Notes under the pieces: model-generated | What the model saw: the letters and a program-made list of their open reading frames with translations, nothing else | Databases searched by the model: none | What the model was told of the DNA's origin: nothing | Made by a program: the position numbers and the translations under genes | Shown: positions 1 to 60,926 of the stretch, piece after piece | Numbering within the stretch: position 1 is the first letter of the stretch | How the letters are laid out: each line of letters opens with the position of its first letter | From: an uncultured Gemmiger sp. | Lineage (GTDB): Bacteria; Bacillota; Clostridia; Oscillospirales; Ruminococcaceae | Length of the DNA stretch: 60,926 bases | Direction: 5' to 3' | Assembly: GCA_944388215.1 (NCBI GenBank) | Contig: CALXHT010000010.1 | Span: 1 to 60,926, forward strand

Positions 1-2644
1 GGAAAAGCTGGTTTCGGCGGTGGTGACCGTGACTTTGGCCTGTGGGCTGAAGCTTCCATCCACCAGAACTTGTGGTGATCTCGCCGCCGTACCCGGCGAC
101 GCCGCCTACCTCTTCACTGCCGGTCAACACACAGCGGACCCAACAGCTTTCCAGTACCCCCGCGCTGCGCCCGGCAACGCCGCCCACCTGGCTGGCACCG
201 GTCACATCACCGGTGTTTTCGCAATCGGCAGTGTAGCCAAAATCCATCCTTCCGGCGATACCGCCCGCCTCCGCTTTCCTGGCGGTGACGGTGCCGCTGT
301 TGCGGCAGTCCAGCACGATCAGGCACAGCTGCACCTCGGCGGAAAGGGTGCTGCCATCGCCCTGCTGCTGCCAGTGGGCGGCGGGGTCGGTGTCCAGCTC
401 GTTTGCCAGGCTGCCCACAATGCCGCCTGCACGGCTGTCACCCTTCACCTCGCCGGTATTGGCAGCATTGACCAGGCAGCCGTCTCCCTGCTCCTGCAGC
501 CGCTGTTCGGCCTGATCCCGGGAGACATCCGCAAAGATCGTATCGCTCCCGCCCGCGTCCGGGGAATCGGTCAGCGCACGCACAGCGCTGACGACCCGCC
601 CCAGCCGGTCATTGACGGCGCGCAGATCGCAGGTCAGGGTATCTCCTGCCGCGCTGACGGCGATGTTCAGCGTGTCAAAGCCGTCCAGCAGCCTGTCCAG
701 GGAGTCGTTCAGTGCGTCGCTTTACTCGTCCACGGCGCTGTCCAGGCTGGGGACCGAGACCACCGGTTGTCCGGCCGGGCCCGCCGTGACCGTCCCGATG
801 CCGCTCACGGCGCTTCGCAGCGCTTGCGAAGCGGTTTGCAGCGATGCTTTCAGGGCGGCCAGGTCGGCGGGCAGCGTTTCGCTTCCAGCGGAAAATGCCG
901 GCTGTAAGGCATCTGCCGCGGCGGACAGGGCATCCAGACCGGTGTTCAGATCGTCGCCGGCGGCATAGAGCTGTTCTGCCGCAGCGCGCAGCTCATCCCA
1001 GGCGGCAGATATCTCGCTCTCTGACCCTTGTATCTGATCTTGCAGAGCTTTGACGGCGGCGTGTACCTGTTCCAACGCAGTGCGAAACGCTTCCGTCTCT
1101 GTTTGCAGGGCTTCGATCTGGGCGCGCAAGGCTTCTGTCTCGTCGGGGGTAAGGCTGTCGGCCAGTGTGTCCAATGCGGTCAGCAACTCCTGGGTGGCGG
1201 AGGCTGCCTGTGCTGCGGCCTGAAGGCCATCCTCCGCTGCCGTCAGCAATGTGTTCGGGTCGGGGGCGTCGCTTTCCAGTTGGCTGCGGATGGCGTCGCG
1301 GGCTTCCAGCATGGTATTGCGCGCCTGCTGGCAGGAAAGCAGCGCCTGGTACAGGTTTTCCAGCTCCTGAGGACGGTCGGCCGGCTCGGTAGCCGATCCC
1401 AGCTTGTCAAACAGCTCTTCCAGGGTATCGGCGGCATCCGCCTGTGCCAGTGCCGTGCCCACCGAATCCAACACCGGGCCCAGCTGATCGATGGCCCAGG
1501 AAAAGCGGCTGGCCGTACTGTTGACCGCTGCGATCCCGTTGTCTGCCCAGTTGACCATGCCGTCCGCCAGGGCGCCGGTGCTGTCCTTGGCGGTGCGGGT
1601 GGCATCGGTCAGGGCGGAAAGTGCTGCGGAAATGCTGTCCCCGCCTGTGTCCGTGTGGGTGAGGAGGGTATCCATCTCGCCTTGCAGGGCATCCAGCTCG
1701 CTGTACAGATCGTCCAGCCTGCCGCCGTCATATTGCAGGGCCAGCACCGGCTCCAGCTGACCGGCCACACCGCCCACCTCCTGGCTGCCCTGGACCGTGC
1801 CGCTGTTGGTGCAGCCGTCCAGATAGCCGGAAGTACGGCCAACGATCCCGCCCACGTTGCTGCCTACACTGGCGTAACCGACAGCGCCGGTGTTCTCACA
1901 GCTCTGTAAAATACCGCTGGAGCGCCCGGCAATGCCGCCGATGTCGCTGACGGAGGCCAGCGAGGCGCCGTCCTCCCCGGACAGGCTGACGCCCAGCAGA
2001 CTGCCGGAGGCGTCGGTCAGGGCAGTGTTGATGTCGCCGTCGTTCCGGCAGCGCACGATACTGCCCAGGTTCTGCCCGGCCACGCCGTCCGCCATGCGGT
2101 CGGCCTGCACGGTGGCGGTGCTGCGGCAGTTGACGATCTGTCCGCTGCTTTCGTTGCGGCCCACCAGACCGCCGGCTTCTGCCTGGCCGGATGCGCTGCA
2201 TCCGCGCACAAGGCCACGGTTTTCCCCTGCCAGCAGGCCCTGAACGGTGGCGTCTGACCCGCCGACGCTCCCTTGCAGGTGCAGATCCTCCACCACGGCG
2301 GTCGCTTCCAGGTAGCGAAAGAACCCTTGCACGCTGCTGCCGTCGGCCAGCGCCAGGCCAGAGATGGTGTGCCCCTGCCCGTCAAAATGGCCGCTGAACA
2401 CCGGCAGACCGGTAAAAGCGCAGCCGCTCAGGTCCAGGTCGGCCTGCAGCTGTACGGTCAGGTTTTGGGTGGCGGTGTCCACAATACAGCGGTTTTGCAG
2501 TGCCAGCAGATCGGCTGTGGTGGCTATGGAGATGATTTCGCCGTTGGCTGTGCCGGTTTCTTCCGCCAGGGCCGGGAGAGCGGCGCCAAGCACCTATACG
2601 GCTGTCAGCAGCAGGGCGGTCAGGCGTTTAATCGGTTGTTTCAT
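1..2644 (-). pseudogene. Secreted GLUG-repeat protein, two in-frame stops, runs off the window
   Basis: The minus-strand reading frame starts at ATG 2644 with a signal peptide (MKQPIKRLTALLLTAV). It meets TAG at 2594-2596 and then continues in the same frame as VLGAALPALAEE, the rest of the signal peptide. From about residue 60 it carries GLUG-type repeats (GGIAGR, GGIVGR, GGVAGQ, each followed by CxNxGxV), then a long Ala/Leu-rich helical segment. A second in-frame stop, TAA at 722-724, interrupts that segment. The same frame stays open below 722 down to base 1, with more GLUG repeats (GGIVG, GGIAGR, GGVAGR), so the C-terminus lies outside the window. The start overlaps the end of the exporter fragment upstream. 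The protein was probably exported to the cell surface; its function is not known. Two nonsense codons in one frame indicate decay. Confidence 0.75.
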
Positions 2645-3876
2645 CGGACGGTTCCTCCTGTACATCAGGGCTTGGCGTGGGCTGCGGTTCGGGCGGAAGG
2701 TCGATTTTGGGTGGCAGTGTGCCCATCTTTCCGGCAGCCACCTGCAAGGTGGCGTCGCCGCGGATGGTGCCGTGCAGGGTGCCGTCCACATACCCGTGAA
2801 CGTATCCCCGCACCCGGCCGTCCACCCGTACGGCACCGTGGATCTCCTGCCTGCGGGGCGTGGGCAGTTGCAGAGCGAAGCGGGTACGCTCCACGATGGA
2901 GTCCCCCAGCACCAGGATCTGCGGCAGAATGAACAGGACCAGGAACAGCGAGAGCAGGGTGCCGCGGCACAGGCATTCGCCGATGCCGGCAATGTAGGGC
3001 TGGGGGGTGATACAGCCGATCAGGAAGGCCGCCGCCGTCAGAATGCTGCCCGAAGTCAGGATGGCGGGGAAAGCGAGGTTCAGCGCCTCGACGACGGCCG
3101 ATTTGGGCGGCATCTGTGCTTTGCAGTCGCGGTAGCGGGTGGAAACCACAATGGCATAGTCGATATTCGCACCCATCTGGATGGCGGTGACGATGAGGTA
3201 GCTCATGAAAAAGACATAATCCCCGGTGAGGGCCGGCACCGAAAAGTTGAGCCAGATGCTGCCCTGGATGACCAGGATCAGCAGCAGGGGCAGCCCTGCC
3301 GACTGGAAGGTGAACAGCAGCACAATGACAACGAACACCGCGCTCAGTACGCTGATCAGAGGCAAAGGTGGTGGCCAGATCATAGTCGCTGGTGGAGTTG
3401 CCCACCAGCAGCACGGCGTCCGGGCCGTAGAAGCGGGCCGCTTCGTCGTGCAGGGTCTGTAAAAAGGCAAAGGTTTCCTCGCCTTCTTCGGGCAGAGCCA
3501 GGGCGACCACCAACCGGTCATACGCGGTGCCCTGCAGCTGATCCTGCGCCATCCGCAGCTGGCTGTGGATGGTATCCAGTTCTTCCTGCATGGCGCTGTC
3601 CAGGGTCACTGCGCCGGAATCCGCCTTGTCACACAGAAACAGCAGCAGGTCCAGCAGCGGTACCTGGTATTCGTCCAGGTTGGCCAAATTTCCCAGGTTG
3701 TCGTTTTCGGCGGCATACAGGGCGTATACGGCGGTGGTCAGTTCGTAATCCAAACCGGCTGCCTCCGACAGCTGACGCGGGTTCAGGGCGTCGGTCAGCA
3801 TATAGCCGCCGATGGCTTCGGTGTTGGCCAGCCCCATGGCGTAGTCCACCTGGGGATAGGCTTCCAGGGTATCCAC
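2628..3876 (-). pseudogene. RND/MMPL-family exporter, 5'-truncated and frameshifted
   Basis: Two overlapping minus-strand frames make up one broken protein. The first (from GTG 3876) encodes a soluble loop ending near YDLATTFASD. The second encodes LISVLSAVFVVIVLLF and then the last transmembrane block of an MMPL/RND permease, including FFMSYLIVTAIQMGANIDYA and a final transmembrane helix pair, ending at 2628. The frames meet near 3360, where a few bases appear to be missing. Upstream of 3876 the frame hits a TGA within a few codons and the usual N-terminal half of the family (about 300-400 residues) is absent. Family members export lipids or peptides, and the adjacent GLUG gene was presumably co-transcribed. 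I call it a pseudogene because it has both a truncation and a frameshift. Confidence 0.75.
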
Positions 3877-3975
3877 CTTCGGCGGTCAGCGGGGAATTTT
3901 TTGTGCCAAGAGGGAATGAAGCAGGTCAAATGGAAAAGTAATGCGCAAAGTGCAATAAAATATTTCACAAAATGT

Positions 3976-4004
3976 TTGCATTCTGCACAGTATTGTGCTA
4001 TACT
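3976..4004 (+). promoter_or_regulatory. Promoter of the ROK regulator with an internal operator
   Basis: TTGCAT at 3976-3981 and TATACT at 3999-4004 are separated by 17 bp. The spacer contains a perfect inverted repeat, GCACA-gtat-TGTGC, at 3985-3998. A protein bound there would block RNA polymerase, so autoregulation by the ROK protein is likely. Confidence 0.7.
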
Positions 4005-4042
4005 GAAACCAGTTTTATAAAAGTTGGTACGAGGGGGCTGTT

Positions 4043-5176
4043 ATGAGTGCTCACAGACCATTATCCACAGTAGAGCTGCGTAAACAGAACCGTAACCGTG
4101 TCTACCGCTATCTCATCGGGCAGTGGAAGCCCGTCACCAAGCAGGAACTGGCCTTTCAGCTGTCCATGAGCCTGCCCACGCTGACCCAGAACCTGAACGA
4201 ACTGACCGAGATGGGGCTCATCGACCGGTCCATCACCACCGACTCCACCGGCGGCCGGCGGCCGCGGCTCATTGTGCCGCTGCCCAACGCCCGGTTTGCC
4301 CTGGGCATCGAGCTGACCAACCGGGACCTGCGCATTGTGGCCATCAATCTGCGCAAGGAGACGCTGGCCAGCCGGCGGGTGGCGCTGCCCTTTGCCAACG
4401 ACGAAACCTACGGCGAAGAACTGGCCGGGCTGATCGAACAATTCCTGGACAACAACCAGCTGGACCGGGACCGGCTGCTGGGGGTGGCCATGACGCTGCC
4501 CGGCATCGTCGGCCCCGACCAGAAGACCATCGAGTATGCCCCCACCATCGGGGTGGATACCTCCACGCCCTGCCGGTTCCTGGACCGGATCCCCTACCGG
4601 GTCCTGCTGGACAACGACGCCACCTGCGGCGGCTTCGGGGAGTGGTGGAACCGCACCGACCAGCCCAGCATGGTCTATCTGTCGCTGAACCGGGGCGTGG
4701 GCGGCGCCATCCTGGTGGACGGCAAGCTCTACGACGGCGTGGACCACCGGGCGGCGGAATTCGGCCATATCTGCCTGCATCCCGGCGGACGGCCCTGCCA
4801 GTGCGGCCGCAAGGGCTGTCTCGAAGCCTACTGTTCCACCGCCCGCCTGTCGGATGACCTGGACATCAGCCTGGAGGTCTTCTTCCAGCGGCTGGAGGAC
4901 GGGGACATCCAGTGTCAGGCCCTGTGGGACAGCTACCTGAAGGACCTGGCCCACGGCATCATGATCATCCATACCATACTGGACTGCCCCATCATGATCG
5001 GCGGGCAGATGTCCCAGTATCTGCCGGCCTACCGTTCCCGGCTCCAGTGGCTGGTGCGGGACCTGTGCTCGCCCGGTGACCGGGTGGATTTCCTCGCCTT
5101 CTGCCCCAGTTCGGGCCATTCGGTGTGCATCGGCGCCGCCACCCGGCTTCTGTATGAATTTGTCAAACAACTTTGA
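4043..5176 (+). CDS. ROK-family transcriptional regulator (XylR-like)
   Basis: 377 residues. An N-terminal winged helix-turn-helix (about residues 12-75, with the TGGRRPRL wing) is followed by a ROK sugar-kinase-like domain. The zinc-binding ROK signature is present at about residues 239-262 (GHICLHPGGRPCQCGRKGC followed by LEAYC). These regulators usually bind a free sugar or sugar phosphate and repress sugar operons. The gene stands alone between its own promoter and a strong terminator, directly upstream of the pentose operon, so it most likely controls that operon and itself. The start ATG is set by GAGGGG at 4031-4036. The fold also occurs in true sugar kinases, but the DNA-binding domain argues for a regulator. 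Confidence 0.9.
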   Translation: MSAHRPLSTVELRKQNRNRVYRYLIGQWKPVTKQELAFQLSMSLPTLTQNLNELTEMGLIDRSITTDSTGGRRPRLIVPLPNARFALGIELTNRDLRIVAINLRKETLASRRVALPFANDETYGEELAGLIEQFLDNNQLDRDRLLGVAMTLPGIVGPDQKTIEYAPTIGVDTSTPCRFLDRIPYRVLLDNDATCGGFGEWWNRTDQPSMVYLSLNRGVGGAILVDGKLYDGVDHRAAEFGHICLHPGGRPCQCGRKGCLEAYCSTARLSDDLDISLEVFFQRLEDGDIQCQALWDSYLKDLAHGIMIIHTILDCPIMIGGQMSQYLPAYRSRLQWLVRDLCSPGDRVDFLAFCPSSGHSVCIGAATRLLYEFVKQL

Positions 5177-5179
5177 ACA

Positions 5180-5212
5180 AAAACGTCGCTGTCTGCCAGA
5201 CAGCGACGTTTT
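5180..5212 (+). terminator. Rho-independent terminator after the ROK gene
   Basis: A 14-bp perfect stem (AAAACGTCGCTGTC, 5180-5193, with GACAGCGACGTTTT, 5199-5212) closes a 5-base loop and ends in a T-run. Confidence 0.9.
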
Positions 5213-5299
5213 CTGTTTGCCAAATTGCATAAAATGAAAGAAGCGTTTTGTGAAAGCTGCTAAATGTATGACAGAGTTATGAAAATGCACAAAAAAGTA

Positions 5300-5329
5300 T
5301 TGACATGCTGGATTGTTTTGGTGTATTCT
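5300..5329 (+). promoter_or_regulatory. Promoter of the pentose operon
   Basis: TTGACA at 5300-5305 and TATTCT at 5324-5329 have an 18-bp spacer. The leader that follows contains two perfect inverted repeats: GGAAAGAA-N12-TTCTTTCC (5342-5369) and GTCGAA-caca-TTCGAC (5385-5400). These may be RNA hairpins or repressor sites. Confidence 0.8.
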
Positions 5330-5429
5330 ATGAATGCAAACGGAAAGAATATTTACAAAAGTTCTTTCCCTAACTGCGGAGGTAGTCGAACACATTCGAC
5401 ACAATTATATTAAAAGGGAGCGATTCACA

Positions 5430-6641
5430 ATGAAAAAGCGTATTTTGGCTGCTGCACTGTCTGCGACGATGATCGTCTCGCTGGCCGGCTGCTCCAGCGG
5501 CGGGGCAAGTTCTTCCGCCGCAGCCAGCACCGACGCAGCCAGCACCGACGCAGCCAGCACCGAGTCCACCGCGGAGACCGGTTCTGAGGGCGGCTCCACC
5601 GGTGGCCAGAAGGTCGGCCTGTCCATGCCCACCCAGTCGCTGGAACGCTGGAACCGCGACGGTTCCTACCTGGACCAGCAGTTCAAGGATGCCGGTTATG
5701 AGACCGTCATCACCTACTCGGACAACGACACCAACCGTCAGGTCAGCGACATCCAGAACATGATCGCTGACGGCGTCGACCTGCTGGTCGTGGCCGCCAT
5801 CGACGGCGAGGCGCTGAACACCGTCATGAACGAAGCTGGTGAGGCCGGCATCCCGGTCATCGCTTACGACCGTCTGATCATGAACGACAACGCCTCCTAC
5901 TACGTATCCTTCGATAACTACACCGTCGGTACGCTGCAGGGCCAGTACATCGTGGACACCCTGGATCTGGACAACGCGGCCGGTCCCTTCAACATGGAGA
6001 TCACCGCCGGTGACCCCGCCGACAACAACGCTACTTACTTCTATCAGGGCGCCATGGATGTCCTGCAGCCCTACATTGACTCCGGCAAGCTGGTCGTCGT
6101 CTCCGGTCAGACCGACTTCGACACCGTAGCCACCGCCCAGTGGGATTCCCAGACCGCCATGGAGCGTGCCCAGAACGTGCTGGCTTCCTACTACGCCGAC
6201 GGCACCCAGGTTGATGTCTGGCTGTGCTCCAACGACTCCACCGCGCTGGGCGTTTCCCAGGCCATCCAGTCTGACTACGCCGGCTCCAACCAGCCCATCA
6301 TCACCGGTCAGGACGGCGACGAAGCCAACCTGAAGAACATCGTCGACGGTCTGCAGTCCATGACCGTGTACAAGGCCGTTTCCAACGAGGCCGTTGTCAC
6401 GCTGGACCTTGGCAAGGCGATCCTGAACGGCGACACCATCGATGACAGCCTGATCACCAACTCCGGCTGGGACTTCGACTGCAGCTACGACACCGAATCC
6501 TACGCCACCTCCGAAGGCCACAACTGCCCGTCCTTCCTGCTGGTTCCCGACGTTGTCACCAAGGACAACATGAAGGAGAAGCTGGTCGACACCGGTTACT
6601 ACACCCAGGACGCTGACGGCTACCTGCATCCGGCCGCCTGA
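5430..6641 (+). CDS. chvE: Sugar ABC transporter substrate-binding lipoprotein (ChvE-like)
   Basis: 403 residues. A lipoprotein signal peptide ends at Cys21 (SLAGC), followed by a Ser/Ala/Thr-rich linker and a two-lobed periplasmic-binding-protein type I fold (Peripla_BP_4). Family members of the ChvE/MmsE type bind monosaccharides such as galactose, xylose, arabinose or glucose. The ATG at 5430 follows AAAGGGAG; the open frame upstream to 5334 lies in the leader and would put the signal peptide inside the protein. It is the first gene of the operon and is separated from the ATPase gene by a hairpin, which would make it more abundant than the other transporter parts. The exact sugar cannot be read from the sequence; the downstream enzymes point to a pentose. 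Confidence 0.92.
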   Translation: MKKRILAAALSATMIVSLAGCSSGGASSSAAASTDAASTDAASTESTAETGSEGGSTGGQKVGLSMPTQSLERWNRDGSYLDQQFKDAGYETVITYSDNDTNRQVSDIQNMIADGVDLLVVAAIDGEALNTVMNEAGEAGIPVIAYDRLIMNDNASYYVSFDNYTVGTLQGQYIVDTLDLDNAAGPFNMEITAGDPADNNATYFYQGAMDVLQPYIDSGKLVVVSGQTDFDTVATAQWDSQTAMERAQNVLASYYADGTQVDVWLCSNDSTALGVSQAIQSDYAGSNQPIITGQDGDEANLKNIVDGLQSMTVYKAVSNEAVVTLDLGKAILNGDTIDDSLITNSGWDFDCSYDTESYATSEGHNCPSFLLVPDVVTKDNMKEKLVDTGYYTQDADGYLHPAA

Positions 6642-6684
6642 TCCGCAGTACTTACCAATCTGAATCAATTGCCGAACCGTTAAT

Positions 6685-6722
6685 GCAATGGGCGGGGCCA
6701 GCTGCCCTGCCCATTGTATTTT
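6685..6722 (+). terminator. Intra-operon attenuating hairpin
   Basis: AATGGGCGGGGC (6687-6698) pairs with GCCCTGCCCATT (6704-6715) around a 5-base loop, with one G-U pair, and is followed by a short ATTTT run. Its position between the binding-protein gene and the ATPase gene suggests partial termination. Confidence 0.65.
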
Positions 6723-6753
6723 GGAAGGCAAGACGAAAAGGAGGCAATCCCCT

Positions 6754-8307
6754 TTGTCGAAGTATATTTTGGAGATGAAAAACATCACCAAGGAATTTCC
6801 CGGCGTCAAGGCACTGGACAACGTGAATCTGCAGGTGGAACCCGGCGAGATCCACGCTCTGATCGGTGAGAACGGCGCTGGCAAATCCACGCTGATGAAT
6901 GTGCTTTCCGGCACCTATCCCGCGGGCAGCTACACCGGCGAGATCTACTACGACGGGAAGCTCTGCCAGTTCAAGTCCCAGAAGGACAGCGAAGCGGTGG
7001 GCATCGTCATCATCCACCAGGAGCTGGCACTGATTCCGCTGCTCTCCATCGGTGAGAACATGTTCCTGGGCAATGAGATCCGCACCAAGATGGGTACCAT
7101 CGACTGGAACAAAACCTATTATGAGGCCGAGCGTCACATGAAGCAGGTGGGCCTGCATGAGTCCGCCCAGACGCTGGTCAAGGATATCGGCACCGGCAAA
7201 CAGCAGCTGGTGGAGATCGCCAAGGCCTTCTCCAAGAAGGTCAAGCTGCTGATCCTGGACGAGCCCACCTCGTCGCTGAACGACGAGGACGCCAAGATGC
7301 TGCTGGACCTCTTGATCGATTTCAAGAAGAAGGGCCTCACGTCCATCATCATCACCCACAAGCTCAACGAGATCATCTACTGCGCCGACAAGGCCACCAT
7401 CATCCGCGATGGTTCCACCATCGAGACGCTGGTCAAGGGCGTGGATGAATTCAGCGAGGACCGCATCATCAAGGGCATGGTGGGTCGTCCCATGGAGGAC
7501 CGCTATCCCAAGCGGAAGAGCCAGGTCCAGCCCGAAATCAGCCTGGAAGTCAAGAACTGGACCGTCCATCACCCCCTGTACCCCGAGCGCATCGTGGACG
7601 ACAACGTCTCCTTCAAGGTGCACAAGGGCGAAGTGGTCGGCTTCTCCGGCCTGCAGGGCGCCGGCCGTACCGAGCTGGCCATGTCCATCTTCGGCCACAG
7701 CTACGGCAGCAAGATCACCGGTGAGCTCTATCTCAACGGCAAGAAGGTCAACCTGAAGAACACCGAGGAGGCCATCCACCACGGCCTGGCCTACGTCACC
7801 GAGGACCGCAAGACCAACGGCCTGATCCTGGGCGAGACCATCCGCTTCAACACCACCCTGGCCCGTCTGGACAAGGTCTGCCACAGCGGCGTCATCGACC
7901 GGGACAAGGAAGTCAAGGAAGCCGAGGACATGAAGACCGAGATGGGCACCAAGACGCCCACCATCGAGCAGCACATCGGCAACCTGTCGGGCGGCAACCA
8001 GCAGAAAGCCCTGCTGGGCAAGTGGATGTTCACCGAACCGGACGTGCTGATCCTGGACGAGCCCACCCGCGGCATCGATGTCAGCGCCAAGTACGATATC
8101 TACTGCCTGATCAATGACATGGTCAGCCGCGGCAAGTCGGTGGTCATGATCTCTTCGGAGCTGCCCGAACTGCTGGGCATGTGTGACCGCATCTACGTTA
8201 TGAATGAAGGCCGCCTGCTGGCGGAGGTCAACGCGGCCGACACCACCCAGGAAAGCATCATGGGCTACATCATCCGCGATACCGTACGCGAACCGGCCAA
8301 AGCTTAA
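6754..8307 (+). CDS. gguA: Sugar ABC transporter ATP-binding protein (GguA/MmsA type)
   Basis: 517 residues with two fused ABC ATPase domains, as is usual for CUT2 sugar importers. The first has Walker [10 protein letters not shown] and Walker [14 protein letters not shown]; its signature motif is weak (IGTGKQQ). The second has a degenerate Walker A ([10 protein letters not shown]), a clear LSGGNQQK signature and Walker [14 protein letters not shown]. This asymmetry is normal in the family. It energises uptake through the permease encoded next. I place the start at TTG 6754 because AAGGAGG lies 9 bases upstream; the longer frame from 6688 would begin inside the attenuating hairpin. Confidence 0.93.
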
Positions 8308-8334
8308 TCACGTTGAATAGGGAGTGTGACACTC

Positions 8335-9507
8335 ATGAATGGAACCAAAATGAAAGTTTCCAGTTTCCTGACCAAGTATGCGATGGTCATTGCACTGGTG
8401 ATCGTCTTTGTGCTGTTCGCCTACCTCACCGGCGGACGCCTGCTCTACGCCCAGAACATGTCCAACCTGCTGCTGCAGAACGGCTACGTTCTGGTCATGG
8501 CCTGCGGCATGCTGCTCTGCATCCTCACCGGCGGCAACATCGACCTGGCCGTCGGTTCGGTGATCTGCCTGGTGGGCGGTCTGGCCGCCGTCATGATCAC
8601 CAACCTGTCCATCAACCCCGTCCTCACCATCGTGGTCTGCCTGGTGGCCGGCCTGCTGGTGGGCATCTGGCAGGGCTACTGGATCGGTTATGTGCGCATC
8701 CCGCCCTTCATCACCACCCTGGGCGGCATGTTCATCTTCCGCGGCATCGGCCGTCTGATCCTCGACAACAAGACCGTGGCAGTCCAGGACTCCACCTTCC
8801 TGAATATCTTCACCATGTACATCAAGGTCCCCGGCCTGGACGATGGTGACACCGTTTACTCCGCCCTCATCGTGGGTGTTGTGGCCGCCGTGCTGGTCCT
8901 CCTCAACACCGTGCGCACCCGCCGCGACCGCGCCAAGAACGGCTACCGCCAGAACAGCGCCGTCAGCGACTACGTCAAGTCCGGCCTCATCGCCGCCCTC
9001 ATCCTCTACTACTGCTACCTGCTGAGCCAGTACAACGGCATCTCGGTCATGCTGGTCTGGGTGCTGGCCGTCTGCCTGATCTACAACTTCATCACTGCGG
9101 AAACCGCGTTCGGCCGTTACTTCTACGCCGTGGGCGGCAACGAGAAAGCCACCAAGCTCTCCGGTATCAACACCGACAAGATCTACTTCATCGCTTACGC
9201 CAACATGGGCCTGCTGGCCGGTCTGTGCGGCCTGCTCAACGCGGCCCGCGTGGGTTCCGTCAACGGTTCCACCGGTACCTCCTTTGAGATGGACGCCATC
9301 GGTGCCTGCTTCATCGGCGGTGCTTCCGCCTACGGCGGCAGCGGCACGGTGGGCGGCGTCGTCATCGGCGCTCTGCTGCTGGGCGTTATCAACATGGGCA
9401 TGTCCATCATGGGCATCGGCGACTCCTGGCAGTACGTGGTCAAGGGCGGCGTGCTTCTGGTCGCTGTCATCTTCGACGTGGTCACCAGCCGCAAGTCCGG
9501 CAAGTAA
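8335..9507 (+). CDS. gguB: Sugar ABC transporter permease (GguB type)
   Basis: 390 residues and highly hydrophobic, with about ten membrane segments of the BPD_transp_2 family. The GGNIDLAVGS motif and a GGASAYGGSGTVGG motif near the C-terminus are typical of xylose/ribose-class permeases. It forms the transmembrane channel for the upstream binding protein and ATPase. ATG 8335 is preceded by AGGGAG at 8319-8324; a GTG three codons earlier is less well placed. The middle of the protein (about residues 165-225) has a charged loop followed by extra helices, as in the GguB/XylH-long subgroup. Confidence 0.92.
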   Translation: MNGTKMKVSSFLTKYAMVIALVIVFVLFAYLTGGRLLYAQNMSNLLLQNGYVLVMACGMLLCILTGGNIDLAVGSVICLVGGLAAVMITNLSINPVLTIVVCLVAGLLVGIWQGYWIGYVRIPPFITTLGGMFIFRGIGRLILDNKTVAVQDSTFLNIFTMYIKVPGLDDGDTVYSALIVGVVAAVLVLLNTVRTRRDRAKNGYRQNSAVSDYVKSGLIAALILYYCYLLSQYNGISVMLVWVLAVCLIYNFITAETAFGRYFYAVGGNEKATKLSGINTDKIYFIAYANMGLLAGLCGLLNAARVGSVNGSTGTSFEMDAIGACFIGGASAYGGSGTVGGVVIGALLLGVINMGMSIMGIGDSWQYVVKGGVLLVAVIFDVVTSRKSGK

Positions 9508-9540
9508 TCTTCACCCCGGCGGTGACTTTTGGAGGAAACT

Positions 9541-11016
9541 ATGCTGTACATAGGAATTGACCTGGGCACCTCGGCCGTCAAGCTGCTGCTGATGGACGAG
9601 GAGGGCCACATCAAAAATACCATTTCCAAGGAGTATCCCCTGGAGTTCCCCCAGCCCGGCTGGAGCCAGCAGAACCCCGAGGACTGGAAGAAGGCAGTGC
9701 TGGGGGGCATCCCCGAACTGCTCGCCTCCTTCGACAAATCCCAGGTGGCCGGCATCGGCGCCGGCGGCCAGATGCATGGCCTGGTGGTACTGGATGAGAA
9801 CGATCAGGTGATCCGTCCGGCCATCCTGTGGAACGACGGCCGCACGGCCAGGGAGGTGGAATACCTCAACGAGGAGATCGGGCGGGAGAAGCTCTCGGCC
9901 CTCACCGCCAACATCGCCTTTGCGGGGTTCACCGCCCCCAAGATCCTGTGGATGAAGAAAAACGAGCCGGAAAACTTCGCCCGCATCCGCAAGATCATGC
10001 TTCCCAAGGACTACATCAACTACATCCTCACGGGAGTGCACTGCACCGACTACTCCGACGCCAGCGGCATGCTGCTGCTGGACGTGGAGCACAAGTGCTG
10101 GAGCCAGGAGATGCTGAAACTCTGCGGCATCACCGAGGCCCAGATGCCCAGGCTGTTTGAAAGCTACGAGGCTGTAGGCACGCTGCGCCCCGAGATCGCC
10201 GCACAGCTGGGCCTGCCCGAGACCGTCACGGTCTGCGCCGGCGCGGGAGATAATGCCGCGGCCGCCGTGGGCACCGGCACGGTGGGGGAGGGCGCCTGCA
10301 ACATCAGCCTGGGCACCTCGGGCACGCTGTTCATCTCCAGCGACCACTTCGGGGTGGACCCCCACAACGCGCTGCATGCCTTCGCCCATGCGGACGGACA
10401 CTACCATCTGATGGGCTGCATGCTCTCCGCTGCCTCCTGCAACAAGTGGTGGATGGACGAGATCCTGGGCACCCAAGACTACGGCGGCGCCCAGGCGGCC
10501 ATCACCGACGAGATGCTGGGCCGCAACCATGTGTATTTCCTGCCCTACCTGATGGGTGAGCGTTCGCCCATCAACGATACCAACGCCCGCAGCGTCTTCC
10601 TGGGCATGACGATGGACACCACCCGCACCGATATGACCCAGGCCGTGCTGGAAGGCGTGGCCTTCGCCATCCGGGACAGCTTCGAGGTGGCCCGTTCCCT
10701 GGGTCTTGACATCCGCCACAGCATGATCTGCGGCGGTGGTGCCAAGAGCCCCCTGTGGAAGAAGATCATCGCCAACGTGCTCAACGTGGAGCTGGACACC
10801 CCCGCTTCGGAGCAGGGCCCCGGCATGGGTGGCGCCATGCTGGCCATGGTGGCCTGCGGCGCCTATCCCAGCGTGCAGGCGGTCTGCGACAAGCTGGTCC
10901 AGGTGGCGGACACCGTCCGCCCCGACCCTGCCATCGCCGCCCGCTATGAGGAGCGCTACCGGCAGTTCTCCAAGATCTACCCCACCCTCAAAGCGCTCTA
11001 TCCCCAGATGCTCTAA
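9541..11016 (+). CDS. xylB: Xylulokinase-like FGGY carbohydrate kinase
   Basis: 491 residues of the FGGY kinase family. The N-terminal phosphate motif (GIDLGTSAVK), the xylulokinase-type GGQMHGLVVLD, the Asp of GAGDNAAAAVG and the C-terminal MICGGGAKSPLW are all present. The expected reaction is ATP-dependent phosphorylation of D-xylulose to D-xylulose 5-phosphate in the cytoplasm. The start ATG follows TGGAGGA. It lies 33 bp behind the permease and is followed by transaldolase, transketolase and epimerase genes, which fits a pentose route. Related kinases act on L-ribulose, D-ribulose or L-fuculose, so the substrate is not fixed by sequence alone. Confidence 0.88.
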   Translation: MLYIGIDLGTSAVKLLLMDEEGHIKNTISKEYPLEFPQPGWSQQNPEDWKKAVLGGIPELLASFDKSQVAGIGAGGQMHGLVVLDENDQVIRPAILWNDGRTAREVEYLNEEIGREKLSALTANIAFAGFTAPKILWMKKNEPENFARIRKIMLPKDYINYILTGVHCTDYSDASGMLLLDVEHKCWSQEMLKLCGITEAQMPRLFESYEAVGTLRPEIAAQLGLPETVTVCAGAGDNAAAAVGTGTVGEGACNISLGTSGTLFISSDHFGVDPHNALHAFAHADGHYHLMGCMLSAASCNKWWMDEILGTQDYGGAQAAITDEMLGRNHVYFLPYLMGERSPINDTNARSVFLGMTMDTTRTDMTQAVLEGVAFAIRDSFEVARSLGLDIRHSMICGGGAKSPLWKKIIANVLNVELDTPASEQGPGMGGAMLAMVACGAYPSVQAVCDKLVQVADTVRPDPAIAARYEERYRQFSKIYPTLKALYPQML

Positions 11017-11034
11017 CCGAAAGGAGCGGTTTGT

Positions 11035-11271
11035 ATGAAGGAACAAACCCAAATGATCCTGCGCCTGGCCGTGGGCGCCTACCTGGTGTACCTGGCTTAC
11101 CAGCTCATCAGCAGTCAGATGGCCGGCGGTACCGGCATGAATGATCTGCTGGCCTACGGGGCCGGCGCCGTGCTGGCACTGGGCGGACTTGCCTTCTGCG
11201 TCTATGCCGTGTGGCGGTGGCGCCGGGAGCGCGCCGCCCAGGCGGAGGCGCTGACCAAGAAGGAACCGTGA
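11035..11271 (+). CDS. Small two-helix membrane protein
   Basis: 78 residues with two predicted transmembrane helices (about residues 8-27 and 38-60) and a positively charged cytoplasmic tail. It has a good ribosome site (AAAGGAG) and lies inside the operon, 18 bp after the kinase. Its stop overlaps the start of the next gene (GTGA). I do not recognise a family. The tight coupling suggests it works with the YczE-like membrane protein that follows. Confidence 0.65.
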   Translation: MKEQTQMILRLAVGAYLVYLAYQLISSQMAGGTGMNDLLAYGAGAVLALGGLAFCVYAVWRWRRERAAQAEALTKKEP

Positions 11272-11942
11272 AAGGGAAAACTTTGCGGGAACTTCTGGTG
11301 CGGGTGGTGCTGCTGCTCCTGGGGCTGTGCATCGCCCACCTGGGCGTGGCACTCTTCCTTCAGACAAACCTGGGTTCGGACCCCTTCAACGTCTTCGTGC
11401 AGGGGCTGTTCCGGACTTTCCCGCAGATTGCGGGATTTCCCATGACCCATGGTCGGGTCCATCTGATCGTGTCTTTGCTCATCATGGTGGTCCTCCTGGT
11501 GGTGGACCGCAGCTATGTGGGCATCGGCACGGTACTCTGCATGGCGCTGGGCGGCCCGATCATTGATGTCTATACCCTGTGGCTGGCGCCCTTCCTCAAC
11601 GAAGGGCTGCCCCTTCCCCTCCGGGTGGGGCTGCTGGCGGTGGGGTGCGTGATCCTGGCTTTCGGCATGACCATCGTCATCCGCTCCCAGGCGGGCACCG
11701 GCCCCAACGATCTGGTGGCCGTGGTGCTCAGCGACAAGAGCGGAAAACCGTTCGGCCCGGTGCGGATCGGGGTGGACCTGGCCTTCGTGCTCATCGGCTT
11801 CGTGCTGGGGGGCGTGGTAGGCGTGGGCACCATCATCTGCGCCTTTCTGGTGGGGCCGGCCGCGCAGCTGTTCTTTCCCCTCAGCCAGAAAATCTGTACC
11901 TTTGCATTGGAACGATTCGCGGGAATTCCTTCCCGCACTTGA
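11268..11942 (+). CDS. YczE/YitT-family membrane protein
   Basis: 224 residues with about five to six membrane helices. The repeat-like segments LGVALFLQTNLGSDPFNVF and FGMTIVIRSQAGTGPNDLV are characteristic of the YczE/YyaS/YitT family (COG2364), whose function is not established. The start is GTG 11268, overlapping the TGA of the previous gene; the longer frame from 11211 would run through the preceding gene. Its place inside a sugar operon suggests a transport or membrane-sensing role connected with the pentose, but this is inference. Confidence 0.8.
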   Translation: MKGKTLRELLVRVVLLLLGLCIAHLGVALFLQTNLGSDPFNVFVQGLFRTFPQIAGFPMTHGRVHLIVSLLIMVVLLVVDRSYVGIGTVLCMALGGPIIDVYTLWLAPFLNEGLPLPLRVGLLAVGCVILAFGMTIVIRSQAGTGPNDLVAVVLSDKSGKPFGPVRIGVDLAFVLIGFVLGGVVGVGTIICAFLVGPAAQLFFPLSQKICTFALERFAGIPSRT

Positions 11943-11953
11943 GGTGATACGTT

Positions 11954-12589
11954 ATGAAAATTCAATCGGTAACGGACGCCGCCTTTGCCCCCTACGGCAA
12001 GGTGCTGGCGGGCTACGATACGGCGGCGCTGGTGCAGACACTGCAGTCCGTGACGCCCATCCCGGAAGGTACGGACTACGTGCCCTCCCAGCCTGAACTG
12101 GAGCAGCTGCCCATCGCGGCGCAGTTCTCCGCCAACGGCTACGGCGGCATGCCGGTCCAGCTGGGCTGGTGCAACGGTCACAACACCAAGCTCAACTGCC
12201 TGGAATATCACCGGGACAGTGAGCTGAACGTCGGCGCCCAGGACTTCATCCTGCTGCTGGCCAAGGAGGACGACATCGTGGACGGCAAGCTGGACACCGC
12301 CAGGGTCCAGGCCTTCAAGGTCCCCGCCGGTGTGGTGGTGGAAGTCTACGCCACCACGCTGCACTACGCCCCCTGCTCCGCCGCCCCCGGCGCCGGATTC
12401 CAGGTGGTGGTGGTGCTGCCCCGGGGCACCAACGGCCCCAAGCCGGACATGACCCCGCTGAACGACGAGGACAAGACGCTGTGGGCCTGCAACAAGTGGC
12501 TGCTGGCCCATCCCGAATCCGCCGAAGCCGGCCAGGGCGCCGTTCAGGCCCTCACCGGTGAAAACATCGATATTGCATCCCTGCTGTAA
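11954..12589 (+). CDS. DUF4867 family protein (cupin-like)
   Basis: 211 residues. It resembles DUF4867 proteins, which have a cupin-like fold related to ureidoglycolate lyase; the block LNCLEYHRDSELNVGAQDF, with its Glu and His residues, is the likely metal or substrate site. It lies 11 bp after the membrane gene and 20 bp before the fucose-isomerase-like gene. DUF4867 genes are often seen beside such isomerases, so it may be a sugar mutarotase or an accessory isomerase. No reaction has been shown to my knowledge, and I infer only a role in the same pathway. Confidence 0.8.
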   Translation: MKIQSVTDAAFAPYGKVLAGYDTAALVQTLQSVTPIPEGTDYVPSQPELEQLPIAAQFSANGYGGMPVQLGWCNGHNTKLNCLEYHRDSELNVGAQDFILLLAKEDDIVDGKLDTARVQAFKVPAGVVVEVYATTLHYAPCSAAPGAGFQVVVVLPRGTNGPKPDMTPLNDEDKTLWACNKWLLAHPESAEAGQGAVQALTGENIDIASLL

Positions 12590-12609
12590 AAATAAAGGAG
12601 GAATTCCCC

Positions 12610-14100
12610 ATGAAATCTACGAACATTCCTGAAGTCCATCTCGGCATTATTGCCGTCAGCCGTGACTGCTTCCCCATCGCCCTGTCCACCCAGCGCCGCG
12701 AGAACATCGTGGCGGCCTGCAAGGCCAAGGGCACCGAGATCTACCAGTGCCCCGTCACCGTGGAGAACGAGGCCGACATGGAGAAGGCCGTGGCCGACGT
12801 GCAGGCTGCGGGCTGCAACGCCCTGACGGTCTTCCTGGGCAACTTCGGCCCCGAGACCCCCGAGACCCTCATCGCCAAATACTTCGACGGCCCCGTCATG
12901 TACGTGGCGGCTGCCGAGGGCGACGGCGATATGATCAACGGCCGCGGCGACGCCTACTGCGGCATGCTGAACTGCTCCTACAACCTGGGTATGCGCCACC
13001 TGAAGGGCTATATTCCCGAGTACCCCGTGGGCACCGCCGAGGAACTGGCCGACAAGATCGCCGAGTTCGTGCCCATCGCCCGCACCATCCTGGGCGTCAA
13101 GAACCTGAAGATCATCTCCTTCGGCCCCCGTCCCCAGGACTTCTTCGCCTGCAACGCCCCCATCAAGGGTCTGTACGAGCTGGGCGTGGAGATCGAGGAG
13201 AACTCCGAGCTGGATCTGCTGGTGTCCTACAAGGCCCATGCCAACGATCCCCGCATTCCCGATGTATGCGCCGACATGGCCGCCGAGATGGGCGAGGGCA
13301 AGTACTATCCCGACCTGCTGGCCCGCATGGCGCAGTTCGAGCTGACCCTGCTGGATTGGGCCGACGCCCACAAGGGCAGCAAGAAGTATGTGGCCTTCGC
13401 CGACAAGTGCTGGCCGGCCTTCCCGTCCCAGTTCGGCTTTGAGCCCTGCTTCGTCAACTCCCGCCTGGTCAGCCGCGGCATCCCCGTCTCCTGCGAGGTG
13501 GATATCTACGGCGCCCTGTCCGAGTACATCGGCATGTGCGTTACCGGCGACACCGTCACCCTGCTGGACATCAACAACAGCGTGCCCAAGTACATCTACG
13601 ACGAGGACATCGCCGGCAAGTTCCCCTACACCCTCACCGATACCTTCATGGGCTTCCACTGCGGCAACACGCCGTCCTGCAAGATGTGCGCCGACCGCGC
13701 CGTCAAGTATCAGCTGATCCAGCATCGTCTGCTGGAGCCGGCGGGCAGCGAGCCCGACTTCACCCGCGGCACGCTGGAAGGCGACATCGCGGCTTCCGAC
13801 ATCACCTTCTACCGCCTGCAGTGCGACAGCGAGGGCAACCTCCGCGCCTACATCGCCCAGGGCGAGGTCCTGCCTGTGGCCACCCGTTCCTTCGGCGGCA
13901 TCGGCATCTTCGCCATCCCCGAAATGGGCCGCTTCTACCGTCACGTTCTGGTGCAGAAGCGCTACCCGCATCACGGCGCCGTGGCCTTCGCTCACTGCGG
14001 CAAGGCCCTGTTCGAGGTCTTCAAGTATCTGGGCATCGGCGACATCGCCTACAACCAGCCCAAGGCCCTGCCGTACCCCACCGAGAATCCCTGGGCGTAA
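12610..14100 (+). CDS. L-fucose/L-arabinose isomerase family protein
   Basis: 496 residues. The protein has the fucose/arabinose isomerase fold: N-terminal Rossmann-like domains (GIIAVSRDCFPIALS, ALTVFLGNFGPETPE) and a C-terminal catalytic domain. The metal ligands expected for FucI/AraA appear as Glu296 (CEVDIYG), Asp320 (LLDINN) and His350 (GFHCGNTP). Ribosome site AAAGGAGG precedes ATG 12610. It is the only aldose-ketose isomerase candidate in the operon, as xylA, araA and rhaA are absent, so it should make the pentulose used by the kinase. Members of this group are often annotated only at family level. The substrate could be D-xylose, D-arabinose, L-arabinose or a related sugar. Confidence 0.85.
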   Translation: MKSTNIPEVHLGIIAVSRDCFPIALSTQRRENIVAACKAKGTEIYQCPVTVENEADMEKAVADVQAAGCNALTVFLGNFGPETPETLIAKYFDGPVMYVAAAEGDGDMINGRGDAYCGMLNCSYNLGMRHLKGYIPEYPVGTAEELADKIAEFVPIARTILGVKNLKIISFGPRPQDFFACNAPIKGLYELGVEIEENSELDLLVSYKAHANDPRIPDVCADMAAEMGEGKYYPDLLARMAQFELTLLDWADAHKGSKKYVAFADKCWPAFPSQFGFEPCFVNSRLVSRGIPVSCEVDIYGALSEYIGMCVTGDTVTLLDINNSVPKYIYDEDIAGKFPYTLTDTFMGFHCGNTPSCKMCADRAVKYQLIQHRLLEPAGSEPDFTRGTLEGDIAASDITFYRLQCDSEGNLRAYIAQGEVLPVATRSFGGIGIFAIPEMGRFYRHVLVQKRYPHHGAVAFAHCGKALFEVFKYLGIGDIAYNQPKALPYPTENPWA

Positions 14101-14124
14101 TCATCGGAAAGGAAGTTTTCTGTC

Positions 14125-14784
14125 ATGAAATTCTTCATTGATACCGCCAATGTGGAGGAGATCCGCAAGGCCAACGATATGGGCGTCATCGCCGGCGTCA
14201 CCACCAACCCCAGCCTCATCGCCAAGGAAGGCCGTGACTACGCCGAGACGCTGGCGGAGATCGCCACCATCGTGGATGGCCCCATCAGCGGTGAGGTGAA
14301 AGCCACCACCACCGACGCCGAGACTATGGTCAAGGAGGGCGAGGCCATCTACGCCCTGGATCCCAAGCACATGGTGGTCAAGATCCCCATGACCGCCGAG
14401 GGCCTCAAGGCCATCAAAGCACTGTCCGCCAAGGGCATCCCCACCAACTGCACGCTGATCTTCAGCGCCAACCAGGCGCTGCTGGCGGCCCGTGCCGGCG
14501 CCACCTACGTCAGCCCCTTCCTGGGCCGTCTGGATGACATTTCCCAGCGGGGCATCGAACTCATCGAGACCATCCACGACATGTTCCTGAACTACCCCGA
14601 TATCCAGACCCAGATCATCGCCGCCAGCGTGCGCAACCCCATCCATGTGACGGACTGTGCCCTGGCCGGTGCGGATATCGCCACGGTGCCCTACAAGGTC
14701 ATCGAGCAGATGCTCCATCATCCGTTGACCGACTCGGGCATCGAGAAGTTCAAGGAAGACTACTGCAAGGTCTTTGGTGAATGA
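14125..14784 (+). CDS. tal: Transaldolase / fructose-6-phosphate aldolase family
   Basis: 219 residues, the length of the short transaldolases (TalC/FSA type). The N-terminus [15 protein letters not shown] and the Schiff-base lysine Lys86 (HMVVKIPMT) are clear, as are [12 protein letters not shown] and the C-terminal TDSGIEKF. It transfers a dihydroxyacetone unit from fructose 6-phosphate (or sedoheptulose 7-phosphate) in the non-oxidative pentose phosphate pathway. It sits between the isomerase-like gene and transketolase, so the operon carries a complete route from pentulose phosphate to glycolysis. Fructose-6-phosphate aldolase activity cannot be excluded. Confidence 0.92.
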
Positions 14785-14785
14785 T

Positions 14786-15637
14786 ATGACGAAAGAAGAG
14801 CGTTTGGGGCTGCAGATTGCAGCCTGCAAGGTGCGGATGGGCATCATCGAGGCCACCCACGGGGCAAAGTCCGGGCATCCGGGCGGCAGCCTGTCGGCGG
14901 CGGATCTGTTTGCCTATCTGTACAACCAGGAGATGCGGATCGACCCCGCCAACCCGAAGTGGGAGGACCGGGACCGGTTCGTGCTTTCCAAGGGTCACAC
15001 GGCGCCGGGGCTCTACAGCGCGCTGGCCTACCGGGGCTTTTTCCCGGTGGCCGACCTGCCCACCCTGCGTCACATCGACAGCTACCTCCAGGGTCACCCC
15101 AACATGAACACGGTGCCCGGCGTGGATATGTCCACCGGCAGCCTGGGCCAGGGCGTTTCCTGCGCCGCAGGCATGGCCAAAGCCGCCAAGTACCTGCACA
15201 AGGATGATGTTCGGGTCTACACCCTGCTGGGCGACGGCGAGATCGAGGAGGGCGAAGTGTGGGAATCCTTCCTCTTCGCCGCCAAGTACAAGCTGGACAA
15301 TTTCTGCGTCATCATCGACCTGAACGGCCTGCAGATCGACGGCCCCACCAGCGAAGTCATGCCCACCGACCCGGTGGACGCCAAGCTGCGGGACTTCGGG
15401 TTCCGCACGGTGTCCATCAACGGCCATGACTTTGTCCAGATGGATGATGCCTTCCAGTACTTCCACTGGCAGACCGGCGCGCCCACCGCCATCCTGATGC
15501 ATACCACCAAGGGCAAGGGCGTCAGCTATATGGAAAACCAGGTGGGCTGGCACGGCAAGGCCCCCAACGATGAGGAATACAAGATCGCCATGGAGGAGCT
15601 CAAGGCCCAGCTGGCGGGACTGGAGGCACAGCTATGA
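14786..15637 (+). CDS. tktA: Transketolase, N-terminal subunit
   Basis: 283 residues, carrying the thiamine-diphosphate-binding half of a split transketolase. Visible motifs are SGHPGGSLSAADL, LSKGHTAPGLYSAL and the GDGEIEEGEVWE diphosphate/Mg site (GDG...N). The start ATG 14786 lies two bases after the transaldolase stop; an upstream TTG in frame overlaps the transaldolase gene and is less likely. With the next gene product it transfers two-carbon units between ketose and aldose phosphates. Split transketolases are common in Bacillota sugar operons. Confidence 0.92.
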   Translation: MTKEERLGLQIAACKVRMGIIEATHGAKSGHPGGSLSAADLFAYLYNQEMRIDPANPKWEDRDRFVLSKGHTAPGLYSALAYRGFFPVADLPTLRHIDSYLQGHPNMNTVPGVDMSTGSLGQGVSCAAGMAKAAKYLHKDDVRVYTLLGDGEIEEGEVWESFLFAAKYKLDNFCVIIDLNGLQIDGPTSEVMPTDPVDAKLRDFGFRTVSINGHDFVQMDDAFQYFHWQTGAPTAILMHTTKGKGVSYMENQVGWHGKAPNDEEYKIAMEELKAQLAGLEAQL

Positions 15638-16572
15638 GTGAGGTCAAAAAGATAGCCACCCGGGACAGCTACGGTGCGGCGCTGGTGGAACTGGCGCAGG
15701 ACCATCCCGACGTGGTGGTGCTGGATGCCGACCTGGCCGCCGCCACAAAGACCGGCGTGTTCAAGAAGGCCTACCCCGACCGTCATTTTGACTGCGGCAT
15801 CGCCGAGAGCAACATGATGGCCACCGCCGCCGGCATGGCGGCCATGGGACTGGTGCCCTTCGCCTCCAGCTTTGCCATGTTCGCCGCGGGCCGTGCCTTT
15901 GAACAGGTGCGCAACTCCATCGGCTATCCCCACCTGAACGTGAAGATCGGTGCCACCCACGGCGGCATCTCGGTGGGCGAGGACGGAGCTTCCCACCAGT
16001 GCTGTGAGGATTTCGCGCTCATGCGCTCCATCCCCGGCATGACGGTGCTCTGCCCCTCCGACGACGTGGAAGCCCGCGCCGCCGTCAAGGCAGCCTACGA
16101 GCACCAGGGCCCCGTTTACCTGCGGTTCGGCCGTCTGGCGGTGCCCGTGATCCACGACGAAGCCAACTTTAAATTTGAAATCGGCAAGGGCGAGCAGCTC
16201 ACCGAGGGCAACGACGTGGCGATCCTGGCCACCGGCCTGGAGGTGGGCGAAGCCCTCACTGCCGCCGAACAGCTGAAAAACGAGGGCATCCAGGCCCGGG
16301 TCATCAACCTCTGCACCATCAAGCCGCTGGACGAGGAAATCGTCATCAAGGCGGCCAAGGAATGTGGTGCCGTTGTCACCTGCGAGGAGCACAGCATCCT
16401 GGGCGGCCTGGGCGAAGCGGTGGCCGCGGTGCTGGGCGAACAGTGCCCGACGAAGATGCGCCGTGTGGGCGTGAAGGATACCTTCGGCCACTCCGGCCCG
16501 GCCTGGGACCTGCTGGAACAGTTCGGCCTGCGTTCGGACGCCATCGTCGCGGCCGTGAAGGAGCTGGTCTGA
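15634..16572 (+). CDS. tktB: Transketolase, C-terminal subunit
   Basis: 312 residues holding the pyrimidine-binding and C-terminal domains of transketolase. The segments DLAAATKTGVF, CGIAESNMMATAAGMA (with the catalytic Glu) and THGGISVGEDGASHQ are typical. ATG overlaps the stop of the N-terminal subunit gene (ATGA), so the two chains are translationally coupled and form one enzyme. The region after residue 190 (VAILATGLEVGEALTAAEQL) is the transketolase C-terminal domain. Confidence 0.92.
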   Translation: MSEVKKIATRDSYGAALVELAQDHPDVVVLDADLAAATKTGVFKKAYPDRHFDCGIAESNMMATAAGMAAMGLVPFASSFAMFAAGRAFEQVRNSIGYPHLNVKIGATHGGISVGEDGASHQCCEDFALMRSIPGMTVLCPSDDVEARAAVKAAYEHQGPVYLRFGRLAVPVIHDEANFKFEIGKGEQLTEGNDVAILATGLEVGEALTAAEQLKNEGIQARVINLCTIKPLDEEIVIKAAKECGAVVTCEEHSILGGLGEAVAAVLGEQCPTKMRRVGVKDTFGHSGPAWDLLEQFGLRSDAIVAAVKELV

Positions 16573-16588
16573 GAGGACCGGGGAAGCC

Positions 16589-17236
16589 ATGTTTGAACTG
16601 TGTGCTTCCATCCTGGCGGCGGATTTCGCCCATCTGTCCCGGGACGTGCAGACGGCGGAGGCGGCCGGTGTGGATGCCTTCCACATCGACATCATGGACG
16701 GCCACTTTGTGCCGGCCATCTCCTTCGGCACCGGCATGGTGCGCACCATGCGCAGCCTGACCCACAAGCCGCTGGATGTTCACCTGATGGTGGACCGTCC
16801 GCTGGATTTTGTGGCGGAACTGGCAGCCTTGGGTGCGGAACGGGTATCGGTGCACGCCGAAGTGCCGGGCGGCCCCGGCGAGGCCCTGGCGGCCATCCGG
16901 GCCGCGGGTATGCAGGCGGGCCTGGTGCTCAACCCCGAGACGCCGCTGGAGACCGCAACGCCCTACCTGCCACAGATCGGCCAGCTGCTGCTCATGACGG
17001 TGCAGCCGGGGCGGGGCGGACAGCCCTACCTGCCGGGCAGCAACGCCCGCATTGCAGCAGCCAAAGCGATGCTGGGAAACGCCCTCCATCCGGTGACCAT
17101 CCAGGTGGACGGCGGCATCACGGCCAGAACCCTGCCCGGCGCTTACCAGGCAGGAGCGGGCAGTGTGGTGTCGGGCAGCGCGGTGTTTGCCGGACCCATT
17201 GCCTTCAATGTAAGAGCCTTGCGGTGCGCTACCTGA
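16589..17236 (+). CDS. rpe: Ribulose-phosphate 3-epimerase
   Basis: 215 residues, a TIM-barrel epimerase. The family signatures HIDIMDGHFVP (residues 31-41), VHLMV and IQVDGGI are present. The usual MSVNPGFGGQ loop is here MTVQPGRGGQ, a modest change at the phosphate-facing loop. It interconverts D-ribulose 5-phosphate and D-xylulose 5-phosphate, so it links either possible kinase product to transketolase. It is the last gene of the operon, 17 bp behind tktB, and is followed by a strong terminator. Allulose-6-phosphate epimerase is a related possibility. Confidence 0.88.
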   Translation: MFELCASILAADFAHLSRDVQTAEAAGVDAFHIDIMDGHFVPAISFGTGMVRTMRSLTHKPLDVHLMVDRPLDFVAELAALGAERVSVHAEVPGGPGEALAAIRAAGMQAGLVLNPETPLETATPYLPQIGQLLLMTVQPGRGGQPYLPGSNARIAAAKAMLGNALHPVTIQVDGGITARTLPGAYQAGAGSVVSGSAVFAGPIAFNVRALRCAT

Positions 17237-17259
17237 ATTTGCGTATCGCTCCCTATTCA

Positions 17260-17296
17260 AAAACGTGCCGGTCCTTTTGGGCCGGCACGTTTTGTT
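17260..17296 (+). terminator. Terminator of the pentose operon
   Basis: AAAACGTGCCGG (17260-17271) pairs perfectly with CCGGCACGTTTT (17282-17293), followed by GTTTTG. Confidence 0.9.
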
Positions 17297-17316
17297 TTGC
17301 GGCAAAAATGTCTGCC

Positions 17317-17364
17317 TTGACTTTGGTCCGAAATCGTACTATACTCTTGGTGCGAAATCGTACC
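17317..17364 (+). promoter_or_regulatory. MarR-MATE promoter with two operators
   Basis: TTGACT at 17317-17322 and TATACT at 17340-17345 have a 17-bp spacer. Two near-palindromic 14-mers of the form GTNCGAAATCGTAC lie at 17326-17339 (within the spacer, abutting the -10) and 17350-17363 (at the transcription start), 24 bp apart. They are probable binding sites of the MarR protein encoded just downstream. Confidence 0.8.
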
Positions 17365-17378
17365 AAGGAGGCAGTTTC

Positions 17379-17831
17379 ATGCAAGGCAAAACCCGGGCAT
17401 CGTTGAACCGGTTCAACTATCTTTTGGGGGAGACCGAGGCCCTCTACCACGAGATGGCCCACGCCCTGGGCGTATCGGACAGCGCCATGAAGATCCTGTA
17501 TGCGGTGTGCGACGCGGGGGAACCCTGCCCGCTCCAGGGAGTCCGCCGCCGCAGCGGCCTGACCAAACAGACGGTGAATTCGGCGCTGCGCAAATTGGAA
17601 GGGGAGGGCATCCTCTATCTGGAAAACACCCACCGCCGGGGCAAGCAGGTGCGGCTCACCGAAGCCGGGCGGGCACTGGCGGCGCGCACGGCGCTGCCGG
17701 TCATCGACATGGAGAACGATGTCTTCGGCGCCTGGGCACCCGAGGATGTGCAGACCTATCTGGCGCTGACCGAACGGTTCCTCAACGATATGCGGCAGCG
17801 CGCCGCCGCACCGGGAGGACCGCTGGCATGA
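17379..17831 (+). CDS. MarR-family transcriptional regulator
   Basis: 150 residues. A winged helix-turn-helix runs from about residue 45 to 95 (VRRRSGLTKQTVNSALRKLE, then the LENTHRRGKQVRLTEAGR wing). MarR proteins usually repress efflux genes and are released by small ligands. The start ATG follows AAGGAGG; the longer frame from 17265 includes the promoter and is rejected. Its stop overlaps the start of the MATE gene (ATGA), and the two operators upstream imply autoregulation of the pair. Confidence 0.88.
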   Translation: MQGKTRASLNRFNYLLGETEALYHEMAHALGVSDSAMKILYAVCDAGEPCPLQGVRRRSGLTKQTVNSALRKLEGEGILYLENTHRRGKQVRLTEAGRALAARTALPVIDMENDVFGAWAPEDVQTYLALTERFLNDMRQRAAAPGGPLA

Positions 17832-19156
17832 AGATTCGTCTGTCGGAACATTTCGGCTATGGCCGGCTGCTGCGTTTTACGCTGCCCTCCATGGTGATGC
17901 TGGTATTTTCCTCCATCTACGGCGTGGTGGACGGCTTTTTCGTCTCCAACTTTGTGGGCAAAACCGCCTTCACGGCGGTGAATTTTATTCTGCCCTTCCT
18001 CATGATCCTGGGGTCGGTGGGGTTCATGTTCGGCACCGGCGGCGGGGCGCTCATCGCCAAAACCATGGGCGAGGGGGACGACCGCCGCGCCAATGAGCTG
18101 TTCTCCCTGGTGGTGTACAGCTCGGTGGTGTGCGGTGTGGCGCTGGCGGGGCTGGGTTTTCTGCTGCTGCGCCCCCTGGCGGTGGCCCTGGGCGCCGAGG
18201 GAGAGATGCTGCAGGACTGCCTTACCTACGGCACCGTGCTGCTGCCCGCCATTCCCGCCTATGTGCTGCAGTATGAATTCCAGTGCCTTTGCGTCACGGC
18301 GGAAAAGCCCCAGCTGGGCCTGTGGGTCACGGTAGCCTCGGGGCTCACCAACATGGTGCTGGACGCCCTGCTGGTGGCGGTGCTGGGCTTCGGGCTGTCG
18401 GGGGCCGCGGCGGCCACGGCGCTGAGCCAGTGCGTGGGCGGTCTGCTGCCGCTGGCCTGGTTTATCCGCTGCCGCACCGGACGCCTGCGCCTGGGCGCCG
18501 CCCGGTGGGACGGCAGGGCGCTCCTGAAAACCTGCACCAACGGCTCCTCGGAACTGATGAGCAACATCTCCATGTCGCTGGTGAGCATGCTCTACAACGC
18601 CCAGCTGCTGCGCTACGCCGGGGAGGACGGCATCGCCGCCTACGGCGTGCTCATGTACGTCAGCATGATCTTCCAGGCGCTCTTTGTGGGCTACTCGGTG
18701 GGAACAGCCCCGGTGGTCAGCTACCATTTCGGCGCCGGCAACCGCACCGAACTGCGCAGCCTGCTGCGCAAGAGTGGCATCATTCTGGGGGTCTTCGCGG
18801 CGGTGATGTTCCTGGGCGCCCGGCTGCTGGCAGGACCGCTGTCCCGCCTGTTTGTGGGCTACGACGCCGCTTTGCTGGCCATGACCCTGCACGCCTTCGC
18901 CATCTTCTCCTTCGCCTTTGTCTTTTCGGGATTTTCCATCTTCGGGTCTTCCTTCTTCACCGCCCTCAACAACGGCCTGGTGTCGGCCGCCATCTCCTTC
19001 CTGCGCACGCTGGTGTTCCAGGTGGTCTGCGTCCTGGTCCTGCCGCTGCTGTGGCAGGTGGACGGCATCTGGGTGTCGCTGGTGGCGGCGGAGGTCATGG
19101 CGCTCTGTGTCACGCTGACCTTTCTGCGGGCCCAACAGCGGGTGTATCACTACTGA
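17828..19156 (+). CDS. MATE-family efflux transporter
   Basis: 442 residues with twelve predicted membrane helices arranged as two MatE repeats. The N-terminal block LPSMVMLVFSSIYGVVDGFF and the central ELMSNISMSLVSMLYNAQLL match this family. MATE pumps extrude cationic drugs or metabolites in exchange for Na+ or H+. The gene is translationally coupled to the MarR regulator, so its expression is probably induced by a compound sensed by MarR. The substrate is unknown. Confidence 0.9.
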   Translation: MKIRLSEHFGYGRLLRFTLPSMVMLVFSSIYGVVDGFFVSNFVGKTAFTAVNFILPFLMILGSVGFMFGTGGGALIAKTMGEGDDRRANELFSLVVYSSVVCGVALAGLGFLLLRPLAVALGAEGEMLQDCLTYGTVLLPAIPAYVLQYEFQCLCVTAEKPQLGLWVTVASGLTNMVLDALLVAVLGFGLSGAAAATALSQCVGGLLPLAWFIRCRTGRLRLGAARWDGRALLKTCTNGSSELMSNISMSLVSMLYNAQLLRYAGEDGIAAYGVLMYVSMIFQALFVGYSVGTAPVVSYHFGAGNRTELRSLLRKSGIILGVFAAVMFLGARLLAGPLSRLFVGYDAALLAMTLHAFAIFSFAFVFSGFSIFGSSFFTALNNGLVSAAISFLRTLVFQVVCVLVLPLLWQVDGIWVSLVAAEVMALCVTLTFLRAQQRVYHY

Positions 19157-19469
19157 AATACCCATCCCCCGGCGGTAAAGCTACGGCCGGGGGATGGGTG
19201 CCCGGGCGGTGCTGCGTATGGGACCGTCCGGATCTATAGGATGGCGCAAAGCCTTGTGGGTTGTCTGGCCTTGACCGGGCGGTTGCCCTCGCATGGTCCA
19301 AGGCACAGTGGAAAATGGTGCGGGCGCTGCCCGCCTTGTTTCTGTTGACGATATACAGTATACCGGCCGAATGTGTGCAACCCATCAAAGGTCTTTGAAC
19401 AAACCCCGAACAACTTTAAAAAAAAGTATGACGCCCCGTGCCAGGACGGTACGGGGCGTCGTGATGTTT
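19157..19469. other. Intergenic region between convergent genes
   Basis: About 310 bp without a convincing gene. It holds a 13-bp hairpin just after the MATE gene (19161-19198, no T-run), a lone 11-bp palindrome TATACaGTATA near 19350, and the terminator of the downstream minus-strand MarR gene. Frames crossing it have no ribosome site. Confidence 0.6.
19418..19460 (-). terminator. Terminator of the minus-strand MarR gene
   Basis: A perfect 10-bp stem (GACGCCCCGT at 19430-19439 with ACGGGGCGTC at 19451-19460) is followed on the minus strand, two to four bases on, by a run of eight T. Confidence 0.85.
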
Positions 19470-19889
19470 TTACAGCGGACCGGGCCGGGGGCCGCGGCCC
19501 AGCGCCTTGTACAAAAGGTTCATCAGCTGGTCGCGCTCGTCGGGGGTCAGGTTGGAAAGGGCCTCCTCGTCCCAGTCGAAAAACACCTGGTGGCTGGCGG
19601 CAAAGGCCTGCCGGCCCTTCTCACTCAAGGTCAGCCGGTAGACCCGGCCTTCCTTCTCCCGCACAAGAAAGCCGCTTTCCACCAGCTTCAGCACGGTGCG
19701 CTGGCTGTGCCCCCAGTCCAGGTGCAGGGCGGCGGTGAGTTCGCTCTGGGTGCAGCCGGGGTGCTTGCCCACATAGATCACAAAAAACAGCGTGCCGAAA
19801 CTCAGCCCCCACTGGTGCAGCCGCTGCGAGGTGTAATGGCTGAACCGCCGGTAGAGCACCGTGCAGGCGTAGGAAAAGGTGCGGAACAT
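19470..19889 (-). CDS. MarR-family transcriptional regulator
   Basis: 139 residues with a MarR winged helix: GCTQSELTAALHLDWGHSQRTVLKLVESGFL followed here by the short wing VREKEGRVYRLTLSEKGR. A good ribosome site (AAAGGAG) precedes the ATG at 19889. It has its own promoter and terminator and no obvious structural partner; it is divergent from the two-component operon. The target may be itself or genes elsewhere. The effector is unknown. Confidence 0.85.
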   Translation of the reverse strand: MFRTFSYACTVLYRRFSHYTSQRLHQWGLSFGTLFFVIYVGKHPGCTQSELTAALHLDWGHSQRTVLKLVESGFLVREKEGRVYRLTLSEKGRQAFAASHQVFFDWDEEALSNLTPDERDQLMNLLYKALGRGPRPGPL

Positions 19890-19917
19890 AGACGGGACTC
19901 CTTTCTTTGCGAACCCC

Positions 19918-19949
19918 AGTATACCATCGGAAACTTGCCTTAGTCAAGT
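19918..19949 (-). promoter_or_regulatory. Promoter and candidate operator of the minus-strand MarR gene
   Basis: On the minus strand TTGACT (19942-19947) and TATACT (19918-19923) are 18 bp apart. The -35 is embedded in an inverted repeat ACTTG-N7-CAAGT (19933-19949), a plausible MarR site. Confidence 0.65.
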
Positions 19950-19975
19950 AAAAAAGCGGGACAAAAGGGGCAAAT

Positions 19976-20008
19976 TCTCATCCCGCTCTCATTTTTTTAT
20001 GGTATCAT
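19976..20008 (+). promoter_or_regulatory. Response-regulator-type promoter of the two-component operon
   Basis: A direct repeat TCTCAT-cccgc-TCTCAT (19976-19992, 11-bp phase) lies 10 bp upstream of a -10 like TATCAT (20003-20008), with no good -35. OmpR-family regulators bind 11-bp-phased direct repeats in this position to activate transcription. The same geometry recurs at 22069, so I infer autoregulation. Confidence 0.6.
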
Positions 20009-20037
20009 AATAAAAAAGAGGAAAGGGGACAGAACGT

Positions 20038-20712
20038 ATGCGGATCCTTGTGGTGGAAGACCAGCCCGAGATGAACGCGCTGCTGGTCAAACAGCTGAAA
20101 GCGGCCCGGTACAGCGTGGACAGCTGCCTGACGGGCACCGATGCGCTGGATTATCTGGCGGGAGGGGAGTACGACGCGGTGGTGCTGGACATCATGCTGC
20201 CGGGAGTGGACGGGCTGGAGGTGCTGCGCCGCCGCCGGGCCGCCGGGGACAAGACGCCGGTGCTGCTGCTCACCGCCCGGGACGGCATCGACGACCGGGT
20301 GAAAGGACTGGACAGCGGCGCCGACGACTACCTGGTCAAGCCCTTTGCGCTGCAGGAACTGCTGGCACGGCTGCGGGTGCTCATCCGCCGCAGGGCCGAC
20401 CAGGTCAGCGACGTGATCACGGTGGGGGATCTGCAGGTGGACTGCATCGCCCGCACGGCCGCCCGGGGCGGCCAGGGCATTGCCCTGTCGGCCAAGGAGT
20501 TCGCCGTGCTGGAATACCTGGCCCGCAACGCGGGGGTGGTGCTCTCCCGGGAGCGGATCAGCCAGGGCGTCTGGAACTATGACTACGAGGGCGGCTCCAA
20601 CGTGGTGGATGTCTACATCCGCTACCTGCGCAAGAAAATCGACGAGGGGCACCCGGCCAAACTGATTCACACGGTGCGGGGCGTGGGCTACGTCCTGCGG
20701 GAGGAAGTATGA
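20038..20712 (+). CDS. OmpR-family response regulator
   Basis: 224 residues. The receiver domain (1-115) has the acidic pair in VVEDQ, the phosphorylation site Asp51 (VVLDIMLPG), Thr79 and Lys101 (YLVKPF). The C-terminal winged helix (about 125-222) is of the OmpR/PhoB type (LSAKEFAVLEYLARN, VVDVYIRYLRKKID, HTVRGVGYVL). It acts as a DNA-binding switch controlled by the kinase encoded next, whose ATG overlaps this gene's stop (ATGA). Ribosome site GAGGAAAGGGG precedes the ATG. Confidence 0.93.
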   Translation: MRILVVEDQPEMNALLVKQLKAARYSVDSCLTGTDALDYLAGGEYDAVVLDIMLPGVDGLEVLRRRRAAGDKTPVLLLTARDGIDDRVKGLDSGADDYLVKPFALQELLARLRVLIRRRADQVSDVITVGDLQVDCIARTAARGGQGIALSAKEFAVLEYLARNAGVVLSRERISQGVWNYDYEGGSNVVDVYIRYLRKKIDEGHPAKLIHTVRGVGYVLREEV

Positions 20713-22073
20713 AGCGTCTTTCCATTACCCTGCGGGTCACGCTGCTCTACACCCTTTTCATGGTGCTGCTGGCGGGGCTTTCGCTGGGATTTCTGTTCCA
20801 CGCAGGGGCGCAGTCGGCCCGGCAGGCCACGCTGGACCGCATGCAGACCATGGCCGAGGACAGCCGCCGCTACCTGGAAGTGAAGGACGGCCAGCTGGAC
20901 ATTGACCGGGACCTGGAAGCCTTCGACGACGGGGTCTATCTCTCGCTGTACGACACGGCGGGGGTGCCCCTCTACGGCTTTGTGCCCCGGGACTTCGACA
21001 ACTCGGTGGTGTTTGCCGATGCCGCGCTGCGCACGGTGGAAAGCGGCGGGCGGCAGTGGTATCTCTACGACGAGCAGATCGAGGTGGAGGACTACGGCCC
21101 GGTGTGGGTGCGCAGCATCGCGGCGGCCGACGCGCTGGAATCCACCCTGGGCACTCTGTGGCGGACGGCGCTGCTGGTGCTGCCGGTCTTTGTGGTGCTG
21201 GCGGCGGTGTGCGGGTATCTGCTCACCCGGCGAGCCTTTGCCCCGGTGCGGCAGATCACCCAGACCGCCCGGGAGATCGGCGCGGGGAATGATCTTTCCC
21301 GCCGCATCGGCCTGACCGGCCGCAAGGACGAAATTTACACGCTGGCCGCCGAATTCGACGCCATGTTCGCCCGGCTGGAGGAGGCCTTCGACCGGGAGAA
21401 GCAGTTCACCGACGACGCCTCCCACGAACTGCGCACCCCCACGGCGGTGATCCTCTCCCAGAGCGAGTACGCCCTGGAAAACACCGACCCCCAGGGGGAG
21501 ACCCGCGCGGCGCTGGAGAGTATCCACACCCAGGCGGCGCGAATGGCGTCGCTGCTCTCCCAGCTGCTGATGCTGGCCCGGGCGGACAAGGGCCGCCAGG
21601 TGGTGCAGTGGGAAACGGTGGATCTGAGCGAGCTGGCTGCCATGGTGGCCGAGACCGAGGCGGAACAGGCCGCCGGGCAGAACATCACGGTGGAAACCGA
21701 CCTGGAACCCGGTGTGACGGTGCAGGGGGACGAGACGCTGCTCATGCGGATGCTCATCAACCTGACGGAGAATGCCATCCACTACGGCCGCCCCGGCGGT
21801 CACGTGAAGCTGACACTGCGCCGCCGGGAGGGCGAAGCGGTGGGCACCGTGGAGGACGACGGCATTGGCATTGCGCCGGAAGACCAGGAGAAGATCTGGC
21901 AGCGGTTCTGGCAGGCGGACCCCGCCCGCAGCGGCGGCGGGGCCGGGCTGGGACTCTCCATGGTGCGGTGGATCGCCGCGGCCCACGGCGGCCGGGTGAC
22001 GGTGCAGAGCGAACCGGGCAAGGGCAGTGTCTTTACTTTCTGGATTCCCTGCGAAAAAAATGAAAAAGTTTAA
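20709..22073 (+). CDS. Membrane sensor histidine kinase
   Basis: 454 residues. Two membrane helices (about 7-29 and 152-174) flank an extracellular sensor domain of about 120 residues. A HAMP domain is followed by the H-box (DDASHELRTPTAV), an N-box (INLTENAIHYG), and G boxes (DDGIGI, GAGLGLSM). It phosphorylates the coupled response regulator. The gene is translationally coupled to it. The signal sensed is not evident, but the downstream PepSY lipoprotein may take part in sensing or be an output. Confidence 0.93.
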   Translation: MKRLSITLRVTLLYTLFMVLLAGLSLGFLFHAGAQSARQATLDRMQTMAEDSRRYLEVKDGQLDIDRDLEAFDDGVYLSLYDTAGVPLYGFVPRDFDNSVVFADAALRTVESGGRQWYLYDEQIEVEDYGPVWVRSIAAADALESTLGTLWRTALLVLPVFVVLAAVCGYLLTRRAFAPVRQITQTAREIGAGNDLSRRIGLTGRKDEIYTLAAEFDAMFARLEEAFDREKQFTDDASHELRTPTAVILSQSEYALENTDPQGETRAALESIHTQAARMASLLSQLLMLARADKGRQVVQWETVDLSELAAMVAETEAEQAAGQNITVETDLEPGVTVQGDETLLMRMLINLTENAIHYGRPGGHVKLTLRRREGEAVGTVEDDGIGIAPEDQEKIWQRFWQADPARSGGGAGLGLSMVRWIAAAHGGRVTVQSEPGKGSVFTFWIPCEKNEKV

Positions 22074-22101
22074 TGTGGCTTTAATCTTTCCCGGGTATAC
22101 T
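22069..22101 (+). promoter_or_regulatory. Response-regulator-type promoter of the PepSY gene
   Basis: Direct repeat TTTAAT-gtggc-TTTAAT (22069-22085, 11-bp phase), then 10 bp, then TATACT (22096-22101). There is no -35 match. The first repeat overlaps the kinase stop codon. The geometry equals that at 19976. Confidence 0.7.
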
Positions 22102-22149
22102 GAAAGCACAACAAAACAAACCACACCTTACCCGAAGGAGGAAATACAG

Positions 22150-22857
22150 ATGAAAAAGTCTACCCTGTCTCTCGTCGCTGCCACCGCCCTCACCGCGCTG
22201 CTGCTCACCGGCTGTGCCGAAGCTGCCGGCTACAACGGACTGCGCCAGCAGGCCACCACCGCCAGCGAATCCACCCCCCAGGATGCCGTCAACGTGGCGC
22301 CCCAGTCCGCGGCATCCACTGCCCCCACCCCGGCGCCCACGGCCCAGGCACCGGTGGCCGCCCCGGCCAGCGAGACCACGGCGGGCATCGCGGGCAGCGC
22401 CGACCCCAACAGCGGCTATATCTCCAAGGACACCGCCAAGGCCACGGCGCTGAACCATGCGGGCCTCACCGAAGCCGACCTGAAGGCGCTGCGCATCACG
22501 CTGGACTACGACGACGGCCGGGCGGTCTACGACGTGGAGTTCCTGAAGGACAACGCCGAGTATGACTACGAGATCGACGCCACCACCGGCGACATCCTCT
22601 CCTACGACTACGACGCCGAGAACCTGGCCGCCCAGGCCACCACCGGCAGCCCCGTGACGGCGGACCAGGCCAAGCAGATCGCCCTGAACCACGCCGGCGT
22701 GGCGGAGAGCGACACCCGGGCCATGGAACTGGAGACCGACCGGGATGACGGCCGCACGGTGTACGAATTCTCCTGGAAGGTGGGCTTCACCGAGTACGAC
22801 TACGAGATCGACGCCGACACCGGCGCCATCCTGAGCTACTCCCAGGAAGAGGACTGA
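22150..22857 (+). CDS. PepSY-domain lipoprotein
   Basis: 235 residues. A lipoprotein signal peptide ends at Cys22 (LLTGC), followed by a Pro/Ala/Thr-rich linker of about 70 residues and two tandem PepSY domains (about 98-155 and 168-232; both contain ALNHAG and a YDYEIDA...TGxIL segment). PepSY domains are found in inhibitors of secreted proteases and in cell-envelope proteins controlled by two-component systems. ATG 22150 follows AAGGAGG; the frame upstream overlaps the kinase. The promoter just upstream carries the predicted response-regulator site. Confidence 0.88.
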   Translation: MKKSTLSLVAATALTALLLTGCAEAAGYNGLRQQATTASESTPQDAVNVAPQSAASTAPTPAPTAQAPVAAPASETTAGIAGSADPNSGYISKDTAKATALNHAGLTEADLKALRITLDYDDGRAVYDVEFLKDNAEYDYEIDATTGDILSYDYDAENLAAQATTGSPVTADQAKQIALNHAGVAESDTRAMELETDRDDGRTVYEFSWKVGFTEYDYEIDADTGAILSYSQEED

Positions 22858-22868
22858 ACCACAGCCGG

Positions 22869-22894
22869 AAGGCGCCCTGCGGGGCGCCTTTTTC
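22869..22894 (+). terminator. Terminator after the PepSY gene
   Basis: AAGGCGCCC, a 3-base loop and GGGGCGCCTT form a GC-rich stem followed by TTTTT. Confidence 0.85.
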
Positions 22895-22897
22895 CGG

Positions 22898-22926
22898 TTG
22901 ACAGGGCATTTCCCGGTGAGTAAGAT
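22898..22926 (+). promoter_or_regulatory. Promoter of the small secreted protein gene
   Basis: TTGACA (22898-22903), 17-bp spacer, TAAGAT (22921-22926). Confidence 0.65.
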
Positions 22927-23023
22927 AAAATCAGAAAAATTTTTAAGCGGCGGTGAATGGATAGAGCGAGCGGATTCGTATTCCAGGTGAAAGGAACTTT
23001 TCACACACCAAAGGAGGATTACG

Positions 23024-23230
23024 ATGAAACGAACTGCTATTATGATCGCTGCCACAGCACTTGCCTGCACGGTGGGCGCCACCGGGGTATGGGCCGCCGG
23101 GCCGGGCCGTACGGGACTGCAGCGCGCCTGCCATACGGCACAGTGCCTTTTCACCGATGAAAACGGCGACGGCGTCTGCGACAACCGGGGCACCGGCTGC
23201 AACGGAAACGGCTGGGGCTGCCGGGAGTAA
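23024..23230 (+). CDS. Small secreted Cys-rich protein with a Ca-loop-like motif
   Basis: 68 residues. A signal peptide (residues 1-24, cleavage after VWA) precedes a mature part of about 44 residues with five cysteines and the motif TDENGDGVCDNRG, which resembles an EF-hand or dockerin-like calcium loop. A clear AAGGAGG lies 7 bases before the ATG, and the gene has its own promoter. Similar short DENGDG proteins occur in gut Bacillota next to regulators; the function is not known to me. Confidence 0.7.
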   Translation: MKRTAIMIAATALACTVGATGVWAAGPGRTGLQRACHTAQCLFTDENGDGVCDNRGTGCNGNGWGCRE

Positions 23231-23251
23231 AGGAAACGATGGGGGCGTGCC

Positions 23252-23420
23252 ATGCGCAGCGAACAAGAGGTCAACCGGGCGGTGGAGCGGTACGCCGACA
23301 CGGTGCGGCGCTCTCCGGCGGGGAACCCGCCCAGAGTACCGCCGAGATCCCGGCCACCTGCGAAAGCTCCGCACCTCAAAAGGAAAACGGCCACCACGGC
23401 GAGGGCCATCACGAGGAATA
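23252..23420 (+). pseudogene. ECF sigma-factor gene remnant
   Basis: ATG 23252 begins MRSEQEVNRAVERYADTVRR, which resembles the first twenty residues of ECF sigma factors (region 2.1, where an RICxxHLKN-type segment normally follows). After residue 20 the sequence changes abruptly to an unrelated Pro-rich frame that reads through the terminator. In another frame the downstream half ends naturally as ...APQKENGHHGEGHHEE with TAA at 23418-23420, just before the terminator. This looks like a deletion joining the start of a sigma-factor gene to the end of another gene. Confidence 0.5.
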
Positions 23421-23423
23421 AAC

Positions 23424-23461
23424 AAAAAGGCGCACAGGAAATTTATCCTGTGCGCCTTTTT
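23424..23461. terminator. Bidirectional terminator
   Basis: A perfect 16-bp stem (AAAAAGGCGCACAGGA with TCCTGTGCGCCTTTTT) between convergent genes gives T-runs on both strands. Confidence 0.92.
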
Positions 23462-23464
23462 GGT

Positions 23465-24439
23465 TCAGTTGTCCCACACAAACCGGGGCTTGTCCGCCAG
23501 GGGGAATACCCCCAGCGCCGTGCCGGTCAGGGTGTCTTCGGTCATTTTTACGGCGTGGATACAGCCGCTGTCGTAGGTGTGGTAGTAGTAGACGACTTCT
23601 TTCCCGTCGCAGCAGCAGGCGTAGGTGGTCTCGTCCAGACGGCCCTCGGGGGTCTCCACGCTGCCCCGCACCATGGAAACGGCGTCCAGAAGGTGGAAAA
23701 ACTGGCTCACCTGCCCGGGGCGGTCCTCCGGGAAGGCGGCATGGTGACGCAGGAAGGCCGCCTTCACAAACCGGGACAGGGGGGAGGCATCCCCGGGCAG
23801 GCCCAGGGCCCCCAGCCCCTGGCCGTAGACCGCCAGCTCCAGGTCGGGGGCAAAGGTATTGTCCGGCGTGCGGGGGGAGAGGTGCCGGTAGTTGTTCAGG
23901 TTGGCAAGCTGGTAGGGGTAGGGCGGGTTGTTGGTGAGCACCCCCACGGCGTCGTCGTGAAAGTGCAGCCCGTCGGCCAGGGGCTCCATCACAAAACCGC
24001 CGTCGGGGCCCGCCACCTGCCAGTGGAGCGCCGCCAGCGGATACCCCGGCGCAAAGGGGATGGCCGCCAGCCGCACGGTGGCCAGCAGCGTCCGGGCTTC
24101 GGCCGCCGTGGCACAGCTGCCCAGCACCAGGGGGATCAGCTCGTAGGGAGCCAGGTTCAGCAAGCCGGGGTCGGGCTCCTCAAAATAGACGGCATTGCCG
24201 GGAAAGTACAGCCCCGCCATATACAGCCCCTTCTCGTTCACCGCCTCGGCGTAGAGCGGGGTGTCCCGGGCCACGCTGGCCATGCCGATCATCCCGTAGT
24301 GGTGGCAGAGCGGCTCCCGGTGATGAAAGGTGAATTCGTGATCCCGGGGCGTGATGACCACCTGCTCCCCGAAATGGTATTCCAGATCCAGATTGCGGCC
24401 GTACAGCCCGCGATCCCAAAAGGCAACGCTGGTACACAT
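23465..24439 (-). CDS. Choloylglycine hydrolase family enzyme (bile salt hydrolase or penicillin V acylase)
   Basis: 324 residues, the normal length of this Ntn-hydrolase family. Translation from ATG 24439 (good AGGAGG) exposes Cys2 as nucleophile after loss of Met. Other active-site residues are present: Arg15 and Asp18 (YGRNLDLEY), Asn in VLTNNPPYPY and Arg in SPLSRFVKAAF. These enzymes cleave the amide bond of glycine/taurine bile salts, penicillin V or acyl-homoserine lactones. Residue 78 is Tyr (AGLYFP), where classic bile salt hydrolases have Asn82 and penicillin V acylases have Tyr, so the substrate is uncertain. The frame upstream of 24439 is untranslated leader. No signal peptide is seen, so it is probably cytoplasmic. 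Confidence 0.9.
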   Translation of the reverse strand: MCTSVAFWDRGLYGRNLDLEYHFGEQVVITPRDHEFTFHHREPLCHHYGMIGMASVARDTPLYAEAVNEKGLYMAGLYFPGNAVYFEEPDPGLLNLAPYELIPLVLGSCATAAEARTLLATVRLAAIPFAPGYPLAALHWQVAGPDGGFVMEPLADGLHFHDDAVGVLTNNPPYPYQLANLNNYRHLSPRTPDNTFAPDLELAVYGQGLGALGLPGDASPLSRFVKAAFLRHHAAFPEDRPGQVSQFFHLLDAVSMVRGSVETPEGRLDETTYACCCDGKEVVYYYHTYDSGCIHAVKMTEDTLTGTALGVFPLADKPRFVWDN

Positions 24440-24468
24440 GGTATAGCCTCCTTGTTGGCTTTTCTTAC

Positions 24469-24497
24469 AGTATACCCGCCCGGCGCGCCCCGGACAA
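24469..24497 (-). promoter_or_regulatory. Promoter of the choloylglycine hydrolase gene
   Basis: Minus strand TTGTCC (24492-24497), 17 bp, TATACT (24469-24474). Confidence 0.65.
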
Positions 24498-24525
24498 TCC
24501 CTGCATAAAAAAGTTACATTCCCCC

Positions 24526-24574
24526 TTGACAGCCGCCGCAAACCGGCCTATACTATACATCGAGAAATTTTGAT
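24526..24574 (+). promoter_or_regulatory. arsR promoter with ArsR operator
   Basis: TTGACA (24526-24531), 17 bp, TATACT (24549-24554). The inverted repeat ATCGA-N6-TTGAT (24559-24574) covers the transcription start. A second copy, ATCAA-N6-TTGAT, lies at 24946-24961. Confidence 0.8.
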
Positions 24575-24588
24575 GTGAGGTACAATCC

Positions 24589-24900
24589 ATGGATTCCTAC
24601 GAGCAGGACGCCAAGATCTTCAAGGCGCTGTGCGACCCCAAGCGACTGGCCATCCTGGAGCAGCTGCGCAGCGGCGAGAAGTGCGCCTGTAAATTGCAGG
24701 AACCCCTGGCGCTGACCCAGTCGGGGCTTTCCTACCACATAAAGATCCTCTGCGAATCGGGGCTGGTGCTGGCCCGGCAGGAGGGCAAATGGACCCACTA
24801 CCGCCTCAGCGCCGAGGGTCAGGCCCGGGCCGTCCGGCGCCTGCTGGCCCTGACCACCCCCAACGCCGAGGCGCCCGCCTGCGGCTGCAGCGGGCAGTGA
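24589..24900 (+). CDS. arsR: ArsR/SmtB-family metalloregulator
   Basis: 103 residues with the ArsR winged helix (DPKRLAILEQLRSGEKCACKL, LTQSGLSYHIKIL, LVLARQEGKWTHYRL). Cysteines in EKCACKL match the As(III)-binding CxC of ArsR proteins, and an extra C-terminal CGCSGQ may bind metal. It should repress its own operon and leave DNA when arsenite or a similar thiophilic metal binds. Two matching operators flank the gene. The ribosome site is weak (GAGG). Confidence 0.9.
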   Translation: MDSYEQDAKIFKALCDPKRLAILEQLRSGEKCACKLQEPLALTQSGLSYHIKILCESGLVLARQEGKWTHYRLSAEGQARAVRRLLALTTPNAEAPACGCSGQ

Positions 24901-24945
24901 TCTTTTGCCGCGCCCTCTCCGCGCGGCAGTTTTTACGGCCAAAAC

Positions 24946-24961
24946 ATCAAAAAATCTTGAT
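24946..24961 (+). promoter_or_regulatory. Second ArsR-type operator
   Basis: ATCAA-aaaatc-TTGAT, a perfect inverted repeat between arsR and the permease gene, matches the arsR promoter site. No strong -10/-35 was seen beside it, so it may act by roadblock or support DNA looping. Confidence 0.65.
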
Positions 24962-24983
24962 ATGACAAAAGGGGGACTTCCCA

Positions 24984-25985
24984 ATGAATCTCTGGCTGTT
25001 TTTCCAGAATCAGGTGCTGGGCGTGCAGTGGCTCAACACCCTGGTGGGCAACCTGCTCACCGCCCTGGGACTGGACACCGCCTCCCGGCTGGGCGGCAGC
25101 GTGCAGTTCTTTCTCTATGACACCATCAAGATCACCGTCCTGCTGCTGGTGCTGATCTTCGCCATCTCCTGGGTGCAGAGCTACTTCCCGCCCGAGCGCA
25201 GCCGCCGCATCATGGGGCGGTTCCACGGGCTGGGTGCCAACGCGGTGGCGGCGCTGCTGGGCACCGTCACGCCCTTCTGCTCCTGCTCCTCCATCCCCAT
25301 CTTCATCGGCTTCACCGGGGCGGGGCTGCCTCTGGGCGTCACCTTCTCCTTCCTGATCTCCTCGCCCATGGTGGACCTGGGCAGTCTCGTGCTGCTCACC
25401 GGCGTCTTCGGCATCAGGGTGGCCGCCGCCTATGTGGTGCTGGGTCTGGTGGTGGCGGTGGCCGGCGGCACCCTCATCGAATCCCTGCATATGGAGAAAT
25501 ACCTGGAACCCCTGGCCCATGTGGGGGCCGGTGCCGACCTGGACGCCCCCACCCTGACCACCGCCGACCGGCTGCGGTACGCCAGGGGACAGGCGCTGTC
25601 CACCTACCGCAAGGTGCTGCCCTACCTGCTGGTAGGCGTGGGCGTGGGTGCTGTCATCCATAACTGGATCCCCCAGGCCTGGGTGGAAAGGGTGCTGGGG
25701 TCCGGCAATCCCTTCGGCGTGCTGGCGGCGGTCATCGTGGGTGTGCCCATGTACGCCGATATCTTCGGCACCATCCCGGTGGCCGAGGCACTGCTGGCCA
25801 AGGGTGCCCAGCTGGGCACCGTCCTCTCCTTCATGATGGCAGTCACCACGCTGTCGCTGCCGTCGCTGATCCTGCTGCGCAAGGTGGTCAAACCCAGGCT
25901 GCTGGCGCTGTTTATCGCCATCTGCGTGGTGGGTATTGTACTGGTGGGCTATCTTTTCAACGCCCTGCAATTTGTTCTGATCTGA
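24984..25985 (+). CDS. ArsP/DUF318-type permease
   Basis: 333 residues with about eight membrane helices of the ArsP_1 permease family (UPF0718). The diagnostic cysteine motif TPFCSCSSIPIF sits at about residues 94-105, with the second inverted repeat containing GVPMYADIFGTIPVAEAL. Characterised ArsP proteins export trivalent organoarsenicals; others may move arsenite or other soft metals. It is followed by a thioredoxin-like gene and an arsenate-reductase-like gene. The ribosome site is moderate (AAAAGGGGG). Confidence 0.85.
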   Translation: MNLWLFFQNQVLGVQWLNTLVGNLLTALGLDTASRLGGSVQFFLYDTIKITVLLLVLIFAISWVQSYFPPERSRRIMGRFHGLGANAVAALLGTVTPFCSCSSIPIFIGFTGAGLPLGVTFSFLISSPMVDLGSLVLLTGVFGIRVAAAYVVLGLVVAVAGGTLIESLHMEKYLEPLAHVGAGADLDAPTLTTADRLRYARGQALSTYRKVLPYLLVGVGVGAVIHNWIPQAWVERVLGSGNPFGVLAAVIVGVPMYADIFGTIPVAEALLAKGAQLGTVLSFMMAVTTLSLPSLILLRKVVKPRLLALFIAICVVGIVLVGYLFNALQFVLI

Positions 25986-26003
25986 TTCTGGGAGGTATAC
26001 ATT

Positions 26004-26300
26004 ATGAAACTGTTTGGCAAAAAAGAATCCGTACAAACCGAGACCGGCAACGAGGCCGTCAAGGTGCTGGGGGGCGGCTGTGCCAACTGCCATGCACTGG
26101 AAGCGGCGGCCAAGGCGGCGCTGACCGAACTGGGCGAGGCGGCGGAAGTGGGCCACATCACTGATTTTGGTGAGATCGCGGCCTGCGGCGTGCTGCACAC
26201 CCCGGCCCTGATGGTGGACGGCAAGGTGGTGTCCAGCGGCCGGGTGCTGACCAAGGAGGAGGCCAAGGACCTCATCCGGAAAGCGCGGAACCAGGCATGA
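26004..26300 (+). CDS. Thioredoxin-like small redox protein
   Basis: 98 residues of the redox-active-disulfide 2 type (TIGR00412). The active site is CANC (GGGCANCHALEAA), with the cis-proline segment HTPALMVDG. It is routinely found beside ArsP permeases. It may reduce the arsenate reductase or deliver metal to the permease. Its stop overlaps the next ATG (ATGA). Confidence 0.88.
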   Translation: MKLFGKKESVQTETGNEAVKVLGGGCANCHALEAAAKAALTELGEAAEVGHITDFGEIAACGVLHTPALMVDGKVVSSGRVLTKEEAKDLIRKARNQA

Positions 26301-26704
26301 GCGGCAAACCGAAAGTGGCCTTTGTCTGCGTGCACAATTCCTGCCGCAGCCAGATCGCCGAAGCCCTGGGCCGCCTGCTGGCCTCCGATACCTTTGAGAG
26401 CTACTCCGCCGGCACCGAGACCAAACCCGCCATCAACCCCGACGCCGTGCGGCTGGTGAAGGCCCGGTACGGCGTGGATATGGCGGCCACCCAGCGCAGC
26501 AAGCTGCTGGCTGAACTGCCGCCGGTGGATGTGGTCATCACCATGGGCTGCAACGTGCAGTGCCCGGTGCTGCCCTGCACCCGGCGGGAGGACTGGGGTC
26601 TGCCCGATCCCACGGGCCAGGACGACGGAGCCTTTACCGCCGTCATCGATGAGATCGAGCGCCGGGTCCTCCGGCTGAGGGCGGAACTGCGCGCCGGCGA
26701 TTGA
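26297..26704 (+). CDS. arsC: Arsenate reductase, low-molecular-weight phosphatase type
   Basis: 135 residues. The phosphate-binding loop C11-x5-R17 appears as CVHNSCRSQ, and the redox cysteines as MGCNVQCPVLPC. The DWGLPDPTGQ segment supplies the catalytic Asp of the fold. The enzyme reduces arsenate to arsenite with thioredoxin-type electrons. It completes an operon with arsR, the permease and the thioredoxin-like gene. No ArsB or ACR3 pump is present in the window, so the permease is the presumed exporter. Confidence 0.9.
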   Translation: MSGKPKVAFVCVHNSCRSQIAEALGRLLASDTFESYSAGTETKPAINPDAVRLVKARYGVDMAATQRSKLLAELPPVDVVITMGCNVQCPVLPCTRREDWGLPDPTGQDDGAFTAVIDEIERRVLRLRAELRAGD

Positions 26705-26729
26705 CGCCGCCCACGGGCCGTGTTATACT
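26701..26729 (+). promoter_or_regulatory. Promoter of the leader-controlled MFS gene
   Basis: TTGACG (26701-26706, overlapping the arsC stop), 17 bp, TATACT (26724-26729). Confidence 0.8.
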
Positions 26730-26767
26730 GGATTCAATCCAAAAATCACACAAGGCAGGAAACTGCA

Positions 26768-26785
26768 ATGCATCGTCCTATCTGA
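26768..26785 (+). CDS. Five-residue leader peptide MHRPI
   Basis: ATG CAT CGT CCT ATC TGA begins 7 bases after a purine-rich GGCAGGA and lies wholly in the transcribed leader. Codons 2-4 are the 5' outer arm of a long hairpin (26772-26866). A ribosome on this ORF would stop that arm from pairing. I infer a regulatory role for translation rather than for the peptide. Confidence 0.55.
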   Translation: MHRPI

Positions 26786-26871
26786 AAGATTCTCATACCG
26801 CACACAGGGCGCCGGACCCCGGCGCCTGTTTGCCGTGCGGAAAAGGAATCTTTGGGAAAGGACGATTTTTT
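26772..26871 (+). promoter_or_regulatory. Long leader hairpin with T-run, masks the MFS ribosome site
   Basis: Four nested pairings can be traced: ATCGTCCT (26772-26779) with AGGACGAT (26859-26866); AAAGATTC (26785-26792) with GAATCTTT (26846-26853); CCGCAC (26798-26803) with GTGCGG (26835-26840); and a GC-rich tip, CAGGGCGCCGG with CCGGCGCCTG (26805-26828). Six T follow, two bases before GTG 26873. The AAAGGA ribosome site (26857-26862) is partly inside the 3' arm. It can act as a terminator, as an occluder of translation, or both. Confidence 0.75.
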
Positions 26872-26872
26872 C

Positions 26873-28018
26873 GTGAAACGCAATATCTATCTGCTGTACG
26901 CCATGACCTTTCTCCAGGGCATGGTCTTTTACGGTGCCATTTCCACCCTCTACCGGCAGGCCCAGGGAGTGTCCATCTTTGAGATCACCCTCATCGAGAG
27001 TATCTCCTTTGCGCTGAGCATCGCGCTGGAGGTGCCCTGGGGCGTGGTGGCGGACCGCATCGGCTACAAGCGCACGATGATCTTCTGCTGCTGGGTGTAT
27101 TTTCTGTCCAAGATCGTCTTCTGGCAGGCCTCGGATTTCGGCGGTTTCCTGGCCGAGCGGGTGCTGCTCAGCGTGGTCATCGCCGGGTTCTCCGGGGTGG
27201 ATACCAGCATCCTCTATCTCTGCGCCGGGCCGGAAGAGAGCCAGCATGTCTTCGGCGTCTACAACAGCCTGGGCATGGCCGGGCTGCTCACCGCCTCGGC
27301 GGTCTACACCCTCTTCATCGGGGAAGACTACCGCCTGGCCGCCCTGCTCACCGTGTTCAGCTACGGGGCGGCGGCGTTGCTCAGCCTGGGCCTTGTGGAG
27401 GTGCACCCCGCCCCCGAAAAGAAGGCGGAACGGGAACCCTTTGCCGCCACCCTGCGGGTAACGCTCGCCACCCCCGGCCTGCTGGCTTTCCTGCTGGCGG
27501 TGGGGCTGCTCACCGAGGTCCACCAGACCGTCACGGTCTTTCTCAACCAGCTGCAGTACGAGCGCTGCGGCATGGGCAGCACCGCCATCGGCGGGGTGTA
27601 CATCGCGGCCACCCTGCTGGGGCTCTGCGGCACCTGGTCCTCCGCCATGACCCGCCGCACCGGGGGCCGCCGGGCGGCGGTGCTCTTCAGCCTGGTGCCG
27701 GCGCTGGCCTGCGCCGTGCTGGCCCTCACCGACCGGGCGATGCTCTCGGTGGGCAGCGTGCTGCTCCTGCGGGTGTCGGACAGTCTGTTCCAGCCCTTCC
27801 AGGCCCAGCTGCAGAACCGCCAGGTGCACACCGCCAACCGCGCCACTGCATTGAGCATCCACGCCATGCTGCTGGACGCCGTGGCCATCGGCAGCAACCT
27901 GACCTTCGGCGCGCTGGCCCAGTGGGATCTGCGGCTGGCCTTCGGCTACGGGGCAGCGGCAGGGCTGGTAGCCCTGGGACTGCTGACCTACTGGCGGCGC
28001 AAAACAAAACTTGTATAA
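26873..28018 (+). CDS. MFS efflux transporter
   Basis: 381 residues with about twelve membrane helices. The loop between helices 2 and 3 has the MFS signature as GVVADRIGYKRT. The gene resembles drug-efflux MFS proteins more than sugar or nutrient importers. I choose GTG 26873, ten bases after AAAGGA; an in-frame TTG at 26852 lies inside the hairpin and has no ribosome site. The leader (137 bases) with a tiny ORF and a hairpin is typical of genes induced by ribosome-targeting antibiotics, so the substrate may be such a drug. This is inference. Confidence 0.85.
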   Translation: MKRNIYLLYAMTFLQGMVFYGAISTLYRQAQGVSIFEITLIESISFALSIALEVPWGVVADRIGYKRTMIFCCWVYFLSKIVFWQASDFGGFLAERVLLSVVIAGFSGVDTSILYLCAGPEESQHVFGVYNSLGMAGLLTASAVYTLFIGEDYRLAALLTVFSYGAAALLSLGLVEVHPAPEKKAEREPFAATLRVTLATPGLLAFLLAVGLLTEVHQTVTVFLNQLQYERCGMGSTAIGGVYIAATLLGLCGTWSSAMTRRTGGRRAAVLFSLVPALACAVLALTDRAMLSVGSVLLLRVSDSLFQPFQAQLQNRQVHTANRATALSIHAMLLDAVAIGSNLTFGALAQWDLRLAFGYGAAAGLVALGLLTYWRRKTKLV

Positions 28019-28027
28019 TCGACGCAG

Positions 28028-28056
28028 CAGGGACAAAAAATTTGCCCCTGTTTTTT
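28028..28056 (+). terminator. Terminator after the MFS gene
   Basis: CAGGG-a-CAAA, loop aaa, TTTG-c-CCCTG, followed by TTTTTT. Confidence 0.75.
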
Positions 28057-28057
28057 G

Positions 28058-28086
28058 TTGACAGAACGGGTCTATTGTGATAGACT
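28058..28086 (+). promoter_or_regulatory. blaI-type promoter and operator
   Basis: TTGACA (28058-28063), 17 bp, TAGACT (28081-28086). A perfect inverted repeat GTCTAT-tgtg-ATAGAC (28070-28085) fills the spacer and overlaps the -10, as expected for BlaI self-repression. Confidence 0.8.
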
Positions 28087-28122
28087 AAAGATGACAAAAG
28101 ACCATCGAAAGGGGGAAGTACC

Positions 28123-28500
28123 ATGTCTGTACAGGAACCGCTGCGCCTGGCCGAGGGCGAATACCGTTTTGCCTGCCTGGTGTGGGACCACGAGCCGCTG
28201 CCCAGCGGCGAGCTGGTGAAGCTGGCGGCCGGGGCGCTGGGCTGGAAGAAGAGCACCACCTACACGGTGCTGAAAAAACTCTGTGAGCGGGGCGTGCTGC
28301 AGAATACGGACGGCACGGTGACCAGCCGGGTGGCCAAGCAGGCCGTCCAGTGTGCCGAGAGCGCCGCCGTGGTGGACAAGACCTTCGGGGGCAGTCTGCC
28401 CCGGTTTGTGGCGGCGTTTTTGAGCGCCAAGCCCATCAGCGACGCCGAGGCGGCGGAGATCCGCGCCCTGCTGGATGCCGCCCACGACAAGGAGGGGTGA
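28123..28500 (+). CDS. blaI: BlaI/MecI/CopY-family repressor
   Basis: 125 residues. The winged helix reads WKKSTTYTVLKKLCERGVLQ and is followed by the dimerisation tail (SAKPISDAEAAEIRALLDAA). Proteins of this family repress their operon until cleaved by a BlaR1-type membrane protease, which is encoded 3 bp downstream. A palindromic operator lies in the promoter. Ribosome site AAAGGGGG precedes the ATG. The regulated output seems to be the protease fusion itself; no beta-lactamase gene is nearby. Confidence 0.88.
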   Translation: MSVQEPLRLAEGEYRFACLVWDHEPLPSGELVKLAAGALGWKKSTTYTVLKKLCERGVLQNTDGTVTSRVAKQAVQCAESAAVVDKTFGGSLPRFVAAFLSAKPISDAEAAEIRALLDAAHDKEG

Positions 28501-28503
28501 CCC

Positions 28504-30456
28504 ATGGGTGAACTGGTACTCCGCTTTTTGCTGCTCAGCCTGTGGGGCGGAGCGGCCACGCTGGGGGCGCTGGCTGTCAGCGGGGTGCTGCGCCGTCTGC
28601 ACATTCCCAGCCGGCTGCTCTGCTGGCTGTGGCTGGCGGTGGGGCTGCGTTTCGCCCTGCCCTGGGGCATTCCGCTGACGCTGCCCCGGCCCCGGAATGA
28701 AAATCTGGCCCAGGCGGCCGACACAGTCCAGGCCCTGGCCGAAGGCCCCGCCCCGGTGGCGCTGCCCGCGGTGCAGGCTCCGGCGGTGACGGCAGCCGCT
28801 GCGGCCCCCTGGTATACCCGGCTGACGGTCTGGCATCTGCTGGCCGCTGTCTGGGCGGTGGGGGTGCTGGTGCTGGCGGTGCGGGCGGTGGCCGGGTATC
28901 TCCGGCTGCGCCGCACGGTGGCCCTGGCCTGCAAAACCGAGGACGGCTGCTACAGCGGCAGCTGCGTGCCCGCGCCCTTCACGCTGGGCATCCTCCGGCC
29001 GCGCATCTACCTGCCCGCGGCCCTCACGGGGGCGGCCCGGCAGGCGGTGGTGCTCCACGAGCGCACCCATCTGCGCCGCCACGACCCCCAGACCAAGCCG
29101 CTCTACTATGCGGTGGTCTGCCTGCACTGGTTCAACCCCCTGGCCTGGCTGGCCTTCCGCCAGCTGGAGCGGGAGATGGAATCCGCCTGCGACGAGGCGG
29201 CCGTCCGGGGCTGCGACGCTGCCGCCCGCAACGCATACTGCGAGAGCATCCTGCAGTATGCTTTGCAGGGCCGGATGGCGCCGGGCTCCCTGGCCTTCGG
29301 GCAGGGCAGCGTAAAGGCCCGCATTGTGCATCTTCTGCACTACCGCAAAATTGGCGCGGGGGCGCTGCTGGTCTGTGCGGCGGCGGTGGGCCTCAGCGTC
29401 ACCGCCTGCATGATGCAGCCCCAGGTGGAGGAGGCTACCCCCGAGACGGCGCAGCCCGCCACGACGGAAGCCACCGCCGAGACGCCGGACACCCCCGAGA
29501 CGGCGGTGTCCTTCACGGCCAACACAGCGGGGCTGCCCAACCTGGACGACCCCGAAAACAGCCCGCGGTTCCTCTGCCCGGTGGATTATGAGTATGTCAC
29601 GGTTTACATGAATGAGGGCCACCGGGGGGATGATCTGGCGGCGGATACGGGTACGCCGGTCTATGCGGCCCAGGACGGGCTGGTGACCTACGCGGCGTAC
29701 CACCAAAGCTACGGCAACTGTGTGGTTCTGGACCACGGTGCCGGACCGGACGGCAACCTCTGGACCACCCTGTACGCCCACATGGACGATTACACGGTGG
29801 AGGCGGGGCAGACCGTCAAGGCCGGCGACCTCATCGGCCATGTGGGGACCACCGGGTATTCCACCGGTCCGCATCTGCATTTTGAGATAACTCTCAACGG
29901 CATCGTCACCCAGCCCCGGTATTTTACAGATTACCGGGCGGCGGACAGCAAACCCCTGAATGCCGAAAATGTGCAGATGCTGCGGGAGGAAGCGGAAAAC
30001 AACGCCGCACTCTACGCCGCGCAGAGCAACTACGACATCCTGCAGGAGCAGCTGGACCAGCTGACGACCCGTCGGGAAGAGATGCAGACCTCCCTGGATA
30101 CCTTGGACCAGTCGACCTCCGGCACCGAGGCGGAGCGGCGGCAGCAGCGGCAGGATATGGAAGATGCCATCCAGGTCATGGATGAGCAGATCCGTGTGTT
30201 GGAGGATCAAATCAACACAGCCCTGCAGCAGGTGGAAGAACAGACTGTCCAGAAACAGCTGAACCAGGAGCAAGCCAAAGAGGACGCCCAGTCCGCCCAG
30301 GCCCAGCTCCAGCAGCAGATCGAAGCCGCCCAGTCCTCCGGCAGCACCACCGACCCGGCGCTGCAAGCCGGGGAGGAGGAAGCCCGCCGGAACCTGGAGC
30401 AGGCCCAGAGCCAGCTGGACAGCTATCTGGGAACGGGTTCCGCCCGGAACGGATGA
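28504..30456 (+). CDS. M56 (BlaR1-like) and M23 (LytM) metallopeptidase fusion
   Basis: 650 residues in three parts. Residues 1-305 are a multi-helix membrane M56 protease with the zinc motif HERTH at about 185-189 and an ESACDEAA segment as third ligand. Residues about 350-465 are an extracellular M23/LytM peptidase with HRGDDLAA, LYAHMDDY and HLHFEI. Residues 480-640 are a Gln/Glu-rich coiled coil. In BlaR1 a penicillin-binding sensor occupies the extracellular position; here a cell-wall endopeptidase fold does. It probably links cell-wall state to cleavage of the BlaI repressor. Fusions of this type are known only by annotation. Confidence 0.88.
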   Translation: MGELVLRFLLLSLWGGAATLGALAVSGVLRRLHIPSRLLCWLWLAVGLRFALPWGIPLTLPRPRNENLAQAADTVQALAEGPAPVALPAVQAPAVTAAAAAPWYTRLTVWHLLAAVWAVGVLVLAVRAVAGYLRLRRTVALACKTEDGCYSGSCVPAPFTLGILRPRIYLPAALTGAARQAVVLHERTHLRRHDPQTKPLYYAVVCLHWFNPLAWLAFRQLEREMESACDEAAVRGCDAAARNAYCESILQYALQGRMAPGSLAFGQGSVKARIVHLLHYRKIGAGALLVCAAAVGLSVTACMMQPQVEEATPETAQPATTEATAETPDTPETAVSFTANTAGLPNLDDPENSPRFLCPVDYEYVTVYMNEGHRGDDLAADTGTPVYAAQDGLVTYAAYHQSYGNCVVLDHGAGPDGNLWTTLYAHMDDYTVEAGQTVKAGDLIGHVGTTGYSTGPHLHFEITLNGIVTQPRYFTDYRAADSKPLNAENVQMLREEAENNAALYAAQSNYDILQEQLDQLTTRREEMQTSLDTLDQSTSGTEAERRQQRQDMEDAIQVMDEQIRVLEDQINTALQQVEEQTVQKQLNQEQAKEDAQSAQAQLQQQIEAAQSSGSTTDPALQAGEEEARRNLEQAQSQLDSYLGTGSARNG

Positions 30457-30488
30457 GGCAGAAGCAAATTGTCTGATACCTCAAAAAT

Positions 30489-30517
30489 TTGACATTTTTG
30501 CCGCCCCGGTATATCCT
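30489..30517 (+). promoter_or_regulatory. Promoter of the broken small gene
   Basis: TTGACA (30489-30494), 17 bp, TATCCT (30512-30517). Confidence 0.6.
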
Positions 30518-30541
30518 TGTATAGGATAAGGAGTGGCAAAA

Positions 30542-30720
30542 ATGCAACAGACAAAACAACATACAGTCGCCCGCTGGGGGTCTATCTGCTGGGCATGGTG
30601 CTGCTGGGCGTGGGCCTGGGCACCCTGATCTCCATGGTGGGTGTGGGCCGGGCCATCGCCGGGTTCAACTTCCTGTGCAAGCGTCCGCTGCTGCGCGTCA
30701 CCGGCATGGACCGGCGGTAA
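30542..30720 (+). pseudogene. Small membrane-protein gene with a 5' frameshift
   Basis: A promoter, AAGGAG at 30528-30533 and ATG 30542 are perfectly spaced, but the ATG frame ends after 28 residues of odd composition. A neighbouring frame encodes TYSRPLGVYLLGMVLLGVG followed by LISMVGVGRAIAGFNFLCKR and a stop at 30720, with one transmembrane segment. A one-base slip in the first codons would join the two. The helix vaguely resembles the first helix of YczE-type proteins; I would not name it further. Confidence 0.5.
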
Positions 30721-30736
30721 AACATACACAAAAAAA

Positions 30737-30773
30737 AACCGGGAGACACCCCCTTGCGGAGTGTCTCCCGGTT
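30737..30773 (-). terminator. Terminator of the terminase genes
   Basis: AACCGGGAGACAC (30737-30749) pairs perfectly with GTGTCTCCCGGTT (30761-30773). Reading on the minus strand it is followed by a long T-run. Confidence 0.9.
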
Positions 30774-30777
30774 CTGG

Positions 30778-32022
30778 TTATACGCCCCGGCGGCGCCAGA
30801 TGCATTCCACCGCATAGCGCACGGCGTCGATGTGGTGGTTGTTCACGTCGGGATACCCGGGCAGCACCTCGCCGGTGCGGGGGTCCCGCTGGTACTCGTA
30901 CTCGCTGAACTCCGCCGCCGTGGCGGGGCAGCGGGCCGGGTCAATGACGATGGACGCCAGCCCCTGCAGCCATTTCATGCTCTCCCGCACGCTGCCGGGT
31001 CCCTTCACGGCCGCCCGGCAGGGCAGACCCGCCGCCCGGTAATCGGCGCAGGATTTCGGCTCGGCGGCATCGGCGGTGAGCAGCCCGCCGTCGTCCCCGC
31101 CCACGCCCCGCTCCACCAGCAGTTGGGCGGTGTCCCGGTTGGGGGTGCGGGTGCGGGTCAGCTCGTCAAAGACGATCAGCGTGCGCCGGGCGGCGTCGTA
31201 GGTCACGGCGTTGTAGGCCCAGGGGTCGGGGTACCAGCCCCAGTCCACCCCGTGGTACAGCCGGTCAAAGGAGGCAATCTCCTCGTCGGAGACCGCCCGC
31301 AGCGAAAGGTTGTCAAACACCGCCGCGCCGCTGCCCACCACCTCGCCGCCGTACTCGTGGCGGTAGGCCTCGGGGTTGGTGTTGCGCAGATGCTCGGCAT
31401 CCGCCCAGAACCGCTCCCCCAAAAACTGCCGCGGCAGGTCCCGGTAGGTGGAATGGTGCACCAGCTTGCCGGGGCGGGGTTCCAGCACATAGCGGTTGAC
31501 CCAGCTGCGGGCCATGGCCGGCGGGTTGAAACTTTTCAGGGTCAGCGTCCAGTCGCCGCCCCGCAGGATGCTCTGCTCCACGCTGCGCACCTCCTCCGGC
31601 CCGTCGAACTGGTCAAGCTCTTCAAACCAACAAAGTCCCACAGCACCGAACGGTACTTTCAAACTCTTGAGCTTGCCCGCGTCGTCCAGGCCGAAGAAGA
31701 GGATCTTCTGGCCGGTGGGCAGATAGGTGCATTCCATGGGGCTGACGGTGCAGCGGAAATACCTCGTACACCCCAGCGCGCCGATGGCCCACACGATCTG
31801 GCTGTACACGCTGTTGCGTAGCGTGCCCGCCACCTTGCGCAGCACCACGGCGTGACAGCCGGGATGGCGCAGCAGTTGGTAGACCAGCTCCAGCGAAAGA
31901 TAGCTGGACTTGCCCGACCCGCGTCCGCCCTTGGCCACCACCTCCTGGACGGTGCCCCGGCGGATGGCCGTGTGTACCGGCCAGAACACCGCCGGAATGA
32001 CTTTTTTCAACTGTACCCGCAC
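30778..32022 (-). CDS. Phage terminase large subunit (PBSX type)
   Basis: 414 residues. The ATPase part has Walker A (AKGGRGSGKSS, about 30-40) and Walker B (LCWFEELDQFDG). The C-terminal nuclease half is present (VDWGWYPDPWAYNAV, VNNHHIDAVRYAVE). The enzyme packages DNA into a phage prohead, or into gene-transfer particles. It starts at GTG 32022 behind GGAGG and follows the small-subunit-like gene. No portal, capsid or integrase genes are on either side: the neighbours are a BlaI operon and beta-galactosidase. The ORF is complete with all motifs. Confidence 0.88.
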   Translation of the reverse strand: MRVQLKKVIPAVFWPVHTAIRRGTVQEVVAKGGRGSGKSSYLSLELVYQLLRHPGCHAVVLRKVAGTLRNSVYSQIVWAIGALGCTRYFRCTVSPMECTYLPTGQKILFFGLDDAGKLKSLKVPFGAVGLCWFEELDQFDGPEEVRSVEQSILRGGDWTLTLKSFNPPAMARSWVNRYVLEPRPGKLVHHSTYRDLPRQFLGERFWADAEHLRNTNPEAYRHEYGGEVVGSGAAVFDNLSLRAVSDEEIASFDRLYHGVDWGWYPDPWAYNAVTYDAARRTLIVFDELTRTRTPNRDTAQLLVERGVGGDDGGLLTADAAEPKSCADYRAAGLPCRAAVKGPGSVRESMKWLQGLASIVIDPARCPATAAEFSEYEYQRDPRTGEVLPGYPDVNNHHIDAVRYAVECIWRRRGV

Positions 32023-32035
32023 AGTCCTGCCTCCT

Positions 32036-32227
32036 TTATCCCTCGTCTACAATGACCACCCCCTCTGTGGTCTGGCCTTCGCCCAGCCCCAGGTGCTTGT
32101 AGAGCAGTTCCAGCGCCCGCAGTTTGTCGGCCACCTTGATGGCCTGGGCACCCCGCTCCCCACCGGGTTCGGCAAAGGCGATGGCCGCCAGCTCGCCCAG
32201 CACCCGTTCCGGCGTGAGCTCATCCAC
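32036..32227 (-). CDS. Terminase small subunit-like protein (short)
   Basis: 63 residues from GTG 32227, nine bases after AAGGAGGG; an ATG at 32236 lies too close to that site. The segment RVLGELAAIAFAEP followed by KVADKLRALELLYKHLGLGE matches the C-terminal core of PBSX-type small terminases. The N-terminal DNA-binding helix-turn-helix is missing, so it is about half the normal length. It lies 13 bp upstream of the large-subunit gene. Confidence 0.7.
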   Translation of the reverse strand: MDELTPERVLGELAAIAFAEPGGERGAQAIKVADKLRALELLYKHLGLGEGQTTEGVVIVDEG

Positions 32228-32381
32228 GCATGGCATCCCTCCTTCCGGCCAACCGGCGCCCGCGCACAGGGTACCGGCCGTAGCGTAGCCCCGGTTGTCC
32301 CTTTATTTTACTACCATAGGTTGTGAAATACAATGAAGTTTTGGGAAAACCTTGCCGGACAAAATTTTTTTTACCAGGGTG

Positions 32382-32410
32382 TTGCACCAGCGCCCGGCAG
32401 GCGGTACACT
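32382..32410 (+). promoter_or_regulatory. Promoter of the beta-galactosidase gene
   Basis: TTGCAC (32382-32387), 17 bp, TACACT (32405-32410). Confidence 0.65.
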
Positions 32411-32467
32411 GGATACAAAGGGTTCGTTGGCAAACGGCCCCTACCCCATACCGAAAGGAGTTTCCCC

Positions 32468-35257
32468 ATGAAGACAACGCAACCGGAACTCCGCTGGCTG
32501 ACCGACCCGCGGGTGTTCGCCGTCAACCGGCTGGCGGCCCATTCCGATCATATCTGTTACCGCACGGCGGCGGAGGCCGCCGCCCGCCGCACCAGTCTGC
32601 GCCAGAGCCTGGACGGCAGCTGGAAGTTCTGCTGGAGCCCCAACCCCGCCGTCCGCCCGGCGGATTTCTGGCGGGAGGACGCCGACCTGTCGGCCTTCGG
32701 CACGATCCAGGTGCCGGGGCACATCGAGCTGCAGGGCTACGGCGAACTGCAGTACACCAACACCCTCTATCCCTGGGACGGCCGGGCCGGCCTGCGCCCG
32801 CCGGAGATCGACTGGGACCATGCCCCGGTGGGCAGCTACGTGACGGAATTCACGCTGGACGAGGGGCTGCGGGGCCAGCGGGTCTGTGTCAGCTTCCAGG
32901 GCGTGGAGCAGGCTATGTACCTGTGGTGCAACGGCGTCTTTGTGGGCTATGCCGAGGACAGCTTCACTCCGTCGGAGTTTGAGCTCACCGAATGTCTGCG
33001 GCCGGGGAGGAACCGCCTCTGCGTGGAGGTACACAAGCGGTGCAGTGCCTCCTGGATCGAGGACCAGGACTTTTTCCGGTTCTCCGGCATCTTCCGGTCG
33101 GTCTACCTCTACGCCAAGCCGAAAGTGCACCTGGAAGACCTCTGGCTGCAGACGGGGCTGGAAAAGGACAACCTCACCGGCACGCTGACGCCCCGGGTGA
33201 AGCTGGAAGGGCAGACCCAGGGCGCCGCCGTCACGCTGCGCCTCACCGACAGCGAGGGCTATGCCCTCTATGACGGCCCCGTCACGGGGGATACCATCGA
33301 ACTGCAGGGCATCCAGCCCTGGATCCACACCACCCCCACCCTCTACCACGCCCTGCTGACCGTCACCGACGGGGCAGGCACCGTGCAGGAGGTCGTCCCC
33401 TACGACATCGGTTTCCGCCGGTTTGAGATGGTGGACGGCGTCATGCAGCTCAACGGGGAGCGGGTGGTCTTCAACGGGGTGAACCGCCACGAGTGGAGCG
33501 CCGAGCGGGGCCGCGCCATCGGGCCCGACGATATGGACGCCGCCATGGCGGTGTTCCGGCACAACAATATCAACGCGGTGCGCACCTGCCACTATCCCAA
33601 CCAGAGCCGGTGGTACGACCTGTGCGACCGCAACGGCATCTATATGATCGACGAGACCAACCTGGAGAGCCACGGCAGCTGGCAGAAGCTGGGTGCGGTG
33701 GAACCCAGCTGGAACGTGCCGGGCAGCCTGCCGGAGTGGAAGGACTGCGTGGTGGACCGTGCCCGCAGCATGTTTGAGCGGGACAAGAACCACACGGCCA
33801 TCCTGATCTGGTCCTGCGGCAACGAGAGCTACGCCGGGGAGGACATCCTGGCCATGTCCCGGTTCTTCCACGAGCAGGACCCCGGGCGGCTGGTGCACTA
33901 CGAGGGCGTTTTCCACAACCGCGCCTTTGATGAGATCAGCGACATGGAGAGCCGGATGTACGAAAAGCCCTGGAACATCCGGGAGTATCTGGAATCCAAG
34001 CCCGCCAAGCCTTTCATTCTCTGCGAGTACATGCACGATATGGGCAACAGCCTGGGCGGCATGGAGAGTTACATCCGCCTGGCGGAGGAGTACCCTCAGT
34101 ACCAGGGCGGTTTCATCTGGGACTATATGGACCAGGCCCTCTGGCACACCGACGCCCTGGGACGGCGGGTGCTGGGCTACGGCGGTGACTTCGGCGAGCG
34201 CACCACCGACTACAACTTCAGCGGCAACGGCATCGTCTACGCCGACGGCGCCGAGAAGCCCGCCATGGAGGAAGTCCGCTACTGGTACTCTGGCGCCTCC
34301 GACCGGGCGGCCCACGATGCCCGCAACGCCGCGGCGGCCAAGGCGGCGGATGAGGCGCTGGCGGCGGCCTGGCAGGCCCGTGGCGTCAGTCCCCTCACCG
34401 TCACCGAGGGGGACGGCAACCTGGGCGTACGGGGTGAGGGCTTCGAGATCCTCTTCTCCTACACGGAAGGCGGTCCCGCCTCCCTGCGGCTGGGCGACAC
34501 CGAATGGCTGTGGCGCGCCCCGCGCCCGGCGGTCTGGCGGGCTGCCACCGACAATGACCGCGGCTGCGGCTTCCCCCAGCGCAGCGGCGCCTGGCTGGCG
34601 GCGGACGCGCTGTCCCGCAGCGGCAAGCCGGAAGTGGTGGTGGAATCCCCCGACCGGGTGACGGTCTCCTACCGGTTCGACCTGGTGGGGGTGCCGGGCG
34701 CCCAGGCGATTTTGACCTACACGGTGACCGGCCAGGGTGCTCTCGAGGTGGAAGCCACCTACCACGGCACGGCCCAGGCCCCCGAACTGCCCTGCTTCGG
34801 CGTGCAGTTCCAGACGGCGGCCCCGGTGGCCGCCACCCGTTGGACCGGCCTTTCGGGGGAGACCTACCCCGACCGGTACAAGGGTGCCTCGTTCGGCTGC
34901 TTTGAGGAAGTGCCCCACATCGAACCCCACCTGGTGCCCCAGACCTGCGGACTGCACTGGCAGACCCGGCAGGCGGTGCTCCAGCAGCGGGATGCCCGGG
35001 GCTGCACCACCGCGTCGCTGACGCTGGAAAGCTGCGGCGAACCCTTCGGCTTCAGCGCCCTGCCCAACACGGCGGAGGAACTGGAAGCGGCCCAGCATCC
35101 CTGCGAGCTGCCTGATACCGGCCGCACCAGCGTGACGGTGCTGGGCGCCTGCCGGGGCGTGGGCGGCATCGACAGCTGGGGCACCGACGTGGAGGACGCC
35201 TACCGGCTGGACGGCAGCAAGGACTACGCAGTCCGGTTCCGCATCCTGCTGCGCTGA
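32468..35257 (+). CDS. lacZ: Beta-galactosidase, GH2 family
   Basis: 929 residues in the five-domain arrangement of LacZ. The acid/base Glu lies in LIWSCGNES and the nucleophile Glu in FILCEYMHDMGNS. The C-terminal Bgal_small_N domain (from about residue 670) is present. It hydrolyses lactose or other beta-galactosides in the cytoplasm; no signal peptide is seen. ATG 32468 follows AAAGGAG; the upstream frame is leader. It has its own promoter and is followed by a convergent terminator, so it is monocistronic. It is shorter than E. coli LacZ (1023 aa), as in many Bacillota. Confidence 0.93.
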   Translation: MKTTQPELRWLTDPRVFAVNRLAAHSDHICYRTAAEAAARRTSLRQSLDGSWKFCWSPNPAVRPADFWREDADLSAFGTIQVPGHIELQGYGELQYTNTLYPWDGRAGLRPPEIDWDHAPVGSYVTEFTLDEGLRGQRVCVSFQGVEQAMYLWCNGVFVGYAEDSFTPSEFELTECLRPGRNRLCVEVHKRCSASWIEDQDFFRFSGIFRSVYLYAKPKVHLEDLWLQTGLEKDNLTGTLTPRVKLEGQTQGAAVTLRLTDSEGYALYDGPVTGDTIELQGIQPWIHTTPTLYHALLTVTDGAGTVQEVVPYDIGFRRFEMVDGVMQLNGERVVFNGVNRHEWSAERGRAIGPDDMDAAMAVFRHNNINAVRTCHYPNQSRWYDLCDRNGIYMIDETNLESHGSWQKLGAVEPSWNVPGSLPEWKDCVVDRARSMFERDKNHTAILIWSCGNESYAGEDILAMSRFFHEQDPGRLVHYEGVFHNRAFDEISDMESRMYEKPWNIREYLESKPAKPFILCEYMHDMGNSLGGMESYIRLAEEYPQYQGGFIWDYMDQALWHTDALGRRVLGYGGDFGERTTDYNFSGNGIVYADGAEKPAMEEVRYWYSGASDRAAHDARNAAAAKAADEALAAAWQARGVSPLTVTEGDGNLGVRGEGFEILFSYTEGGPASLRLGDTEWLWRAPRPAVWRAATDNDRGCGFPQRSGAWLAADALSRSGKPEVVVESPDRVTVSYRFDLVGVPGAQAILTYTVTGQGALEVEATYHGTAQAPELPCFGVQFQTAAPVAATRWTGLSGETYPDRYKGASFGCFEEVPHIEPHLVPQTCGLHWQTRQAVLQQRDARGCTTASLTLESCGEPFGFSALPNTAEELEAAQHPCELPDTGRTSVTVLGACRGVGGIDSWGTDVEDAYRLDGSKDYAVRFRILLR

Positions 35258-35276
35258 AAAACACGATACAGACACA

Positions 35277-35310
35277 AAAGGAGCGCACCCCGCGGGGTGC
35301 GCTCCTTTTT
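35277..35310. terminator. Bidirectional terminator
   Basis: AAAAGGAGCGCACCCC, a 2-base centre and GGGGTGCGCTCCTTTTT form a near-perfect stem between the convergent lacZ and amylosucrase-like genes. Confidence 0.92.
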
Positions 35311-35330
35311 GTATAGAGAATGGCGGTGAA

Positions 35331-37574
35331 TCAGTCTTCTTCGGTGTGCAGGAACCAGGCGAAGCCGTAGGGGTAGAGTTCCACATCCCGCAGGTCCTCC
35401 CGGTGGCCGCCGTACATCAGCTCGTCGTAGGGACCCTTCTCCCCGGAGGCGACATGCAGAAATTCCGGGCTGAAGTTAAAGAAGGCGATGAGCTTGTGGC
35501 CCTTGTACCAGCGGCCCACGCCCAGCACGTGGTTGCTGCCGGTGTCGAAGGTCCACACATCGGCCCTGGCGTCAAAGGCGGGCTCCCCGGCGCGGATGGT
35601 CTCCAGCCGGCGCAGTCCCTCGAACTGCTTGCCCTGGCGGGTGGCGGGGTCGTGGCGCAGCTCGGCCAGATCCCAACGGAAGTTGCCCCGGTGGAGGTAA
35701 CGGCTGTCGTCCCATTTTTCGGGGTCGTCGTGGTAGGTGTAGTCGTTGAGCTGGCCGATCTCGTCGCCGCTGTAGAGCACCGGGATGCCGCTCTGCACCA
35801 GCATCCAGGCGTGGAGCATCAGGTCACAGGCGATGGCCCGCTCCATCTTGAAGGGGTCCTGCTCCTGCTCGGCCACCTCCACGCCGCACAGCGAGGCGGT
35901 GGTGCCGCACAGCCGGGCGTCGCCCAGGGTGGGGTCATCGTTGTACAGCTCACCGCGGCTGTCGCTGCCCGGCCATTTGCCGGTGAACCAGTCGTTGAGG
36001 TACTTCTTGTGGGCCACCTCGTCGGTGCCGAACCGGGCACCCAGCCAGGGGTAATCCAGGCCCCAGCCGATGTCGTCGTGGCAGCGCAGATAGTTGAGGA
36101 AGAGGAAATCCTTGGGCAGGGCGCAGACGGTGTCCATCTGGTGGCGCAGCAGCGAGACATCCGCCGTGGCCAGGGAATTCCAGGTGGTGGCCATGGTGGT
36201 GACGTTGTAGAGCATGTGGCATTCCGGCTTCTCCGGCGTGCCGAAGTAGGGCACCACCTTGGCGGGCTCCATGACCACCTCGCCCAACAGCAGCACGCTG
36301 GGGCAGACGATCTCGCAGACCATCCGCATCATCCGCACCAGGGTATGTACCTGGGGCAGGTTGCGGCAGGAGGTGCCCAGTTCCTTCCAGATGTAGGGCA
36401 CCGCGTCCAGCCGGATGACATCAATGCCCCGGTTGGTCAGGTAGAGCAGGTTTTCCGTCATGTCGTTGAACACCACGGGGTTGGCGTAGTTCAGGTCCCA
36501 CTGGTAGGGGTAGAAGTTGGTCATCACCACCTGCTGGCAGTCCTCCAGCCAGGTGAAGCTGCCCGGCGCCGTGGTGGGGAACACCTGGGGCACCGTCTTC
36601 TCAAACTCGTTGGGAATGTCCCAGTTGTCATAGAAGAAGTAGCGGTCCCGGTAGCCCGGCACCCCGGCCCGGGCTTTTTTGGCCCACTCGTGGTCCTCGC
36701 TGGTGTGGTTCATCACAAAGTCCAGGCAGAGGCTCATCCCCTTCTCCCGGCAGGCGTCGGCCAGGTGCTCCAGGTCCTCCATGGTGCCCAGCTCCGGCTC
36801 CACCGTGCGGAAATCCGCCACGGCGTAGCCGCCGTCGCTGCGGCCCTTGGGGCTTTGCAGCAGCGGCATCAGGTGCAGGTAGTTGACGCCGCACTCCTGG
36901 ATGTAGGGCAGCTTCTCCTCCACACCCTTCAGGGTGCCGGCAAAAGCATTGGTATACATCATCATGCCCAGCAGATCCCGGCGGCGGTACCAGTCAGGGT
37001 TGGCCTCCCGGGCGGCGTCCTGGGCCCGCAGGGCCGGTTTGCGGTCCGCCCAGGCCCGGCGCAGCATCTCCACGCAGTAGTCAAAGGCCTGCATGTCGCC
37101 GTGGTACAGCTCACAGTACAGCCATTTCAGTTCGTCGTAGTGGCGGGCCAGACGGCGCTCGAAGTCGGCGTTGTCCCGGGCTGCGGCAGCCGGCGCGGCC
37201 TTCAGGGCCTCCTTCTTGGGCGCGGCCTTCAGCTTCTCCGGCTGGGGGGCAGCCTTCAGGGCTTCCTTCTTGGGGGCGGCTTTCAGCTTTTCCGGCTGGG
37301 GTGCGGCTTTCAGGGCCTCCTTCTTGGGGGCGGCCTTCAGCTTTTCCGGCTGGGGTGCGGCCTTCAGGGCTTCCTGCTTGGGAGCAGCCTTCAGCTTCTC
37401 CGGCTGGGGTGCGGCCTTCAGGGCTTCCTGCTTGGGAGCAGCCTTCAGCTTTTCCGGCTGGGGCGCAGCTTTCAGGGCCTCTTTTTTGGGGGCCGCTTTC
37501 AGGGCGGGCTGGGTTTCGGTTTTGGCAGGCTCCGGCCGGGCCGGGGCATTTTTTTTCTTCCGGTTGGATTTCAT
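35331..37574 (-). CDS. Amylosucrase-like GH13 enzyme with a Lys/Ala/Pro repeat N-terminus
   Basis: 747 residues. After a basic start, eleven nonapeptides alternate between K-K/Q-EALKAAP and QPEKLKAAP (about residues 30-128). An amylosucrase-type helical domain follows (FERRLARHYDELKWLYCELY), then a TIM barrel with nucleophile Asp (DVIRLDAVPYIWK), acid/base Glu (LLLGEVVM) and the stabiliser CHDDIGW. Amylosucrases use sucrose to make alpha-glucan and release fructose. Here it is the last gene of an alpha-galactoside operon, in the place where sucrose phosphorylase is usually found, so it probably consumes the sucrose released from raffinose. The start ATG 37574 follows AAGGAGG. Sucrose phosphorylase or hydrolase activity cannot be excluded. 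Confidence 0.82.
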   Translation of the reverse strand: MKSNRKKKNAPARPEPAKTETQPALKAAPKKEALKAAPQPEKLKAAPKQEALKAAPQPEKLKAAPKQEALKAAPQPEKLKAAPKKEALKAAPQPEKLKAAPKKEALKAAPQPEKLKAAPKKEALKAAPAAAARDNADFERRLARHYDELKWLYCELYHGDMQAFDYCVEMLRRAWADRKPALRAQDAAREANPDWYRRRDLLGMMMYTNAFAGTLKGVEEKLPYIQECGVNYLHLMPLLQSPKGRSDGGYAVADFRTVEPELGTMEDLEHLADACREKGMSLCLDFVMNHTSEDHEWAKKARAGVPGYRDRYFFYDNWDIPNEFEKTVPQVFPTTAPGSFTWLEDCQQVVMTNFYPYQWDLNYANPVVFNDMTENLLYLTNRGIDVIRLDAVPYIWKELGTSCRNLPQVHTLVRMMRMVCEIVCPSVLLLGEVVMEPAKVVPYFGTPEKPECHMLYNVTTMATTWNSLATADVSLLRHQMDTVCALPKDFLFLNYLRCHDDIGWGLDYPWLGARFGTDEVAHKKYLNDWFTGKWPGSDSRGELYNDDPTLGDARLCGTTASLCGVEVAEQEQDPFKMERAIACDLMLHAWMLVQSGIPVLYSGDEIGQLNDYTYHDDPEKWDDSRYLHRGNFRWDLAELRHDPATRQGKQFEGLRRLETIRAGEPAFDARADVWTFDTGSNHVLGVGRWYKGHKLIAFFNFSPEFLHVASGEKGPYDELMYGGHREDLRDVELYPYGFAWFLHTEED
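37191..37487 (-). repeat. 54-bp coding tandem repeat
   Basis: About 5.5 copies of a 54-bp unit (two nonapeptides) lie within the amylosucrase-like gene. Copies are nearly identical, differing mainly by K/Q at one codon. Copy number is expected to vary between strains. Confidence 0.85.
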
Positions 37575-37592
37575 ACAGGATGCCTCCTTCAA

Positions 37593-39839
37593 TCACACAC
37601 GTACCAGATGGAGCTGCACACTGGGGAAGTCTCCCGCCAGCTGGGGCAGGGTATATCCGGCATACATCAGGGTGCTGCCGCTGTAGACAGCGCCCAGCAA
37701 ACGGTCGGTGACGGCGTCGCTGCGCTCCGGCGTGGCGGTGGTGCCGTAGAGATGCAGGCTTTCCACCCGGTAGAGAGCGTCCTCCTCCAGACCCCGCAGG
37801 CAGATGTGCAGCGGGCGGGCGTTGGCCTCCGGGTGGGTCAGCACCAGGCTGACCAGGGATTCCTTATGGGTGACGGTCTGCCAGGCGGTGTAGCGCGGTT
37901 CCCGGGCGGGGTCGCTCAGGCGGTAGTACCGGCCGTTCTGCACCACGTCGTACAGCTTTTTGAAGGTCTCGATCTGCTGGCGGACCTGCTGGCATTCCTC
38001 TTCGCTGAGCTTGCCCAGGTCCAGCTCATAGCCGAAGGTGCCGCTCATGGCCACCACGGCGCGGGTCCACAGCGGGGTGGTGCGGCCGGTCTGGTGGTTG
38101 GGGCAGGCCGACACATGGGCGCCCATGGCCGATACCGGATACCCGAAGGAGGTGCCGTGCTGGATGGTCAGCCGCTCGATGGCGTCGGTGTCGTCGCTGC
38201 ACCAGATCTGGGGGAAGTAGGCCAGCATGCCGGCGTCAAAGCGGCCGCCGCCGCCGGCGCAGCCCTCGAAGAGCACGTCGGGGAAGGCGGTGGTCAGCCG
38301 GTCCAGCAGCCGGTAGACGCCCAGCATGTAGCGGTGGGCCACCTCGCCCTGGCGTTCGGGGGGCAGGGCCCGGCTGTAAACGTCCGACATGTTGCGGTTC
38401 ATGTCCCACTTGATGTATTCGATGTGGTGGTTGCGCAAAAGGTCGCTGAGCACATCGGTGAGGTAGTCCACCACCTCGTCCCGGCCGAAGTCCAGCACCA
38501 GCTGGTTGCGGCCCATGGCGGGGTCGCGGCCGGGCAGCGTCAGGGCCCAGTCGTGGTGGGCGCGGTAGAGGTCGGAATCCTCGCTGATCATCTCGGGTTC
38601 GATCCACAGGCCGAACTTCATGCCCAGGGCGTTGACCCGCTCAATCAGCGGGTCCAGACCGCCGGGCAGCTTCTTCTCGTTGACGTACCAGTCGCCCAGG
38701 CCGCTGTTGTCGTCGTCCCGCTTGCCGAACCAGCCGTCGTCCAGCACCATCATCTCCACGCCCAGGCTGGCGGCCTTCTCGGCGATCTGGCAGATGGTGT
38801 CGGTGGTGAACTGGAAGTAGGTGGCCTCCCAGTTGTTGATGAGCACCGGGCGGCGGGTATAGCGGAAGGGACTGCGGCAGATGTTGCGGCGGATAAACTG
38901 CTGGTAATGCTGGGACAGGGCGGTCAGGCCGTCGGGGGCGCAGGCCAGCAGTACCTCGGGGGTGGTGAAGGCGGCGCCGGGGTCCAGCTTCCAGCTGAAC
39001 CGTTCGTCGTGGATGCCCGAGACAATGCGGGTGGAACCGTTCTGGTCCACCTCGATGTCGGTGCGGTGGCTGCCAGAATAGACCAGCATGACGCCGTAGC
39101 ACAGCCCGGCGGTCTCGGTGGCGTCCCGGTCACAGAGGATGACGAAGGGGTTGTGGTGGTGGCTGGAGGCGCCGCGGGTGGAGGAAACGGTCTGGATGGC
39201 GTTGGCCAGCGGGGTGCGCTGCATCTGGCGTTCCATGGCGTGACGGCCGTGGAAGTGGATCAGGTCCCACTGGCCGAAGGGCAGGTCCAGGCAGAGGGAG
39301 GCAGCCTTTTCCAGCCGCAGCGTGTGGGTGCCGTTGTTGCGCAGCCGCGCCGCCCGGGTGATGATATCCTGGTCGGCGAAGACGCCGTAGTAGAGGTCCA
39401 GTTCCAGCCCGGTGACGAAATCCCGCAGGGTGACGATCAGCGTTTCGGCGTCGCCGTCCTCCTCGTGGGCGCAGGGCAGGCCCTCCAGGGCATACTTGCC
39501 GCTCTCGATGCGGTGGGACACATAGACAAAGTCGGCACCGGCGGCACCGGTCTCGTCCCGCACCACCACACAGGACAGCCGGAAATCTCCCACATTGCAG
39601 CCGGTGTACTCCTGGGGGAGCACGTCGGGGGAGACGCCGCGCTGCCGGCGGCAGGCGTAGTAATCGGGGGAGAAGCCGTGGTCGGCGGGGGGATACAGGG
39701 CGGAAAGATCGCCCTGGCCGATGCGGCGGCCGTAGTACAGGTGCAGAAGATGCCCCCGCTCGTCCACCTGCATGTGGTAGCTGGTGCGGGCGGTCTCCAG
39801 CGTGAAGACGCCTGTGTCGGTATGGTATTGAATGCCCAT
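37593..39839 (-). CDS. aga: Alpha-galactosidase, GH36 family
   Basis: 748 residues, the usual size of GH36 enzymes. The nucleophile Asp is in YIKWDMNRNMS and the acid/base Asp in WCSDDTDA. The central barrel begins at RRPVLINNWEATYF with MMVLDDGWFG. It releases galactose from raffinose, melibiose or stachyose in the cytoplasm. Its ATG 39839 follows AGGAGG. It is the fourth gene of the operon, behind the ABC importer and before the amylosucrase-like gene, from which it is separated by 18 bp. Confidence 0.94.
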   Translation of the reverse strand: MGIQYHTDTGVFTLETARTSYHMQVDERGHLLHLYYGRRIGQGDLSALYPPADHGFSPDYYACRRQRGVSPDVLPQEYTGCNVGDFRLSCVVVRDETGAAGADFVYVSHRIESGKYALEGLPCAHEEDGDAETLIVTLRDFVTGLELDLYYGVFADQDIITRAARLRNNGTHTLRLEKAASLCLDLPFGQWDLIHFHGRHAMERQMQRTPLANAIQTVSSTRGASSHHHNPFVILCDRDATETAGLCYGVMLVYSGSHRTDIEVDQNGSTRIVSGIHDERFSWKLDPGAAFTTPEVLLACAPDGLTALSQHYQQFIRRNICRSPFRYTRRPVLINNWEATYFQFTTDTICQIAEKAASLGVEMMVLDDGWFGKRDDDNSGLGDWYVNEKKLPGGLDPLIERVNALGMKFGLWIEPEMISEDSDLYRAHHDWALTLPGRDPAMGRNQLVLDFGRDEVVDYLTDVLSDLLRNHHIEYIKWDMNRNMSDVYSRALPPERQGEVAHRYMLGVYRLLDRLTTAFPDVLFEGCAGGGGRFDAGMLAYFPQIWCSDDTDAIERLTIQHGTSFGYPVSAMGAHVSACPNHQTGRTTPLWTRAVVAMSGTFGYELDLGKLSEEECQQVRQQIETFKKLYDVVQNGRYYRLSDPAREPRYTAWQTVTHKESLVSLVLTHPEANARPLHICLRGLEEDALYRVESLHLYGTTATPERSDAVTDRLLGAVYSGSTLMYAGYTLPQLAGDFPSVQLHLVRV

Positions 39840-39921
39840 AAAAGGACCTCCTGAAAAATTATATAGTACAGTGTCGGAGCAGGACGGTGGAAAACTCCGG
39901 ACACACTGTTTTCCCAATAAG

Positions 39922-39969
39922 CAGCAGCAGGCGGGCGGACCGGAACTGCCGGTCGTCCGCCTGCTGCTG
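39922..39969 (-). repeat. Intercistronic hairpin between permease and aga
   Basis: CAGCAGCAGGCGG (13 bp, perfect outer stem) plus an inner ACCGG/CCGGT stem, with one bulge, forms a large hairpin without a T-run. It may stabilise the upstream mRNA or reduce read-through. Confidence 0.6.
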
Positions 39970-40008
39970 GAATGCCTGGATTCAGGCTGTATGATGCGAT
40001 GGTACGGC

Positions 40009-40845
40009 TTATTTGCCGCCGGTCATCGCGATGCCCTGGATGAACTGTTTCTGGAACAGCAGATACAGGATGACCATGGGGATCATGGCCAGCAGGCTGC
40101 CGGCCATCAGGACCGGGAAGTTGGTGGTGTACTGGCCGTTCAGGGTGGACAGGCCGGCGGAAAGGGTCATCATGTTCAGGTCGGTGTTGCAGATCAGCGG
40201 CCACATCAGGTCGGAGTAGGCGAACACCGCGGTGAAGATGGCCAGGGCGGCGCAGCTGGAACCGGTGAGGGGGAACATGACCTTGGTGAAGGTCTGCCAC
40301 TTGTTGCAGCCGTCCAGATAGGCGGCCTCGGCGATTTCATTGGGGATGCCCAGGTAGGTCTGCCGCAAAAAGAAGGTGCCGAAGGCGGAGACCAGGCCGG
40401 GGAAGACCAGCGCGAAGATGGTGTTGGTCAGGCCCATGCGGGCGAGCATCAGGTACTGGGGGGTGATGAAGATCTGGCTGGGCAGCATCATCTGGATCAG
40501 CACGATGCTGAACAGCAGGTTCTTGCAGGGGAACTGCAGTTTGGCGAAGGCATAGCCGGCCATGGAGCTGAACAGCACGGCGCAGACCACCCGGAAGACG
40601 ATGAGCAGCCCGGTGTTGACGTAGAGGTTCAGGAAGGGAAGGCTCGCCAGGGCGGTGACGAAGTTGTCGAAGTTCCACTGGGCGGGCAGGATCTGGGGCG
40701 GAATGGCCATCGACTCGGCCTGGGTCTTGAAGCTGGTCAGGAGCATCCACACGAAGGGGAAGATCATGAGGATGCTGCCCAGCACCAGAACCACATAGGT
40801 CAGCGTGGTGGTCAGCCGCTTGCTGCTTTTCATACTGGTATTCAT
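40009..40845 (-). CDS. Sugar ABC transporter permease (MsmG/MalG type)
   Basis: 278 residues with six membrane helices. The coupling-loop motif is EIAEAAYLDGCNKWQTFTKVMFP (EAA-type loop, about residues 178-200). It partners the permease encoded upstream in a CUT1 importer. The start ATG is four bases after the previous stop, with GAGG overlapping that stop. The specific ATPase is absent from the operon, as in many Bacillota, which use a shared MsmK-like ATPase. Confidence 0.92.
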   Translation of the reverse strand: MNTSMKSSKRLTTTLTYVVLVLGSILMIFPFVWMLLTSFKTQAESMAIPPQILPAQWNFDNFVTALASLPFLNLYVNTGLLIVFRVVCAVLFSSMAGYAFAKLQFPCKNLLFSIVLIQMMLPSQIFITPQYLMLARMGLTNTIFALVFPGLVSAFGTFFLRQTYLGIPNEIAEAAYLDGCNKWQTFTKVMFPLTGSSCAALAIFTAVFAYSDLMWPLICNTDLNMMTLSAGLSTLNGQYTTNFPVLMAGSLLAMIPMVILYLLFQKQFIQGIAMTGGK

Positions 40846-40848
40846 ACT

Positions 40849-41733
40849 TTACACCTCGTAATTGACCCACTTTTTCTGGCCCCAGAACTGGATGAGGGTG
40901 ACCACACCGATCAGCAGAACGGTCCAGACGACGATGGCGGACGCATAGCCCTTGTCGCCGGCGATGAAGCTCTGGCGGTAGAACAGGGACATCAGGCTCT
41001 GTGCGTCGTTGAGGGCGGGGTTGGCGTCGTCCACCATCATGTAGATCAGGTCGAAGACCTTCAGGGAGGACATCAGACGCATGATCATGACCACGAACAG
41101 GGTGGGCGAGACCATCGGCAGCGTGATGGAGAAGAACTGCTTGACCTTGGACGCGCCGTCCAGGTCGGCAGCCTCGTACAGCGTAGCCGACACATTCTGC
41201 AGGCCAGCCAGGAGCAGCACGGCGTCATAGCCGATGTTGGACCAGATCTGGACCACAGCGCAGGTGAAAAGTACGAAGCGGGAGTCGGTCAGCCAACCGA
41301 CATTGGCGCCCAGTACCGAATTAATAATACCATATTGTGTGTTAAAAATCCACTTCCAGACCATGGCAACGGCGGCGGGGGCCACCACCATGGGCAGGAA
41401 GAAGATGGCGCGGAAGGTGGTGCGGCCGCGGATCTTGCTGTTGAGCAGCACGGCCACGATGAGCGCCAGGAAGATACCCACCGGCACCGTCAGGATGCAG
41501 AACAGGATGGTGTTCCAGGTAGCCTTCCAGAATTCGGCGTTCTGGAACATTTCCACGTAGTTGTCGATGCCCTCAAACTCGAACATGCCGAAGGGCAGCG
41601 ACTTGGAAAAGCTCATGTAGATGGCCTGGATAAAGGGCCAGATATTCAGAACCAGCAATCCGATGATGGTGGGCGCCACCATGATGAGGCCCCACTTGGC
41701 ACCGTCGCGGGCAAGCTTGGACGTATTTTGCAT
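40849..41733 (-). CDS. Sugar ABC transporter permease (MsmF/MalF type)
   Basis: 294 residues with six membrane helices and the coupling loop YEAADLDGASKVKQFFSITLP. Its ATG shares one base with the TAA of the binding-protein gene, so translation is coupled. It forms the channel of the importer with the permease encoded next. Confidence 0.92.
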   Translation of the reverse strand: MQNTSKLARDGAKWGLIMVAPTIIGLLVLNIWPFIQAIYMSFSKSLPFGMFEFEGIDNYVEMFQNAEFWKATWNTILFCILTVPVGIFLALIVAVLLNSKIRGRTTFRAIFFLPMVVAPAAVAMVWKWIFNTQYGIINSVLGANVGWLTDSRFVLFTCAVVQIWSNIGYDAVLLLAGLQNVSATLYEAADLDGASKVKQFFSITLPMVSPTLFVVMIMRLMSSLKVFDLIYMMVDDANPALNDAQSLMSLFYRQSFIAGDKGYASAIVVWTVLLIGVVTLIQFWGQKKWVNYEV

Positions 41734-43028
41734 TACGCATCCTCCTCCGGGTAGTATTCGGCGCTGGCCTCATCCACGATCTGCTGCATGGTCTGCAGAC
41801 CGGTGTCGATGTCCATCTGGCCGGTGTAGATCTTCAGCAGCGTGTCGCTGACCGGGGTCTTCCACTCGGGGCGGGCGGCGTTGTTGACGCTCTGGACGCA
41901 GTAGTCGAACATGTCGATGAAGGGCTGCACGTCGATGGGGTATTCGTCAAAGACGCCCACCCAGGTTTCCTCCAGGCCTTCGTAGGCGGGGATGGCGGCG
42001 CCGCTCTCGCCCTGGATGCGCTGGCCTTCCTCGCTGCCGAAGAACTTCAGCACGTCCTTGACGATGTCCAGGTGCTTGTTGGTGGCGCTGGTGGCGTAGC
42101 TCAGGCCGTTGGAGATGGTGGCCCGGCCGTCGCCGTTCATGGGATTGGGGCACTTGGGCAGCACGGCCACATCCCACTTGCCCACCATCTCGGGGTAGTT
42201 CTGCAGCTCGCTGAGGATGTTCCAGTCGCCCTCAAAGAACATGGCGCCCTTCTCGGAGAAGAAGGCCGTGCCGGGAGCCGTCTCGGCGAAGTAGTTCTGG
42301 TCGGGGCACCAGTCGTTCTTCTGCAGGTTGATGTAGAACTCCATGCCCATCTTGGTGGCGGGGTCGGTGAAGTTGGCACGGGTCTTGTCCTCGGTCAGGA
42401 TGCTGCCGCCCGCCTGGTACACGAAGTTCCAGTAGCCCAGCTGGTCGTCGCCGTAGGCCATGTAGCCGTACTTGCCGGTGGCGTCGTAGATCTTCTGGGA
42501 GGCCTCGCACAGGTCATCCCAGGTCCAGCTCTCGTCGGGGTAGGCCACACCCGCGGCGTCAAACATCTCCTTGTTGTACACCAGGCCCACGGTGTCCTTG
42601 TCCTTCGGCACGGCGTAGAGCTTGCCGTCCGAACCGCTGGCGTTGGCCAGCGAAATGTCGGAAAAATGCTCGGTTTCCACAATGTCGGAGCAGTCCGCCA
42701 GCTTGCCGTAGTCGGCATACTTCAGGATCTCGTTGGTGTGCATCCAGAAGATGTCCGGCATCTGGTTGGAGATGGCGGCCGCTTCCAGCTTGGTCCAGTA
42801 CTCGTCCCAGCTGGTGACCTGCATTTCGATGTGCACGTTGGGGTGCTGCGCCGTGTAGGCATCGCACATGGCCTGCATACCGTCGCGCTGCGCCACGTCC
42901 CAGATCTGGAATGTCAGGTTCACCGTGCCGTCGGCACTGTCCGATCCGCAGGCGGTCAGTCCGGTGGCTAATCCGGCAGTCAGGCAGGTGGCCATCAACC
43001 CGGCAACCAGCTTCCGTTTGATGTTCAT
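41733..43028 (-). CDS. Sugar ABC transporter substrate-binding lipoprotein (MsmE/RafE type)
   Basis: 431 residues. A lipoprotein signal peptide ends in LTAC, and a family-1 solute-binding fold follows (SBP_bac_1; WTWDDLCEASQKIYDATGKYGY, GAMFFEGDW). The operon context (alpha-galactosidase, amylosucrase-like enzyme) points to raffinose-family sugars. ATG 43028 follows GGAGGAAAA; the longer upstream frame is leader. It is the first and probably the most abundant product of the operon. Confidence 0.9.
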   Translation of the reverse strand: MNIKRKLVAGLMATCLTAGLATGLTACGSDSADGTVNLTFQIWDVAQRDGMQAMCDAYTAQHPNVHIEMQVTSWDEYWTKLEAAAISNQMPDIFWMHTNEILKYADYGKLADCSDIVETEHFSDISLANASGSDGKLYAVPKDKDTVGLVYNKEMFDAAGVAYPDESWTWDDLCEASQKIYDATGKYGYMAYGDDQLGYWNFVYQAGGSILTEDKTRANFTDPATKMGMEFYINLQKNDWCPDQNYFAETAPGTAFFSEKGAMFFEGDWNILSELQNYPEMVGKWDVAVLPKCPNPMNGDGRATISNGLSYATSATNKHLDIVKDVLKFFGSEEGQRIQGESGAAIPAYEGLEETWVGVFDEYPIDVQPFIDMFDYCVQSVNNAARPEWKTPVSDTLLKIYTGQMDIDTGLQTMQQIVDEASAEYYPEEDA

Positions 43029-43135
43029 AAGATGTTTTCCTCCTGTTGTTGGTTTGCAGTGGTTCGCTGCCGCCCGGCCGGTCCGGCAGTGGGAGAACGG
43101 GGGTTTCGCCAATTTGATGAAACTTCGTGGGAAAA

Positions 43136-43190
43136 TTTGTGCAATGTGCACTATGCACAAAATCTTTCCTGAATCAGCGGCTTTATTATA
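43136..43190 (-). promoter_or_regulatory. Promoter and operator of the alpha-galactoside operon
   Basis: On the minus strand the -10 is TATAAT (43185-43190) with no good -35, which suggests activation. Downstream in the leader lies TTTGTGCA-N10-TGCACAAA (43136-43161), with a GTGCAC palindrome at its centre (43146-43151). This nested palindrome is a likely regulator site. The AraC gene divergent from it is the candidate activator. Confidence 0.6.
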
Positions 43191-43265
43191 CAATTTGCGC
43201 ATCCTCCCGTGAATATCATGCTGCCACTTTTTATATCTCAATTTGTAGGATTTCTATGATTTTTA

Positions 43266-43295
43266 TTGAAGTATAGACGCATTATGGTATATAAT
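43266..43295 (+). promoter_or_regulatory. Promoter of the AraC gene
   Basis: TTGAAG (43266-43271), 18 bp, TATAAT (43290-43295). Confidence 0.65.
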
Positions 43296-43323
43296 AAGAA
43301 AAAACAGCAGGGGAGGCCGTTGT

Positions 43324-44214
43324 ATGGTCCGTCAGAAGGATGTCAAGACCGAAAACAAGCTCAAATTTCATGTGTTCCAGGACGAACGGTTTGTGGATCT
43401 GACCATCTACCAGTACGGGTGGGAGCGCACCGAGCCGCTGCATGCCTACGGCCCCCACAAACGGGAACACTACCTGTTCCACTATGTGATCGCGGGGCGG
43501 GGGACGCTGTATGCCAACGACCAGGCCTACCCCATCGAGGCGGGGCACGGCTTCCTGATCGTGCCGGACCAGACCACCACCTACATGGCGGATGAGAAAG
43601 ACCCCTGGGAGTATACCTGGATCGAGATCGACGGCCTGCGGGTGAGTGAAAGCCTGAGCCTGGCGGGGCTGAGCCAGGCCCGGCCGGTCTACACGCCCCA
43701 GAACCGGGAGGCGGGCCGGGCGCTGCAGGACCAGATGCTCTACATCGTCAACCATCCCGAGGACAGTCCCGTGCGGCAGATCGGGGAGTGCTTTTTGTTC
43801 CTCGACCAGCTGGTGCAGTCCTCGGCGGCCAGGCGGGCGCCCAGCCAGCGCCGTCTGCGGGACTTTTACATGAAGGAGGCGCTCTCCTTTATTGAACAGA
43901 ATTACCAGCGGGATATCTCCATCGAGGAGATCGCCGCCTTCTGCGGACTGAACCGCAGCTATTTCGGCAAGGTGTTCCGGGATTCCATGGGGGAGAGCCC
44001 CCAGGCCTTCCTGCTGCACTACCGGATGGCCCGGGCAGCCCAGATGCTCAAGGAGACCGCCTTGCCCATCGGCACCATCAGCGCCATGGTGGGCTACGCC
44101 AACCAGCTGCACTTTTCCCGGGCGTTCAAGGCGGTGCACGGCGTGGCGCCCCGCAGCTACCGCCAGACCCATTTTATCCGGGAACCCGGCCCGGCGGAGA
44201 AAATCGGCATTTGA
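43324..44214 (+). CDS. AraC-family transcriptional regulator (MsmR/RafR type)
   Basis: 296 residues. An N-terminal cupin-like sugar-binding domain (HYLFHYVIAGRGTLYANDQ) is followed by two helix-turn-helices (ISIEEIAAFCGLNRSYFGKVFRD, and PIGTISAMVGYANQLHFSRAFK here as the second). It is divergent from the alpha-galactoside operon and is the probable activator in the presence of raffinose or melibiose. Ribosome site GGGGAGG precedes ATG 43324. Confidence 0.92.
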   Translation: MVRQKDVKTENKLKFHVFQDERFVDLTIYQYGWERTEPLHAYGPHKREHYLFHYVIAGRGTLYANDQAYPIEAGHGFLIVPDQTTTYMADEKDPWEYTWIEIDGLRVSESLSLAGLSQARPVYTPQNREAGRALQDQMLYIVNHPEDSPVRQIGECFLFLDQLVQSSAARRAPSQRRLRDFYMKEALSFIEQNYQRDISIEEIAAFCGLNRSYFGKVFRDSMGESPQAFLLHYRMARAAQMLKETALPIGTISAMVGYANQLHFSRAFKAVHGVAPRSYRQTHFIREPGPAEKIGI

Positions 44215-44239
44215 CAGCGCCGCCCATTTCGTTTATGCT
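44211..44239 (+). promoter_or_regulatory. Promoter of the Crp-family gene
   Basis: TTGACA (44211-44216, overlapping the AraC stop), 17 bp, TATGCT (44234-44239). Confidence 0.75.
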
Positions 44240-44260
44240 GATGGCAGGAGGAAAACGGCC

Positions 44261-44920
44261 ATGGAATTTTCGCAATACTTTCCCGTATGGGATAAACTGA
44301 TCCCCGACCAGCAGCGGATGCTGGCGGATAACGCCACGCTGCGCACCGTACCCAAGGGCACGGTGGTGCACAACGGTTCGGCGGACTGCATCGGGTTTTT
44401 GCTGGTGCGCACCGGCCAGTTGCGGGTGTACATCCTGTCCGACGAGGGGCGGGAGGTGACGCTCTACCGGCAGTTTCCCCGGGATCTCTGTGTGATGTCG
44501 GCTTCCTGCATGCTGCGGGGGCTGCAGTACGATGTGACGGTGGAGGCCGAGAAGGACACGGAATTCTGGCAGATTCCGGCCCGGGCCTACAAGGAACTGA
44601 TGGAGGCGTCGGCGCCGGTGGCCAACTACACCAACGAGGTGATGGCCTCCCACTTTTCCGATGTGATGTGGCTCATCGAGCAGATCCTGTGGAAAAGTTT
44701 TGACAAGCGGCTGGCGGCCTTCCTGCTGGAGGAGAGCGCCCTGGAGGACAGCCCCACCCTGAAGACCACCCACGAGACCATCGGCCACCATCTGGGTTCC
44801 CCCCGGGAGGTGGTGACCCGGATGCTGCGGTATTTCCAGGACGAGGGCCTGGTGAAGCTGTCCCGGGGCAGCGTGACCCTGGTGGACACCGCCCGGCTGC
44901 AGGCGATGGCCGGGGACTGA
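44261..44920 (+). CDS. Crp/Fnr-family transcriptional regulator
   Basis: 219 residues. An N-terminal cyclic-nucleotide-binding-like beta-roll is followed by a C-terminal helix-turn-helix (THETIGHHLGSPREVVTRMLRYF). The Cys cluster of Fnr is absent, so it is not an iron-sulfur oxygen sensor of that type. Its own promoter and terminator bracket it. It is convergent with rhodanese and thioredoxin genes, which suggests a link to sulfur or redox stress, but this is only contextual. Confidence 0.88.
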   Translation: MEFSQYFPVWDKLIPDQQRMLADNATLRTVPKGTVVHNGSADCIGFLLVRTGQLRVYILSDEGREVTLYRQFPRDLCVMSASCMLRGLQYDVTVEAEKDTEFWQIPARAYKELMEASAPVANYTNEVMASHFSDVMWLIEQILWKSFDKRLAAFLLEESALEDSPTLKTTHETIGHHLGSPREVVTRMLRYFQDEGLVKLSRGSVTLVDTARLQAMAGD

Positions 44921-44930
44921 ACCAAAAAAG

Positions 44931-44961
44931 ACCGCCGACGGAACAATCCGTCGGCGGTTTT
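44931..44961. terminator. Bidirectional terminator
   Basis: ACCGCCGACGGA (44931-44942) pairs with TCCGTCGGCGGT (44947-44958); TTTT follows on the plus strand and TTTTTT on the minus strand. Confidence 0.88.
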
Positions 44962-44971
44962 GGTATTGGGG

Positions 44972-45292
44972 TTATCGTTCCACCGGGCCGTGGTAGCTGA
45001 TGATGCCGCCAATGTTGGTGACCCGGGTGTAGCCGCTGCCCTGCAGCAGGCGGGCGGCCTGACCCGACCGGGCGCCGCTGCGGCAGTAGAGGAAGAGGGG
45101 GGTGTCCCTGGCGGGGGCCACGGCGTCGATGCCGTCCAGCGCCTGGAGGGGCAGGTTCCGGGCGCCGGGAATGTGGCCCTCGGCGTACTCGGCGGGGGTG
45201 CGCACATCCAGCAGCAGGGCGCCGGGGGTCTGGCGGCACTGCTCCACACCGCCGTCAATGTCCGGCCCGCGCAGGAAGTCCAGGAATCCCAT
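44972..45292 (-). CDS. Rhodanese-like sulfurtransferase
   Basis: 106 residues, a single rhodanese domain with the active-site loop CRSGARSGQ and the N-terminal LLLDVRTPAEYAEGHIPGA. It moves sulfane sulfur from persulfides or thiosulfate to thiol acceptors. It lies 3 bp after the thioredoxin gene, and the two are probably co-transcribed. Confidence 0.9.
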   Translation of the reverse strand: MGFLDFLRGPDIDGGVEQCRQTPGALLLDVRTPAEYAEGHIPGARNLPLQALDGIDAVAPARDTPLFLYCRSGARSGQAARLLQGSGYTRVTNIGGIISYHGPVER

Positions 45293-45295
45293 GGT

Positions 45296-45610
45296 TCAGC
45301 CCTCCTGGACCAGCGCCAGGATCTGGTTCTTGGGCCGCGCGCCCACGGTGCGCTGGGTGACCTGGCCGTTCTTCACCACCATCAGGGTGGGGATGCTCAT
45401 GACCTGGAACTGGCTGGCCAGCTCGGGCTGCTCATCCACGTTGATCTTGCCCACCTTGATCTCGGGATGCTCGGCGGCGATCTCATCCACCAGAGGGCTC
45501 ACCATGCGGCAGGGGCCGCACCAGCTGGCCCAGAAGTCCACCAGCACCGGGCGATCGGAATTCAGCACTTCGTTGACGAAATTTTCTTTGGTAATATGCA
45601 GCACAGACAT
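45296..45610 (-). CDS. trxA: Thioredoxin
   Basis: 104 residues with WCGPC in the standard position (DFWASWCGPCRM), the cis-Pro loop SIPTLMVV and the usual length. It reduces cytoplasmic disulfides. The ATG at 45610 follows AAGGAGG. It heads a two-gene operon with the rhodanese gene. Confidence 0.94.
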   Translation of the reverse strand: MSVLHITKENFVNEVLNSDRPVLVDFWASWCGPCRMVSPLVDEIAAEHPEIKVGKINVDEQPELASQFQVMSIPTLMVVKNGQVTQRTVGARPKNQILALVQEG

Positions 45611-45710
45611 TGTTTTGTCCTCCTTTGGTGTCTTGTTTGTTTTGTTGTGGCTATAGTATACCCCGTCCGGCCCGGCTTTTCTGTGATGAGGTCACCAAAG
45701 GCGCCTCCCC

Positions 45711-45740
45711 TTGACGGAAAAGCCTTTCCCGTACTATAAT
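45711..45740 (+). promoter_or_regulatory. Promoter of tRNA-Pro
   Basis: TTGACG (45711-45716), 18 bp, perfect TATAAT (45735-45740), 17 bp before the tRNA. Confidence 0.85.
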
Positions 45741-45757
45741 AGTTCAGTCAGCATTGC

Positions 45758-45833
45758 CCGGGTGTGGCGAAGCTTGGTATCGCGCCTGGTTTGGGACCAG
45801 GAGATTTCGCAGGTTCGAATCCTGTCACCCGGA
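45758..45833 (+). tRNA. trnP: tRNA-Pro (anticodon TGG)
   Basis: The cloverleaf is complete: acceptor CCGGGTG/CACCCGG, D arm GCG/CGC, anticodon arm CCTGG/CCAGG with loop TTTGGGA giving anticodon TGG (45792-45794), and T arm GCAGG-TTCGAAT-CCTGT. The discriminator base is A. The 3' CCA is not encoded. Confidence 0.95.
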
Positions 45834-45842
45834 CTGGTACAA

Positions 45843-45886
45843 GTCGCATGGCCGCCGTTTTGGGGGCTGTGCGGCTTTTCTTTTTT
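45843..45886 (+). terminator. Terminator after tRNA-Pro
   Basis: GTCGCATGGC (45843-45852) pairs with GCTGTGCGGC (45866-45875), with three G-U pairs, followed by TTTTCTTTTTT. Confidence 0.8.
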
Positions 45887-45972
45887 GGAAAAAGTCGGAT
45901 TTTGGTACAACTCCGATACAAAGGGGTGTCATACTGAAGGCAAGAACCTATCGGAGAAGGAGGAACTGTCCC

Positions 45973-47205
45973 ATGAAACGATCCCTGCTCACCCTGCTGG
46001 CCCTGGCTTTCTGCCTGTCCGCCTGCGCCCCGGCGGCCCCTGCCCCGCAAAGCGAAGCGCCCGCTGCCGTCACCACTGAAACAGCCCCGGCGGAGGAATC
46101 CGGCCAGATGGCTGCAGCCGCCTCCGCCGGAAACATCCGTGGCAACGGAGATCTGCAGCAGGACGGCGCGCTGCGCTACAGCATCGGCTACACCGACCCT
46201 TCGGAGGGGGAACAGAAGTTCCGGGTGCTGGTGCTGGACTGTGACACCGGCAAGCAGACCAGTCTGTACACGCTGGAGGAACCGGCCCAGACGGTGAGCA
46301 AACCCTTTGTGGTGAACGGTACGGTCTACGTCTTTGCCGACCAGACGATGTATCAGATCCCCGCGGCGGGGGGCGAAGCCCGGAAAGTGGATCTTTCGGC
46401 GTTCTTCTACCCCACCAGCATGGACGACACCGCCGGATACAGCTTTTCCTATGATGATTCGGTGAACAACTTCCTCTGTGCCCGTCTGGACCTGCAGACC
46501 GGGGAACTCAGCCAGGTGAATCTGCCGGCCCAGACCCAGGAGATCTGGGCGTTGAATGAGCCGCGGATCTTCCTCTGCCACCTGGTCACCGAGGCCCCGC
46601 TGCCCAGCGTGGAGGAGGAGGAGATCTATGCCGCCGCCATGCAGAACGCCATCAGCGAATACGGCTGGTATGACCTGGCGACCGGGGATTTCCAGAAGGT
46701 GGCGGAAGAACCCTACTACGGCGCCGAGCAGTCCGACGGTACCAAGCGCCGGCGGGAGTTCAAGGGCCTGGCCGGGGGGCGGCTCTATTTTGTCTGGCGG
46801 ATGGTGGATGAAGAGAGCGTGACCCGGAGTGCTGGCATTGAATCCTGCGCCCTGGACGGCACCGATTGGCAGCCCGTGACCGACCTGCCCGCGGGCAGCG
46901 ATGCGGTGTGGACGCTGGAACAGAACGACGCCCTGCGCTGGATCGTGGGCGAAAACAACGGCTTTTGGGTGTATGATGTGGCGGACGGCCAGACCTATAC
47001 CGATTGTGCGGTCAGCCAGACGGACGGCTGGGTCTACGCCCTGACCGGCAATGACCGGGTGCTGTTCAGCCTGGACCCCGATCTGTACGGCGATCAATAC
47101 CCCGGCGGCTATGCCATGGAGGATATGGACGATTTCCTGGCCGGCCGTACCGACTGGATGCCGCTGGAACTCTGCGGGGAACAGACCGGGGCGGGAACGA
47201 TCTGA
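45973..47205 (+). CDS. Lipoprotein, paralogue 1 of 3 (propeller-like)
   Basis: 410 residues. A lipoprotein signal (CLSACAP) is followed by an Ala/Pro/Glu linker and a beta-rich body with repeated WxxxDxxGxxxQ-like strands, reminiscent of a beta-propeller (DUF5050 or TolB-like). The block APLPSVEEEEIYAAAMQNAI followed by SEYGWYDLATGDF is shared with the next two genes. Its start ATG follows GAAGGAGGA; the longer frame upstream would run through tRNA-Pro. The function is unknown; an extracytoplasmic sensing or binding role is inferred. Confidence 0.85.
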   Translation: MKRSLLTLLALAFCLSACAPAAPAPQSEAPAAVTTETAPAEESGQMAAAASAGNIRGNGDLQQDGALRYSIGYTDPSEGEQKFRVLVLDCDTGKQTSLYTLEEPAQTVSKPFVVNGTVYVFADQTMYQIPAAGGEARKVDLSAFFYPTSMDDTAGYSFSYDDSVNNFLCARLDLQTGELSQVNLPAQTQEIWALNEPRIFLCHLVTEAPLPSVEEEEIYAAAMQNAISEYGWYDLATGDFQKVAEEPYYGAEQSDGTKRRREFKGLAGGRLYFVWRMVDEESVTRSAGIESCALDGTDWQPVTDLPAGSDAVWTLEQNDALRWIVGENNGFWVYDVADGQTYTDCAVSQTDGWVYALTGNDRVLFSLDPDLYGDQYPGGYAMEDMDDFLAGRTDWMPLELCGEQTGAGTI

Positions 47206-47219
47206 GAAAGGAACGGCGT

Positions 47220-48452
47220 ATGAAAAAGAAAATTTCTTTGCCGGTACTGCTTTCCCTGGCCCTCTGCCTGTCCGCCTGCGCCCCGGCGGCCTCCGCCCCG
47301 CAGAGCGAAGCGCCCGCCCGGGCCACCGCCGAGGCGGCCACGGCCCAGGCCACGGCGGAGACTGCCCTGGTGCAGGGGACCCTCTGCAACATCGAGGACT
47401 GCGAAAACACCGGCAAAGCCCTCTATCAGTGGCAGGTGGAAGCCCAGGCGGATGGCACCACGCTGGGCAACCTGGTGGAGCTGGACTATGCCACGGCCCG
47501 GCAGCGCCGGGTGCTGGACACCGGGATGCCCTCCTACCGGCTGGGCAGCTGCTTTGCCCGGGGGAATACCATCTATTACACCACCTTTGAGGAGGATGGC
47601 CGCACGCTGCACAGCATTGACCGGGCGAGCGGCACCGAAAAAACCATGCCGGTGGTGGACGGCTATGGCGTGGGATTTATAGATGACCGGGCCCTTTACC
47701 TGTTTGTGCAGCGGTCATGGGGCTATGCGTCCATGCAGCGGGTGGACCTGGAGACCGGCACGGCCCAGACCATTCCGATGCCGGCCCAGACCATCCGGGT
47801 CTGCGACGGGGCGGAGGGACGTTTTCTCATCACCCGGCTGATCGGCGAGGTATCGCTGTCCTCCCTGCAGGACGAGGAACAGCGGGCCGCGGCGCTGCAG
47901 ACCGCCACGGCGGAATACGCCTGGTGGGACCCCGACGACGGCTCGGTGGAGCCGCTTTTTCAGGAACCCTATACCGGCGAACTGCCGCAGAGCGGCTGGC
48001 CCCGGGAGCGGGTCTACCTGGGCAAGGCGGACGGAATGTTCTATTTTTACCGGGCGGAGTGGACCGAAACCACCCAGGAGAACTGTCGGGTGGAGCGCTG
48101 CGCCCCGGACGGCAGCGGCGCCGAGACGGTGCTGACCATGGAGGACGGCCAGGGCCTGCCCGGCGTGTTGCGGTCAGAAGGGGAGATCCGCTGGCTGGTC
48201 CAGGGCAGCGGCAACGGTGTGGTGGTCTACCAGCCCGCCGACGGCAGCACCCGGCATGTGGAGAACCCCTCGGGCGGGGACACACCCTGGCCCCTGGCGC
48301 TGACCGACGACGGCCGGCTGCTGCTGTACAACTTCTACGCCGCCCACCCGGAGGATTCCATCTACTGTCTGGTGCGGCAGGAGGACTACCTGGCAAGCAA
48401 TTTCACCGGCACCAAAGTGGCCCCGGTGACGGAAGAAACAGGGGAGGCGTAG
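47220..48452 (+). CDS. Lipoprotein, paralogue 2 of 3 (propeller-like)
   Basis: 410 residues, the same length as its neighbour. Lipobox LSACAP is followed by a nearly identical linker (AASAPQSEAPA). The shared block reads VSLSSLQDEEQRAAALQTAT, then AEYAWWDPDDGS, clearly diverged. It starts 14 bp after the previous stop with GAAAGGA. The similarity of leader peptides with diverged bodies suggests an old duplication with recent exchange at the 5' end. Confidence 0.85.
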   Translation: MKKKISLPVLLSLALCLSACAPAASAPQSEAPARATAEAATAQATAETALVQGTLCNIEDCENTGKALYQWQVEAQADGTTLGNLVELDYATARQRRVLDTGMPSYRLGSCFARGNTIYYTTFEEDGRTLHSIDRASGTEKTMPVVDGYGVGFIDDRALYLFVQRSWGYASMQRVDLETGTAQTIPMPAQTIRVCDGAEGRFLITRLIGEVSLSSLQDEEQRAAALQTATAEYAWWDPDDGSVEPLFQEPYTGELPQSGWPRERVYLGKADGMFYFYRAEWTETTQENCRVERCAPDGSGAETVLTMEDGQGLPGVLRSEGEIRWLVQGSGNGVVVYQPADGSTRHVENPSGGDTPWPLALTDDGRLLLYNFYAAHPEDSIYCLVRQEDYLASNFTGTKVAPVTEETGEA

Positions 48453-48456
48453 AACA

Positions 48457-49677
48457 ATGAAACGATTTTTGGCTGTGTTATTGGGACTGGCGGTGAGCCT
48501 GACTGCCTGCGCCCCGGCGGCGTCCGAAACCACCAGCGAAGCCCCGGCCACGGTGGAAACCGCCCCGGCGGAAGCCGCGGAGGAACCTTCTGTGCTGCCG
48601 GTGGGCAACCTGACAATATGCGGCTATGCCCGGGAGGGGGAAGGCTGCTACTATTGCAATGGCATCTGGGGCGACCCGGCCTCGGGGGAGGCAAAGTGGG
48701 CGCTTTTCCGGCTGGACTATGCCACCGGGCAGCGGCAGCTGCTGCAGACCTTCGGCCCGTACGACGGCGGCATAAGCCCTTCCGAGCCCTTTGTGGGCGG
48801 TGGCAGGGTGTACTGTACCGTGGAAAGTGAAATCTACAGCCTGTCTCCCGATGGCAGCGAGAAACAGGTGGTCTCCACGCAGAAACCTGTGAACTGGATG
48901 TTCAGCGACGGAGAAGCTTGTTATTGGGTGGAAGGCAACGCCTTCAACAATGCGCCCCGGCCGCAGGTGAAGCGCACCGACCTGCAGACGGGGGTGGAGA
49001 CCAGCTGGGAACTGCCTGCCATGTATCTGTTGGCGGCGCACGACAGCCGGGGCAGCCGGGTACTGGCTTCCCGCTGCATCACCGAGCAGCCCCTGCCGTC
49101 CACGGAGGAGGCTGAACTTTTCAACGCTGTGCTGCAGAATGCCACGATGGAATACGGTTGGATCGATCTTGTCACCGGGGACTGGCAGGGCATTGTCAGC
49201 TGTCCCTACGCCCGGCAGCAGAGCAATACCGAAGGCCAGACGGAGCAATGGTCCTACGAGGGCATGAACGGGGATACCCTGTACTTCCGGCGGATGGTGG
49301 TTGACGGGGGAGGCAACACCCTGTCCACCACGCTGGAGCGCTGCGCCCTGGACGGCAGTGGTATGACCGAGGTGGCGAAGCTGCAATCGGACCGCAGCAT
49401 CTACCCGGTCTGCCGCGGGGCCGATCTGGCCTGGCTGATGGACTACGCCTATACGGGTACAGCCACCATCTACAATTTAGAAAACGGCACAACCTACGAA
49501 AACATTCCGCTGCAGCCCACGGATTCCGGCTGGCCCCTGGCGCTGACGGCTGACGGCCGGGTGCTGGTGATCGACCACTACAACCAGTGGGGCGAAGGCA
49601 CCTACGCCATCCTGGACGCCGACGACTACCTGGCCGGTTCCCGGGACTGGACGGTTTTCACCGACGCCGAAAACTGA
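48457..49677 (+). CDS. Lipoprotein, paralogue 3 of 3 (propeller-like)
   Basis: 406 residues with lipobox LTACAP. The conserved block reads EQPLPSTEEAELFNAVLQNA, then TMEYGWIDLVTGDW. It begins 4 bp after the previous gene's stop, with GGGGAGG as ribosome site. All three end in a similar DDYLAGSRDW/DDFLAGRTDW-type tail. The three form one operon closed by a hairpin at 49682. Confidence 0.85.
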   Translation: MKRFLAVLLGLAVSLTACAPAASETTSEAPATVETAPAEAAEEPSVLPVGNLTICGYAREGEGCYYCNGIWGDPASGEAKWALFRLDYATGQRQLLQTFGPYDGGISPSEPFVGGGRVYCTVESEIYSLSPDGSEKQVVSTQKPVNWMFSDGEACYWVEGNAFNNAPRPQVKRTDLQTGVETSWELPAMYLLAAHDSRGSRVLASRCITEQPLPSTEEAELFNAVLQNATMEYGWIDLVTGDWQGIVSCPYARQQSNTEGQTEQWSYEGMNGDTLYFRRMVVDGGGNTLSTTLERCALDGSGMTEVAKLQSDRSIYPVCRGADLAWLMDYAYTGTATIYNLENGTTYENIPLQPTDSGWPLALTADGRVLVIDHYNQWGEGTYAILDADDYLAGSRDWTVFTDAEN

Positions 49678-49681
49678 AAAC

Positions 49682-49711
49682 AGCACCCCCGGCCATCCGG
49701 CCGGGGGTGCT
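49682..49711. terminator. GC-rich hairpin after the lipoprotein operon
   Basis: AGCACCCCCGGCC (49682-49694) pairs perfectly with GGCCGGGGGTGCT (49699-49711). No T-run follows at once; it may also end typA transcription from the other side. Confidence 0.7.
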
Positions 49712-49729
49712 GCTGCATTTATGGTTTTG

Positions 49730-49773
49730 TCGTCATCGGCGGCGCGGCCGCTGATGACGAACCTCCTCTTTGA
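49730..49773. repeat. Palindrome plus dispersed repeat copy A
   Basis: TCGTCATCGGCGGC (49730-49743) and GCCGCTGATGACGA (49747-49760) form a 14-bp stem with one mismatch. It runs into CGAACCTCCTCTTTGA (49758-49773), which recurs at 60865-60880 after a similar GCCGCTGA. Confidence 0.55.
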
Positions 49774-49789
49774 TTGCTTAAAGGAACAA

Positions 49790-51622
49790 TCAGCCCTTGC
49801 TCTTCTTGCTGGCGGCCTTCATGCGCAGGTCATGGTCCAGGATCCGCTTGCGGATGCGCAGATTCTCGGGGGTGACTTCCAGCAGTTCGTCGGGGGCCAG
49901 GAATTCCAGGCAGCCCTCCAGGCTGAACTTGCTCACCGGCACCAGACGCAGGGCGTCGTCGCTGCCGGAGGCACGGGTGTTGGTCAGGTGCTTGGTCTTG
50001 CAGACGTTGACCGTGATGTCTTCGCCCGTGGGAGTGTAGCCAACGACCTCGCCGGCATAGACCTTCTCGCCGGCGTTGACCAGCAGCGTGCCGCGCTGCT
50101 GGGCGTTGAACAGGCCGTAGGTCACGGCGTCGCCGGTCTCGAAGCTGATCAGGGAGCCGGTGGAACGGGTCTGGATATCGCCGCACCACTCTTCGTAACC
50201 GTCGAAGATGGTGTTCATGATGCCTTCACCGTGGGTATCGGTGAGGAACTGGCTGCGGTAACCGAACAGACCGCGGCTGGGCATACGGAACTCCAGACGG
50301 GAACGGCTGTTCATCATCTGCATGTTCATCAGAATACCCTTGCGTGCGCCCAGCGCCGTCATGACGGCGCCCTGGTAGGTCTCGGGCACGTCGATAACAA
50401 CCCGCTCCATGGGTTCCATCGTCTTGCCGTTCTCCTCGTGGGTCAGCACGTGCGGGGGAGAAACCTGCAGCTCATAGCCTTCGCGGCGCATCGTCTCAAT
50501 GAGGATGGACAGATGCATCTCGCCGCGGCCCATGACCCGGAAGGAATCGTTGGTGGCGGAATCCTCCACCTTCAGGGCCACGTCCTTCAGCAGTTCGCGC
50601 TGCAGACGGTCGCGGATCTGGCGGGAGGTGACGTACTTGCCCTCCTTGCCGGCGAAGGGAGAATCGTTCACCGAGAAGGTCATCTCCACGGTGGGGTCGT
50701 TGATCTTCACGAAGGGCAGCGGCTGCACCTTGCTGGGATCGCACACCGTGTTGCCGATGGTGATGTCGGGCAGACCCGCAAAGGCGACGATGTCACCGGC
50801 GGAAGCCTGCTCGATGGGCTCACGGCCGTTGGCCTTGAAGTCGAACAGCTTGGTGATGCGGCCGGTCATGTGCACGTCGGGGTTGTGCCAGTCGCAGACC
50901 TGCACGGGAGAACCCACCTTGATGACGCCGTTCTGCACGCGGCCCACGCCCATGCGGCCCACGAACTCGTTGTAGTCCACACTGGACACCAGCATCTGCA
51001 GGGGCTCGTCGGGCTCGCCCTCCGGCGGCTGGACGTATTTCAGGATGGTGTCGAACAGTGGCTTCAGGTCGGTGCCGTTCTCGGGATGGGTCCAGTCATA
51101 GCTGGCGGTGCCGTTGCGGCCGGAGCAGAACACCATGGGGCTGTCCAGCTGCTCGTCGGTGGCGCCCAGGTCCATCAGCAGTTCAAGGATCTCGTCGATG
51201 ACTTCCTTGATGCGGGCGTCGGGGCGGTCGATTTTGTTCACCGCGATCACCAGCGACAGGTTCTGCTGCAGCGCCTTCTGCAGCACGAAGCGGGTCTGGG
51301 GCATGCAGCCCTCGGCGGCGTCCACCAGCAGCAGCACGCCGTTGACCATCTTCAGCACGCGCTCCACCTCGCCGCCGAAGTCGGCGTGGCCCGGGGTGTC
51401 CACGATGTTGATCTTGACGCCGTTGTACACGCAGGAGCAGTTCTTGGCAAGAATGGTGATGCCGCGCTCACGTTCGATGGCACCGGAGTCCATCACGCGC
51501 TCAGCCACCTGCTGGTTGGCGCGGAAGGCACCAGACTGCTTGAGCATCTGGTCCACCAGCGTCGTCTTGCCGTGGTCAACGTGGGCAATGATGGCGACGT
51601 TGCGAATATTTTCCTGAATCAT
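49790..51622 (-). CDS. typA: Ribosome-binding GTPase TypA/BipA
   Basis: 610 residues, typical length. GTPase motifs are AHVDHGKTT (G1), RGITI (G2), DTPGHADF (G3) and NKIDRPDA (G4), followed by domain II, EF-G-like domains III and V and the TypA-specific C-terminus (SRSRLEFRMPSRGLFGYRSQF here split as PSRGLFGYRSQFL). It assists 50S subunit assembly and stress or cold adaptation. ATG 51622 is chosen over an upstream in-frame ATG at 51679 because that would add 19 residues before the conserved MIQENIRNVAIIAH start. Confidence 0.95.
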   Translation of the reverse strand: MIQENIRNVAIIAHVDHGKTTLVDQMLKQSGAFRANQQVAERVMDSGAIERERGITILAKNCSCVYNGVKINIVDTPGHADFGGEVERVLKMVNGVLLLVDAAEGCMPQTRFVLQKALQQNLSLVIAVNKIDRPDARIKEVIDEILELLMDLGATDEQLDSPMVFCSGRNGTASYDWTHPENGTDLKPLFDTILKYVQPPEGEPDEPLQMLVSSVDYNEFVGRMGVGRVQNGVIKVGSPVQVCDWHNPDVHMTGRITKLFDFKANGREPIEQASAGDIVAFAGLPDITIGNTVCDPSKVQPLPFVKINDPTVEMTFSVNDSPFAGKEGKYVTSRQIRDRLQRELLKDVALKVEDSATNDSFRVMGRGEMHLSILIETMRREGYELQVSPPHVLTHEENGKTMEPMERVVIDVPETYQGAVMTALGARKGILMNMQMMNSRSRLEFRMPSRGLFGYRSQFLTDTHGEGIMNTIFDGYEEWCGDIQTRSTGSLISFETGDAVTYGLFNAQQRGTLLVNAGEKVYAGEVVGYTPTGEDITVNVCKTKHLTNTRASGSDDALRLVPVSKFSLEGCLEFLAPDELLEVTPENLRIRKRILDHDLRMKAASKKSKG

Positions 51623-51740
51623 ATCCGTTCCCTCTCTATTTGACTTGCATTGAAGGGGGCAACCCCCCAATATCCACATACAGGTCCTATTTTACGCTGT
51701 AATGCAGTTATTGTCAAGAATCGCCAACGGCAAAAAAGTG

Positions 51741-51749
51741 TGGTATAAT
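51741..51749 (+). promoter_or_regulatory. Extended -10 promoter of the pyrophosphatase gene
   Basis: TGG-TATAAT (51741-51749) is a TGn-extended -10. A TTGTCA upstream is 27 bp away, too far to be its -35. Confidence 0.6.
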
Positions 51750-51846
51750 AGAAAATGTCATAGAGTGCGAAGAGAGAACTTTTGGTTATTTTGCGGGCAC
51801 CGAGGGATTCGCCCGCGCCACTTCCCAGGGAAAAGAGGAAACCGAC

Positions 51847-53511
51847 ATGTCAACTGAAAATGTGCGCCATATCAACATCATCGGCCACCAGAACCCCGAT
51901 ACCGACTCCATCTGTTCGGCGCTGTCCTACGCCTGGCTGAAAAACGGCGGCAGCCTGACAGGCAAGTATGAGGCACGCCGGGCCGGGCATGTGAACCGGG
52001 AGACCCAGTTTGTGCTCAAGCATTTCGGCATGGAGCCGCCGCGGCTCTGCACCGACGTGAGCCCCCAGATCAAGGATATCGACATCCGCCACCAGCCGGG
52101 CATCGACGCCGAGCTGAGCGTGCGCGCGGCCTGGAACATGATGCGCGACGTGGAGATCGACACGCTGTGCATCACCGATGGGGAGGACGAGCTGCAGGGG
52201 CTTATCACCATCAAGGACATTGCCGACGCCAACATGGATCTGTTTGACACCGGCGTGCTGGCGGCGGCCAACACCAGCTACCACAACCTGCTGGAGACGC
52301 TGGAGGCGGAGCTCATCGTGGGCGACGCCGACGCCCGCATCACCCAGGGGCATATCTGCATCGGCACCAGCCCCGAGATCATGGAGGAGCTGGTGAAGCC
52401 CGGCGACCTGGTGCTGGTTTCCAACCGGTACGAGACCCAGATGTGCGCCATCGACTGCGGCGCGGCAGCCATTGTGGTCTGCTGCGGTTCGGCGGTGCCC
52501 CGCACCATCGTGGCCCGCGCCCAGGAAAAGGGCTGTGCGGTGCTGGCCACCCCCTACGACACCTACGCGGCGGGGCGGCTGGTGACCACGGCGGCCCCGG
52601 TGCGCCACTTCATGCGCACCCACGACCTGATGAAGTTCAGCGTCAACACCCCCATTGAGGACGCCCGCAAGATCATGGCCAGCGTGCGCCACCGGTATTT
52701 CCCCATTCTGGACGAAAACGGCAAATACTGCGGTGTGGTCAGCCGCCGGAACCTGCTGAACCTGCACCGCAAGCGGGTGATCCTGGTGGACCACAACGAG
52801 CGCACCCAGGCGGTGGACGGTCTGGAGCAGGCCGAGATCCTGGAGATCATCGACCACCACCGCATCGGCAACCTGGAGACCAGCGGCCCGGTGTATTTCC
52901 GCAATGTGCCGGTGGGCTGCACGGCCACCATCCTTTATCAGATGTACCAGGAGCAGGGCGTCACGCCGGCCAAGCCCATTGCGGGGCTGCTGCTGTCGGC
53001 CATTCTGTCCGACACGCTGATGTTCCGTTCGCCCACCTCCACGCCCCAGGACGAAGCCACCGCCAAGGCGCTGGCCGAGATCGCCGGGGAGGATATTCCC
53101 AGCTACGCCGAGCAGATGTTCGAGGCGGGCGCCGATCTCACCGGCCGGGACGCCGAGGATGTCTTCCGCTCTGACTTCAAGGCGTTCAGCCGCGGCGACG
53201 CCAAGTTCGGCGTGGGCCAGTCCATCTATATGACCGACAAATCCCGTGCCGCCGCCGAAGCGCTGGTGGGACCCTTCCTGCCGGAAGCGGGGCGCCGGGA
53301 AGGTCTGCCCATGATCTTCTATATGTTCACCGACATGAAGACCCAGAGCACCGACCTGATGTACTGGGGCGACCATACCGAGGAGATCATCCGGGATGCC
53401 TTCGGGGTGGAGCCCAAGGACGGGGTGGCAGTATTGCCGGGCGTAGTCAGCCGCAAGAAGCAGCTGCTGCCGCCGCTGCTGGCAGCGCTGCAGGCCCGCC
53501 AGGGGGAGTAA
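51847..53511 (+). CDS. ppaC: Manganese-dependent inorganic pyrophosphatase with CBS and DRTGG domains
   Basis: 554 residues, much longer than plain family II pyrophosphatases (about 310). The DHH metal motifs are GHQNPDTDS and IIDHHRIGN. Between them sit a first CBS domain (about 70-125), a DRTGG domain (about 140-240) and a second CBS domain (about 250-310); the DHHA2 domain follows. CBS-type enzymes are controlled by adenine nucleotides and diadenosine polyphosphates. It hydrolyses pyrophosphate made in biosynthesis. Start ATG follows GAAAAGAGGAAA. Confidence 0.93.
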   Translation: MSTENVRHINIIGHQNPDTDSICSALSYAWLKNGGSLTGKYEARRAGHVNRETQFVLKHFGMEPPRLCTDVSPQIKDIDIRHQPGIDAELSVRAAWNMMRDVEIDTLCITDGEDELQGLITIKDIADANMDLFDTGVLAAANTSYHNLLETLEAELIVGDADARITQGHICIGTSPEIMEELVKPGDLVLVSNRYETQMCAIDCGAAAIVVCCGSAVPRTIVARAQEKGCAVLATPYDTYAAGRLVTTAAPVRHFMRTHDLMKFSVNTPIEDARKIMASVRHRYFPILDENGKYCGVVSRRNLLNLHRKRVILVDHNERTQAVDGLEQAEILEIIDHHRIGNLETSGPVYFRNVPVGCTATILYQMYQEQGVTPAKPIAGLLLSAILSDTLMFRSPTSTPQDEATAKALAEIAGEDIPSYAEQMFEAGADLTGRDAEDVFRSDFKAFSRGDAKFGVGQSIYMTDKSRAAAEALVGPFLPEAGRREGLPMIFYMFTDMKTQSTDLMYWGDHTEEIIRDAFGVEPKDGVAVLPGVVSRKKQLLPPLLAALQARQGE

Positions 53512-53570
53512 CCGCCCGGAAAACAGACCGTTTGGGTTCCAAAATCTGAAAATTTTACACTTGACTAAAA

Positions 53571-53618
53571 AACGCGCGTCTGCACGAAGAAAACTTCGAG
53601 GCAAACGGGCGCTTTTTG
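53571..53618 (+). terminator. Terminator after the pyrophosphatase gene
   Basis: An inner CGAAG-aaaa-CTTCG stem extends outward to CGCG.../...GGGCGC with bulges and is followed by TTTTTG. Confidence 0.65.
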
Positions 53619-53651
53619 TTAGAAATAGAACTTTGTTTACAGAATGTTTGT

Positions 53652-53680
53652 TTGACACCCTTTGCCGGAACGGATATAAT
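53652..53680 (+). promoter_or_regulatory. Promoter of citrate synthase
   Basis: Consensus TTGACA (53652-53657), 17 bp, consensus TATAAT (53675-53680); leader of about 85 bases. Confidence 0.9.
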
Positions 53681-53770
53681 AGGCAGTATACGAACTGTAC
53701 AAAAAACGGGTGAGAGATAGGGAAAAAATCAAACGAACCGTCAAAAGTGTCGGAAAAGGAGGGTCTTCCA

Positions 53771-55126
53771 ATGAGCGATTACGCAGCCATTGAAAAAGAG
53801 GCGCGCGTCTTTACCGAGGAGTGCGTCACCAACAACCGGGTGGACCCGGCGCTGTTTGCCCGGTATCACATCAAGCGGGGTCTGCGCGACCAGGACGGCA
53901 AGGGGGTGCTGGCGGGCATCACCAACATTTCCCGCATTGATGCCTTCGAGGAGCGCGACGGCAAGCAGGTCCCCTGCGACGGCAAGCTGTGGTATCGCGG
54001 CTACAACGTCTATGACCTGATCCGGGGACTGCGGGGCAAGCGCTACGCCTTCGAGGAGGCGGCCTATCTGCTGTTGTTGGGGGATCTGCCCAACGAAGCC
54101 CAGCTGGAATCCTTCAAGGATTGTCTGGCCAAGTGCCGGGATCTGCCCACCAACTTTGTGCGGGATGTCATCATGAAGGCGCCCAGCAAGGATCTGATGA
54201 ATTCCCTGACCCGCAGTGTGCTGACCCTGGCCAGCTATGACGACGATATCGGCAAGAGTGATCTGCAGACCCAGCTGGAGCAGTGCATCAAGCTGATCAG
54301 CGTTTTCCCCATGCTGGCGGTCTACGGATATCATGCCTACCATTACTATGAGTGCGACGGCAGCATGTACATTCACCGGCCGCGGCCCGAGCTTTCCACC
54401 GCCGAGAACCTGCTCCAGATGCTGCGTCCTGACCGGCAGTACACCGATCTGGAAGCCCACGTGCTGGACATTGCCCTGCTGCTGCACATGGAGCACGGCG
54501 GCGGCAACAACTCCACCTTCACCACCCGCGTGGTGACTTCTTCGGGGTCGGACACCTACTCGGTCATTGCGGCGGCCCTTTCCAGTCTGAAGGGGCCCAA
54601 GCATGGCGGCGCCAACATCAAGGTCATGCACATGATGGACGATGTCCGCGCCCATGTGGCCGATCCCACCGACGAGGATGCCATGCGGGAGTATCTGCGC
54701 AAGATCGTGGACCGGCAGGCCTTCGACCAGAAGGGCCTGATCTACGGCATGGGACATGCGGTGTATTCTCTCAGTGATCCCCGTGCCGTGGTGTTCAAGA
54801 ACTTTGTGCATCAGCTGGCCGACGCCAAGGGCCGCGACCGCGACTTTGAGTATTACAACACCATCGAGCGGCTGGCGCCCCAGGTCATTGCCGAGAAGCG
54901 GCATATCTACAAGGGCGTTTCGGCCAACGTGGACTTCTATTCGGGATTTGTCTATGATATGCTGGGCATTCCGGTGGAGCTGTACACACCCATCTTCGCG
55001 GTGGCGCGTATCGTGGGCTGGTCGGCGCATCGGATGGAGGAACTGGTCAACATGGACAAGATCATCCGCCCGGCCTACCAGAGCATCATGGTGCCCCGTG
55101 AGTATGTGCCCCTCCAGGACCGCTAA
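53771..55126 (+). CDS. gltA: Citrate synthase
   Basis: 451 residues. Catalytic residues are His in MEHGGGNN, His in GMGHAVY and Asp in NVDFYSGFV. It condenses oxaloacetate and acetyl-CoA. No aconitase or isocitrate dehydrogenase gene is nearby; in anaerobic Bacillota the enzyme mainly supplies 2-oxoglutarate for glutamate. ATG 53771 follows AAAAGGAGGG; an in-frame start eight codons earlier overlaps that site. It has a near-perfect promoter and is monocistronic. Confidence 0.94.
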   Translation: MSDYAAIEKEARVFTEECVTNNRVDPALFARYHIKRGLRDQDGKGVLAGITNISRIDAFEERDGKQVPCDGKLWYRGYNVYDLIRGLRGKRYAFEEAAYLLLLGDLPNEAQLESFKDCLAKCRDLPTNFVRDVIMKAPSKDLMNSLTRSVLTLASYDDDIGKSDLQTQLEQCIKLISVFPMLAVYGYHAYHYYECDGSMYIHRPRPELSTAENLLQMLRPDRQYTDLEAHVLDIALLLHMEHGGGNNSTFTTRVVTSSGSDTYSVIAAALSSLKGPKHGGANIKVMHMMDDVRAHVADPTDEDAMREYLRKIVDRQAFDQKGLIYGMGHAVYSLSDPRAVVFKNFVHQLADAKGRDRDFEYYNTIERLAPQVIAEKRHIYKGVSANVDFYSGFVYDMLGIPVELYTPIFAVARIVGWSAHRMEELVNMDKIIRPAYQSIMVPREYVPLQDR

Positions 55127-55320
55127 GTTACTTTCTTGAAAGAAAGTAACCAAAGAACTTTTAACGGATTGACCCGTGAGAAGGCAGTAACGGGAGTATA
55201 CGGGCGCGCAAAAAAGGGCTGTGTCCTGTAGTATTCCCAAAGAAAGTAACCAAAGAACTTTCAACGAACCGACCTGTAAAAGAGCAGTAACGGGAGCATA
55301 CGGGAGCGCAAAGGTCTGGC
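55127..55320. repeat. Two-copy intergenic repeat, 100-bp period
   Basis: The 21-mer beginning at 55140 (AAGAAAGTAACCAAAGAACT...) recurs exactly 100 bp later at 55240. The two copies align without gaps for about 75 bp (shared GCAGTAACGGGAG and TACGGG). The first copy is preceded by a palindrome GTTACTTTCTT/AAGAAAGTAAC (55127-55150). No gene is apparent. Confidence 0.8.
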
Positions 55321-55353
55321 ATTTTTGCCGGTAACAGCCACACAAAACAAAAT

Positions 55354-55384
55354 CCGCCCCGCCGCAGATTCTGCGGCGGGGCGG
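55354..55384 (-). terminator. Terminator of pyrG
   Basis: CCGCCCCGCCGCA pairs with TGCGGCGGGGCGG; on the minus strand ATTTTGTTTTG follows. Confidence 0.88.
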
Positions 55385-55401
55385 TTGTCATTTCAGAAGG
55401 A

Positions 55402-57048
<1,647 letters not shown>

Positions 57049-57089
57049 ATAATTTCCTCCACATCTATGCAAACAAACAAAACTACTAT

Positions 57090-57119
57090 ATTATACACCG
57101 TATGCGGGGGCTTTGGCAA
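57090..57119 (-). promoter_or_regulatory. Promoter of pyrG
   Basis: Minus strand TTGCCA (57114-57119), 18 bp, TATAAT (57090-57095). Confidence 0.7.
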
Positions 57120-57176
57120 GGGCGAGGCCCCCTGCAGGGGTATACAAAAATTGCGGTGGAAATCCCCGGTTTTGTA

Positions 57177-57206
57177 TTGACAAAGCGCGGTGGAATGTTG
57201 TACAAT
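57177..57206 (+). promoter_or_regulatory. Promoter of cysK
   Basis: TTGACA (57177-57182), 18 bp, TACAAT (57201-57206). It gives a leader of about 115 bases. Confidence 0.8.
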
Positions 57207-57237
57207 GTCTTTATCATACAAGAAAGGTATGAATAAC

Positions 57238-57291
57238 ATGGTCAACCGCTCTCTGCCCGGCCGGCGATGTTGCCCCGGCCTGCATGTTTGA
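57238..57291 (+). CDS. Leader peptide with tandem Cys codons
   Basis: MVNRSLPGRRCCPGLHV, 17 residues, is preceded by GAAAGG ten bases upstream; an ATG three codons earlier (57229) is in frame. TGT TGC (57268-57273) lie in the loop of a GGCCGG/CCGGCC stem (57259-57279). Its position just before cysK suggests cysteine-controlled translation. Confidence 0.55.
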   Translation: MVNRSLPGRRCCPGLHV

Positions 57292-57327
57292 ACTTTACAT
57301 TTTATATAAAGACAGGAGACGAATACC

Positions 57328-58260
57328 ATGAGCAAGATCTATACTTCCGCCGAGCAGCTGATCGGACACACCCCGCTGCTGGAGCTCACCCATATCGAAG
57401 CCGCCCAGGGCCTGAAGGCCCGGGTGCTGGCCAAGCTGGAATACTTCAACCCCGCCGGTTCGGTGAAGGACCGTGTGGCCAAGGCCATGATCGACGACGC
57501 CGAGGCCAAGGGCAAGCTCAAGCCCGGCTCGGTGATCATCGAGCCCACCTCGGGCAACACCGGCATCGGGCTGGCCTCGGTGGCGGCAGCCCGGGGCTAC
57601 CGGGTCATCATCGTCATGCCCGACACCATGAGCATGGAGCGCCGCCTGCTGATGAAGGCCTACGGCGCCGAGCTGGTGCTCACCGAGGGTGCCAAGGGCA
57701 TGGCGGGGGCCATCGCCAAGGCCGACGAGCTGGCGGCCGAGATCCCGAACAGCTTTGTGGCGGGACAGTTTGTCAACCCGGCCAACCCGGCGGCCCACCG
57801 TGCCACCACCGGCCCCGAGATCTGGGAGGATACCGACGGCCAGGTGGACTTCTTTGTGGCGGGCGCCGGCACCGGCGGCACGCTGACCGGCGTGGGCGGC
57901 TATCTCAAGGAGAAGAACCCCGCCGTCAAGATCGTGGCGGTGGAGCCCGCCGATTCGCCGGTCCTCAGCGGCGGCAAGGCCGGCCCCCACAAGCTGCAGG
58001 GCATCGGCGCAGGCTTTGTGCCCGAGGTGCTGGATACCTCGGTCTATGACCAGATCGTGACCATCACCACCGACCAGGCCTACGAGGCGGGCCGGATGAT
58101 GGGCCGCAAGGAGGGCGTGCTGGTGGGCATCTCCTCCGGCGCGGCGCTCTATGCGGCGCTGGAACTGGCCAGGCAGCCCGAGAACGAGGGCAAGACCATC
58201 GTGGTGCTGCTGCCCGACACCGGCGACCGGTATCTGTCCACCCCCATGTTTGCCGAGTGA
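57328..58260 (+). CDS. cysK: Cysteine synthase (O-acetylserine sulfhydrylase)
   Basis: 310 residues, typical of CysK. The PLP lysine is in NPAGSVKDR, the substrate loop is PTSGNTGIG, and the PLP-phosphate loop is [12 protein letters not shown]. It makes cysteine from O-acetylserine and sulfide. AGGAG precedes ATG 57328. Its leader includes a Cys-Cys peptide, consistent with feedback by cysteine. No cysE gene is adjacent. Confidence 0.95.
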
Positions 58261-58274
58261 CTCCCTCTCAAAGA

Positions 58275-58318
58275 GGGAAACAGGCCCGCACGGCAATTGC
58301 CTGCCGGGCCTGTTTCCC
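58275..58318 (+). terminator. Hairpin after cysK
   Basis: GGGAAACAGGCCCG (58275-58288) pairs perfectly with CGGGCCTGTTTCCC (58305-58318), with GGCAATTGCC in the loop, followed by CCTTTGG. Confidence 0.7.
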
Positions 58319-58339
58319 CCTTTGGATTCCCCTTCGACA

Positions 58340-58401
58340 AAATTTGACCCAAAACCGCGCACTCGTCGCGGGCTCCTCGCACACAATTTTGGGCCAAATT
58401 T
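58340..58401. repeat. Nested intergenic palindrome
   Basis: AAATTTGACCCAAAA (58340-58354) and TTTTGGGCCAAATTT (58387-58401) form a 15-bp stem with one mismatch around a loop that contains CCGCG/CGCGG. It lies between two terminator hairpins and looks like a palindromic intergenic element. Confidence 0.55.
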
Positions 58402-58411
58402 CCCTGTTTGT

Positions 58412-58455
58412 GTCACCGCCGCCGGCGCATGTCCGGCGGCGGTGACCTTTTTGTT
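58412..58455 (+). terminator. Strong terminator before the methyltransferase gene
   Basis: GTCACCGCCGCCGG (58412-58425) pairs perfectly with CCGGCGGCGGTGAC (58433-58446), followed by CTTTTTGTTTG. Confidence 0.85.
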
Positions 58456-58516
58456 TGCAATTTCCCCGGTTTTGGGGTATGCTGGAACCAGTTGAAAACG
58501 GAAAGAGGAGCGACCC

Positions 58517-59344
58517 ATGGCCAACATTGTGGAAATCACCGATCTGTCGGCGCCGGAGCTGGATGTCTACGCCCGGCTCACCGAAGCCCAGCTGCGCAAC
58601 AAACTGGAACCGGAAAAGGGCATCTTCATCGCCGAGAGCCCCAAGGTCATCGGCACGGCGCTGGATGCCGGGTACAAGCCCCTCTCCTTTCTCATGGAGC
58701 GCCGCCAGATCGACGGCCCGGCGGCGGGGGTGCTGGCCCGCTGCCCTGACGCCACGGTTTACACGGCAGACCGTGCCGTGCTGGAAAAACTTACCGGCTA
58801 CACCCTGACCCGGGGCGTGCTCTGCGCCATGCACCGCCCGGCGCCCCGCACCGCCGAGGAGATCTGTCAAACCGCCCGGCGGGTGGCGGTGCTGGAGGGC
58901 ATCGTGGATTCCACCAACATCGGCGCCATCTTCCGCTCGGCGGCGGCCCTGGGTATGGACGCCGTGCTGCTGTCCCCCTCCTGCTGCGATCCGCTGTGCC
59001 GCCGGGCCATCCGGGTGAGCATGGGCACAGTGTTTCAGGTGCCCTGGGCCCGGCTGGGGGAGGACAAGGCCGACTGGCCCGAAGCGGGGCTGGCCCGGCT
59101 GCATGCCCTGGGCTTCACCACCGCCGCCATGGCGCTGGATGACCGGGCGCTGCCGGTGGACGACCCCGGCCTGCAGGCGGCAGAGAAGCTGGCCATCGTC
59201 CTGGGCACCGAGGGGGACGGCCTGGCCGCCGGGACCATCGCCCGGTGCGATGCCACCGTCATGATCCCCATGCAGCACGGGGTGGATTCCCTCAACGTGG
59301 GGGCGGCCGCGGCGGTGGCCTTCTGGCAGCTGCGCGCCCGCTGA
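58517..59344 (+). CDS. TrmH/SpoU-family RNA 2'-O-methyltransferase
   Basis: 275 residues. SPOUT motifs are STNIGAIFRSAAALG (motif 1), VLGTEGDGL (motif 2) and IPMQHGVDSLNVGAAAAVAF (motif 3). The N-terminal segment (KGIFIAESPKVI) is the substrate-binding domain of rRNA-type members. It methylates a ribose in rRNA or tRNA using S-adenosylmethionine; the target base is not evident. Ribosome site AAAGAGGAG precedes ATG 58517. Confidence 0.92.
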   Translation: MANIVEITDLSAPELDVYARLTEAQLRNKLEPEKGIFIAESPKVIGTALDAGYKPLSFLMERRQIDGPAAGVLARCPDATVYTADRAVLEKLTGYTLTRGVLCAMHRPAPRTAEEICQTARRVAVLEGIVDSTNIGAIFRSAAALGMDAVLLSPSCCDPLCRRAIRVSMGTVFQVPWARLGEDKADWPEAGLARLHALGFTTAAMALDDRALPVDDPGLQAAEKLAIVLGTEGDGLAAGTIARCDATVMIPMQHGVDSLNVGAAAAVAFWQLRAR

Positions 59345-59380
59345 ACCGACAATCTGCCCCAAAAACGTGACATATTTTTT

Positions 59381-59412
59381 ACGCCCCGTTGACAGAAAAC
59401 GGGGCGTTTTTG
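59381..59412 (+). terminator. Terminator after the methyltransferase gene
   Basis: ACGCCCCGTT (59381-59390) pairs with AACGGGGCGT (59398-59407), followed by TTTTT. Confidence 0.85.
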
Positions 59413-59413
59413 G

Positions 59414-59442
59414 TTGTTTTTCCCCGTTCCGGATGGTACAAT
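59414..59442 (+). promoter_or_regulatory. Promoter of the UMF1-type transporter gene
   Basis: TTGTTT (59414-59419), 17 bp, TGG-extended TACAAT (59437-59442). Confidence 0.6.
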
Positions 59443-59477
59443 ATTTTTATGTTTGACAGAACGGGAGGAGCTTGTTC

Positions 59478-60845
59478 ATGGGTTTCCTGAAAAAATTCAC
59501 CAAGCAGGAACTGAGCTGGATGATGTACGACTGGGCCAACAGTGCCCACTCGGTCATCGTGGTGACCATCCTGCCCATCTTCTTTGACTCGGTGGCGGAA
59601 TACACCGCCGACAGTGTGTCCAGCATGTCCACCTGGGGCTACGCCACCAGTATCGCCATGGCCATTGTGGCGCTGTCGGCCCCCTTCCTGGGTGTCTTCG
59701 GCGATATCCGCGGCATGCGCAAACGGCTGTTCACCGCCTTCCTGGCGCTGGGTGTGCTGTCGGTGGCGGGGCTGGCCTTCACCCCCGGCATGGACTTCAC
59801 CTCCTCCACCGACGCCGCAGGCCGGGTGGCGGCCATCGTGCTGGTGCTCTACATTCTGAGCACCATCGGCTTTGACGCCTCCTGCATCTACTACGACGCC
59901 TTCCTCACCGATATCACCACCGAGGAGCGGATGGATTCCGTCTCCACCATGGGGTACGGTCTGGGCTACATCGGCGGCTCCACCATTCCGCTGCTGATCT
60001 TCCTCATCATGAACGCGGTGGGCGTGCCCATGCTCACCTGCCTGGGCGTGATCTTCGCCATCACCGCCGTGTGGTGGCTGGTCTTCAGCCTGCCGCTGCT
60101 GAAAAACTGCCGGCAGACCTCCGGCAAACCCTACGAAAAAGGGGACATCGGCCGCAACATCAAGGGCGTTTTTACCACCATCCGGGAGATCGGCGCCGAC
60201 AAGCCCATGCTGGTCTACATCATCTCCTACTTCTTCTACATCGACGGTGTCCACACCATCATCAGCATGGCCACCAGCTACGGCACCAACCTGGGGCTGG
60301 ATTCCGCCGGCATGCTGCTGGCACTGCTGCTGGTGCAGGTGCTGGGCCTGCCCTTCTGCCTGCTCTATATGAAGCTGGCGGCCAGATTCGGCGCCCGCCG
60401 CATGGTGGGCGTGGGCATCTGCGTCTACATGTTTATCTGCATCTTCGCCTTCTTCATGGACAGCCTGTGGCAGTTCTGGATGCTGGCGGTGCTCTGCGCC
60501 ACCAGCCAGGGCGGCATCCAGGCGCTGTCCCGCTCCATGTTCGGCAAGCTCATCCCCGACCGGGACCGCAGCGGCGAGTTCTTCGGTTTCTTTGATATCT
60601 TCGGCAAGTTTTCCTCCATCCTGGGCCCCACCCTGGTGGGCGCTGTCAGTGCGCTGGCCGCTTCCCGGATGCTGGCCGACCAGGGCCTCACCGCCGCCAC
60701 CGCCACCGCCGAGCAGGTGGACGCCATCAACAAGGCGGCCGGACCCTACGGCATCCTGTCGGTGATCCTCATCATCATTGCGGGCGCCTTGCTTTACTTC
60801 TTTGTGCTGCCCCGGACCCTCCAGGGGGACGAGCGGAAGATCTGA
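59478..60845 (+). CDS. MFS transporter, UMF1/Atg22-like family
   Basis: 455 residues with about twelve membrane helices. The N-terminal WMMYDWANSAHSVIVVTILP and the FYIDGVHTIISMATSYG segment identify the UMF1 (unknown major facilitator 1, Atg22-like) family. Yeast Atg22 exports amino acids from the vacuole; the bacterial role is unknown. ATG 59478 follows GGGAGGAG. The gene has its own promoter. Confidence 0.9.
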   Translation: MGFLKKFTKQELSWMMYDWANSAHSVIVVTILPIFFDSVAEYTADSVSSMSTWGYATSIAMAIVALSAPFLGVFGDIRGMRKRLFTAFLALGVLSVAGLAFTPGMDFTSSTDAAGRVAAIVLVLYILSTIGFDASCIYYDAFLTDITTEERMDSVSTMGYGLGYIGGSTIPLLIFLIMNAVGVPMLTCLGVIFAITAVWWLVFSLPLLKNCRQTSGKPYEKGDIGRNIKGVFTTIREIGADKPMLVYIISYFFYIDGVHTIISMATSYGTNLGLDSAGMLLALLLVQVLGLPFCLLYMKLAARFGARRMVGVGICVYMFICIFAFFMDSLWQFWMLAVLCATSQGGIQALSRSMFGKLIPDRDRSGEFFGFFDIFGKFSSILGPTLVGAVSALAASRMLADQGLTAATATAEQVDAINKAAGPYGILSVILIIIAGALLYFFVLPRTLQGDERKI

Positions 60846-60848
60846 CCG

Positions 60849-60880
60849 TCGCAGCCGCTGAATCCGAACCTCCTCTTTGA
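60849..60880. repeat. Dispersed repeat copy B
   Basis: GCAGCCGCTGAATC followed by CGAACCTCCTCTTTGA (60865-60880) matches copy A at 49747-49773 apart from two or three bases. The remainder to the window end (60881-60926) has a GAGGCTAT direct repeat and no gene. Confidence 0.5.
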
Positions 60881-60926
60881 GAGGCTATGAAGAGGCTATT
60901 TGACTTTTCACCCCCGGCGGGGTACA

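Follow-up and report, generated by a model that had tools for sequence, protein, structure and literature searches.

The window, that is, the whole stretch of 60,926 nucleotides analysed here, encodes an MFS transporter behind a leader that carries a tiny ORF with its own Shine-Dalgarno (SD) sequence and a long hairpin predicted to mask the SD sequence of the transporter gene. The features, all on the forward strand, are the following.

26701-26729, + strand: predicted sigma-70-type promoter TTGACG-17-TATACT of the transporter mRNA (consensus scan, 10 of 12 consensus bases).
26757-26762, + strand: SD sequence AGGAAA of the leader ORF (sequence).
26768-26785, + strand: leader ORF ATG CAT CGT CCT ATC TGA, five codons encoding MHRPI and a stop (sequence, homologues).
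26772-26779, + strand: outer 5' arm, within leader ORF codons 2-4, pairing with AGGACGAT (fold, arm-swap test).
26772-26866, + strand: nested masking hairpin, 95 bases (RNAfold z -6.4; covariation in 26 homologous leaders).
26805-26828, + strand: inner G+C-rich hairpin (fold; helix 3 in the homologues, 91% of cells paired).
26827-26838, + strand: conserved motif TGTTTGYYGTGC, directly 3' of the inner hairpin (motif count in homologues).
26857-26862, + strand: transporter SD sequence AAAGGA, predicted to be masked inside the 3' arm (sequence, fold).
26866-26871, + strand: run of six T at the hairpin base, terminator-like (sequence).
26873-28018, + strand: MFS transporter gene, GTG start, 381 amino acids (Pfam MFS_1; AlphaFold2).

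The original prediction had placed here a consensus promoter giving a 137-base leader, a complete tiny ORF (MHRPI) with its own ribosome site, codons 2-4 of that ORF as the outer 5' arm of a roughly 95-base nested hairpin, and the SD sequence of the pump gene in the 3' arm. Each of these elements was recovered at the positions listed, with the 5' arm beginning in codon 2 and the AAAGGA paired in the fold; the 137 bases presume that transcription starts about 7 bases past the -10 box. The six T were likewise found, but they had been placed two bases before the start codon and C26872 is the sole base between them and the GTG at 26873. A start at TTG 26852, as given in the ORF list, is unlikely for the transporter, because both the similarity among homologues and their start codon begin at GTG 26873. 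RNAfold, proposed as a check of the leader, gave a minimum free energy of -66.5 kcal/mol for 26739-26900 against -39.9 +/- 4.2 for 200 dinucleotide shuffles (z -6.41), none of which folded as well. The G+C-rich hairpin followed by the T-run resembles an intrinsic terminator in layout, but it is absent from the list of a simple terminator scan, which accepts only loops of 3-8. At gathering thresholds, Rfam matched only a tRNA in the window and assigned no family to the leader, and a permissive search of 26690-26900 gave six matches (best E 0.02), all far under their gathering scores.

The transporter belongs to Pfam MFS_1 (E 1.2e-24), with only weak, sub-cutoff NCBIfam matches to multidrug and sugar transporters. 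Structure comparison of its AlphaFold2 model (pLDDT 87.8, 32 alignment rows) using Foldseek/VIA-align returned importers and exporters together (NorA, SotB, MdfA, VMAT, SLC19, NupG and SPNS2). As the fold resembles both alike, the structure search does not tell the direction of transport, and it is the leader regulation that makes a pump the likely reading. A plasmid collection held four records annotated as MFS transporter with 27-51% identity. We found no conserved neighbour hinting at the substrate, since among six-frame ORFs of at least 90 codons within 2.5 kb no flanking cluster occurred in more than 10 of 80 loci.

Upstream in the window, an arsenic-type operon (24589-26704), with an ArsR-family regulator, an ArsP-type permease, an ArsE-type thioredoxin and an ArsC-like phosphatase, ends directly at the transporter promoter. 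Downstream, a BlaI-type repressor gene (28123-28500) adjoins a gene in which a BlaR1-type M56 domain is fused to an M23 peptidase domain (28504-30456), and the inverted repeat GTCTATtgtgATAGAC at a promoter-like site (28058-28086) may be the operator of this repressor. A PBSX-type phage terminase large subunit on the minus strand (30778-32022) marks a prophage or remnant.

Homologues of the transporter were collected from 100 related genomes, of which 22 matched at E <=0.001 and 12 of these at E <=1e-50 (the window's own included), and from named genomes, where the best 80 of 169 relatives (L029-L108) come partly from the same genomes as the 100-genome set. Counts over 79 loci refer to these best 80 of 169 without L095, which has 76 bases upstream where at least 150 were required. 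A tiny ORF, defined as starting with ATG, having at most 15 codons and ending in Pro-Ile, Pro-Thr, Pro-Val or Pro-Ser before the stop, is present in 73 of the 79 loci, compared with a mean of 1.5 and a maximum of 5 in 30 rounds of dinucleotide shuffling; the exact form Met-x-x-Pro-[Ile/Thr/Val/Ser]-stop accounts for 56 of the 79. The peptides at the equivalent site include MHRPI, MYRPI, MNRPV, MNRPI, MLCPI, MYSPI, MNCPI, MKSPT and MLYRSNPT. Two further loci have a Pro-x-stop ORF outside the rule, MNRPF with another last residue (L049) and a GTG-start ORF ending DRPV (L030), and four of the 79 (L085, L091, L103 and L105) have none. As labelled, the leaders are spread over Oscillospirales, Lachnospiraceae, other Clostridia and Erysipelotrichales, with Desulfosporosinus and Collinsella once each and many metagenome bins.

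Across 75 leaders, the last sense codon encodes Ile (41), Thr (26), Ser (4), Val (3) or Phe (1), the stop is TGA (43), TAA (24) or TAG (8), and all four Pro codons are used (CCC 33, CCG 22, CCA 17, CCT 3). Pro itself, in 75 of 75, belonged to the search rule and therefore adds no evidence of its own, unlike the 73 of 79 against shuffles. The residue preceding Pro is unconstrained (Arg, Ser, Asn, Cys, Phe, Asp and others), and so are the N-terminal residues and the length (5-13 codons), such that the constant part is Pro, mostly Ile or Thr, and the stop. By the shortest reading, 58 of the 75 ORFs are five codons long; the other 17, with 6, 8, 12 or 13 codons, keep the C-terminus alone. The pattern is the same in 51 leaders after clustering to less than 75% similarity (Ile 30, Thr 15, Ser 3, Val 2, Phe 1). 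At least seven switches between Ile and Thr were mapped on a quick tree of 101 transporters. This tree left out 15 of 116 proteins, namely L095 and 14 distant ones whose start was misplaced or that gave no usable ORF. After later start placement, L149, L150, L151, L154, L155, L165 and L169 had no tiny ORF, and L159, L161, L163, L166, L167, L175 and L176 had one without Pro-Ile/Thr-stop; their omission leaves the Ile/Thr count untouched and makes the remaining labels, which were given by eye for leaders without Pro, look tidier.

In 67 of the 75 leaders the last sense codon begins with A, and the Pro wobble base varies. This first base is unpaired in the minimum free energy fold of the window (26780, in an internal loop) and in the structure of 26 homologues, 24 of which carry A there. 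Being unpaired yet conserved, it is not explained by pairing, and together with the variable Pro wobble base it is, on sequence grounds, a codon-like pattern.

Pairing of the two arms was also conserved. At least three of five transporter SD bases are paired in the minimum free energy folds of 73 of 76 leaders, and in 67 of the 76 at least three are paired to the last 18 nucleotides of the leader ORF. In an arm-swap test over all 76 leaders, native arms paired on average at -16.8 kcal/mol compared with -10.4 for arms taken between loci (native median rank 8%); like the T-run and motif counts, this test used the last 18 nucleotides of each ORF, with the window row shifted by two bases. Covariation was assessed in 26 of 51 leaders picked by hand as alignable, on a structure of 23 pairs named by hand; the arm-swap test is independent of this choice, whereas the fraction of cells paired (81.0% vs 74.8% shuffled) leans to the named structure because of it. 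Covariation of the paired arms, a check suggested in the original prediction, was supported by 59 double-change cells with pairing kept, compared with 26 in shuffles that ignore relatedness (0 of 500 as high) and with at most 23 when the partner was slid out of register. Further pair types were not above shuffles in these 26 leaders (33 vs 30.8, 84 of 500 as high), and RNAalifold on a MAFFT alignment of 52 leaders predicted zero pairs because the middle of the alignment is too variable. Leaders of the Ile type (ATC TGA with TCAGA) and of the Thr type (ACC TGA with CAGG) compensate at columns 11 and 105, where 15 of the 26 have U-A, 6 have C-G and 5 are unpaired.

Homologues that keep the transporter had been expected to share the short ORF and compensatory stem changes, and they do, with the ORF in 73 of 79 loci and covarying arms. 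The ORF, the hairpin, the predicted masking, their conservation and their covariation can be read directly from the sequences, and the short ORF and masking hairpin are supported as a conserved, covarying unit upstream of the transporter. This arrangement, a short ORF with its own SD sequence and an SD-sequestering hairpin with one arm at the ORF, is that of leader-ORF translational attenuators with an ermC-like mechanism.

This unit appears to belong to the transporter as far as searched, since the nine best matches of a covariance model in 150 related genomes all precede it, each with a Pro-x-stop ORF (GTG-started in one case). The model gave many weak matches, of which 30 were taken as loci and 19 checked (L109-L127) under strict filters that may miss divergent copies; none of the other ten checked loci, at 30 bits or less, precedes this transporter. 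A reading ending in Pro-Thr-stop at one of the checked loci (L124) was rejected as chance, as it lies within another coding region.

We propose that the leader is a translational attenuator in which arrest at termination on the tiny ORF frees the transporter SD sequence, a reading to which we assign a probability of about 0.65. In the resting state, a ribosome would read the five-codon ORF, terminate and depart, and the leader would then fold into the long hairpin that buries the SD sequence; in the window copy, the T-run may additionally stop transcription. A ribosome stalled on the tiny ORF would probably open the hairpin and expose the SD sequence. We infer that the ORF is translated and that arrest occurs at termination, triggered by a small molecule that acts on the ribosome close to the peptidyl transferase centre and that the transporter would remove. 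The leader would thus sense some translation inhibitor, in line with the ribosome-targeting inducer proposed in the original prediction.

Computed opening of the hairpin is consistent with this mechanism. In the window, the unpaired probability of AGGA is 0.01 in the free leader; a ribosome placed at the leader start raises it to 0.42, and one placed at the leader stop to 0.67. Over the 73 loci scored of 76, accessibility is 0.25 when free, 0.50 with a ribosome at the start and 0.49 at the stop; arrest anywhere on a five-codon ORF could therefore free the SD sequence, and the folding computation does not choose the arrest position. The 11 ORFs of at least 8 codons differ little (0.42 at the start, 0.46 at the stop). 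Two of the three longest ORFs are poorly masked when free (L098 0.62, L104 0.49), and in L098 the SD sequence becomes less open upon arrest (0.23 with the ribosome at the stop); this poor fit of the longest ORFs lowered our estimate to the value given above. Because conservation of the peptide is concentrated in its Pro-Ile/Thr-stop end, arrest there is a better match than a stall at an arbitrary position of the ORF. We chose termination because this end adjoins the invariant stop, because long ORFs keep it and because MsrDL provides a precedent: there, erythromycin arrests the ribosome at the stop codon of MYLIFM, as toeprinting showed (PMC10314930), and the residues directly before the stop of our leaders are conserved as Pro-[Ile/Thr/Val/Ser], as arrest of that type would require.

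The same attenuator could instead be worked by arrest at or near the start codon through an initiation-type inhibitor (tetracycline, retapamulin-like), with the peptide unread and Pro-Ile kept as an RNA arm. In the named structure, CC of the Pro codon takes part in the pairing with the transporter SD sequence, so that Pro may be kept by RNA pairing, and in the 56 leaders with a five-codon ORF the SD sequence opens equally with the ribosome at either codon (0.51 at the start, 0.50 at the stop). The toiL leader is induced in this way by tetracycline and retapamulin (PMC12121999). Against this stand the unpaired yet conserved first base of the last codon and a last residue that is nearly always Ile or Thr. 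The 12-13-codon ORFs L098, L101 and L104 also keep Pro-Thr-stop, although the footprint of a ribosome on the start codon of such an ORF should fall short of the pairing arm; the folding, however, makes no distinction between a ribosome at the start and one at the stop, and agrees poorly with two of these three loci. We consider start-codon arrest unlikely, though it is the alternative that survives best.

The hairpin and T-run could also be an intrinsic terminator, ending transcription of the upstream ars genes or serving as a transcriptional attenuator, with the masking of the SD sequence incidental. The six T sit directly at the hairpin base, which suggests transcription termination in this copy, and attenuation of transcription governs mef(E)/mel (PMC4335068) and contributes to the control of vmlR (PMC9226507). 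However, a T-run of at least 5 occurs in only 28 of 76 leaders, or 15 of 51 non-redundant ones, whereas the transporter SD sequence is paired in nearly all as given above; a transcriptional layer is therefore optional. The leader unit also recurs in other gene contexts, as the lack of common flanking clusters indicates. Termination as the main function is thus improbable, but it overlaps with attenuation by ribosome arrest, since a single leader can use both layers.

Direct ligand binding by the inner hairpin and the TGTTTGYYGTGC motif, as in a riboswitch, is very improbable. A 17-base motif of this region reaches at least 10 matching bases in 46 of the 51 non-redundant leaders, and in 10 of 51 after one round of base shuffling. 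However, in L047, L052 and L088/L144, whose leaders are short, neither inner hairpin nor motif is recognisable by eye although the Pro-x-stop ORF and the anti-SD are kept, and Rfam gave no match at gathering threshold. An amino-acid attenuator sensing charged Pro or Ile tRNA would have one codon of each at the critical place, but the single codons, the use of four Pro codons, the replacement of Ile by Thr, Ser, Val or Phe and an MFS_1 transporter rather than a biosynthetic gene leave it hardly any credit. The motif may possibly be a pause site of RNA polymerase. The inner hairpin followed by TGTTTGYYGTGC resembles, as a partial match only, the pause hairpin and subsequent NusG-type TTNTTT pause described for vmlR (PMC9226507).

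The architecture of the leader is known from other systems, and the leader family, with its probable termination-type signature, is new as far as the literature searched shows. MsrDL/msrD is alike in having a very short ORF, and there too a ribosome arrested on it opens a hairpin in front of a resistance gene (PMC10314930), but msrD belongs to the ABC-F genes and macrolides control it through transcriptional attenuation, whereas masking of the SD sequence is general here, and MYLIFM works best with UAA, whereas our leaders have a different peptide and all three stops. The Firmicutes genes CplR, VmlR, VmlR2 and LsaA have uORFs of 3-4 codons (MR[I/M], MIN, MK[L/Q] and MAGN), and in CplR a hairpin hides the SD sequence and is followed by polyU (PMC10201436). 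These are ABC-F genes with other peptides, and in CplR the uORF and terminator hairpins are separate, whereas here the ORF itself is the anti-SD arm. In toiL (topAI-yjhQP), the SD sequence of the following gene is paired to the uORF region and is released when a ribosome arrests, but this is an E. coli toxin-antitoxin operon with Rho-dependent termination that responds to several drug classes (PMC12121999). The leader peptide Mef(E)L (MTASMRLR) of mef(E)/mel also controls an MFS pump, but through an RLR-type peptide and transcriptional attenuation (PMC4335068); read by eye, no leader of the homologues has the R-L-R motif of Erm(D)L and Mef(E)L. The tetQ gene of CTnDOT likewise places tetracycline resistance under translational control, with a four-codon uORF ascribed to Wang 2005 (PMC12121999, PMC5418344), but it is a ribosome protection gene of Bacteroides.

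In the main texts of the open-access journal articles covered, searches on leader peptides, uORFs and attenuation yielded nothing on this leader family, and MNRPI, MHRPI, MNCPI, MNRPT, MYRPI and MNRPV as whole words were unmatched. The main text of two RNA-motif surveys reporting uORF candidates contains neither 'MFS' nor 'efflux' (PMC11109978, PMC8632094). If termination arrest is true, these leaders would be an unreported leader-peptide family in which a minimal nascent chain serves as the sensor during termination and not during elongation. The transporter substrate could then be found via the compound that induces the leader, and the natural variants (Ile/Thr/Val/Ser, three stops, 5-13 codons) could dissect how the last two residues control release.

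Beyond these close relatives, we inspected 35 distant loci, with all 35 starts placed by alignment. Most of them belong to the order of Merdibacter, and their identity to the respective query lies mostly between 30 and 56%. A tiny ATG ORF of 3-13 codons behind an SD sequence is present in 23 of the 35 (shuffled mean 5.3, maximum 12, 60 rounds). Most of these end in other residues than Pro-Ile/Thr (MYVPVH, MIRAPKH, MVLF[RQL]I, MKNVD, MAD, MKKC, MVDI, MNNVLH and MNADVRS), and Pro-type or further leaders are also found (MYRPI, MRKPI and MSVFMSLLNNPT). The 12 of 35 without a tiny ORF by this rule include L146, L152, which has one under a looser rule, L171, with a GTG-start ORF ending RPV, and L162 and L168, with a start-stop. 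The tiny-ORF arrangement thus seems, from these sequences, to be older than the Pro-Ile/Thr ending, with many exceptions. A bolder proposal, which we hold tentatively and which may well prove wrong, is that Pro, a beta-branched residue and a stop are a genuine termination-arrest code. A compound that gut Firmicutes encounter would block release only after such an end, the five-residue chain would be the whole sensor, and related transporters would have swapped endings (Asp-Ile-stop, LFxI-stop, VLH-stop, NVD-stop, KKC-stop, possibly a bare start-stop) for other compounds.

At L085, L105, L162 and L168, an SD sequence precedes a bare ATG TAG or ATG TAA at the position of the leader ORF. Such start-stops behind an SD sequence occur in 5 of 115 loci, these four and L052, where one accompanies a Pro-x-stop ORF, and are not clearly above shuffles (mean 2.3, maximum 6).

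A paralogous MFS gene in the same genome (L024, G000:C18:11340-12410) has another, longer leader ORF, MAWRFSKIQLKKGNVLAFQGDSAPFWKVKMAR followed by a stop. Similar leaders precede L025, L026 (MGWKMRTVRVQKGNEMAV..SAPF) and L028 (MGWKLREIRLQKGNILAL..SAPF), and the leader ORF of L017 and L020 reads MRWQFGVVFQKKGNP before its stop. The shared W...KGN, mostly together with SAPF, suggests a second leader-peptide family, which presumably recalls the Tet(L) leader.
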